IMG/VR virus record: IMGVR_UViG_3300034020_000318
Coordinates: 1-32,619 of that record
Length of the DNA stretch: 32,619 nt
Strand: one strand, 5' to 3'
Origin: a virus
The notes beneath the pieces were generated by a model that saw only the letters and a list, made by a program, of their open reading frames with translations, had not been told where the DNA came from and did no database searches. Positions 1-32,619 of the stretch are shown here, piece after piece (the first letter of the stretch is position 1; each line of letters starts with the position of its first letter). The position numbers and the translations under genes were made by a program.

Positions 1-1
1 C

Positions 2-145
2 TATACAGCTAATTTTACTCCACCTACCCGTAATTCTGCTATGATAAATAATGGTGTTAATGCGTGGGCGGTAGGTAGGCAAACAAGTCAAACACAAATA
101 AATAGTCCTTATCTAAACAGCCCACCATTAATAGGAGACAACTAA
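2..145 (+). CDS. C-terminal fragment of a tail-region protein
   Basis: An open frame enters from the left edge and gives 47 residues before a TAA stop; the start lies outside the window. The peptide is rich in Asn, Pro, Thr and Ser and ends in PPLIGDN. It shows no domain I can name. It sits just before a small tail-type repeat protein and a lectin-like protein, and the window's other end closes with a tail fibre, so a tail-tip or fibre-associated protein is the reasonable inference. The fragment is too short for a functional call. Confidence 0.5.
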   Translation, partial: YTANFTPPTRNSAMINNGVNAWAVGRQTSQTQINSPYLNSPPLIGDN

Positions 146-151
146 TAAATT

Positions 152-325
152 ATGCCACTAAGAATAAGAGTACCTAGAATAGCATCACCCGCTGCACCAA
201 GCACATCATCAATATTTCACATCAAAGTATCAGGCACATGGAAACAAGCAATAACATGGATAAAGGTATCAGGGGTTTGGAAACAAGCAACACCTTTTGT
301 AAAGATAGGAGGAGGGTTTAAATAA
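152..325 (+). CDS. Small tail-type protein with repeated VSG-W-K-x-A units
   Basis: A 57-residue basic protein starting at ATG 152. Its C-terminal half carries two near-repeats, VSGTWKQAITWIK and VSGVWKQATPFVK, followed by a glycine-rich end. Short VxGxWK repeats of this kind are common in small phage tail or tail-tip proteins, so a structural role is inferred from pattern and position. Its stop overlaps the next gene's start (TAATG at 323-327), which points to translational coupling with the lectin-like protein. No catalytic motif is visible. Confidence 0.6.
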   Translation: MPLRIRVPRIASPAAPSTSSIFHIKVSGTWKQAITWIKVSGVWKQATPFVKIGGGFK

Positions 326-1071
326 TGCCAATAACTAAACTACAAGCAGACCAACTTAACGTAACCGCAGGCACTAATTTAGCAACGGTTGGAAGTAATT
401 TTATTTATGAGCAGGACTTTTATGCGCAAGCTATTCCTGACGGATTAACCACTTACAATTCAGGTGCGGGGGCGGGGTTTTCCTACTCTAACACAATGGT
501 TGAGGGTCGACCCGGCTTTGCATATCCAAGTCCTGGTACTTCTTCGGGGGCTTTCTCAGGACGTGCGCATATCTGCCCAATTATGGATACAGGACCGACG
601 ACAGGATGGACGGTTGACGCGGGCGAGTTGGACATGACTTTTATAGTTCAAACGGCTTCTATTTCCCAAACGGGGACGGAGGACTTCTTTGATATATTTG
701 GGCTGTCCAATGCATTTAACGACCCTAACCCAAACAACAGCGTAGCAATTACTCGCCAACAAGGCGTGAACTCAGGCAATTGGATTTTTAGATATAGAAC
801 AACCTCAAACCAAGTAACAATTAATGGGAGTTCAGGCACAGCCACTTCGACATGGTTTGTGCTAAGATTTAAGATTTCCGCTTCAACACATCTTTGTGAG
901 TTTTGGATTAACGGGGTTAGCCAAGGTACGGGAACACCATCCACAAAAATCACAGCGACAAATCACGCAGCATTATATTTGGGCATTGTTAAGGTTGCAA
1001 GCGCAGGCGGAGAGCCAAGACCAAGATGGGATTATTTTAGAGTACAACAAAACTTAAACAGAAACACATGA
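325..1071 (+). CDS. Lectin-like (concanavalin/LamG-type) tail-tip protein
   Basis: A 248-residue protein with alternating beta-strand patterns, many aromatic residues and a Trp/Gly/Asn-rich make-up. Features such as WFVLRFKIS, CEFWINGVSQGTG and the terminal RPRWDYFRVQQ resemble the jelly-roll repeats of LamG/concanavalin-like folds, where a 'W-x-x-L-x-F ... x-x-x-x-I-N-G' pattern is typical. In phages such proteins usually bind surface glycans as receptor-binding or fibre-tip proteins. I see no glycosidase active-site motif. The preceding stop TAA overlaps its ATG. The fold is inferred by eye; the tail location is inferred from context. Confidence 0.55.
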   Translation: MPITKLQADQLNVTAGTNLATVGSNFIYEQDFYAQAIPDGLTTYNSGAGAGFSYSNTMVEGRPGFAYPSPGTSSGAFSGRAHICPIMDTGPTTGWTVDAGELDMTFIVQTASISQTGTEDFFDIFGLSNAFNDPNPNNSVAITRQQGVNSGNWIFRYRTTSNQVTINGSSGTATSTWFVLRFKISASTHLCEFWINGVSQGTGTPSTKITATNHAALYLGIVKVASAGGEPRPRWDYFRVQQNLNRNT

Positions 1072-1331
1072 TAAATATTAAACCTATAAATTTAGGGCTT
1101 TCAGTAGCCAATGGGGTAGATTGGTACATCCCTAATTACAAGTCAAATTTAGGCGAGGCTTTATACCTTGTTGCAACCCTTTATAAAGATGGCGAACCGA
1201 TTAAAAATTGGAATGATAGCTCCATTGGGTTAAGGCTTGGCATCCCGATTGAAGTGCAGAATAATTGGGGCGAAGACGACACGGTAATTGATGACTTTGT
1301 TTTACAAGCAATTGGAGCAACTCGTGAATGA
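1068..1331 (+). CDS. Unknown 87-aa protein after the lectin-like gene
   Basis: The start ATG overlaps the preceding stop by four bases (ATGA). The product is acidic at its C-terminal half and has no Cys, membrane segment or known motif. The phrase LYLVATLYKDGEPIKNW looks like beta-strand structure. It lies between a probable receptor-binding protein and two membrane proteins of the lysis type, so it could belong to either module. I do not recognise the family. Confidence 0.6.
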   Translation: MINIKPINLGLSVANGVDWYIPNYKSNLGEALYLVATLYKDGEPIKNWNDSSIGLRLGIPIEVQNNWGEDDTVIDDFVLQAIGATRE

Positions 1332-1338
1332 TTTAATA

Positions 1339-1572
1339 ATGGAATCGCCCAAAAATATAGAAGCAAACAACTGGATAAGATGGGCGGTAGGTATATTTTC
1401 AACCGTTATACTTTCCCTTGTCATTCACATCGGCAACGAAGGCAGCGAACTTAAAAAAAGACTCGCAACTATTGAGGTGGTGCAAGCCGCGCATCAAGAA
1501 AACCAACGGATAACCGAAAAGAAGATAGATAGAATTGAAAGCAAGATAGATATTTTGATAGAAAAGAAATGA
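1339..1572 (+). CDS. Single-pass membrane protein with coiled coil (lysis-associated candidate)
   Basis: I chose ATG 1339 rather than the longer in-frame start at 1288, because the longer form would overlap the previous gene heavily. The 77-residue product has a short N-terminus, one membrane segment (about residues 12-30, WAVGIFSTVILSLVIHIG) and a charged heptad-like helix to the end (LKKRLATIEVV...KIDRIESKIDILIEKK). Small proteins with one membrane helix plus a coiled coil often sit beside holins in phage lysis cassettes. The next gene, a three-helix holin candidate, overlaps it by four bases. The exact role is inferred. Confidence 0.6.
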   Translation: MESPKNIEANNWIRWAVGIFSTVILSLVIHIGNEGSELKKRLATIEVVQAAHQENQRITEKKIDRIESKIDILIEKK

Positions 1573-1922
1573 ACTACTACAATTACATATCGGGAGGGAT
1601 GACCCCCGAACACCTACTCGCGGCACTATCATTTGCTGCTATGGGTTGGTTTGTTTATAAAGGTATTACCGCAGCTACAAGAAAAAAGAGCAGCCATAGA
1701 ACACCCGTAAGATGGTCATGGACATTTTGGCTACGTGACAATTGGAAAGAGGCTATTTTACACGCGGTAATAATGTTTGCGCTTGTTCGCTTTGCGGCTG
1801 AGATTTTGGCAAAGACTGGCGTAGATAGCGAGGTAATCAATAGCGAAGACCCTATGTGGATTTACCTACTTGTGGGCATCCTTAAATCTTGGTTGCTTGA
1901 CTATTGGAAAAAGCGGGCGTAG
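1569..1922 (+). CDS. Putative holin (three membrane segments)
   Basis: A 117-residue protein with three predicted hydrophobic segments: about residues 15-35 (LLAALSFAAMGWFVYKGITAA), 61-80 (AILHAVIMFALVRFAAEILA) and 95-112 (MWIYLLVGILKSWLLDYW). Basic stretches flank them and the C-terminus is charged (KKRA). Size and topology fit a holin, the inner-membrane pore that times lysis. It overlaps the coiled-coil membrane gene and lies across a convergent junction from the endolysin candidate. No sequence family is recognised, so the call rests on topology and neighbourhood. Confidence 0.55.
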   Translation: MNYYNYISGGMTPEHLLAALSFAAMGWFVYKGITAATRKKSSHRTPVRWSWTFWLRDNWKEAILHAVIMFALVRFAAEILAKTGVDSEVINSEDPMWIYLLVGILKSWLLDYWKKRA

Positions 1923-1971
1923 CGCAAAGCCTACCTATTTGGGTGGATTGGCGATATAGTAGCGCAAAGCC
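1919..1971. repeat. 13-bp direct repeat pair, 40-bp period
   Basis: GTAGCGCAAAGCC occurs at 1919-1931 and again at 1959-1971. The first copy contains the holin stop codon. The pair lies in the short convergent gap between the plus-strand holin gene and the minus-strand operon. I found no T-run hairpin here, so no convincing terminator. Confidence 0.7.
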
Positions 1972-1976
1972 GCAAG

Positions 1977-2198
1977 TTAGGCGAAATGCCCCTTTAACTC
2001 TTCGTTTCTAATTTCGGCTTTCTTTGCAAAATCATAGTCATATAATGCTTTCGTTGTGCAATCAGCACATAGTCCATCAAACATATTTCTATTAACAGTT
2101 CCATGCTTCGTATTACAACCACTACATAAGGCACTATCGCCTAACAGCACATTTGCAATAAGCGGGTTTTCGTGGTTTAATGATGTTTCGTGTTCCAT
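1977..2198 (-). CDS. Small four-cysteine zinc-ribbon-like protein
   Basis: The start at 2198 is preferred: its ATG follows an AT-rich stretch, whereas an in-frame start at 2252 adds an unlike basic tail. The 73-residue product has a CSGC knuckle near residue 25 and CADC near residue 44, consistent with a zinc ribbon, then an acidic helix (YDYDFAKKAEIRNEEL). It is the last gene of the minus-strand operon after the endolysin candidate. Such ribbons bind nucleic acid or protein; the target here is unknown. Confidence 0.55.
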   Translation of the reverse strand: MEHETSLNHENPLIANVLLGDSALCSGCNTKHGTVNRNMFDGLCADCTTKALYDYDFAKKAEIRNEELKGHFA

Positions 2199-2264
2199 GT
2201 TTATATTTGTTTTTAAGTTAATGTTTCTGCTTCTAAATCCCGCCCATCGCAAATCTGCGGAGCG

Positions 2265-2906
2265 TTATCCTATCAATACAAAATCCATCACATATCCATT
2301 CGGGAACATCTTAGCCCACACACTCCAATACTTGTCAGGCACTACCATACAACCTGCAGACCACCTTTCAATAATTGAACCAAGCCCGCCTCTGTGCAAG
2401 TTAATGCCGTATTTACCCGTAGTTTGTATGCCTTGATTTATTACGTTGTCCTTATTCCCATCGCGGTAAATTTTCATAGGCTCTATCTGTCTGAAAAAGG
2501 GCATAGATAACCAAAGTGTTTTCCAATTGGAGGACGTGTTGAACACATGGCTATTCTTTACAATTTGATTTTCAACCGCAATTGCAGTGCCAGTGATACC
2601 GCCCACCGTGAGAGGATTCATAACATAGTGCCTTCCTGCTGTGGTGGAGCATGGTGCGCATTCGATTAGATTGTCATCATAAAACAACACGGCAAAGTCA
2701 TCGTAGGTGTTTGTAAGGGAGTAATCCGTGCGGATGTACACTATTTGCTTTCTCTTAGGCAAGGTGTAATTTAACCTGCTCAATTTAGCCGTCACGTAAG
2801 CCGTTAACTTTGTTTTCGTGTCGTTGCCGTACTTGCCGTCTACATCGGTTTTGAATCCGTTGTCGCAGAGGAATTGCTGAAGGCGTTTTATTTCTTGTGG
2901 TGTCAT
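2265..2906 (-). CDS. Peptidoglycan-binding + L,D-transpeptidase-fold protein, probable endolysin
   Basis: This 213-residue protein starts with a peptidoglycan-binding type 1-like domain (about 3-42; LQQFLCDNGFKTDVDGKYG). A C-terminal YkuD-type segment follows: His171 in INLHRGG, then Ser183-Ala-Gly-Cys186. In L,D-transpeptidases the H...SxGC cysteine is the nucleophile acting on muropeptide stems. Two deviations are visible: HRG replaces the usual HG, and CMVV replaces the usual C-hydrophobic-R. There is no signal peptide, so export through a holin is expected. Its start overlaps the upstream stop by four bases. With no other muralytic gene in the window, it is the best endolysin candidate; whether it cleaves or crosslinks cannot be read from sequence. 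Confidence 0.7.
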   Translation of the reverse strand: MTPQEIKRLQQFLCDNGFKTDVDGKYGNDTKTKLTAYVTAKLSRLNYTLPKRKQIVYIRTDYSLTNTYDDFAVLFYDDNLIECAPCSTTAGRHYVMNPLTVGGITGTAIAVENQIVKNSHVFNTSSNWKTLWLSMPFFRQIEPMKIYRDGNKDNVINQGIQTTGKYGINLHRGGLGSIIERWSAGCMVVPDKYWSVWAKMFPNGYVMDFVLIG

Positions 2907-3157
2907 AGTTTTTCAATTTCTTGTTTAACTTCTTGCCAATAATTGTTTGTTCCTTTACCTGTTTGCATTATCCAAACATTGTTTTGTTCAATAATTAATT
3001 CAAGTGCTGCTAAGGCACATTTTTTCGCATCTTTTTTTATCCTTTGATTGCGATATTTATCGTTAGGTGGATACCATTTTAAATCTGAAACAAAATCATA
3101 CTCTAAAATAATTGTGTATTTTAAAATCATTGCGGCTGCTTTCTCTTGTGGTGTCAT
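2903..3157 (-). CDS. Small conserved-type phage protein (unknown function)
   Basis: This 84-residue protein begins MTPQEKAAAMILKY, carries a KKDAKKCALAALELIIEQ helix and ends with YWQEVKQEIEKL. Small proteins with the same N-terminal 'xPxEKAxxLI', central 'KKCAL.AVDEII' and terminal 'YWxEVKxEIEKL' layout are widespread in phages and mobile DNA of Bacteroidota; that statement is from memory of the pattern. Function is unknown. It overlaps both neighbours by four bases within the minus-strand operon. Its first residues (MTPQE) match those of the endolysin gene. Confidence 0.7.
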   Translation of the reverse strand: MTPQEKAAAMILKYTIILEYDFVSDLKWYPPNDKYRNQRIKKDAKKCALAALELIIEQNNVWIMQTGKGTNNYWQEVKQEIEKL

Positions 3158-3663
3158 TTTATTATCATTATAGCCCCTACCAACCCCGCTGCAAAGTGTC
3201 CGATTTTGGCAATCCTTTTACCGCGTTTCTGTTTAGTGCTTAGTTGTTCGTTCTTTTTAATTAGGTTTGAAATTCTGTCTGTCTTTATGCTGTCAAGTTT
3301 TAAGGCTTCCTGAATCCAAAGCGAATCCTTTTCCCATTTGTTCTGATATTCGTTAACAAGGGCAGCGTTGAGTTGCCCGCTGAGTAATTGTCTAACCACC
3401 TCGCGCTGGCAGCCTTCTTTTCCTGCACTATCTGTGAAGCTTCTGCAAAGGTTATCCCATGTTGAATCATATACCCATCGTGTGTGGCTATCAGTAATAT
3501 ACCTAAATCGCTGTCTGATTTTGTAGATGGTGTCTGTTCGGGTGTATCTGAGTCGGAGTGTATCATGCTTAGTAATTGTATGTGGTGTTTGTTCTGTATT
3601 CTCGGCAACGATAAAGATGATCATTGCAAGGGCTACGATAATGGCAATAACGGCTACTTTCAT
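3154..3663 (-). CDS. Membrane-anchored protein, spanin-like candidate
   Basis: This 169-residue protein has an N-terminal membrane anchor (about residues 3-20, VAVIAIIVALAMIIFIVA). A long polar region follows, with DTLRLRYTRTDTIYKIR-type strands and later a helix/coiled-coil stretch (WEKDSLWIQEALKLDSIK...NLIKKNEQLSTKQK). A short C-terminal hydrophobic patch ends the protein. Topology and position next to the endolysin candidate suggest a cell-envelope role, possibly an inner-membrane spanin. No separate outer-membrane lipoprotein partner is visible in this operon, so that role is tentative. Confidence 0.5.
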   Translation of the reverse strand: MKVAVIAIIVALAMIIFIVAENTEQTPHTITKHDTLRLRYTRTDTIYKIRQRFRYITDSHTRWVYDSTWDNLCRSFTDSAGKEGCQREVVRQLLSGQLNAALVNEYQNKWEKDSLWIQEALKLDSIKTDRISNLIKKNEQLSTKQKRGKRIAKIGHFAAGLVGAIMIIK

Positions 3664-3875
3664 TTCTCGTATGTTTTAGCGGTTCCGCCCCTTGTTTCCC
3701 ATACCTTTAAAGGCTCGCACACCACAGCCACACCGTCTATAATTTTAACGGACGCAATGTAATCCCGTGGGTATTTAAAGTTCGTCTGAATTACTCCGTT
3801 TGAATCGTAAAAACCAATTAACGGGTATACCTCATCCCCTACTTTTGCTTTATCTTTGTTAATGACTGCTTGCAC
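3660..3875 (-). CDS. Unknown 71-aa protein, first gene of the lysis operon (GTG start)
   Basis: The start codon is GTG at 3875; an in-frame stop lies four codons upstream and no ATG is available. The GTG is exactly 5 nt after a TTAGTTTG -7-like box, fitting a leaderless start. The product looks all-beta (KVGDEVYPLIGFYDSNGVIQ ... SVKIIDGVAVVCEPLKVWE), perhaps a small barrel. I do not recognise a family. It overlaps the next gene by four bases and heads the five-gene minus-strand operon. Confidence 0.55.
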   Translation of the reverse strand: MQAVINKDKAKVGDEVYPLIGFYDSNGVIQTNFKYPRDYIASVKIIDGVAVVCEPLKVWETRGGTAKTYEK

Positions 3876-3880
3876 GAATG

Positions 3881-3912
3881 CAAACTAAGGGGTAATATTT
3901 GAGATATGCAAT
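3881..3912 (-). promoter_or_regulatory. Promoter of the minus-strand lysis operon
   Basis: On the minus strand, ATTG (3909-3912) is followed after 20 nt by TTAGTTTG (3881-3888), seven of eight bases of the Bacteroidota -7 consensus TAnnTTTG. The GTG start codon comes 5 nt after the box. The -33 lies exactly 14 bp from the dyad at 3927-3939. Confidence 0.6.
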
Positions 3913-3926
3913 AGTGAAACGTTATT

Positions 3927-3939
3927 TGGAATCATTCTA
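3927..3939. promoter_or_regulatory. Shared operator dyad between divergent promoters
   Basis: TGGAATCATTCTA is a near-perfect version of the dyad TAGAA-N3-TTCTA found also at 7386 and 9161. It is equidistant (14 bp each side) from the plus-strand -33 CTTG at 3954 and the minus-strand -33 ATTG ending at 3912. One bound dimer could therefore act on both promoters. Confidence 0.65.
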
Positions 3940-3953
3940 AATTACACAAAATG

Positions 3954-3984
3954 CTTGCAGAAATAAAAAACCGTTGTACATTTG
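3954..3984 (+). promoter_or_regulatory. Early promoter P1
   Basis: CTTG at 3954-3957, a 19-nt spacer and TACATTTG at 3977-3984 fit the Bacteroidota -33/-7 consensus. The downstream CATACTTAA is shared with the promoters at 7437 and 9211. The first ATG (4001) is 16 nt past the -7 box, so the leader is very short. Confidence 0.75.
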
Positions 3985-4000
3985 TGGCATACTTAACGAC

Positions 4001-4168
4001 ATGAACATAACAGCAAACAAAAGCAAACGTACTTTTACCATCCGTAAGAATGGCAGCAAGTACCGCACAACACGCATGAGCAAACAAGAGTTTGAAACTT
4101 GCTTGTACAACACCCTAAGTGATTGGGATAATTTTCTAAATTCAAATCAATATTACATAGTAAAATGA
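4001..4168 (+). CDS. Small basic early protein
   Basis: The ATG at 4001 is chosen; the in-frame TTG at 3974 lies inside the promoter. The 55-residue product is basic in its first half (MNITANKSKRTFTIRKNGSK) and ends in a helical acidic segment (EFETCLYNTLSDWDNFL). It is the first gene under early promoter P1 and may be among the first phage proteins made. Small basic early proteins often take over host functions, but nothing specific is recognisable. It overlaps the next gene by four bases. Confidence 0.6.
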   Translation: MNITANKSKRTFTIRKNGSKYRTTRMSKQEFETCLYNTLSDWDNFLNSNQYYIVK

Positions 4169-4347
4169 TAACCGCTAATTTTGAAATCCGCGAGTGGAAA
4201 GATGGGGACGCTGAAGCCGTTGCCCGTTCCAAAAAGTACTGGGCAATTCAGCGCAACCGCGTGTCACGTGCTATCGAAATGAAAGAAAGAAACAAGGTTG
4301 AACAATGGGCATCTAATCAAGTAAGGATGTATTATGAAAGCAAGTGA
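4165..4347 (+). CDS. Unknown small early protein (60 aa)
   Basis: A 60-residue, helix-rich charged protein (EIREWKDGDAEAVARSKKYWAIQ ... AIEMKERNKVEQWASNQVRMYY). It overlaps its neighbours by 4 and 14 bases and is part of the P1 operon. There is no membrane segment or cysteine, and no family is recognised. Confidence 0.6.
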   Translation: MITANFEIREWKDGDAEAVARSKKYWAIQRNRVSRAIEMKERNKVEQWASNQVRMYYESK

Positions 4348-4675
4348 TTTGAGGGTTGGGAATTGGGTTTCCAAGCATGGGGAATATTATCAGATAACAT
4401 CTGCGACAATAGTTAGTTTAGAACGCGGTGAATCAGATGCAGAACCTATCCCACTAACTGAGGAATGGCTTTTGAAGTTCGGGTTTGAGAAACGCGGTAT
4501 TTATTATCATTTTCCAAAACACGATATTTTCAAATTAGAACAGTATAAACTTAAAAATGCTTATTGGTTAAGATATTATACTGAGTCTATTGATTGTGTT
4601 AGGATTAATTCAGTTCACGAATTACAGAACCTTTACCACGCACTAACTGGAGAGGAGTTAACACATGGCAAGTGA
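4334..4675 (+). CDS. Conserved-type Bacteroidota phage protein ending HELQNLYHALTGEEL
   Basis: This 113-residue protein has an N-terminal 'LRVGNWVSKHGEYYQIT' strand region, a middle 'PIPLTEEWLLKFGFEKRGIYY' segment and a C-terminal 'VHELQNLYHALTGEEL'. These three blocks are the hallmark of a small protein family common in Bacteroidota genomes and their phages; recognition is from memory of the motif. The role is unknown; the N-terminal half looks like a small beta barrel. Start ATG 4334 overlaps the preceding gene by 14 bases, and the next small gene overlaps its end by 11. Confidence 0.75.
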   Translation: MKASDLRVGNWVSKHGEYYQITSATIVSLERGESDAEPIPLTEEWLLKFGFEKRGIYYHFPKHDIFKLEQYKLKNAYWLRYYTESIDCVRINSVHELQNLYHALTGEELTHGK

Positions 4676-4766
4676 AATGGGATACGTTGCAGGCGCGGCA
4701 GCATTGCTGCTAATTGCTATCCTCGGCTTTGCCATTTGGATAATCATTAAGGATGAATTAAAATGA
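4665..4766 (+). CDS. Small single-span membrane peptide (33 aa)
   Basis: From ATG 4665 the peptide reads MASEMGYVAGAAALLLIAIL and continues hydrophobic before a charged KDELK end. This is one transmembrane helix. It overlaps the preceding gene by 11 bases and the next micro-gene by four (ATGA at 4763). Tight overlaps and a clean hydrophobic profile support a real gene. Possible roles include membrane-targeted early takeover or exclusion, but none is shown. Confidence 0.5.
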   Translation: MASEMGYVAGAAALLLIAILGFAIWIIIKDELK

Positions 4767-4828
4767 CTGACTATATCATCATAGCACTATTCTTGGTTTT
4801 ACTTTATTATTGCCTAAAAGGCGAATAA
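4763..4828 (+). CDS. Membrane micropeptide (21 aa)
   Basis: From ATG 4763 the product is MTDYIIIALFLVLLYYCLKG followed by Glu and stop: almost entirely one hydrophobic helix. It overlaps the preceding membrane peptide by four bases, so the two may be co-translated and act together. It is the last gene of the P1 operon before the structured region at 4833-4975. The very short length limits confidence. Confidence 0.4.
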   Translation: MTDYIIIALFLVLLYYCLKGE

Positions 4829-4832
4829 ATAA

Positions 4833-4864
4833 TTTGCATAAGTAAAAACTTATCCGTATACTTG
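4833..4864 (+). promoter_or_regulatory. Promoter upstream of the structured RNA and replication genes
   Basis: TTTG (4833-4836), exactly 20 nt, then TATACTTG (4857-4864; seven of eight bases of TAnnTTTG). Transcription would be expected to begin about 5-7 nt later, near 4870, which is the first base of the first helix of the structured element. No TAGAA-N3-TTCTA dyad precedes it, so it is controlled differently from P1-P3. Confidence 0.6.
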
Positions 4865-4869
4865 CAACA

Positions 4870-4975
4870 CACGACAAGACTTGAAAATGAAAAAGAACTT
4901 TAGGGGCGGGCATTGGAATGGGGTATCTCCCGTTCGGTCTTGTCGTGGGATTAAAAACCCGCCCCTTACTATTTT
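4870..4975 (+). ncRNA. Candidate structured RNA with interleaved helices (pseudoknot) and terminator-like end
   Basis: Three complementary pairs are visible. Helix A: CACGACAAGAC (4870-4880) with GTCTTGTCGTG (4937-4947), 11 perfect pairs. Helix B: GGGGCGGG (4903-4910) with CCCGCCCC (4958-4965), 8 pairs plus one A-T. Helix C: GAATGGG (4916-4922) with CCCGTTC (4929-4935), 7 pairs including one G-U. The order A-B-C-C'-A'-B' makes A and B interleaved: they either form a pseudoknot or exclude each other. The A'-B' linker ends in five A. B' is followed by TTACTATTTTT, a weak terminator tail. It could be a free small RNA, a leader switch for the nuclease/replication operon, or at DNA level part of an origin. 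No known RNA family is recognised. Confidence 0.55.
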
Positions 4976-4983
4976 TACACGAC

Positions 4984-5421
4984 ATGAAACAAACCTATTC
5001 AGACAAACTCAAAAGCCCTAAGTGGCAAAAGAAACGCTTAGAGATTCTAAGCCGTGACAAATTTACTTGCAAACTCTGCAAGGACACAGAAACCCAGTTA
5101 CACGTTCACCACAAGTACTACGAAGATGGTTGCGACCCGTGGGAATATCCAAACACAGCTTTGGTTACTTTGTGCGCACATTGCCATCAAGAAATTGAAC
5201 GATTCGACAAGCATGAACATGAATTCCATGAGTTTAAAGTAATCAAGCATGACAATTGGACTACTGGTGGTAGGATAATGTGGATTCAGCATGGTAATAC
5301 GGTTACTATGAGGATTTATGACGAAAACGATGAGTTTGTACGCGGATACAATATAACAAGTCATCTAAAGGAAATATCCTATTTGTTTAAAAAAGCCAAT
5401 AGTTTTGAGTATGGCGAATAG
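4984..5421 (+). CDS. HNH endonuclease (145 aa)
   Basis: ATG 4984 is preferred; an in-frame start at 4918 would lie inside helix C of the structured region. The HNH core is clear: Cys29-x2-Cys32, HVHH at 40-43, Asn57 and Cys64-x2-Cys67-His68. These give the metal-binding beta-beta-alpha fold that nicks or cuts DNA, with structural zinc cysteines. The C-terminal 60 residues (WIQHGNTVTMRIYDENDEF...) are all-beta and unassigned. It overlaps the replication initiator-like gene by 11 bases, suggesting a replication or DNA-processing role rather than packaging. A solitary homing function cannot be excluded. Confidence 0.8.
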   Translation: MKQTYSDKLKSPKWQKKRLEILSRDKFTCKLCKDTETQLHVHHKYYEDGCDPWEYPNTALVTLCAHCHQEIERFDKHEHEFHEFKVIKHDNWTTGGRIMWIQHGNTVTMRIYDENDEFVRGYNITSHLKEISYLFKKANSFEYGE

Positions 5422-6112
5422 ATTTTTGAATACTTCATTCTTTAAATCGCCTTTTGTAAGGGGCTTGGAAGGGTCTTTAAAGACGCTTTATTGCTTTATA
5501 ATTTGCGACTGCGAACCATCAGGAATATGGTCTAAAGATTTGGACATTGCGGGGGTTTACACTGGGTTTAAATTTACAGAATCTCAGTTTTATAAAAGTT
5601 TTGTAGAAACGGGCAAGGCGGTTGATTTGGGAAACGGGAAATATTTTTTCCCTGACTTTATAGAACATCAATATCCAAAGGGGCTATCTGAAAAAAACAT
5701 AGCGCACAATAACATTATACCTATCTTATTAAGTTTAAACCTTTTAGATGAAAATTTAAAGCCCCTTAAACGACCCTTTGAAGGGTCTAAGGTAATGGTA
5801 ATGGATAAGGTAAAGGAAAAGGTATTGGTAATACCCGACAAATTTGATTTCAAAAACGCGTTGCTTTCCTATGGTTTTGATAAAAATTTGATTTCTGAAT
5901 GGTTAGAAGTAAGGCGAAAGAAAAAAGCGGTCAACACAGAAACCGCGTACAAAGGATTTATTACTGAGGTAGAGAAAACTAACTTAGATAAAAACAAAGT
6001 CCTTCAAATGTGCGTGGAAAAAAGTTGGCAAGGGTTCACGGCAAGTTGGATAAAAGAGGATAAGCCAAATAATAAACCCGCAAACCTAAGAGATGAAGGG
6101 AGCTACTCATGA
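5411..6112 (+). CDS. Replication initiator/organiser-like protein
   Basis: ATG 5411 is preferred over the TTG six bases upstream. This 233-residue protein has an N-terminal winged-helix-like half (SLKTLYCFIICDCEPSGIWSKDLDIAGVYTGF), a variable linker with LKRPFEG, and a C-terminal helical half ending in VEKSWQGFTASWIKED. That last block resembles the 'I..si..nWQGLf' ending of phage DnaD-like replication proteins. The following gene is a DnaC-like loader, the usual partner in replisome assembly at a phage origin. The DNA-binding role is inferred from layout; no catalytic motif is present. Confidence 0.65.
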   Translation: MANRFLNTSFFKSPFVRGLEGSLKTLYCFIICDCEPSGIWSKDLDIAGVYTGFKFTESQFYKSFVETGKAVDLGNGKYFFPDFIEHQYPKGLSEKNIAHNNIIPILLSLNLLDENLKPLKRPFEGSKVMVMDKVKEKVLVIPDKFDFKNALLSYGFDKNLISEWLEVRRKKKAVNTETAYKGFITEVEKTNLDKNKVLQMCVEKSWQGFTASWIKEDKPNNKPANLRDEGSYS

Positions 6113-6726
6113 ACACGGAACTAATTTTACAGAACTATCTTAAACAAGTTGAACTTAATAAACCCGTTCAACAGTTAAAACCAAAATTTACACCTGATCA
6201 GTTGTTTGCAGCATGGGAAGCCACGGGCAAACTGAAACTTGAATCTTTTGAAATGGATAACACAAGCAAAGCTATCATAGACATTTGTTTTAATCCAAAG
6301 TATGAAAGTAGGGGCGCGATAATAATGGGCAACAAGGGCGTAGGGAAGACGTTAAATATGGACGTATTTGCAGCTATCAACACAAACATGATGCGAGTTA
6401 ATACAGAATGCTACGAAGTGGGGGAAATAGAACGCCAGTACAAAATAAAAGGGGCGTTGTTCCTCCAACACTTAGAAGACTTGCCTTGTTTGGTTATAAA
6501 CGACATGGGCATTGAACAAGATTTAAACGACTTTGGAACGCTTAGAAACATTGTAGCGGACATAATGTACTTACGATATAGAAAGTTTCAGAAATACCGC
6601 CTAAAAACCTTTTGCACTACGAATTTAAAGTGGGATAAGATACAGTCAAAGTATGGCGAAAGGCTATCGGATAGGTTTAAAGAGATGTTTAACCGTGTAG
6701 AGGTGTTAGGGGAAAGCAAGCGATGA
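6109..6726 (+). CDS. DnaC-like helicase loader (AAA+ ATPase)
   Basis: This 205-residue protein carries a Walker A motif GNKGVGKT (74-81), Walker B CLVIND (127-132), a sensor 1-like CTTNL (169-173) and an arginine-finger region YGERLSDR (182-189). This order is that of DnaC/IstB-type ATPases, which load the replicative helicase on single-stranded origin DNA. No helicase gene is visible in the window, so the phage probably loads the host DnaB. It overlaps the initiator-like gene by four bases (ATGA) and the next gene by four. Confidence 0.85.
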   Translation: MNTELILQNYLKQVELNKPVQQLKPKFTPDQLFAAWEATGKLKLESFEMDNTSKAIIDICFNPKYESRGAIIMGNKGVGKTLNMDVFAAINTNMMRVNTECYEVGEIERQYKIKGALFLQHLEDLPCLVINDMGIEQDLNDFGTLRNIVADIMYLRYRKFQKYRLKTFCTTNLKWDKIQSKYGERLSDRFKEMFNRVEVLGESKR

Positions 6727-6932
6727 AACACATAGACAACATGACAATCGAAGAGGTTATCTTCTACGGTCAGAGATTAAAGTACCACCTTTTACCAAAA
6801 GCAAAGGAGTATGTTAAAATAGCTCCAGTACATGAGGTTATTGGAATCATGGAAACAATAGTAAAGGGTGAGATAATGGTAGAAAAATTAAGACAAAAAT
6901 ATATAACATGGACACTTTCACAGCAGCCCTAG
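6723..6932 (+). CDS. Unknown helical protein in the replication operon
   Basis: A 69-residue protein, mainly alpha-helical by composition (MTIEEVIFYGQRLKYHLLPK ... HEVIGIMETIVKGEIMVEKLRQKY). It overlaps the helicase loader by four bases and the DnaA-like gene by 25. There are no cysteines or membrane segments. Tight packing suggests it works with replication, but I recognise no family. Confidence 0.55.
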   Translation: MKHIDNMTIEEVIFYGQRLKYHLLPKAKEYVKIAPVHEVIGIMETIVKGEIMVEKLRQKYITWTLSQQP

Positions 6933-7399
6933 ACATATTAACAAGCAGAGGATTTCCCAACGCCTTAGAGATAGCCAACGAAATTGAATTTCAAACGAGA
7001 TTAAAAACCATTGAACGTCCAAAAACATTTGAAGACGACAAACAACGTTTATTTGAAATTATCAAAGATTACGTGCCGACATACTGCGCTGGGAAGAATC
7101 CCATTCAAAATAAGTTTGGCGAAACCATAGGATATAAAGAGGAAAGAGAACGCCTATCAATAGAAGCGGTAAACTCTAAATCCCGCAAACAAGAACTTGT
7201 AATGGTAAGGCAAATTATGATGTACTTTTTACGGGAAAAATCGCACTACGGATTAAAGCAAATAGCTTACTCATTTGGTGGGCGCGACCACTCCACCGCT
7301 ATACATTCAAAGGACACGGTAATAAACTACATGGACGTGGACAGGAAGTATAAGGCAATGGTTGAGGAAATAGGACGGGCTTATTTAGAACGTTTCTAA
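6908..7399 (+). CDS. Stand-alone DnaA domain IV (origin-binding) protein
   Basis: This 163-residue protein has in its C-terminal half the DnaA DNA-binding signature: VMVRQIMMYFLREKSHYGLK then GGRDHSTAIHS at 124-134, the helix-turn-helix and signature loop that read DnaA boxes. The AAA+ domain of DnaA is absent; the N-terminal 90 residues are unrelated and helical. It lies directly after a DnaC-like loader, so I infer an origin-recognition or host-DnaA-competing role. The operator of promoter P2 overlaps its last codons and stop. Confidence 0.85.
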   Translation: MDTFTAALDILTSRGFPNALEIANEIEFQTRLKTIERPKTFEDDKQRLFEIIKDYVPTYCAGKNPIQNKFGETIGYKEERERLSIEAVNSKSRKQELVMVRQIMMYFLREKSHYGLKQIAYSFGGRDHSTAIHSKDTVINYMDVDRKYKAMVEEIGRAYLERF

Positions 7400-7444
7400 A
7401 TTACTAAAAGTGCTTGCAGAAATGGTTAAGAGGTAGTAAATTTG
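7386..7444 (+). promoter_or_regulatory. Early promoter P2 with operator dyad
   Basis: The operator TAGAACGTTTCTA (7386-7398) overlaps the stop codon of the DnaA-like gene. After 14 bp comes CTTG (7413-7416), a 20-nt spacer and TAAATTTG (7437-7444). CATACTTAA and ATG 7461 follow, giving the same 16-nt distance from -7 box to ATG as P1. CTTGCAGAAAT is identical to P1. Confidence 0.75.
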
Positions 7445-7460
7445 TGCCATACTTAATAAG

Positions 7461-7937
7461 ATGAAAACAATTAAAGAATGGTTAATGGAGTTGCCTGAGC
7501 CAGTAAGAAGTAGGGCTTTGAAGTATGGGCAAGAATTGCATTGGACAAACCAGAATAGCTTAAAAGCAGCTTTATCAACAGCCTTTGCATGGGATGAAAC
7601 AGAAGAAGAATCAAAATATTGGGTATATGTTTTCAGGGGTGAATACAATGAAGCCGAAGCGTTATTGCACCCCGACACCCGCAAACAAAACAGCCGTGAA
7701 GCGCACGAAAGCGTGAATAAAGAAAAGGTGCAGCAAGTAATCTTAGACACCCTCTTTTCATGCAAAACCCTAAGAGCAGAAGGCATGACAAAAGACGAAA
7801 TAGCCGACCACAGCCGACTAAAATCCGAGCAAGTGCATAAGCGCATGAGTGAACTGGAAAAGGCGGGCAAGGTAAAGCCTAACGGAAAGAGAAAAGGATC
7901 ATCAGGACGCAATCAAACAATATGGAAATTAATATGA
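7461..7937 (+). CDS. Winged-helix DNA-binding protein (putative regulator)
   Basis: This 158-residue protein begins with 'TIKEWLMELPEPVRSRALKY', a block seen in small Bacteroidota phage proteins. It ends with a winged-helix segment: MTKDEIADHSRLKSEQVHKR (helix-turn-helix) and a basic wing KVKPNGKRKGSSGRNQTIWKL. It is the first gene under P2, which carries the shared operator, so it is a candidate for the protein that reads the dyad and regulates its own operon. That link is inference. It overlaps the ERF gene by four bases at ATGA. Confidence 0.6.
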   Translation: MKTIKEWLMELPEPVRSRALKYGQELHWTNQNSLKAALSTAFAWDETEEESKYWVYVFRGEYNEAEALLHPDTRKQNSREAHESVNKEKVQQVILDTLFSCKTLRAEGMTKDEIADHSRLKSEQVHKRMSELEKAGKVKPNGKRKGSSGRNQTIWKLI

Positions 7938-8509
7938 AATCAATACACAATAAACTGCTAATCATTCAGCAGTCAGTAGACAAATTTGTGCAGGACGGGC
8001 AAGCACACGGTTACAAGTACACAACGGGTTCAACCGTACTGAATAAGATACGCCCACTTATGAACGAGCATAAGCTACTACTTAACCAAGAGGTTACCAG
8101 CATAGTAAACAACCGTATGGATTACACTTTAAAGAATGGCAATTCTAAAAGCGAAATCCTAACAACTATAGAAATACGCTTCACATGGGTAGACTGCGAA
8201 AGCGGGGAGACACTGGTAAGCCACTTTGCAGCCAACGGGCAGAATGATTGGGACAAGGGATTAGGCAGCGCGTTGACCTATGCAGAAAGGTACTATCTTT
8301 TAAAGTTCTTCCACATCCCCACGGACGAGGACGATGTGGACGCTAAAGCACCACACCCGCAAAGCGATAAACCATGGTTAAACAGAAACACAGAAAACTA
8401 TAACTTCGCGTTAAATCATCTTAAAAAGGGTGGTAGTATGGCTGATATAAAGGAAAAGTTTAGAGTAAACAAAGAGATTGAGCAAGAACTAACAGCAGCA
8501 GCAAAATGA
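7934..8509 (+). CDS. erf: ERF-family single-strand annealing protein
   Basis: ATG 7934 is preferred because it gives the usual ATGA coupling and the family-type start MKSIHNKLLIIQQSV; an ATG at 7922 is possible. The 191-residue product shows the ERF core: YTTGSTVLNKIRPLMNEHKL, a TTIEIRFTWVDCESGE strand pair and GLGSALTYAERYYLLKFFHI followed by DEDDVDA. ERF proteins anneal complementary single strands and support phage recombination and genome circularisation. The C-terminus (LNHLKKGGSMADIKEKFRVN) is a likely regulatory or partner-binding tail. No exonuclease partner is evident nearby. Confidence 0.85.
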   Translation: MKSIHNKLLIIQQSVDKFVQDGQAHGYKYTTGSTVLNKIRPLMNEHKLLLNQEVTSIVNNRMDYTLKNGNSKSEILTTIEIRFTWVDCESGETLVSHFAANGQNDWDKGLGSALTYAERYYLLKFFHIPTDEDDVDAKAPHPQSDKPWLNRNTENYNFALNHLKKGGSMADIKEKFRVNKEIEQELTAAAK

Positions 8510-8793
8510 AAGTAACTAAACCCCGCAACTTTATACACATGACCGATAACGATTGGGCGTTGTACATGACACACTTTGAACCTGAAACAAGGGAAGAAGC
8601 GGAAGAATATTTGAACGACTTACTTGCTTATTCAAAGACTGGCAACATTGAAAGCGGTATAGCAAAAAGAAGGGTAACACGCTTATTGAATGATTACCCC
8701 GATTTGGACGGTGTGAAAGTAAGGAAGATAGAGTTTAACGACAGATTTGAGGAGGGAGGATATTTTAGGCATGAAAACAGTAACACCATTTAA
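8506..8793 (+). CDS. Unknown 95-aa protein after the annealing protein
   Basis: The start overlaps the ERF stop by four bases. The product is acidic and helical in the middle (EPETREEAEEYLNDLLAYSK), then basic (GIAKRRVTRLLNDYPDL). No cysteines, no membrane segment, no recognised family. Co-translation with ERF suggests a recombination-related role, which is inference only. Confidence 0.55.
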   Translation: MKVTKPRNFIHMTDNDWALYMTHFEPETREEAEEYLNDLLAYSKTGNIESGIAKRRVTRLLNDYPDLDGVKVRKIEFNDRFEEGGYFRHENSNTI

Positions 8794-9163
8794 CCAAATA
8801 GAACCTGAGTTGCTATCCATGCAGAAGTTTTTAGAAATGGAATACGACACCTCAAATGATGAAATGGTATTAGCCCGTGCGCAGAAGTTAGAACACATTG
8901 TGGCAAGGTCGGGTAAGTTATGCGCGGACGCACGTTATCACAGAGATGTAATGACAAGCACGGCTATTATGGACACGCTAAAGGAATCACTTGCACAAGG
9001 GGGCTACTCGCCATCACTGATTAACAAAAAGGTGGATTCACTTTGCATGGACTTTAACTATATTGAAAAGTGGGCGGAAAGGGTGAATAGGACAAGTACA
9101 CACCAGTTAGAGTTTTCGCGGACGGTGATAAGTAACAATAAGGCAAAGCGTTCACTTATTTAG
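8771..9163 (+). CDS. Unknown protein of the recombination gene cluster (130 aa)
   Basis: ATG 8771 is chosen over an in-frame TTG at 8747: an AGGAGGGAGG purine tract at 8750-8759 lies about 11 nt upstream and could act as a rare true ribosome site. The product is mostly helical, with a central 'QKLEHIVARSGKLCADARYHRDV' and a C-terminal 'FNYIEKWAERVNRTSTHQLE'. The layout resembles small proteins encoded next to phage ssDNA-annealing genes, but I cannot name a function. Its stop codon lies in the operator of P3. Confidence 0.6.
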   Translation: MKTVTPFNQIEPELLSMQKFLEMEYDTSNDEMVLARAQKLEHIVARSGKLCADARYHRDVMTSTAIMDTLKESLAQGGYSPSLINKKVDSLCMDFNYIEKWAERVNRTSTHQLEFSRTVISNNKAKRSLI

Positions 9164-9218
9164 AATGATTCTAAATTATAAAAAGTGCTTGCAGATTTAA
9201 AAAATAGTATTACCTTTG
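9161..9218 (+). promoter_or_regulatory. Early promoter P3 with operator dyad
   Basis: The operator TAGAATGATTCTA (9161-9173) overlaps the preceding stop codon. After 14 bp comes CTTG (9188-9191), a 19-nt spacer and TACCTTTG (9211-9218), then CATACTTAA. The ATG at 9241 is 22 nt downstream of the box. This is the most symmetric of the three operators, with only the centre unpaired. Confidence 0.75.
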
Positions 9219-9240
9219 CTTCATACTTAACAACGAAACA

Positions 9241-9444
9241 ATGACAACGCAAGAAAAAAAACAAGCCATTTTGAATGTGATTTTTGAAAGAGCAAGCGAA
9301 CTAGTAGAAAAAGCAGAAGAGTATAGAGGCATACTTTTCCCTAAAAACGCTAACTATGATGAAATAGAAAAAGCAGCATTACAAAAAGCATTGCAAGAGT
9401 GGAAAGAAAACAAGCCAGTATTTAACACACCAAAATTAAGTTAA
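9241..9444 (+). CDS. Small helical early protein under P3
   Basis: A 67-residue lysine/glutamate-rich helical protein (EKKQAILNVIFERASELVEK ... DEIEKAALQKALQEWKENKP). It is the first gene of the P3 operon and is followed by an 80-nt structured gap. Early position, high charge and small size are what can be seen; no family is recognised. Confidence 0.6.
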   Translation: MTTQEKKQAILNVIFERASELVEKAEEYRGILFPKNANYDEIEKAALQKALQEWKENKPVFNTPKLS

Positions 9445-9459
9445 TAACCTTTAAACCCG

Positions 9460-9520
9460 ACACCTAATTAGGTGTTAAGTTCCACCCGCCTCGCTGCCAA
9501 AAGTAGCGGGGTTGCGGTGG
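9460..9520 (+). promoter_or_regulatory. Intercistronic structured element: perfect palindrome plus hairpin
   Basis: ACACCTAATTAGGTGT at 9460-9475 is a perfect 16-bp palindrome. Next, CCACC..GC (9482-9489) pairs with GCGGTGG (9514-9520) around an inner stem CTCGCTGC (9490-9497) with GTAGCGGG (9503-9510) and loop CAAAA. No T-run follows, so it is not a standard terminator. The next gene's ATG lies five bases past the hairpin, so it could control that start or form a processing site. Confidence 0.45.
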
Positions 9521-9524
9521 TAGA

Positions 9525-9638
9525 ATGGCAGGAAGAAAGAAAAAGGAGAATATGGCGGTGCTATACAAGCGCGTACCATTGAGGCTAAAGGCAGAGTTAC
9601 AGAAGTTAGTAAACGAATACGTAAAGAAGCATGAATAA
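9525..9638 (+). CDS. Small basic ribbon-helix-helix-like protein (37 aa)
   Basis: From ATG 9525 the product starts MAGRKKKENMAVLYKRVPLR, then LKAELQKLVNEYVKKHE. A basic N-terminus, a VLYKRVPLRL strand and one or more amphipathic helices resemble miniature Arc/MetJ-like ribbon-helix-helix proteins of Bacteroidota phages. Such proteins bind DNA as dimers and often repress their own operon; a nearby 16-bp palindrome (9460-9475) would be a plausible site. It overlaps the next gene by eight bases. Short length limits certainty. Confidence 0.5.
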   Translation: MAGRKKKENMAVLYKRVPLRLKAELQKLVNEYVKKHE

Positions 9639-9858
9639 GGAATACGACCTATTAAGACGCGAAGTAGAAGCACTTGATGAAGCTGCTATCTATTTACGCA
9701 ATCACAACGGCTATTTATTCAGCCGCACACCTTTGGAGTTCTTGGAGGAAATAAAGACGCGAAGTGAACGCATAACGGCAATGGCTAACGAAAAGATTAT
9801 GGCTATACACGGTGGCAACTGGGAGCAGTTTAGATTCCATAATTCAGACAAGGCATGA
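9631..9858 (+). CDS. Unknown 75-aa helical early protein
   Basis: ATG 9631 overlaps the previous gene's end. The product is helical (YDLLRREVEALDEAAIYLRN ... EFLEEIKTRSERITAMANEK) with a short C-terminal tail GGNWEQFRFHNSDKA. No motif is recognised. It overlaps the following membrane protein by four bases (ATGA). Confidence 0.55.
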   Translation: MNKEYDLLRREVEALDEAAIYLRNHNGYLFSRTPLEFLEEIKTRSERITAMANEKIMAIHGGNWEQFRFHNSDKA

Positions 9859-10025
9859 AACACGTAATTAATATAATGGTGTGGTTTACTTTAATCGCTT
9901 TAGCGGTTGGAGTAGCATATCTTCAAACAAAAAGCACTGACAATTTTAATGTTTGGTGCTTGCTTTTTGCGCCTATTGGATACTTTATGTATAGGTGGTT
10001 AGAAAAATTAGACACAGACTACTAA
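9855..10025 (+). CDS. Small two-span membrane protein (56 aa)
   Basis: From ATG 9855 the product has two hydrophobic segments, about residues 5-23 (INIMVWFTLIALAVGVAYL) and 34-48 (VWCLLFAPIGYFMYR), and a charged C-terminus. It lies in a chain of four-base overlaps (ATGA before, TAATG after), which supports expression. An envelope-located early function is possible, but the sequence gives no specific clue. Confidence 0.55.
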   Translation: MKHVINIMVWFTLIALAVGVAYLQTKSTDNFNVWCLLFAPIGYFMYRWLEKLDTDY

Positions 10026-10183
10026 TGAACAAGACAAAAGTATATGCAGTAACGGGGGTGCATCATGGTTCTATTATCGAAGCATATAGCAACACAGAAG
10101 CGCGTAAAATATTTAAGAAACACTACAACGGCGAAAAGATACTTGTAGTAAAAGATATTACAACCTATAATTTAGAGACTTGA
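10025..10183 (+). CDS. Unknown 52-aa early protein
   Basis: ATG 10025 overlaps the preceding stop by one base; an in-frame start at 9995 is less likely because it would overlap the membrane gene. The product looks like a small alpha/beta protein (KVYAVTGVHHGSIIEAYSNT, then EARKIFKKHYNGEKILVVKD). Its stop overlaps the TTG start of the HNH gene. No family is recognised. Confidence 0.55.
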   Translation: MNKTKVYAVTGVHHGSIIEAYSNTEARKIFKKHYNGEKILVVKDITTYNLET

Positions 10184-10491
10184 ACCACAGAGAAAAGTAT
10201 AAAAGAGCCTTCAATGTCCACGATGATAAAATCTACTGCGAGAGTTGCCAGAGATACGGGGAATTTGACGTCCACCATATCCAAGCACGAGGCATGGGTG
10301 GAGACCCTAACGGGAAAAGGGATATTATTGAGAACTTGATGGGGTTATGTAGGAAGTGTCACGAATGGCACGGGGATAAAAAGCACATGAGATTCTACCT
10401 CTACGAAAGCCATAGACAAGCATTAGTAAGTAAAGAGGTAGATTTTGACGAGGATTTGATGGAACAACTTAAACACGGGAAAAGGTTATGA
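10180..10491 (+). CDS. HNH endonuclease-like protein (TTG start)
   Basis: This 103-residue protein uses TTG 10180, overlapping the previous stop by four bases. HNH features: Cys20-x2-Cys23, DVHHI at 30-34, Asn52 in IENLMGLC, Cys57-x2-Cys60-His61 and a trailing WHGDKK. The 'DVHHI-xAR-G-MGG' block is typical of small phage HNH proteins. Situated among early genes, it may nick host or rival DNA, process replication intermediates or act as a selfish nuclease; sequence cannot decide. It overlaps the next gene by four bases. Confidence 0.75.
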   Translation: MNHREKYKRAFNVHDDKIYCESCQRYGEFDVHHIQARGMGGDPNGKRDIIENLMGLCRKCHEWHGDKKHMRFYLYESHRQALVSKEVDFDEDLMEQLKHGKRL

Positions 10492-10712
10492 AACAAACAG
10501 CAGTAGAATGGTTTAATGAAGAAATCAACAAGTTAAATGTAGGCACTGATGCAAGAGTGTTCATTGCTAAGTTATTTGAACAAGCCAAAGAAATGGAAAA
10601 GGAACAGATAGTTGAAGCGTATAAAGAAGGTTATAGCGATGGTGATTTTTACGAAGATGAACGCTTAGATAAAGAGTTAGCAGAACAGTACTACAAAGAA
10701 ACCTATGAGTAA
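10488..10712 (+). CDS. Conserved-type small protein 'KQTAVEWF...YYKETYE' (copy 1)
   Basis: This 74-residue protein starts MKQTAVEWFNEEINKL, has the middle helix EQAKEMEKEQIVEAYKEGY and ends EQYYKETYE. The same three blocks recur in the next gene, and I recognise the layout as a very common small protein of Bacteroidota phages. Function is unknown; strong helix content with acidic surface is all that shows. It starts at an ATGA overlap with the HNH gene. Confidence 0.75.
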   Translation: MKQTAVEWFNEEINKLNVGTDARVFIAKLFEQAKEMEKEQIVEAYKEGYSDGDFYEDERLDKELAEQYYKETYE

Positions 10713-10950
10713 TAAAAAACAAACAGCGGTTCAAAGATTGGTAGAACAATTAAGATTTACCCATAAAGAAGCGTATAATGATTTATATGAGGTAATTCAG
10801 CAAGCCTTAAAAATGGAAAAGCAACAAATTGAAGATGCACACCTTAAAGGACAAGAGCATGAAAAAGATTATTGGAATATAGGAGATAAGTCAATGTCAA
10901 GACATACTGGTAATAGTATAAAATACTACAAAGAAACCTATGAAGATTGA
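10705..10950 (+). CDS. Tandem paralogue of the preceding small protein (copy 2)
   Basis: This 81-residue protein has MSNKKQTAVQRLVEQL, then QALKMEKQQIEDAHLKG, and ends KYYKETYED, matching the three blocks of the gene just before it, with a longer variable middle. It overlaps copy 1 by eight bases. Tandem duplication followed by divergence is the simplest reading. The conserved ends and free middle suggest a scaffold with a variable surface. Function unknown. Confidence 0.75.
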   Translation: MSNKKQTAVQRLVEQLRFTHKEAYNDLYEVIQQALKMEKQQIEDAHLKGQEHEKDYWNIGDKSMSRHTGNSIKYYKETYED

Positions 10951-11086
10951 GGTTATAATCTACACCGAGACCAACGGACACCGCAATAGCTTAGACACTG
11001 CGCATACGGATTTAAAAGCAGCAATGCGAGAAATAGAGAAGGCAATCAAAGAGGGGAAGGATATACAAGTAAAGGTTAAATTGTGA
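10940..11086 (+). CDS. Unknown 48-aa early protein
   Basis: From ATG 10940, overlapping copy 2 by 11 bases, the product begins MKIEVIIYTETNGHRNSLDT, has an amphipathic helix (LKAAMREIEKAIKEG) and a terminal strand DIQVKVKL. This beta-alpha-beta pattern resembles a tiny ferredoxin-like or double-psi unit. No family is recognised. It ends just before the start of the sigma-like gene. Confidence 0.5.
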   Translation: MKIEVIIYTETNGHRNSLDTAHTDLKAAMREIEKAIKEGKDIQVKVKL

Positions 11087-11094
11087 TTTTTGGT

Positions 11095-11102
11095 TATCTT
11101 TG
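11095..11102 (+). promoter_or_regulatory. -7-like box 5 nt before the sigma-like gene
   Basis: TATCTTTG matches TAnnTTTG fully, and TTTAG (5 nt) separates it from the TTG start codon at 11108. The same 5-nt spacing is seen at the structural-gene sites. No clear -33 TTG is visible 17-23 nt upstream. Confidence 0.45.
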
Positions 11103-11107
11103 TTTAG

Positions 11108-11650
11108 TTGAAGCGCGACACTATCCTCCAAGAGTTATGCGAGGCGCGATGGTTAAAAGAATCGTGCAAGAGGATTGGCGGCTATAATGACCAAGACCTA
11201 TATCAGGAATTTATGCTCGTCGTTTGCCAAAAAACAGAACAAGACCTAACAGAGATTTACCCGTATATAAAGTGGTGGGCGGTTAGAACTCTCATAAACA
11301 TTGCCAACCCAAGTAACACCCGTAAAGAGTTTTACAAGAATTTTATACACAGACACACGGATATAAGTCAGGCACAAGAACCAGTGTACGAACACGAGTA
11401 TAACCACTACGATTATCTTTTGAAGGCAAAGGAAATAGTAATGGCAGACACTTCGATATATTGGTTTGATAAGGAACTATTCCTACTCTATGAAAACGGA
11501 GAGAGGTATTCCACCATAGCCAAGAGAACTAAGATATATCACAAGACCGTTAAAGAATCCATTGAACACATTAAAACCCTAATAAGAAAAGAATATGAAT
11601 GTTTGGTTGCAGATTGTTGCGATACCATGTATGGTGACACTAATCGTTAA
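11108..11650 (+). CDS. Sigma-factor-like protein (late regulator candidate)
   Basis: This 180-residue protein has an N-terminal block resembling sigma region 2 (YNDQDLYQEFMLVVCQKTEQ then YPYIKWWAVRTLINIA) and a C-terminal helix-turn-helix resembling region 4 (FDKELFLLYENGERYSTIAK ... KTVKESIEHIKTLIRKEYE). Proteins with this 'DLYQEF...WWAVRTLIN' layout occur in Bacteroidota phages. I infer that it may redirect RNA polymerase to late genes. It starts with TTG directly after a -7-like box, and the same 5-nt arrangement precedes several structural genes. The -10/-7 recognition residues cannot be mapped with certainty. Confidence 0.6.
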   Translation: MKRDTILQELCEARWLKESCKRIGGYNDQDLYQEFMLVVCQKTEQDLTEIYPYIKWWAVRTLINIANPSNTRKEFYKNFIHRHTDISQAQEPVYEHEYNHYDYLLKAKEIVMADTSIYWFDKELFLLYENGERYSTIAKRTKIYHKTVKESIEHIKTLIRKEYECLVADCCDTMYGDTNR

Positions 11651-11828
11651 TTACGGCATAATCCCCGCTGCGGATTGGTTGCTTATGAAATTAAGAAAGC
11701 CTTTTAACTGCGCTTTCTGTTTGACCTTTTGGTCTTCGTTGGCTATCTTTGTTTATCAGTATGGCGCGGAAGGAGTTTTGTATTGTGCAATATCAACAGC
11801 CATAGCGGCACAAATCAAATTCACATGA
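11631..11828 (+). CDS. Small membrane protein with CxxC-type motif
   Basis: ATG 11631 is preferred; the in-frame ATG 11595 would overlap the sigma-like gene by 56 bases instead of 20. The 65-residue product has an N-terminal hydrophobic segment, a central KLRKPFNCAFCLTFWSSLAI block and a final hydrophobic helix. The 'KP-x-C-x-x-C-x-T-F-W' block is common in small integral membrane proteins of phages. Function unknown. Confidence 0.6.
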   Translation: MVTLIVNYGIIPAADWLLMKLRKPFNCAFCLTFWSSLAIFVYQYGAEGVLYCAISTAIAAQIKFT

Positions 11829-12028
11829 CCGAGGAAGAAAAGGAAATAATCAGAGGGTTCAAGAAGTACATTGATCAGGTGAATAGGACGGCAACCCTTT
11901 CAATGGATGGCAATGATTACGCTTTACTTCAGGACGTACACATTAAAACTGGCAGAGGTCACATACCTAGCTGTAAGACTTGCATCATTAACGCACTAAG
12001 AGAACTCTACAATGAAGCTAACAATTAA
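11825..12028 (+). CDS. Small conserved-type protein with CxxC near its end
   Basis: ATG 11825 overlaps the preceding stop by four bases (ATGA); an in-frame start at 11729 would lie inside that gene. The 67-residue product is helical at the start (EEEKEIIRGFKKYIDQV) and has [18 protein letters not shown] at the end. The 'C-x-x-C-x-x-x-x-A-L-x-x-x-Y' ending is familiar in small proteins encoded just before packaging genes in Bacteroidota phages. Role unknown; it overlaps the glycosyltransferase gene by 17 bases. Confidence 0.6.
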   Translation: MTEEEKEIIRGFKKYIDQVNRTATLSMDGNDYALLQDVHIKTGRGHIPSCKTCIINALRELYNEANN

Positions 12029-12833
12029 GCATTCGGGCAACATAGGGGATATTATCTATTCTCTTCCTGCTATGAATAAGGCAGCCCAAATATATAACAA
12101 GAAAGTTACCGTATTACTTCAGACAAACGTCCGCGCACAATACGCAGACCATCCAAATTTCAACCACCCTTCAGGAAGTGTGCAGTTAAATGAGAAAGGC
12201 GCGGAAATGTTGAAACCATTATTGCTTTCACTCCCATTTGTTGAGGCGGTAGAGATTGCAGATAGCTTTAAAGTATGCACTTACAACTTTGACAGAATGC
12301 GCGAAATAGGGTTAAGGTACTTAGGCAGCATTAGCCGATGGTATTTCTACGCGTTTCCCGAATTAACCTGCGAGCTTTCAACACCTTTAAGATTTGAGGT
12401 AGACGCAATTAAGACAACTCGCATAGTTATGAATAGGTCAGCGCGGTATCATAACCCCACATTTGATTACCGGGTTCTTTTACCTTACCAACACATGATC
12501 ACATTTATAGGCTTGGAGGAAGAGTACGAAGTAATGAAGAGAAAGTTGCCCGAAATGAAATATCAGCCCGTGGAAGACTTTGCAGAGATGGCGGGTATAA
12601 TCAAAGGCTGTGAATTATTTATAGGTAATCAATCAATGGCGTACAGCATAGCAGAGATAATGGGTAAGAAACGAATACTAGAGGTTTGCCCAGTGGCTCA
12701 CAATTGCATACCCATGACACCCAACGGGTACGATTGTATTAACCTTCAAAACCTAATAGACATCACAAAAGAAATGTTTGTATCCAAACCAAAGAGACTT
12801 GAAAAGGCAAGTATCGCTTCCGATGAGCAATAA
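12012..12833 (+). CDS. Glycosyltransferase of GT9/heptosyltransferase-like fold
   Basis: This 273-residue protein opens with [20 protein letters not shown] (residues 5-24), the nucleotide-sugar transferase N-motif of the GT9 family. It later has [20 protein letters not shown] followed by LEVCP (about 203-227), matching the 'GNDSG-x-x-H-x-A-A-x-x-x-P' donor site, with NQSMAYS replacing the usual residues. GT9 enzymes transfer heptose or related sugars to lipopolysaccharide. Here the acceptor may be host surface glycan, phage particle or DNA. The protein ends at the site where the homing endonuclease gene begins, sharing ATGAGCAATAA. Confidence 0.7.
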
Positions 12834-13320
12834 AGAAGTTTGGGCAACGATTCCAGAGTTTGATGGATATGAAATAAGTAATTATGGGAACTTGCGTTCC
12901 TATCGCGTTCAAGGGCCAAATACCAACAATAGGAAAATCACACCTAGACAGATTAAACCAAGAGCAGATGTCACGCATTGTGGTAAGCGGTATATAAGAT
13001 ATGTATTACAAAAAGACAACAAGGCAATTAATATGTATGCACATAGGTTAGTGGCAATGGCATTTATTCCAAACCCACAAAACAAACCACAAGTTAACCA
13101 TATAGACAACAACGAACAGAATAACCATGTATCAAATTTAGAGTGGTGTACAAACTCAGAGAATCAAATACATAGATTTAAGGCTGCAAATAAATATAAT
13201 GGATTAGCATTGTATGTCTATAAAAACAGAACTACCTTTAAAGTAGAGAAAAAAGGAGTTGTAAATAAGTGTTTTAAAACATTAGAAGAGGCAAAACAAT
13301 TTGCAGCACAATACTATTAA
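12823..13320 (+). CDS. NUMOD4-HNH homing endonuclease
   Basis: ATG 12823 begins the NUMOD4 motif directly ([20 protein letters not shown], residues 6-25); an earlier in-frame start at 12778 lies in the glycosyltransferase gene. The HNH domain follows with [33 protein letters not shown] and NQIH (about 73-117). A C-terminal AP2-like segment ([25 protein letters not shown], split over 134-157) probably aids DNA recognition. Such free-standing endonucleases cut gene copies lacking them and spread by repair. It sits between the glycosyltransferase and small terminase and is bounded by 11-bp direct repeats. Confidence 0.88.
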
Positions 13321-13332
13321 TATGAGCAATAA
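12823..13332. repeat. 11-bp direct repeats flanking the homing endonuclease gene
   Basis: ATGAGCAATAA occurs at 12823-12833 (glycosyltransferase stop plus endonuclease start) and at 13322-13332 (small terminase start). The pair brackets a 499-bp unit. Collapsing the repeat would leave the glycosyltransferase stop overlapping the terminase ATG by 11 bases, similar to other overlaps in this genome. Confidence 0.65.
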
Positions 13333-13753
13333 CATTCACCCATCACGAATATTTAAAACACCCGAAGAGTTAGAAGAGGCATTCAAAGGGTATAAGAAAC
13401 AACTAAATGAGCAGTCTATGGAATGGCTGAAAGTTCAGTATGTAGGCAAGGACGGAGAAAGAAGGGAAGACCCGCAAAAAGTACCCATGACCCTTGAAGG
13501 ATTCAAAAGGTATTGCAGAGAAAACCACGGCTGTGTTAATGATTATTTTTTTAATACGGGAGGGTACTACGATGACTTCTCTATTATCTGTTTGCGTATA
13601 AAAGACGAGATAAGAGAAAACCAAATTGTCGGTGGTCTACTAGGATTTTATAATCCATCAATTACCCAACGTCTAAACGGGCTTACAGAAAAAGTAGAGA
13701 CAGACAACACCCATAAGGGCAAAATAGAAATAACCTTAGACCTAAACAAATAA
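13322..13753 (+). CDS. terS: Terminase small subunit (putative)
   Basis: ATG 13322 is chosen over an in-frame upstream start at 13301 that overlaps the endonuclease gene. The 143-residue protein begins with MSNNIHPSRIFKTPEELEEA and has FKGYKKQLNEQ, 'VPMTLEGFKRYCRENHG', YFFNTGGYYDDFSIICLRIK and a terminal LNGLTEKVETDN ... KIEITLDLNK. The same 'P-x-T-x-x-G-L/F-x-x-Y' plus 'G-L-Y-N-P-x-I-x-x-R-L-x-G-L-x-x-K' pattern occurs in gp3-like DNA-packaging proteins of Bacteroidota phages. It recognises phage DNA for packaging. Its stop TAA overlaps the methyltransferase ATG by one base. Confidence 0.75.
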   Translation: MSNNIHPSRIFKTPEELEEAFKGYKKQLNEQSMEWLKVQYVGKDGERREDPQKVPMTLEGFKRYCRENHGCVNDYFFNTGGYYDDFSIICLRIKDEIRENQIVGGLLGFYNPSITQRLNGLTEKVETDNTHKGKIEITLDLNK

Positions 13754-14304
13754 TGGCTGAAACATCAAAGGCGCACAAGCGCAGACTTAAATCGGGGTTT
13801 TATGAGAAGTACATTCAAGGCTACGGAATAGACATCGGATGCGGAAGAATAGACACACACGATGGGGCAGACCCGATAGCGATTGAAAACTGCATACACC
13901 ACGATAAGGACATCTGCGATGCGACAACAATGGACGCATATCCTGCAAACCATTTCGATTATGTTTACGCTTCACATATATTGGAACACTTGGACAACCC
14001 TATTACAGCAATTCAGAATTGGATAAGAATCTGCAAGGTGGGCGGTCACGTTATTATCAGCCTTCCTCATAGGGATTTGTACGAACGAAAAAAGACATTG
14101 CCGAGCAAGTGGAATCTTGACCACCGATACTTCTACTTGCCCGATGCTTGTGAGCCGCCTCATACGTTTAGCGTTAAGGGTATTTTAAAGGCAGCGGGAA
14201 TAAAGAAATATGAATTGCAAGTGGTAGACACTAGCACCAACCACGACAAACCCGAGGAACACGCTAACGGAGAATTTTCAATCGAAGTAATAATAAAAAA
14301 ATGA
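13753..14304 (+). CDS. SAM-dependent methyltransferase (class I, Methyltransf_11-like)
   Basis: This 183-residue protein has the SAM-binding motif I GIDIGCGRID (about 25-34), then NHFDYVYASHILEHLDNP and RICKVGGHVIISLPHRD, the typical motifs of class I small-molecule or glycan methyltransferases. There is no DPPY/NPPY motif of an amino-DNA methylase. The substrate is not evident; lying between terminase genes and beside two glycosyltransferases, a sugar or lipid acceptor is the reasonable guess. It overlaps the lipoprotein gene by four bases. Confidence 0.75.
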   Translation: MAETSKAHKRRLKSGFYEKYIQGYGIDIGCGRIDTHDGADPIAIENCIHHDKDICDATTMDAYPANHFDYVYASHILEHLDNPITAIQNWIRICKVGGHVIISLPHRDLYERKKTLPSKWNLDHRYFYLPDACEPPHTFSVKGILKAAGIKKYELQVVDTSTNHDKPEEHANGEFSIEVIIKK

Positions 14305-14585
14305 GATACATAATAATTGCACTATTGATGTTCGGATGTAAGAAAGAGGAAGTTAAGAAAGAGGAAGTTAATCCTATATGGTATGAGGTAACCAAAATCG
14401 GAAACGGCTCAATAGTTTGGTCAGCTGGCAACCTGCACACGGATTTCTGTTGCTTAAAGGACGGGCAGATAATAACGACGGGCATCCTTAACGGGTCAAG
14501 ATTTACCGCCACAGCCGACACGGGCGAAGTATTGGTGAGGGTTAACGGACTTACAATCCAAGGGCAAACAATATCATTCAAATGA
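14301..14585 (+). CDS. Phage-encoded lipoprotein with tandem KKEEV export-type motif
   Basis: This 94-residue protein has a very short signal sequence MRYIIIALLMFG followed by Cys13, then KKEEVKKEEV. The lipobox (M-F-G-C) is looser than the enterobacterial consensus. In Bacteroidota, a Lys plus two acidic residues just after the lipid-modified Cys directs lipoproteins to the cell surface; C-K-K-E-E fits. The KKEEV unit is encoded by two identical 15-bp copies (14340-14369). The mature part is beta-rich (IGNGSIVWSAGNLHTDFCCL ... GEVLVRVNGL). I infer a surface protein made during infection, perhaps a receptor-masking exclusion factor. Confidence 0.6.
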   Translation: MRYIIIALLMFGCKKEEVKKEEVNPIWYEVTKIGNGSIVWSAGNLHTDFCCLKDGQIITTGILNGSRFTATADTGEVLVRVNGLTIQGQTISFK

Positions 14586-15589
14586 AAATCCTAGCACTAT
14601 TCCCACACATGGGCGGTAGCGATTACCACCGTCTTTACACCCCTTTAAAACGCATGCAAATAGACAACCCCGATATAGAAGTTTCTATTGTGCAAGGGCG
14701 GTCACTTCCTGACATGGACGGATATGATTTGGTTATCTTCAATAGATACCTTTATCAATACCACTACCCTATTATCCAAAAGTTGGCAGAGTTGGACATT
14801 CCCTACATACTAGACTTAGATGACCATTGGAAGTTACCAAAATATCATTACGCGACTAAGTTTAGCAAAGAGGTAGATTTGCCTAACGCGGTCAAGGACG
14901 CTATAAGATACGCTGCGGGGGTTACTTGTCCCACTGAGAACCTAGCTTCAGAGATTAGACCGTTGAATCATAATGTTTGCATATTGCCTAACGTGATAGA
15001 GTGGACAGACGCACAATGGGCGGTCAAGAAAACCGAATCCAAAGAAATAAGGTTCGGATGGGTTGGGGGTATCTCACACGAAAACGACCTACATTTAATA
15101 TCTGAGGCGGTTGAACACACGGGGGTAAACTTTACTTTGTGCGGGGTTACACCTCACCCCATTTGGGATAGGATAAGAAACAGATTCCCTAACGCTACTA
15201 TTGGCGATGGGTTGCACGTCAACGAATACGGGGTTCTGTATAGCAATATTGATGTTTTGCTTTGCCCATTGGAGGCTACCAAATGGAACAGCATGAAGTC
15301 AGAATTGAAGGTTTTGGAATCGGCTGAGTATAATATACCCGTGATTGCTTCAAATGTCTACCCTTACAAGTACATGGAAAAGAACATGGGGGTAAGACTA
15401 GTAGAGAATAACACTAAGTCATGGGTGAATACTATTGAGTTCTATTTGAATAACCCTAACAAGGTAGCAATAGACGGCAAAGCAAACTATGAGTATTGCC
15501 ATGCTTTCTACAATATCGAAGACGTAAACGAAAAGAGGCTGAATTTCTTTAGGAGAATATGCAAGTCAGCTATAAAAGACCGAAGCTAA
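14582..15589 (+). CDS. Glycosyltransferase, GT4-like (GT-B fold)
   Basis: This 335-residue protein has an N-terminal half with LALFPHMGGSDYHRLYTPLK and ILDLDDHWKLP, and a C-terminal donor half with FGWVGGISHENDL, LLCPLEATKWNSMKSELKVL and ESAEYNIPVIASNV. These match the GT-B organisation of family 4 transferases, where the 'S-x-x-K-x-x-E' block near the end binds the nucleotide sugar. It is one of two glycosyltransferases in the packaging region and overlaps the lipoprotein gene by four bases and the large terminase by 31. Confidence 0.75.
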   Translation: MKILALFPHMGGSDYHRLYTPLKRMQIDNPDIEVSIVQGRSLPDMDGYDLVIFNRYLYQYHYPIIQKLAELDIPYILDLDDHWKLPKYHYATKFSKEVDLPNAVKDAIRYAAGVTCPTENLASEIRPLNHNVCILPNVIEWTDAQWAVKKTESKEIRFGWVGGISHENDLHLISEAVEHTGVNFTLCGVTPHPIWDRIRNRFPNATIGDGLHVNEYGVLYSNIDVLLCPLEATKWNSMKSELKVLESAEYNIPVIASNVYPYKYMEKNMGVRLVENNTKSWVNTIEFYLNNPNKVAIDGKANYEYCHAFYNIEDVNEKRLNFFRRICKSAIKDRS

Positions 15590-16749
15590 CAAGCTACCAA
15601 ATAGCTATATTAGACAGCCCCGCGAGATTCACGGTAACAGAGGCTGCGACTAAGTGCGGAAAGACCGCTAGTCATATCGTATGGATAGTAGAACAAGCAT
15701 TGCAAGTAAAAGAGAATCAAGCGGTGTGGTGGGTTGCTCCTGTTTATGCTCAGGCTGAGATAGCATACCGAAGGGTAAAGAACCAATTAAACCGCGAGGC
15801 GTACAAGTCAAATGATAGTAAGTTAGTCATCACTTTAATCCATGGCGCAAGGATAGAATTTAAGTCAGCAGAGAAACCCGACAACCTTTATGGTGATGAT
15901 GTTTACGCGGCTGTATTTGACGAGTTCACACGGGCAAGGGAAGAGGCATGGTTCGCATTACGTTCTACCTTGACCGCTACGAATGGCAAGTGCAAGATGA
16001 TAGGCAATGCCAAAGGGAAAAAGAATTGGGGGTATAGACTAGGACTGAAAGCCAAGAATGGAGAACCCAACTATGAGTATCACAAAATTACAGCTTACGA
16101 TGCTGTCGCTGAGGGGATAATTAAACTAGAGGAAGTTGAGCAAGCACAAAGGGATTTACCTGAATGGGTGTTTCGTGAACTTTACCTCGCAGAGCCTAGC
16201 GAAGATGGCTCAAACCCTTTTGGGCTTTCTGCGATACGGTCACGGATTATGCCTTTAAGTACAGCCCCAACGGTAGCATATGGCATTGACTTAGCTAAGT
16301 ATAGAGATTGGACGGTTATAACGGGATTGGATGCAAATGGCGTACCTTCGTACTTTGACAGATTCCAAAAGGACTGGCATCAAACTAAAACCGAAATAAT
16401 TAAAGTGGTAGGAAGAACACCGGCAAGAATAGACAGCACGGGGGTAGGTGACCCGATTGTAGAAGACATCACTAGAAAGTGTCCGAGGGCGCAAGGGGTA
16501 AACTATGCAGCGGGAATAAGAACTAAGCAGCAACTTATGGAAGGGCTAGCGGTGGCGATTAATGGCGGGCAAGTAGGGATATTAAAAGGCGTCATGCAGG
16601 ATGAATTAGAACAGTTTGAATTTGTTTACTCAAATGGGCGAGTTAAATACTCAGCACCCGAGGGTAGCCATGATGACTGCGTTAACTCATTGGCATTGGC
16701 GTATGATTGTAAAATAAATAATAGACAAGGCGTATGGGCAGCATATTAA
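15559..16749 (+). CDS. terL: Terminase large subunit (packaging ATPase/nuclease)
   Basis: This 396-residue protein has Walker A at 30-36 (ATKCGKT; Ala replaces the first Gly), Walker B YAAVFDE (116-122) and the RNase H-like nuclease with Asp244 in YGIDLAKYRDWT, Asp292 in IDSTGVGDP and HDDCVNSLALAYD near the C-terminus. This is the motor that cuts and pumps phage DNA into proheads. AGGAGA lies 3 nt before ATG 15559. The 31-base overlap with the glycosyltransferase and 16-base overlap with the chaperone gene show a continuous operon. Confidence 0.92.
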   Translation: MQVSYKRPKLTSYQIAILDSPARFTVTEAATKCGKTASHIVWIVEQALQVKENQAVWWVAPVYAQAEIAYRRVKNQLNREAYKSNDSKLVITLIHGARIEFKSAEKPDNLYGDDVYAAVFDEFTRAREEAWFALRSTLTATNGKCKMIGNAKGKKNWGYRLGLKAKNGEPNYEYHKITAYDAVAEGIIKLEEVEQAQRDLPEWVFRELYLAEPSEDGSNPFGLSAIRSRIMPLSTAPTVAYGIDLAKYRDWTVITGLDANGVPSYFDRFQKDWHQTKTEIIKVVGRTPARIDSTGVGDPIVEDITRKCPRAQGVNYAAGIRTKQQLMEGLAVAINGGQVGILKGVMQDELEQFEFVYSNGRVKYSAPEGSHDDCVNSLALAYDCKINNRQGVWAAY

Positions 16750-17339
16750 GTTGGAACGATGTCACTATAAGACAATTCCAACAGATTAGTCAGATCAACA
16801 CGGAACTCGACAAGATAGACCGCGATATGTGGATTTTGTCTATTCTGCACGGGAAAGAGTTTGAGTATTACGAAACCTTACCACTAGGACAATTGGCAGA
16901 ACTAATTAAGGAATTAGATTGGATGGCGGTACCTTTCCACGCGGAATCTCAGAAACCATTTAAGGCGGGCGGGCGTAGGTTTAAACTTACCGCAAACCAA
17001 AACGAACTACTTGCCCATCAAAACGCAGCGGTGCAAAAGCTATGGGAAGAAGGGGGAATTGAGAACGTTCACTTGATAATGTCCTACCTTTCTGTTGAGA
17101 TTAATATCTTTGGTAAACCCGTGAAGGTAAAAGACCCGCACGAGGAATTTTCTAAACGTGCTGAGATGTTCAGGGACAAGGTAAGCATTTACACCGCAAT
17201 GTCGCATATGCTTTTTTTTTCGACTTTCTTAACCAAATCTTTAAAGGCTATCCTTCCGTATTTGGCAAAGGAAGTGGAAAAGCTGACTGGAGAGTTTGGC
17301 TCACAATCACCGACATCATTGCAAACGGAGACCCCTTAA
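16734..17339 (+). CDS. Tail assembly chaperone, unshifted form (gpG-like)
   Basis: This 201-residue protein begins with 'LSWNDVTIRQFQQISQINTE' and 'LDKIDRDMWILSILHG', a layout typical of tail assembly chaperones in Bacteroidota phages, which hold the tape measure before tube assembly. The T9 run at 17212-17220 lies near residue 161. Ribosomes that do not slip read on to TAA at 17337-17339, adding about 40 residues. Those that slip -1 give the longer fusion. It overlaps terL by 16 bases. Confidence 0.75.
   Translation: MGSILSWNDVTIRQFQQISQINTELDKIDRDMWILSILHGKEFEYYETLPLGQLAELIKELDWMAVPFHAESQKPFKAGGRRFKLTANQNELLAHQNAAVQKLWEEGGIENVHLIMSYLSVEINIFGKPVKVKDPHEEFSKRAEMFRDKVSIYTAMSHMLFFSTFLTKSLKAILPYLAKEVEKLTGEFGSQSPTSLQTETP
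17212..17220 (+). other. T9 slippery sequence for -1 frameshifting
   Basis: Nine T occupy 17212-17220; the zero-frame codons are CTT TTT TTT TCG, so the heptamer T TTT TTT is in the canonical X XXY YYZ register. A modest stem CTTCC (17253-17257) with GGAAG (17270-17274) lies about 32 nt downstream. The -1 frame is open for 100 codons to 17521. Confidence 0.7.
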
Positions 17340-17521
17340 AATATGATGCTGTGTGGAATCTTCCCATCGTGGAGTATCTTAACGCAGCGTCCTTTAAAAT
17401 GTCCCAACGTAAAGAGTTAAAGGATAGACTAGAGGCAGCGGCTAACCAAGCAACAAGGGATAAGAATGGCGAAGGGTATAAGATAGCGTTATTGAGTGAA
17501 ATTGTACATTTGTTAGTATGA
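17219..17521 (+). CDS. -1 frame extension of the tail assembly chaperone (gpGT-like fusion)
   Basis: After slipping at T9, ribosomes read TTC GAC TTT CTT from 17219 and continue 100 codons to TGA at 17519-17521, giving a fusion of about 262 residues with the first 162 codons of the chaperone gene. The extension has sensible protein character: ADWRVWLTITDIIANGDPLK, AVWNLPIVEYLNAASFKM and an amphipathic C-terminal helix region. There is no independent start codon near its beginning. In lambda-like phages the shifted T domain recruits tail tube subunits while G coats the tape measure. Its stop overlaps the next gene's ATG (ATGA). Confidence 0.75.
   Translation, partial: FDFLNQIFKGYPSVFGKGSGKADWRVWLTITDIIANGDPLKYDAVWNLPIVEYLNAASFKMSQRKELKDRLEAAANQATRDKNGEGYKIALLSEIVHLLV
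17505..17512 (+). promoter_or_regulatory. Late-type -7 box 5 nt before the tail-completion gene
   Basis: TACATTTG followed by TTAGT and ATG 17518. With 18110, 23851, 24445 and 27014 it forms the motif GTACATTTRWTARTATG. It lies within the -1 frame of the chaperone extension. No -33 TTG is apparent at the usual distance. Confidence 0.45.
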
Positions 17522-18102
17522 ACATTAACCGCGCGCAATTAGAGGCTTTGGCAAATGGGGTATTTGATTCACTAGGGGAAGACCCGTCTAAATATGACCC
17601 CGCCAATAACACGCTAGAGGAACAAATCCTAGCGGCTGCGGCTAATCAGTTGGTGGAGATGCTGAGGGTGTCACTTCAGGAAAAGAAGGGCACGGCAAGT
17701 CGAGATTTGTTACAATCATTAGAAACAAGTCAAACCACTAAATCAGGGGACACGGTTAACGCTAAGATAGTAGGTAGTGAGCATTGGAAATACTTTGAGT
17801 ACGGACGCAAGCGCGGTAAGATGCCACCTATTAAAAGTATTGAGGAATGGATAACAGCTAAGGGGATAGCGGTAAGAAAATCCAAGGGGGAAAGTAAGCA
17901 GTCAGTTTTAGACAGAAGGCGGTCAATGGCTATTGCTATCGCTAAGAAGATAGGCGCAAAGGGAACTATTAAAAGATTTGGATATAAAGGTTCGGACTTT
18001 ATCAAAGAAGTTTTAACAGACCAAAACCTTCAAGTCATATCCGACATCATAGCGGAAAAGTACGGAATGAAGTTGGCCATCTACGCCACTACGGAAGAAT
18101 AG
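17518..18102 (+). CDS. HK97 gp10-like tail completion / head-tail joining protein
   Basis: This 194-residue protein has AKIVGSEHWKYFEYGRKRGK, then MPPIKSIEEWITAKGIAVRK, and AIAIAKKIGAKGTIKRFGYK with GSDFIKEVL. The 'E-x-G-R-x-x-G-x-x-P-x-x-x-I-x-x-W' block followed by 'A-x-x-I-x-x-K-I-x-x-x-G' is the hallmark of HK97 gp10-like proteins, which complete the tail or join it to the head. The start follows a late-type box by 5 nt. The N-terminal helix region is longer than the family core. Confidence 0.7.
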   Translation: MNINRAQLEALANGVFDSLGEDPSKYDPANNTLEEQILAAAANQLVEMLRVSLQEKKGTASRDLLQSLETSQTTKSGDTVNAKIVGSEHWKYFEYGRKRGKMPPIKSIEEWITAKGIAVRKSKGESKQSVLDRRRSMAIAIAKKIGAKGTIKRFGYKGSDFIKEVLTDQNLQVISDIIAEKYGMKLAIYATTEE

Positions 18103-18109
18103 ACTATTG

Positions 18110-18117
18110 TACATTTA
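18110..18117 (+). promoter_or_regulatory. Late-type box before the 394-aa tail gene
   Basis: TACATTTA, then TTAGT, then ATG 18123, in the 20-nt gap after the tail-completion gene. The seventeen bases GTACATTTATTAGTATG match the site at 17504 at all but one position. Confidence 0.45.
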
Positions 18118-18122
18118 TTAGT

Positions 18123-19307
18123 ATGGCATTAAGCGTACTAGCTTCACCCCAATATCAAGCGGCATACTTACCCGATTACTTTACAATTTCAGAATCGTCA
18201 GGCGGTATTTACACCGACCCGAATTTTAAGTTTATCGCAGTACTCAAAAACAGCAGCGGCACACAGCTAGCAAAGTTAAGATTTCCAATCTACCCAAACA
18301 GCACCAACAAAGGCGTTGTAAACGTGAGTAGAATATTAGAGGCGCAAGTGTCTTCTTTTTTTAGTGATGACAGCACCAGCATAGGAACAAGTACAACCCC
18401 AATATTTGAATATGAAGTGGAGTTCGGAAAAGAGTACGGCACACCCGTTACCGAGTACCTAAACGAAGCTAGTAGCACCTTAATAACAACGATTGCCACC
18501 ACATCAGATGACGTTAGCTTTGATTGGCTTACACCCGTGAGAACACGAAACCTCCACCGAAACGAATTAACGTGGTTATATTGGAATAATGCAACGGGCG
18601 TCACCCCTTTGACAGACAACAGAGTACAAATCAAAGCCTACAATGCAGCGGGTTCGGTAATACAAACCACACAACTAACCTATACTCCTACGGCAAAGAC
18701 ACAATTTAGAGTTCCACTAGGAGCAAACCAATACGACTTTACTAGCACGGGTTCAATAGGTTCGGGCGGTGTTCCGTTTGTTACTAGCAACGCTGCCTAT
18801 TTTACGGTTGAAGTAGGCTTGTGGGACGGGGTTAGTGTGTTCACGCCTAGTTCTACCACCATGAGATATAACTTAGTGGACACTTGCTCACAATATGACA
18901 GCTACACGGTTTGTTGGTTGAATGAAAGGGGCGGGTTTGATTCGTGGTATTTTGACATGGTAAGGAAGGATAGCTATGAGATTGACCGCAGAACGATGAA
19001 GCGCGACACTTACGAGCTAAACGGCAACCGATTCGCAAGAAACGCGCACAAGCATAGTAAATTGGCATACTACACAGAGACCAAACAAAAGGCTATTCTT
19101 AATTCTAATAACCTAAGCACAGCTGACAGCGACTTTTTAAAAGGTCTTTATACTTCGCCTGAGGTTTACCTACTAGACGGGTCAGATTACTACCCTATAA
19201 ACATAACACAGAACAACTACGACAAACAATACAACAACGTAGACGGGGTATTTAACCTTAAGTTAGAGATTGAGTTCAGCGAACCCGTAAGAAGTCAAGG
19301 TATATGA
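18123..19307 (+). CDS. Distal tail / baseplate-type structural protein
   Basis: This 394-residue beta-rich protein has the block CSQYDSYTVCWLNERGGFDS with WYFDMVRKDSYEIDRRTMKR near residues 253-297, and a C-terminal 'LYTSPEVYLLDGSDYYPINI' then NNVDGVFNLKLEIEFSEP. Proteins with the same 'C-x-x-Y-x-x-x-x-x-x-W-L-N-x-x-G-G' and 'SPEVYL' blocks precede the tail hub in many Bacteroidota siphoviruses (from memory). It is probably a distal tail ring or adaptor. It overlaps the next gene by four bases. Confidence 0.6.
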   Translation: MALSVLASPQYQAAYLPDYFTISESSGGIYTDPNFKFIAVLKNSSGTQLAKLRFPIYPNSTNKGVVNVSRILEAQVSSFFSDDSTSIGTSTTPIFEYEVEFGKEYGTPVTEYLNEASSTLITTIATTSDDVSFDWLTPVRTRNLHRNELTWLYWNNATGVTPLTDNRVQIKAYNAAGSVIQTTQLTYTPTAKTQFRVPLGANQYDFTSTGSIGSGGVPFVTSNAAYFTVEVGLWDGVSVFTPSSTTMRYNLVDTCSQYDSYTVCWLNERGGFDSWYFDMVRKDSYEIDRRTMKRDTYELNGNRFARNAHKHSKLAYYTETKQKAILNSNNLSTADSDFLKGLYTSPEVYLLDGSDYYPINITQNNYDKQYNNVDGVFNLKLEIEFSEPVRSQGI

Positions 19308-21958
19308 TTCAGATATTTTCCAACAATACTTTCTTAGACGTTCCTGAGGACTTAAACATTCCAATTAATAGGTCAATCGCGGACGTGCGCGAACCTGAGA
19401 ACAGACAAAGCGATTGGACAAAGACGTTTACTCTGGCAGGTACGAAAACCAACAAGGAATACTTTAGCCATCTGTATGAAATAAACTACGAAATCACAGC
19501 GGGTACACAATTTAGCCCAGACTTCAATCCTAACTATCGTGCCGAGGCTGAAATATGGGTTGACAATATCCCACAGCTTAAAGGCTTTTTAAGGCTGATT
19601 CAAATCAATGTGCTAAACGATGAGCATATAGAATTTGAGTGTAGTATGCACGGGGTTACGGCTGAGTTATTTAACCAAATCCGAGGGCTTAAAATGTCCG
19701 ACTTAGATTTTTCAGAGTACAACCATGAATTCAACACTACCAACGTAGTCAATTCGTGGAGCAATAGTATAATAGTAAACGGCACACCCACAGCGGGCGG
19801 GGCAGGGATAGGGTATATTTACGGGCTAGTAAATGATGGACGGCTTAATTCGTACAACGACATAACGCTAGACTTTTACAAGCCGTTCCTCTATGCCAAA
19901 ACCGTAGTAGATAAGATACTCACTAACGCGGGTTTCACTTACACAAGTGGGTCATTCTTAAATGACAACGTATTTAAGGGGTTAATAATGTCATCAGACG
20001 TTGGAACACCGCCATCAGTACCCTACTTGTTTAATGCGTCCGCTTCGGTGGACACAAATGTTCTAATCGGGGACAAACTAACCTTTGACACAGAGACAGA
20101 CCCAAACGGCATATTTGATTTAGCCAATGACGCCATCACAATGGGTACAAAGTCGGGCGGTATTTGCGATGTGGTTATTGAGGGTAGGGTCAAGATGAGT
20201 GCGTTGACCCCTAACGAAGTGTATGCTATTTACTGGGTAATGAAACAGAATGGCGGTGCTATGAAATTATGTACGTCTTATGTTACTTCGGACGGTAGCG
20301 GGGCAGTAAACGATGGTATATTTATAACTTTCGACACTACGTATTTGTCTTATGGTTCAATCTACACGGTAGAGGTTCTTGATATTCTGCCCCGTAACAA
20401 CCGACTTGCTATATTCCCAACGCAGTTAACACTCGCTGCGGGCTTTCAGATGTACAACATAAAGAAGCGCGGGGCAGCACCTACGCAAATGATGCAGTTC
20501 GATAAATTCTTTGTGGGGGATATTAAACAAGAGGACGTTCTTAAATCGTTTGTTAATATGTTCAATCTGTACATAGACAAAGACCAAGACGGGAAATTGA
20601 TAATCATGCCTTATGAAGACTACTACACTGGCACGGTTAAAGATTGGTCACACAAGTTGGACAAGTCGCAGAATTTAAGTATCTATCCTATGGGCGAGTT
20701 GAACTCAAAGAGGTTCTACTTTACCTACTCACAAGGTGAAGATATATTTAACAAAGATTACAAGGCAATTTACAACCGTAACTACGGGGACTTGTTTGTA
20801 ACTATTGATAACGACTTTGTAAAGGATGAGAAAAAGATTGAATTAGTATTCAAACCAACTCAAGTATTTACAGCAGAGGGGCGCACATATCCTTTAATTG
20901 ATACTTTTAACGGAATACATTTACTATTTCATAATTCCATTGCCACAACAAACTCTTATTCAATTTATGATGATGTGGTGGTAACGGGGTCAAGTGTTCC
21001 AAGTAGAGTAGCTGACACTTACCCTTTGACTATTCACACCGACACAAATATTACGCCTACTTTAGATATTCTATTTGGCACACCTTTCGAAGCGGGCTAT
21101 CCTCAAAACGTAACCTACACCGATAACAATTTATACAATGCCTATTGGTCTAAATACATAAATGAAATAACCGACCCGAATAGTAAGGTAGTAACGGGGT
21201 ATTTTCATATTACACCCGCTGACTTTCAGCAGTTGTCATTTAGGGATGTTTACTTTTTTGAAAATAGCTATTTCCGATTAAACAAAATAGTAGACTATGT
21301 TCCTGACAGATTGACAATGTGCGAGTTTGTACAGCTACAAACATATCCAAGTTTCACCCCGTCAAGTGGTGACATTGGGCAAAGCGATTGGCAGGAGTTA
21401 ATGGGCAACAAAGTAGTAAAGATTGGCGAGGCTCAGTTTTTTGGAGATAAGGATATGATAGTAGGCTACAAAGGCGGTTACACTAGCCAAGCAAGCTACG
21501 GAAATATAATGGCAGGGTCTTCGGGTACTATCATAGACGGCAGAGGGAATGTAGTGTTGATGTCTGATAACATGAACATTACGGGGGATGACAAAATGTA
21601 CTTATTCGGCAAAGAGGTAGATTTAAGTGGACATTCAGGTGGGGTCGTTTATGACGGCACAAAATACATATCAGCGGGCGGGGTTACTTCAATAAGTAGC
21701 ACGACTTCAATAACACATATAGCAGGCGAGCATTTTTATTTAGTCAGCACATCGGGAGGTGCGGTAACAATGAATCTTCCCACGGCAGTAGGGAATGTGG
21801 CAATATTCAACTTTGTCAAAGTAACGGGAGACGGCTCAGTAGTAACAATAGATGGCAGCGGAAGCCAAACAATAAACGGTTCTGCCACAAAGGCTTTAGG
21901 CAGCCAATACGCAAAAGTAAGAATAGTATCAAACGGAAGTAACTGGATAGAAATATAA
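19304..21958 (+). CDS. Large tail-tip/hub protein with C-terminal binding domain
   Basis: At 884 residues this is the largest product in the window. The N-terminus (MIQIFSNNTFLDVPEDLNIP, then NRSIADVREPENRQSDWTKT) and repeated references to ring-like strands fit a tail hub or baseplate protein. The C-terminal 130 residues are different: glycine/serine-rich with GGAVTMNLPTAVGNVAIFNF, VTIDGSGSQTINGSATKALG and VRIVSNGSNWIEI. That ending is the common phage 'fibre tip' module seen in surface-binding proteins. Its stop overlaps the tape measure ATG by one base (TAATG), so both are produced together. Confidence 0.65.
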   Translation: MIQIFSNNTFLDVPEDLNIPINRSIADVREPENRQSDWTKTFTLAGTKTNKEYFSHLYEINYEITAGTQFSPDFNPNYRAEAEIWVDNIPQLKGFLRLIQINVLNDEHIEFECSMHGVTAELFNQIRGLKMSDLDFSEYNHEFNTTNVVNSWSNSIIVNGTPTAGGAGIGYIYGLVNDGRLNSYNDITLDFYKPFLYAKTVVDKILTNAGFTYTSGSFLNDNVFKGLIMSSDVGTPPSVPYLFNASASVDTNVLIGDKLTFDTETDPNGIFDLANDAITMGTKSGGICDVVIEGRVKMSALTPNEVYAIYWVMKQNGGAMKLCTSYVTSDGSGAVNDGIFITFDTTYLSYGSIYTVEVLDILPRNNRLAIFPTQLTLAAGFQMYNIKKRGAAPTQMMQFDKFFVGDIKQEDVLKSFVNMFNLYIDKDQDGKLIIMPYEDYYTGTVKDWSHKLDKSQNLSIYPMGELNSKRFYFTYSQGEDIFNKDYKAIYNRNYGDLFVTIDNDFVKDEKKIELVFKPTQVFTAEGRTYPLIDTFNGIHLLFHNSIATTNSYSIYDDVVVTGSSVPSRVADTYPLTIHTDTNITPTLDILFGTPFEAGYPQNVTYTDNNLYNAYWSKYINEITDPNSKVVTGYFHITPADFQQLSFRDVYFFENSYFRLNKIVDYVPDRLTMCEFVQLQTYPSFTPSSGDIGQSDWQELMGNKVVKIGEAQFFGDKDMIVGYKGGYTSQASYGNIMAGSSGTIIDGRGNVVLMSDNMNITGDDKMYLFGKEVDLSGHSGGVVYDGTKYISAGGVTSISSTTSITHIAGEHFYLVSTSGGAVTMNLPTAVGNVAIFNFVKVTGDGSVVTIDGSGSQTINGSATKALGSQYAKVRIVSNGSNWIEI

Positions 21959-23832
21959 TGGCAATAGAGACCATAATCAATATAAACGCATCCACCAAAG
22001 GAAGCGGTAATGTAAAATCACTAAGGGAAGAAATCAAAGCAGCCCGCGAGGAAGCAATACGATTTGCACGGGATTTTGGGGAATTTAGTCCTGAGGCGCA
22101 AAAGGCAACACAACGCCTAGCTTCGTTGAAGGACGAAATGGAAGACCTTAACGAAAGGGTTGCAGGCTTAAACCCTGACAGATTTCAAGCAATTGCGGGA
22201 GTTGTAGGGGGTTTGGCTTCGGGCATAAGTGCCGCGCAGGGTGCAATGGCTTTGTTTGGTTCTGAAAGTGAGGACGTGCAAAAGACCTTGGCGAAGGTTC
22301 AGGGTGCAATGGCGTTTGCGTCAGGCATACAGCAGCTTATCTCAATGCAAAATGCGTTGGCGGGTGTCGCTACAATGATTAAAACGCAAGTAATAACAGC
22401 ATTTAGCACGTTGAAAGGAGCAATTGCGGCTACGGGAATAGGCGTTTTAGTTATAGCAATCGGAGTTGCAATAGAAAAAATGAGTGCATTTGCCGAGGCT
22501 GAAAAGGAAGCCGCGGACGAAGCAGAAAGATTATATAATAGTGCACAAAAAGTTTTATCATTAAACGATGTAAGTAACCAAAAATACATTAACCAACTTA
22601 AAGCAAGGGGCAAGACTGAAGAAGAGATATACACGGCAAGTACCGAATTCCAACTTAGGCAAATAAAGCTACTAGAAGAAGAACGCGCAAGGGCGGGGGC
22701 AAATACTCAAAAGTTTGACGAGGAAATATACCAACGTAGACAGCAGCTAGAACTAGCACAAAGTGAGTTTGAATTAAAGCAATACGAAAAGCGTCAACAG
22801 CAAGAAAAAGACAAAAACGAAGCCGATAAAAAATCAGCAGAAGCAGCAAAGAAAAGAGCAGAGGATAGAGCAGAGGATAGAGCACAAGCAGATGCAGAAT
22901 ATGCAGAGAAAACAGCAGTTACATTAGCGGAACAACTTGCAGCGTTTGAAATGTCTTGGGCTTTAGAAATCAAAGGCGAAGACAAAAAGAACCTAACTAA
23001 AGAGCAGCTAGAACGCGAATATCAATTCAGAGTAAACGAAATCCGCACAAAGTTTGACGCAGAGCAAAAAGCCTTAGATGAAAAGCGCAAAGCCGACCAA
23101 ATAGCAACAACCGATACTGAGTATAAAGATAGCCTAGACGCTATCAACAAATACTACGAAGACAAAGCAAACATAGAAAAGCAGCGTTATTTAACTGGTG
23201 AGATTGATGCAAAGACATTAGCCGACAACTTACAAGCCATTGAAAAAGACAAGTACGAAAGACTTTTAACGGAAGCAGCGGATTACGGCAAAGACCAAAC
23301 AGATATTCAAAAGGCTGCGCTAGACCAACAAGTTGCAAACAAAAAGGCGGCAGATGATGACATAGCGGCTAACGACAAAAAGAAATCCGATGCACTGAAG
23401 CAAAATCAAGAAGACGTTATGGCAGGGGCTTCATCTGCACTTGGTACGCTTTCACAACTCTATGGTGCGCAGACCAAAAAAGGGAAGGCATTTGCACTGG
23501 CTCAAATAGCAATTGACACGGCAAAGGGTATCTCAGGTGCGGTGGCGCAGGCACAATCCGTACCATTCCCCGCAAACTTAGGTGCAATCGCAATCGGTGT
23601 ATCTACCGTATTAGCCAACATCGCAAGAGCAAAACAAATACTTGGAGAAAGTGGCAACACACCATCCGCACCAGAAGCACCTAACGTGCCTCAATTATTC
23701 ACCGTTAACAACCAATCCCTGAGAAACGCGGGCATTCCAAACGTGGGAAATCAGCGTGTATATGTGGTGGAGAGTGACATTACAAACGCACAAGGGCGGG
23801 TCAAGGTAAACCGTCAAACCTCTGTTTTTTAG
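21958..23832 (+). CDS. Tail tape measure protein
   Basis: This 624-residue, strongly helical protein has two hydrophobic glycine-rich stretches (about 78-100, 'IAGVVGGLASGISAAQGAMA', and 155-171, TGIGVLVIAIGVAIEKM). A long charged coiled coil follows (with AEDRAEDRAQADAEYAEK repeats near 300), then a C-terminal region AGASSALGTLSQLYGAQTKK and AFALAQIAIDTAKGISGAVA. This order is typical of short tape measure proteins in Bacteroidota siphoviruses. At roughly 1.5 angstrom per residue it would set a tail near 90-95 nm. It follows the tail hub, an inverted order relative to lambda. Confidence 0.85.
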   Translation: MAIETIININASTKGSGNVKSLREEIKAAREEAIRFARDFGEFSPEAQKATQRLASLKDEMEDLNERVAGLNPDRFQAIAGVVGGLASGISAAQGAMALFGSESEDVQKTLAKVQGAMAFASGIQQLISMQNALAGVATMIKTQVITAFSTLKGAIAATGIGVLVIAIGVAIEKMSAFAEAEKEAADEAERLYNSAQKVLSLNDVSNQKYINQLKARGKTEEEIYTASTEFQLRQIKLLEEERARAGANTQKFDEEIYQRRQQLELAQSEFELKQYEKRQQQEKDKNEADKKSAEAAKKRAEDRAEDRAQADAEYAEKTAVTLAEQLAAFEMSWALEIKGEDKKNLTKEQLEREYQFRVNEIRTKFDAEQKALDEKRKADQIATTDTEYKDSLDAINKYYEDKANIEKQRYLTGEIDAKTLADNLQAIEKDKYERLLTEAADYGKDQTDIQKAALDQQVANKKAADDDIAANDKKKSDALKQNQEDVMAGASSALGTLSQLYGAQTKKGKAFALAQIAIDTAKGISGAVAQAQSVPFPANLGAIAIGVSTVLANIARAKQILGESGNTPSAPEAPNVPQLFTVNNQSLRNAGIPNVGNQRVYVVESDITNAQGRVKVNRQTSVF

Positions 23833-23850
23833 CATCAATCAAAACTAACG

Positions 23851-23858
23851 TACATTTA
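23851..23858 (+). promoter_or_regulatory. Late-type box before the prohead protease
   Basis: TACATTTA, then TTAAT, then ATG 23864. Upstream, TTTT ends 20 nt before the box, a weak -33 candidate. It separates the tail and head modules. Confidence 0.5.
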
Positions 23859-23863
23859 TTAAT

Positions 23864-24442
23864 ATGGATTTACCCATTTACATGGCAACCGTAAACGAAG
23901 AGGACACCGACAGCGGTATTTCGTTTATATCCCTAGTGGACAAGCCTGCAATTAAAAAGGACTTTCTTGCCTTTTCAGAGAAACAAAACTACGCCATTCA
24001 AAGCGAAGATAAAAGAATCATCACGGGTGCGGCTATGATTGCCGACTTGCCGATTTATCGCAAAGATGATGAGAGGGGCGAGTATTACATAGTATTCTCA
24101 GCGGAAACAATTTGGTCTCTAGCTAAGAAATTTAGCCGTGAGCAAAGATACAGCGCGGTTAACACTAACCACACAGACGAAGTAGAAAGTTTAAACATGA
24201 TTGAATCTTACTTCGTGAACCGTGAACGTGGTATAAATCCCCCAAAAGGATTTGAGGAAGTGCCAGATGGTTCTTGGTTTGTATCTTACCTAGTAGACAA
24301 TGGCGAGGTATGGGCTAAAGTAAAGGCGGGAGAATTCAAAGGATTTTCAATTGAAGGGTTTTTCGGAGTGGAGAACCAAAGCCTTAGAGCCGCAAAGGAG
24401 TTACTTGCTGAGATTGAGAATTTTCGCACCTCTATTCAATAA
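23864..24442 (+). CDS. Prohead protease (XkdF-like serine protease)
   Basis: This 192-residue protein matches the XkdF-type pattern: RIITGAAMIADLPIYRKDDE, YYIVFSAETIWSLAKKF, a catalytic His103 in NTNHTDEVESL and Ser162 in FKGFSIEGFF. Prohead proteases cut scaffold and capsid N-termini during head maturation. It is followed by a scaffold-like protein and the major capsid, the normal head order, but lies downstream of the tape measure. Catalytic residues are assigned by position relative to the family and not proven. Confidence 0.75.
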   Translation: MDLPIYMATVNEEDTDSGISFISLVDKPAIKKDFLAFSEKQNYAIQSEDKRIITGAAMIADLPIYRKDDERGEYYIVFSAETIWSLAKKFSREQRYSAVNTNHTDEVESLNMIESYFVNRERGINPPKGFEEVPDGSWFVSYLVDNGEVWAKVKAGEFKGFSIEGFFGVENQSLRAAKELLAEIENFRTSIQ

Positions 24443-24444
24443 TG

Positions 24445-24452
24445 TACATTTA
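24445..24452 (+). promoter_or_regulatory. Late-type box before the scaffold-like gene
   Basis: TACATTTA, then ATAGT, then ATG 24458. TTTT ends 20 nt upstream, a spacing like that at 23851. It could give the high head-protein output expected before the major capsid gene. Confidence 0.5.
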
Positions 24453-24457
24453 ATAGT

Positions 24458-24964
24458 ATGATAGAAATTTTAGAAAAAATCAAAGGCGAGTTCCAAGCAC
24501 TACGCGAAGAGTTCGCTAAATCAAAGATGAAATTCGGTTCTGTCGCTACCGTTGACGGTGTTGTTCTAAATTACGAAGGCGAAGAACTTGCAGAAGGTTC
24601 TATGGTCACTTTGGAAGATGGCACACCCGCACCCGATGGCGAACACTCTATTGAAGGCAATAAAATCATTACCGTTGTTGACGGTGTTGTAACAGCCATC
24701 GTAGAAGCAGAAGAGCCTGCACCCGTTGAAGAAGATTTCTCGGAGAAGTTCGCAGCCGTTGAAGGACGCTTTGAAGCATTAGAAAAATCTATGTCTGACA
24801 TCAAAAGCGCGATTGAAAAACTTATGGGTATTCAAGAGCAGCAAATGTCAGCACTTCAAGAGTTTGCAGCACAAGAGCCTGCACCCGCTAAAAAGCCGAT
24901 ACAACCTACGGCAAAAGAAGATAGGTTGGCAAATTTCGCAAAAGCATTAAAAAACAACAAATAA
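24458..24964 (+). CDS. Scaffold-like head assembly protein
   Basis: This 168-residue acidic protein has an N-terminal helix (ILEKIKGEFQALREEFAKSK), a beta block with EGEELAEGSMVTLEDGTPAP and DGEHSIEGNKIITVVDGVVT, and a coiled-coil tail (EKFAAVEGRFEALEKSMSDI) ending basic. The 'APDGEH-x-x-x-G' block is seen in small head proteins between protease and capsid in Bacteroidota phages. It is probably the scaffold or a protease substrate. It lies three bases before the capsid ATG, with a late-type box before it. Confidence 0.65.
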   Translation: MIEILEKIKGEFQALREEFAKSKMKFGSVATVDGVVLNYEGEELAEGSMVTLEDGTPAPDGEHSIEGNKIITVVDGVVTAIVEAEEPAPVEEDFSEKFAAVEGRFEALEKSMSDIKSAIEKLMGIQEQQMSALQEFAAQEPAPAKKPIQPTAKEDRLANFAKALKNNK

Positions 24965-24967
24965 ATC

Positions 24968-25927
24968 ATGGCATTTTCAGTAGGAAATTTAACTAACTAC
25001 ACCAAGGAAGACCAAACCCAACTCTTGGTGAAGGCGATGTTTAGTGGTAAAACAGCATCATTGTTGCAAGGCGCAAACCAAATTGTAACTGATGTTAAAT
25101 CCTCTAAGGCATTACCAATCCTTTCATCAACCATTATGTTTCAGGCAGATGGTTGCGCAAACACCACTTCAGGCACAACCACTATCACAGACCGCGACAT
25201 AGTAGTAGGTAAAGTGAAAGTGTTTGAAAACTTGTGTCCAAAAGACCTTGAAGCAAAATATACTCAAATCGGTCTTAGCGCAGGCGCACCCGTTGACCTT
25301 GGCGTATTCCAAAATCAAATTGGCGAAGAAAAAGCAATGGGTATCGCTGAAGCTATCGAAACTGCTATCTGGCAGGGTTCACTTTCAGGAAGCGGAAATA
25401 ACTCTTTTTGGGATGGCTATTTGACTATCTTGACTGCACTTGGTTTCGGTGGTGCAGGTGACCCAATCCAAGGCAACCCAACTACGGGCGGTGGATGGAC
25501 ACAATTGACTAGCTTAACTTCAAGTAACATTGATGATGCTATCACCAAAATTTACAGCTCACTTCCTGCGGGATTGTTGGGACGTTCTGACTTGTTCTTG
25601 GCAATGGGTACAGATACATTCAGAACTTACCGTTCTTGGCTGGTGTCTGCTAACTTGTACCACTACAACGCAAACGAAGCTGCAAGCCTTGAAATCCTTG
25701 ACCCTATCTCAGGCATCAAGATTTACGGTCTTCCCGGTATGGATGGCACTAATAAGATTGTTTGCTCATATTGGGCTAACTTCTTCTTGGGTACTGACAT
25801 GATGAATGAGGAAGAGCAGTTCAAGTTTTGGTATAGCGAAGATGACGACATCGTTAAATTCAAAGCCAACTTCAAGTATGGTTGCCAAATCGCATTCCCC
25901 GATCAAGTTGTTTATTTCGTAATCTAA
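24968..25927 (+). CDS. Major capsid protein
   Basis: This 319-residue protein lies directly after protease and scaffold genes and before a strong terminator, the classic setting for the major head protein. It has GKTASLLQGANQIVTDVKSS and a long central helix VFQNQIGEEKAMGIAEAIET. The later part reads LGRSDLFLAMGTDTFRTYRS and IYGLPGMDGTNKIVCSYWAN. The last block resembles the 'I-x-G-L-x-x-D-x-I-x-x-T-x-x-x-N' of HK97-fold capsids of this group. No Shine-Dalgarno motif is visible; the ATG follows AATAAATC. Confidence 0.85.
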   Translation: MAFSVGNLTNYTKEDQTQLLVKAMFSGKTASLLQGANQIVTDVKSSKALPILSSTIMFQADGCANTTSGTTTITDRDIVVGKVKVFENLCPKDLEAKYTQIGLSAGAPVDLGVFQNQIGEEKAMGIAEAIETAIWQGSLSGSGNNSFWDGYLTILTALGFGGAGDPIQGNPTTGGGWTQLTSLTSSNIDDAITKIYSSLPAGLLGRSDLFLAMGTDTFRTYRSWLVSANLYHYNANEAASLEILDPISGIKIYGLPGMDGTNKIVCSYWANFFLGTDMMNEEEQFKFWYSEDDDIVKFKANFKYGCQIAFPDQVVYFVI

Positions 25928-25947
25928 ATATAAGTTTAACCAAAAAT

Positions 25948-25977
25948 AAAGGGCGGGTTCTTATGCCCGCCTTTTTT
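25948..25977 (+). terminator. Strong intrinsic terminator after the major capsid gene
   Basis: GGCGGG (25952-25957), loop TTCTTATG, CCCGCC (25966-25971), then TTTTTT. Flanking AAA and T extend the stem, so the hairpin could terminate on both strands. It separates capsid mRNA from the tail-tube gene. Confidence 0.9.
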
Positions 25978-25993
25978 ATAAAACACTAAAACA

Positions 25994-26509
25994 ATGGCTT
26001 GCCTATTAACACAAGGATTCACACTTGACTGCAAAGACCAAACGGGCGGCATCAAGTCAATTTATTTGGTAGAGTTTAACTCTTCCGACACCGTGACTAA
26101 ATCTAGCGGAGAAATCAGCGCACACACTTTGACGGGTGGACGTGCTTATTTCAAATACGAACTAGAGAAAGAAACGGCTACTTCTACATGGAGAACTATT
26201 CCAAGTACTGAAAACGGCACAACTTACTATGAGGCAGACTTGACCGTAAGACTGCACAAACTTTCAACCGCAAAGCGCAACGAAATTAAATTGTTGTCGC
26301 AAGCTAGATTGAGGTGTATAGTATTGGACACGGACGGAAACTATTGGCTGTATGGTGCTGATTATGGCATCCAGTTGCAACAATCAGAAATCCAATTCGG
26401 TCAGGCGTTTGCAGACTTTAAAGGCGCGGTATTAAACTTCTTGCACAAAGAAACAGACCTACCCGCAAAAGTTCAATCGGGCGTTGTAACGTCACTATCA
26501 TTATCTTAA
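25994..26509 (+). CDS. Major tail tube protein (putative)
   Basis: This 171-residue beta-rich protein begins MACLLTQGFTLDCKDQTGGI and has YFKYELEKETATSTWRTIPS, 'NGTTYYEADLTVRLHKLSTA' and VLDTDGNYWLYGADYGIQL. Size, beta content and place between the capsid and portal regions fit a tail tube. Bacteroidota phage tube proteins often open 'C-x-x-x-x-G-x-x-x-D-C-x-x-x-x-G-G-I', as here. It lies between two intrinsic terminators and so may be controlled as its own unit. Confidence 0.7.
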   Translation: MACLLTQGFTLDCKDQTGGIKSIYLVEFNSSDTVTKSSGEISAHTLTGGRAYFKYELEKETATSTWRTIPSTENGTTYYEADLTVRLHKLSTAKRNEIKLLSQARLRCIVLDTDGNYWLYGADYGIQLQQSEIQFGQAFADFKGAVLNFLHKETDLPAKVQSGVVTSLSLS

Positions 26510-26524
26510 TTAGGGGTAATTACT

Positions 26525-26556
26525 AAAAGAGCCTTGCAGAAATGTGAGGCTTTTTT
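26525..26556 (+). terminator. Intrinsic terminator after the tail tube gene, with promoter-like loop
   Basis: AAAAGAGCCT (26525-26534) pairs with AGGCT plus T-run (26547-26556), loop TGCAGAAATGTG. The stretch AATTACTAAAAG followed by CTTGCAGAAATG is very close to the -33 region of promoter P2, so the hairpin appears built from promoter-like sequence. Confidence 0.8.
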
Positions 26557-26559
26557 ATT

Positions 26560-26566
26560 TATATTG
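26560..26566 (+). promoter_or_regulatory. Shortened -7-like box before the 115-aa gene
   Basis: TATATTG is one T short of TAnnTTTG. CGGTG (5 nt) separates it from ATG 26572, the spacing used at the other late-type sites. CTTG at 26533-26536 lies 23 nt upstream. Weak but positionally consistent. Confidence 0.3.
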
Positions 26567-26571
26567 CGGTG

Positions 26572-26919
26572 ATGGAAAGTATTTACTTAATGGAAAAGTA
26601 TGCCATTGCAGAAAATAGCCTTAGCAATAGGCAAAGGGTTCTGTGGAATGTTCAGTTCCATAATGTTTTATTAGACGGTATACCTAAAGATAAAACAGAA
26701 ATGAGAGTTGCAAAAGAGAAATGGATTAATAGTATTGAGGGGTGGATTAAAGGCAAAGACTTATACCCTAGCCCAGCGTATTGCTCTATGGCATCGCTTA
26801 ACTTTGGCGGTATAGCGTTTGCAACATATCGGGTTCTTCTGCAAAAGATGGACGCACTAGAAGCGTATATCAAAGTTTTAGAACTGATACAATCACATAA
26901 AACGTACTTGCAAGGTTAA
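26572..26919 (+). CDS. Unknown protein after the tail tube gene (115 aa)
   Basis: The start is ATG 26572, right after an in-frame GTG; a -7-like TATATTG ends 5 nt upstream. The product is helical (MEKYAIAENSLSNRQRVLWN ... VLLQKMDALEAYIKVLELIQ). In siphoviruses this slot often holds a small tail chaperone, but that role is already filled at 16734, and the sequence has no frameshift-type arrangement. The function is not recognised. Confidence 0.55.
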   Translation: MESIYLMEKYAIAENSLSNRQRVLWNVQFHNVLLDGIPKDKTEMRVAKEKWINSIEGWIKGKDLYPSPAYCSMASLNFGGIAFATYRVLLQKMDALEAYIKVLELIQSHKTYLQG

Positions 26920-26925
26920 ACGTAT

Positions 26926-26933
26926 TATATTTG
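26926..26933 (+). promoter_or_regulatory. Promoter-like box just before a terminator
   Basis: TATATTTG fully matches the -7 consensus. CTTG (26907-26910) lies 15 nt upstream, shorter than the usual 17-23 nt. Transcription would begin near 26939 and meet the terminator at 26960-26989 within about 50 nt. Confidence 0.4.
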
Positions 26934-26959
26934 CACAGACTTGTATTCGAATTGAACGC

Positions 26960-26989
26960 AAAAAGGCTGCCCGAAACGGTGGCTTTTTT
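26960..26989 (+). terminator. Strong bidirectional-type terminator before the 125-aa gene
   Basis: AAAAAG-GCTGCC (26960-26971), loop CGAAAC, GGTGGC-TTTTTT (26978-26989) gives 12 continuous pairs, three of them G-U, with A- and T-tracts on either side. It closes the 115-aa gene's transcript and isolates the portal operon. Confidence 0.88.
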
Positions 26990-27013
26990 GTTTAGCGGGT
27001 TTTTCTCTTTTTG

Positions 27014-27021
27014 TACATTTG
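27014..27021 (+). promoter_or_regulatory. Late-type promoter of the portal operon
   Basis: TACATTTG, then TTAGT, then ATG 27027. It lies 25 nt past a strong terminator, so a promoter here is required for expression of the portal genes. A TTTG at 26987-26990 is 23 nt upstream of the box. This is the best-supported member of the late-type sites. Confidence 0.6.
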
Positions 27022-27026
27022 TTAGT

Positions 27027-27404
27027 ATGGTGATAATTACCAAAGGGGCAAGCAACACTTTAATAGTAACCGTTACGGAAAAGGTCACTATTACCAATCC
27101 CTTTTTTCTTATTCATTTTAAGGACATGGTTACAAGTCAGCAAACTTCTTTTATTATCACAAACACCTCAACGCATACAGAAAGGTATGATGAGTTCACT
27201 TTTGTTGAGGGTAGCAATAGCGCAAAGACTTTAAACATTGGAGAATATGTCTATACGATATACGCGCAGACATCTAACAGCAACACTAACATAGCCAACG
27301 CAGACGAGGAAGTAGAAAGAGGAATAGCCATGGTTCGCCATACAGAAAATACTTTCCCTTCTAACACTATAACCACAACCTATAAACAAAATGTTATCAG
27401 CTAA
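27027..27404 (+). CDS. Unknown beta-rich protein before the portal (125 aa)
   Basis: ATG 27027 is chosen; the in-frame start at 26931 would run through the terminator. The product looks all-beta (NTLIVTVTEKVTITNPFFLI ... TSQQTSFIITNTSTHTERYD, then EYVYTIYAQTSN). Small proteins with 'FFLIxFxxD-x-T-x-x-x-x-F-I' features and a terminal Y-I-Y block occur in this position in Bacteroidota phages, probably in the head or tail, but the role is unknown. It overlaps the portal gene by 14 bases. Confidence 0.6.
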   Translation: MVIITKGASNTLIVTVTEKVTITNPFFLIHFKDMVTSQQTSFIITNTSTHTERYDEFTFVEGSNSAKTLNIGEYVYTIYAQTSNSNTNIANADEEVERGIAMVRHTENTFPSNTITTTYKQNVIS

Positions 27405-29232
27405 AAGTATAGACTTTCTGACATTTGCGGAAAACAAGATGCCTCAGTTTAAAGAACTGAAATCGAAAGGCATTGTAGAATTTGGAGAAAAAAACGCATT
27501 CCCTGAGCAACTGATTTATTTAATAAACAAGTCAGCAACTCACAATTCAATCGTTCAGCAAAAAGTATTGTATATTATTGGCGAAGGCGTTAAAGGCGTT
27601 CCTCAGGAGAAAATAGACCAATGGAATAAATACGATACCTTCCAAGAGTTCCGCTATAAGATAACCCATGATGTTAAGGTTTTTGGGGGATTTGCGGTTG
27701 AGGTTGTTTATAATCGTGCGGGTGTGCCTTCATATTATCACATTGACGTGAGTAAAATACGCACATTAGACCACTCTCAGTACTTCTATGCGGAGGATTG
27801 GAGCAAGGCAAAGGAAGCGGACATCACTAACTATCCCGCTTATAATCCAAACCTTGCTAAGCCAATGACTAAGCAGCTTTATTACTATCGTGAATATCGT
27901 GCAGGTTTGGACGTTTACCCTTTGCCTGAATATTACCCCGCTTTAAATTACATTGACATTGACGCGCGGATTAGCAACTTCCACCAAAACAACATTGCGA
28001 GTGGATTTAGCGCGGGACACATCTTGCAACTATTCAAAGGCGAGCCAACGCCAGAAGAAGCACGTTTATTCAAACGTAAACTAAAAGAATACCACCAAGG
28101 CGATTCAAACGCAGGTAGCGTTATGTTAGTTTACAATGAGAAAAACGAACCCGCAGCGGAATTGACACCTTTAATGAGTAGCGGATTGGACACCATGTTT
28201 ATTGAGTTAAGCAAGGCGGTTGAATCCAATATTTTTATAGCACACCAAGTTGTTTCTCCTATGCTTTTGGGCGTAAAGGAAGAAGGGCAACTAGGGGGAA
28301 GGAATGAATTAGCAGTTGCCTCTGAGTTATTCTACCGTCAATACGTCAAGCCTAACCAACAAAGGTTGGATTCTATCTATACTCAGTTCTTAAATGACAT
28401 GGGCGTTGCGGGTAATGTTGAAACATTGCGATTTGAACCCGTTGAAATGGATTACGAAACCTTATTTGAAAAGGGTATTGTAGACAGAAATGAAGTAAGG
28501 GTTAAAATGGGCTTGCCTGAAGAGACAGCACCAACAAACAATGAAGCACTTATTAACGCAATAAATGGATTATCTCCGCTAGTAGCTAATAAAGTGCTAA
28601 ATGAGTTGAGCATAAACGAAATAAGGGGCTTGGTAGGTTTGTCACCCGTTATCGGGGGTGAGGGTAAATCGCAAATATCTGAATTCTCAGACAAAAATCC
28701 ATTTGCAGATGAAGATGAGCAGCTAAAAGTTTACGCGGGTTTTGGCGAGGAAGAGAACTATTTTGAATTTGCAGACTTGACGGAAAAGGAGTTAAAGGTA
28801 ATCGAAGTAGTAAACGAAAACCCAAAGGCAAGCCTTAAAGAAATCAGCGAAGTAACCAAAATAGCAGAGGAAGATATTGATAAGATTCTGCAAGTGTTAG
28901 ACCAAAAGGGCAAAATCAAATACACCTCAAAGGCGGTTAAAATCCTAGACGCGGATATTCTAAAACAAACTTTAGTAGTAAGGTATAAATACGACCTAAG
29001 AGCCGATGCCCCTAAATTGATAGCGGGTGGCGAAAGTAGGGATTTCTGCAAAAAGTTAATTTCACTAGGCAGGGTTTACAGCCGCGAGGACATAGACAAA
29101 ATGAGTACCGTGCTAGGTTATGACGTTTGGAAAAGACGCGGAGGCTGGTATCACAATCCAAACACGGACGTAAACGAGCCTGCTTGCCGTCACGAATGGA
29201 AACAAATAATAGTAAGGAGGAAAAATGCCTGA
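27391..29232 (+). CDS. Portal protein with C-terminal winged-helix and CRHxW extension
   Basis: This 613-residue protein has portal features in its first two thirds (FKELKSKGIVEFGEKNAFPE, VFGGFAVEVVYNRAGVPSYY, VSPMLLGVKEEGQLGGRNEL, a long helix with a 'QQRLDSIYTQFLNDM'). After about residue 465 there is an extra region: a winged-helix-like segment (LKEISEVTKIAEEDIDKILQ) and a C-terminal domain with DFCKKLISLGRVYSREDIDK, WKRRGGWYHNP and ACRHEWKQII. Such 'RGGW...CRHxW' ends are usual in Mu F-like minor head proteins, so this looks like a fused portal. The dodecameric portal is the head gateway for DNA. Confidence 0.8.
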   Translation: MLSAKSIDFLTFAENKMPQFKELKSKGIVEFGEKNAFPEQLIYLINKSATHNSIVQQKVLYIIGEGVKGVPQEKIDQWNKYDTFQEFRYKITHDVKVFGGFAVEVVYNRAGVPSYYHIDVSKIRTLDHSQYFYAEDWSKAKEADITNYPAYNPNLAKPMTKQLYYYREYRAGLDVYPLPEYYPALNYIDIDARISNFHQNNIASGFSAGHILQLFKGEPTPEEARLFKRKLKEYHQGDSNAGSVMLVYNEKNEPAAELTPLMSSGLDTMFIELSKAVESNIFIAHQVVSPMLLGVKEEGQLGGRNELAVASELFYRQYVKPNQQRLDSIYTQFLNDMGVAGNVETLRFEPVEMDYETLFEKGIVDRNEVRVKMGLPEETAPTNNEALINAINGLSPLVANKVLNELSINEIRGLVGLSPVIGGEGKSQISEFSDKNPFADEDEQLKVYAGFGEEENYFEFADLTEKELKVIEVVNENPKASLKEISEVTKIAEEDIDKILQVLDQKGKIKYTSKAVKILDADILKQTLVVRYKYDLRADAPKLIAGGESRDFCKKLISLGRVYSREDIDKMSTVLGYDVWKRRGGWYHNPNTDVNEPACRHEWKQIIVRRKNA

Positions 29233-29773
29233 GTTTGCTTATATGATTGACGTGCAATGGGTGAAGGATAATTCGCCTATTGATGACAACGTAGACCCTA
29301 AACTGCTTCGCAACGCGATGCGTACATCTCAGGACGTTTATATTAGGGACTTGATAGGCTCAGGGCTTTATGATGAGATTTTAACGCAGATTAACGCATC
29401 TACATTAAGCGCAAACAATCAGACGCTTATAAATCAATACATCGCGCCTTGCTTGCTACATTATATTATTTCGGAGGCAACCGTGCCTATGACTTTTAAA
29501 TTTATGAACAAGTCAATTAGCACACGCACCTCTGACAACTCAAACCCGATAGACATAGACCAACTTACGACCATAGCCAACCACTATAAAAACAAAGCTG
29601 AGTATTACGCGAATAGATTGACAGCGCACTTAATGGAATATAGCACTACTTATCCACTTTATTTAAATGCGGGTAGCGGAATAGACACTATACACCCATC
29701 AAGTACTACCTTTTTTTCGGGTATTTACCTAGGTGAAACCAAATGCCGTGACTATGAAGAGCCCGAAGACTAA
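29225..29773 (+). CDS. Head-tail connector (putative adaptor)
   Basis: This 182-residue protein has a long N-terminal helix region with DDNVDPKLLRNAMRTSQDVY and IRDLIGSGLYDEILTQI, then INQYIAPCLLHYIISEATVP. The order 'Q-D-x-x-I-x-x-x-I/L-G-S-x-L-Y' and 'Y-I-x-P-x-L-x-x-x' is that of gp6-like adaptor proteins of Bacteroidota phages. It follows the portal, overlapping by eight bases, as expected for the neck. GGAGG-type sequence (AAGGAGG at 29214-29220) precedes ATG 29225 and may be a real ribosome site. Confidence 0.7.
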   Translation: MPEFAYMIDVQWVKDNSPIDDNVDPKLLRNAMRTSQDVYIRDLIGSGLYDEILTQINASTLSANNQTLINQYIAPCLLHYIISEATVPMTFKFMNKSISTRTSDNSNPIDIDQLTTIANHYKNKAEYYANRLTAHLMEYSTTYPLYLNAGSGIDTIHPSSTTFFSGIYLGETKCRDYEEPED

Positions 29774-29876
29774 GAAGCAAATCAGAGACGAGCAAAAACT
29801 TAAAAAATTTCTAAGATTAAATGAACAGCCTAAATCGCTTAATACTTTCGCTAAGAACAGCGGGGGAAAATCATAA
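29754..29876 (+). CDS. Small basic overlapping protein (40 aa)
   Basis: From ATG 29754, inside the end of the connector gene, a frame reads MKSPKTKKQIRDEQKLKKFL then RLNEQPKSLNTFAKNSGGKS and stops at 29876. It bridges the 47-nt gap before the tail-terminator gene and overlaps both neighbours. The highly basic first half is protein-like. Its length is small and it may not be translated. Confidence 0.4.
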   Translation: MKSPKTKKQIRDEQKLKKFLRLNEQPKSLNTFAKNSGGKS

Positions 29877-30360
29877 GCAAATACGCACTATTTTGGTGGG
29901 TGTTGAGGCTGACATTGATACCACGGGGGTAGATTATCCGTTAATGCGAATATTCCCCGATGGGTATAGGCTATCTTCAGTAGATAGGTCTATTTCATAC
30001 CGTTTTGCTATCGCGGTAATGGATAGGCACAAGGAAGATTTCACCGATGCAGTTGAGGTTTTGTCCGACACTGGGTTAATTCTTCAAGACATTATGTCTA
30101 CTTTACTTTATGTGTATAGAAGTGAATCTGTATCATGGGAGGTAAACGACAACGCAGCCCCTTTTTATGACGATAAGACTTCAATCGTAGCTGGGCATAT
30201 AATAAACATTGAGGCTAAAATGAGATATGAAAGGGATTTTTGCTCAGTACCTTCCAACGGTTACGATTTCCCTTCAATAGATTTGGACATCTTGGTAATT
30301 GACGGGGGTTATTACAATTCAACATACATCACGCCTTTAATTGACGGGGGAATCTCATGA
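29821..30360 (+). CDS. Tail terminator / neck protein (putative)
   Basis: This 179-residue alpha/beta protein has an N-terminal helix, LMRIFPDGYRLSSVDRSISY, RFAIAVMDRHKEDFTDAVEV and a helix LSDTGLILQDIMSTL. The strand-turn-strand '...YPLMxIFP' followed by 'I-x-Y-x-F-x-I-x-V-x-D' is the usual pattern of Bacteroidota phage tail terminators or head closure proteins. It follows the connector, and its TGA overlaps the tail fibre ATG by four bases. Confidence 0.65.
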   Translation: MNSLNRLILSLRTAGENHKQIRTILVGVEADIDTTGVDYPLMRIFPDGYRLSSVDRSISYRFAIAVMDRHKEDFTDAVEVLSDTGLILQDIMSTLLYVYRSESVSWEVNDNAAPFYDDKTSIVAGHIINIEAKMRYERDFCSVPSNGYDFPSIDLDILVIDGGYYNSTYITPLIDGGIS

Positions 30361-32609
30361 GTGGATACATAACAATAAAATTAAGACGCGGCACAGCTGC
30401 ACAATGGACAGCATCAAATCCAATACTTGCAGAGGGTGAGATGGGTTTGGAAACAGATACACGAAAATTTAAAGTAGGAACGGGCGTAGGTGCTTGGAAC
30501 TCTTTAAGCTATTGGGGTGGTTCGGGTGGTGGTGCGTCTGCGTTTGTAGACTTAACCGATGTACCCCCTTCTTACTCAGGGCAAGGTGGCAAACTTGTTC
30601 GAGTAAAGGCAGACGCAAGTGGGTTGGAATTTTACACCCTAACTATCGCAGCGGGTGACTTACCTACTGGCATAGACGCTGCAAAAATCGCGGACGGCTC
30701 TGTATCAAACACGGAATTTCAGTACTTAAACGGGGTTACTTCTGCCATTCAAACGCAATTAAACAACAAGGCGGACGAAGGCACAGCTGTTGCATTCACT
30801 TCGGTAAACATTAACGGAACGGGCGGTAACGGACATATCCATTTAAAGCATCAAAGCGGTGACCCTAACGTAAGCGCGAACAATACAACTATATGGGCGG
30901 ATAACGCGGGTGATTTATACGCAAAGAATGACGGTAATCCAAAGGCTAAAGTACTAACAGCGGACGCGATAGGCTCAACCGTTCAAGGGTATTCAAGTGT
31001 GTTAGCAAATACTACCGCATCATTCACAACAGCAGACGAAAGTAAACTTGACAATATCACAATAACCCAAGCGGTTAACCTTGACACCCTCGAAACAGAT
31101 TCCCACACACATAGTAATAAAGCAATACTTGATGCGACTACTGCGAGTTTCACTACGGCAGACGAAACCAAGTTAGATGGAATAGAGGCTTTAGCCGATG
31201 TAACCGATTCTGCAAATGTTGGAAGTTCTATTCACGGATCTACGGCCAAAACGACTCCAATAGACGCTGATACTATTCCATTGATTGATTCAGCCGCTTC
31301 TAACGTGCTTAAAAAGGTATCTTGGGCGAATATCAAAGCTACCTTAAAAACCTACTTTGATACGCTATACCAAGCAGCAGGGAGTTATCTTACAAGCGCA
31401 AATATCGTTCAAACCATAACCAACGGAGTAACCACAAACGCACCTTCAGAGGATGCGGTATTTGATGCGTTGGCAGGGAAACAAGCGACCTTAGTAAGTG
31501 GCACAAACATCAAAACCATAGAGGGGCAATCCTTAGTGGGTAGTGGTAACATAGATTTATCAAAAAGTGATGTCGGACTTGGTAACGTAGACAATACAAG
31601 TGATGCCAACAAACCCGTATCAACGGCAACACAAACGGCTTTAAACGCAAAGCAAAACACTTTAACTCTAACCACTACTGGGTCAAGTGGCGCAGCTACA
31701 TTGGTGGGTGCTACTTTAAATATTCCCCAATACAGCGGAGGCGGTGGTATATCCGATGGCGACAAAGGAGATATAACGGTAAGCGGAAGTGGTGCAACAT
31801 GGACAATTGATAACGGAGTAGTAACGGACGCAAAGTTAGGCACGGGTATAGATGCCGTTAAAATTGGGGCGGGTGGCGTAGATAATACCGAGTTCGGATA
31901 TTTAAACGGGGTAACGTCTGCAATTCAAACGCAGTTAGATTCTAAGGTTGATGAAAACGCAGCCATCACGGGCGCGACAAAAACCAAAATAACCTACGAT
32001 GCAAAAGGACTTGTAACCGCAGGGGCAGACGCTACAACCGCAGACATAGCGGATTCGTTAAACAAGCGGTATGTAACGGATGCGCAGTTGGTAGTTGTAG
32101 GAAACACAAGCGGAACAAACACGGGTGATAATGCCGTTAACTCATTGTATAGCGGTTTGGCAGCAAGCAAACAAGATACACTTGTCAGCGCGACAAACAT
32201 TAAGACAATTAATGGAAGCAGCATACTTGGCTCAGGCGATTTGGTTGTTTCAGGCGGTGGCGGCAACACGCAAATTTACTTAGACCAATCCCCCGATAAT
32301 GGTACTTATGCTCTATTAAGTGGCTCAATAAATGGTAGTAACACTTTATTTACCGTGTCGCAGGGTGTTTACATATCAGGCACTTTGGTGGTCGCACGTA
32401 ATGGACAAGTATTAACGCAAGGTGGTTCAAATGATTGGGTAGAAACAACCCCTGCAAGTGGTACGTTTACCTTTAACACAGCACCCAACACGGGCGATAT
32501 CCTTACAGCATGGTACAATAAGACAGTGGTGGTAGGTGCTAATTTTACATCAGGAACAGCAGCACCTTCAGGAGGTTCTGACGGAGATATTTATTTACAA
32601 TACACATAA
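30357..32609 (+). CDS. Tail fibre with repeated modules and MTD-like N-terminus
   Basis: This 750-residue protein begins with IKLRRGTAAQWTASNPILAE then EGEMGLETDTRKFKVGTG and WNSLSYW (residues 7-53), the N-terminal module found in many phage fibres. Repeated units follow: NTEFQYLNGVTSAIQTQL (about 118) and a near copy (about 512); ASFTTADESKLD and ASFTTADETKLD; NIKTIEGQSLVGSGNIDL and NIKTINGSSILGSGDLVV; plus the common VGLGNVDNTSDANKP block. The C-terminal part from about 640 is globular and non-repetitive, ending DGDIYLQYT. Such fibres bind host receptors. No chaperone domain is seen. Confidence 0.8.
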   Translation: MSGYITIKLRRGTAAQWTASNPILAEGEMGLETDTRKFKVGTGVGAWNSLSYWGGSGGGASAFVDLTDVPPSYSGQGGKLVRVKADASGLEFYTLTIAAGDLPTGIDAAKIADGSVSNTEFQYLNGVTSAIQTQLNNKADEGTAVAFTSVNINGTGGNGHIHLKHQSGDPNVSANNTTIWADNAGDLYAKNDGNPKAKVLTADAIGSTVQGYSSVLANTTASFTTADESKLDNITITQAVNLDTLETDSHTHSNKAILDATTASFTTADETKLDGIEALADVTDSANVGSSIHGSTAKTTPIDADTIPLIDSAASNVLKKVSWANIKATLKTYFDTLYQAAGSYLTSANIVQTITNGVTTNAPSEDAVFDALAGKQATLVSGTNIKTIEGQSLVGSGNIDLSKSDVGLGNVDNTSDANKPVSTATQTALNAKQNTLTLTTTGSSGAATLVGATLNIPQYSGGGGISDGDKGDITVSGSGATWTIDNGVVTDAKLGTGIDAVKIGAGGVDNTEFGYLNGVTSAIQTQLDSKVDENAAITGATKTKITYDAKGLVTAGADATTADIADSLNKRYVTDAQLVVVGNTSGTNTGDNAVNSLYSGLAASKQDTLVSATNIKTINGSSILGSGDLVVSGGGGNTQIYLDQSPDNGTYALLSGSINGSNTLFTVSQGVYISGTLVVARNGQVLTQGGSNDWVETTPASGTFTFNTAPNTGDILTAWYNKTVVVGANFTSGTAAPSGGSDGDIYLQYT

Positions 32610-32619
32610 TAATCATAAT

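Follow-up and report, generated by a model that had tools for sequence, protein, structure and literature searches.

Organization of the locus

The window, which is the whole stretch of DNA analysed here (32,619 nt, positions 1 to 32,619 of the IMG/VR virus record IMGVR_UViG_3300034020_000318), carries a leader in front of an HNH endonuclease gene and a set of replication genes. The parts of the leader and the genes downstream of it are arranged as follows.

4833..4866, + strand: promoter TTTG-N20-TATACTTG with the inner palindrome AAGTAAAAACTT; predicted RNA start ~4869
4870..4880, + strand: A, the 5' target segment CACGACAAGAC, an 11-bp perfect complement of A' at the predicted RNA 5' end
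4887..5021, + strand: short ORF (sORF) of 44 aa, running through the whole structure and overlapping the start of the HNH gene out of frame
4902..4910, + strand: B, the 5' strand of the junction closing stem, with 9-bp perfect pairing to 4958-4966
4916..4935, + strand: hairpin C (4916-4923/4928-4935), 8 bp including a wobble
4936..4952, + strand: hairpin E (4936-4941/4947-4952), displaying the A' core TGTCG
4937..4947, + strand: A', the antisense segment GTCTTGTCGTG, complementary to A (11 bp) and D (7 bp)
4958..4976, + strand: B' CCCGCCCCT and the T-rich tail TACTATTTTT (tail 4967-4976), a terminator-like end
4977..4984, + strand: D, ACACGACA, a copy of the 5' end of A, as a direct repeat overlapping the HNH start codon (4984)
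4984..5421, + strand: HNH endonuclease (phrog_119 and others), the first gene after the leader
5405..7399, + strand: replication genes, namely an O-like initiator, a DnaC-like loader, a small ORF and a DnaA C-terminal domain protein

The promoter, helices, hairpin and T-rich end of the original prediction were all recovered at the same positions, and hairpin E, the direct repeat D and the sORF from 4887 are additional to it. That prediction had described a promoter-led structured RNA of no known family upstream of the replication genes, which agreed with Rfam: at the gathering score and E-value thresholds no match was found at the locus, and none was found there among the weak matches. BLAST comparisons of the leader (blastn) and of window positions 1-25000 (megablast) with named phages and phage records detected no similarity.

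Segments A and A' form an 11/11 inverted repeat (4870-4880/4937-4947; p 0.00025), and B and B' form a 9/9 inverted repeat (4902-4910/4958-4966) interleaved with it. The B/B' end was missed by a generic terminator scan, the loop limit of which was 8, and the T-rich tail of the window is interrupted. The folding energy in the window was unremarkable (z -1.4 to -1.7).

In the letters of the window, TTTG occupies 4833-4836 and is followed by N20 and TATACTTG at 4857-4864. The -7 box agrees with the flavobacterial consensus TAnnTTTG, which in F. psychrophilum occupies -12 to -5 (PMC9723704). This spacing placed the predicted start at ~4869, one base from the position 4870 expected originally, and the helix A strand 4870-4880 would therefore be the 5' end of the RNA. 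The promoter was single-copy in the window, even when 3 mismatches were allowed. A search for its pattern in genomes gave four unrelated chance matches, with no prophage or host identified, and a search against plasmids gave chance matches only. A ~90-nt intergenic element was also observed, dispersed in three copies over the window (3905-4030, 7370-7480 and 9145-9255) and present in relatives too. This element consists of the palindrome TTTAGAATnATTCTAAA followed by a TTGCA...TAnnTTTG promoter and CATACTTAA, and its copies are probably repeated early promoters with an operator.

Leader types behind one promoter

Related phages, whose shared proteins were up to 98% identical, carried four different RNAs with the same layout behind the same promoter. 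Nearly all compared sequences were metagenomic, and contigs are given by their labels: Type 1 comprised the window, L024 and L029; Type 2, L003 and L032; Type 3, L031 and L037; and Type 4, L033 and others. Contig L003 was found via its helicase-loader protein (98% identical), and other contigs via the promoter alone. The promoter was the same 34 nt, letter for letter, in all four cassette types, and the part order A-B-C-E(A')-B'-D was retained in each. A helix-A pattern gave 22 hits on viral contigs, with the cassette in L024 and L029 only; the remaining hits, without B, looked like chance matches.

Types 2-4 were detected without using the helices, and their A:A' pairing extended over 12-14 bp (p 0.00025-0.001 vs. 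shuffled leaders). A and A' changed in concert across the four types, and B was swapped for other complementary stems in Types 2-4. Within Type 3, helix C changed on both strands and still paired (ACCGAT/ATCGGT to CCTGAA/TTCGGG). The original prediction had staked itself on compensatory changes in homologues, and such paired changes were found when looked for. Since the comparison of relatives supports it, the leader is, as judged from these alignments, a real RNA element despite its unremarkable folding energy.

The predicted pairing of A' with its own A in Types 1-4 ranged from -21.4 to -23.3 kcal/mol, whereas that with the A of other types ranged from -7.1 to -13.4 kcal/mol. For D, which is 7-9 nt long, the margin between self and non-self was weak, being small or absent.

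Outside the cassette, phages of different types were mostly 80-95% identical in aligned stretches, with L031 more distant. The type-1 cassette was 100% identical over 155-157 nt in the window (4830-4986), L024 (10848-11004) and L029 (2976-3130), while the flanks had diverged, and the cassette is therefore transferred as one unit by recombination. This identity may mean that the leader cassette was exchanged very recently or is exchanged repeatedly.

Covariation in a sister family

A sister family was defined by leaders of the L075 type. The search pattern was the constant part of these leaders with the A and A' loops excluded, and it retrieved 109 stretches on viral contigs, of which 46 distinct rows were aligned; in these rows, the linker and the first hairpin's 3' strand are invariant because of how the pattern was built. 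The loop of the first hairpin and that of the terminator hairpin changed together. In A:A', 99.4% of the cells were paired, both sides had changed in five of seven pairs, and several pair types occurred per position, G-U pairs among them. The covariation score of the whole structure was 0.338, compared with at most 0.086 when the partners were slid. There were at least six loop types, associated with several different downstream genes.

The loops of L202 and L194 were CTACGAA/TTCGTAG and CTGCGAA/TTCGCAG, respectively, and L168 was a mismatched intermediate. A single A:A' mismatch was found in each of the rows L168 (566-666) and L217 (159-259). Together with L202, the former looks like a half-completed compensatory change, and the latter looks like a recombinant between loop types.

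Could the inverted repeats act in DNA, as a replication origin or a recombination site? A DNA-level origin had been one of the options offered originally. The element adjoins the replication genes, and the 155-157 nt shared without change by three phages with diverged flanks point to a unit that moves by recombination. However, its parts are those of a promoter, a terminator and an ORF: the -7/-33 promoter is invariant and stands at a fixed distance, and a T-run, start codons and an open reading frame accompany it. In addition, the sequences of A, B and C all differ between types, and the sister family accepts G-U pairs. We thus consider a DNA-level function very unlikely.

Distribution of the leader and of segment D

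Eighty HNH-related loci were scanned with descriptors and also inspected. The interleaved-helix descriptor gave 2 hits in the control, and the descriptor of the A-A'-D triple gave 8 hits with none in the control. Further members were L002, L062, L066, L067, L071, L079, L087, L091, L093, L097, L100, L103 and the L075/L076 type; since A:A' pairing was part of how they were chosen, the p-values for this pairing do not count as independent evidence, and in L062, L091 and L097 A:A' was weak alone (p above 0.1). With these members, the leader is also present in more distant phages of the Bacteroidota type. Descriptor scans of the Nonlabens phage P12024S, the Bacteroides phage Versailles, the Porphyromonas phage005b and the Flavobacterium phage 1/32, which were picked by their portal, loader and initiator proteins, gave no cassette hit.

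Segment D was present in 9 of the 17 curated versions (Types 1-4, L062, L079, L097, L100 and L103) and absent in the other eight. A type-matched D stood at the same place as in the window in Types 2-4, L079, L100, L103, L062 and L097.

In L098 and L104, the 300 nt upstream of the HNH match contained leaders with Shine-Dalgarno sequences, which are not Bacteroidota-like. Their terminator loop was complementary to an upstream segment (TTTGGCAGA; TGGTCGAGA), and the loop-to-upstream motif may extend beyond the phages of Bacteroidota.

Downstream genes and the short ORF

On sister contigs, the same cassette was followed by other genes and no HNH gene. The first gene in relatives encoded a DnaD-like, primosomal or replication-initiation protein, or an HNH or GIY-YIG-like nuclease, and the first genes, or the gene after HNH, were mostly of replication initiation or loader types. 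Two first-gene types, MAKRFT and MNLLIP, had no PHROG match. Directly after the leader, L141 and other contigs of the L075 type had a GIY-YIG-like gene (MAQLKY...) instead of HNH. The junction between leader and gene seems to be a favoured site for homing-type nucleases.

In the window and many relatives the leader is followed by HNH genes, which would suit an RNA that serves the neighbouring nuclease as guide or partner. However, the HNH-first relatives had been sampled via HNH, and the same leader precedes non-HNH genes (in L003, L024, L029 and L031, and elsewhere in front of MAKDPA, MAKRFT and MAKDTF genes). A type III antitoxin RNA would be expected as tandem pseudoknot repeats beside a ToxN-like gene; here the element is single-copy and is followed by HNH or a replication gene, and neither a toxin gene nor ToxI-like tandem repeats were seen. 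Both roles were rejected on the downstream genes and are extremely improbable.

No integrase (PF00589) was detected in 24 records, and neither a resolvase (PF00239) nor an HTH_3 repressor (PF01381) in 10 records, many of the records in both sets being fragments. Classical lysogenic immunity is doubtful for this reason, although, given the fragments, lysogeny itself is still conceivable.

Of the 17 curated members, 12 had an ATG in or near A that opened a frame through B', compared with 2.3 expected (sd 1.4), a count that overstates independence because some members are close relatives (T3a/T3b); five members had no open sORF. The next gene lay in the +1 frame in 9 of the 12 members with an open sORF, and the distances from the ATG to the gene in Types 1-4 (97 to 112 nt) differed by multiples of three. 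These figures would also fit a conserved small protein gene, with the RNA helices as its by-product. The peptides, however, could not be aligned between types and changed freely within Type 3 while helix C was kept by paired changes, and several members had no ORF at all, which makes a protein-coding role highly improbable. We abandoned the notion of a conserved leader peptide, as the frame was conserved and the peptide was not. We read the sORF as probably selected for the passage of ribosomes rather than for a protein.

Predicted fold of the leader RNA

A pseudoknot had been proposed for this RNA. The part that held is the pair of interleaved helices, both of which were replaced by complementary pairs in relatives; as in an H-type pseudoknot, compensatory change affected both A and B in Types 2-4, and A:A' in the sister family. 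The pseudoknot itself is only one reading of A:A', as a nested junction folded in every version. In each of Types 1-4, the segment reaching from B to the T-run (67-75 nt) adopted a common three-way junction (-27 to -31 kcal/mol), closed by B, with C and E as arms and the A' core in or beside the E loop. Hairpin E was predicted in all these types with differing sequences and the A' core in its loop, and their T-rich tails resembled that of the window. Segments A and D were single-stranded in most full-length predictions; the exception was L031 (T3a), the minimum of which contained A:A'. The nested fold without A:A' was also stable. RNAcofold runs with the closed hairpin and its targets were uninformative, since loop-loop pairing counts as a pseudoknot for the program.

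In these models, the ground state is likely a terminator-like three-way junction that shows A' in a loop, rather than a static pseudoknot. A:A' looks like complementarity of an antisense to its target, in cis or in trans, because the nested junction was found in every version, A' has D as a second partner in 9 of 17, and A itself is a hairpin loop in L075 and L002.

The main rival is a leader that acts in cis only, as an attenuator or a pseudoknot: A would pair with A' within one molecule to give an antiterminator or a B-A pseudoknot, translation of the sORF, a ligand or a protein would tune this pairing, and no RNA would act in trans. Every partner indeed lies within one transcript, A:A' is strong (11-14 bp in Types 1-4), 12 of 17 members have an sORF that crosses the structure, and leaders of the L075 type carry A and A' as two loops of a single RNA. 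The A:A' covariation suits a pure cis pseudoknot or attenuator equally well. However, unrelated versions behind an invariant promoter in related phages would be left unexplained, as would the type-matched D, which lies after the terminator at the start codon. In L103, moreover, the linker between A' and B' has only 4 nt for a helix of 9 bp, which is tight for a pseudoknot. On balance, a leader restricted to cis pairing appears less likely.

Proposed mechanism and significance

We propose that the leader is a same-transcript antisense and attenuation switch for the replication genes, with specificity types (probability about 0.6). Among the three options offered originally, a leader switch for replication was the best. 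Transcription would begin at ~4869. By default, stem B would close around C and E, and transcription would stop at the T-run, releasing a small RNA that carries the antisense core A' in the E loop. Two partners of A' would be available in a nascent transcript: A at the 5' end and, in the types of the window and about half of the curated versions, D at the start codon of the first gene. A small RNA covering A would block the start of the sORF and keep A from competing with the terminator, and one covering D would block translation of the first gene. The product of the leader would thereby shut off readthrough into the replication genes. When the small RNA is missing, ribosomes on the sORF or A:A' pairing might disrupt the B junction, so that the operon would be read.

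Because each version best recognises its own A, repression would not occur between related phages that carry different versions, and the outcome would be specificity types in replication or superinfection. More tentatively, the hypervariable leader RNA could be a self/non-self system with a role in immunity or copy control, in related phages without a detectable lysogeny module. It would repress replication of its own type and be swapped as a cassette, like the incompatibility groups of plasmids, with at least four types in the group of the window and six in the sister family. This raises two testable questions: whether self and non-self are discriminated by RNA during co-infection of phages without repressor proteins, and how the diversity of antisense specificities comes about. 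The leaders might also provide orthogonal regulators for Bacteroidota.

Comparison with known systems

In plasmid copy control of the pT181, pIP501 and ColE1 types, self-specific loop pairing defines incompatibility groups and limits replication. The antisense RNA of these plasmids, unlike the leader here, has a promoter of its own on the opposite strand.

The c4 RNA of P1/P7-like prophages is cut from the transcript of its own target and blocks a leader ORF together with its coupled gene. The leader resembles c4 in that antisense and target lie in one transcript and in its leader ORF. However, c4 was reported from Proteobacteria and their phages and controls an antirepressor gene, and its covariance model (Rfam RF01695; PMC2864571) matched neither the window nor any of 22 other loci.

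In the IsrK-orf45-anrP system of the Salmonella prophage Gifsy-1, a small RNA and an mRNA arise from one promoter, and the small RNA activates (PMC4825925). Shared features are a short ORF with a variable peptide that runs to the next start codon, and alternatives of pairing in cis and in trans (PMC4825925). IsrK differs in being an activating RNA, and its sequence, phylum and target gene are unrelated.

The CI RNA immunity system of the satellite phage P4 is similar in that its leader lies before replication genes and yields a small RNA complementary to segments upstream and downstream of itself: CI RNA pairs with seqA and seqC on either side and stops transcription before the replication genes (PMC4825925). 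Scanning the P4 leader recovered the order TTCACAGG, complement, TTCACAGG, with 4 such 7-mer triples, vs. 0.29 in shuffles (maximum 3). The leaders described here likewise stand upstream of replication genes, and an antisense segment with copies on both sides was found in the nine D-bearing versions and not in all relatives. No sequence homology to P4 was found, and the leader was therefore not placed in the P4 family. It also differs from P4 in its Bacteroidota promoter, in the antisense loop inside the terminator hairpin, in the position of A at the RNA 5' end, in its compactness (about 110 nt vs. roughly 270 nt in P4) and in its phages, in which no integrase was detected.

A few enterobacterial elements (P4, P1/P7 and Gifsy) are known to control phage genes by an antisense RNA from the same transcript. 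By analogy, the leader would follow the seqA-seqB-seqC logic of P4, apparently built independently. Judged by sequence, it belongs to neither the P4 nor the c4 family and yet would work like them, and it appears to be very widespread in Bacteroidota-type phages, where it offers a large natural series of matched loop variants.
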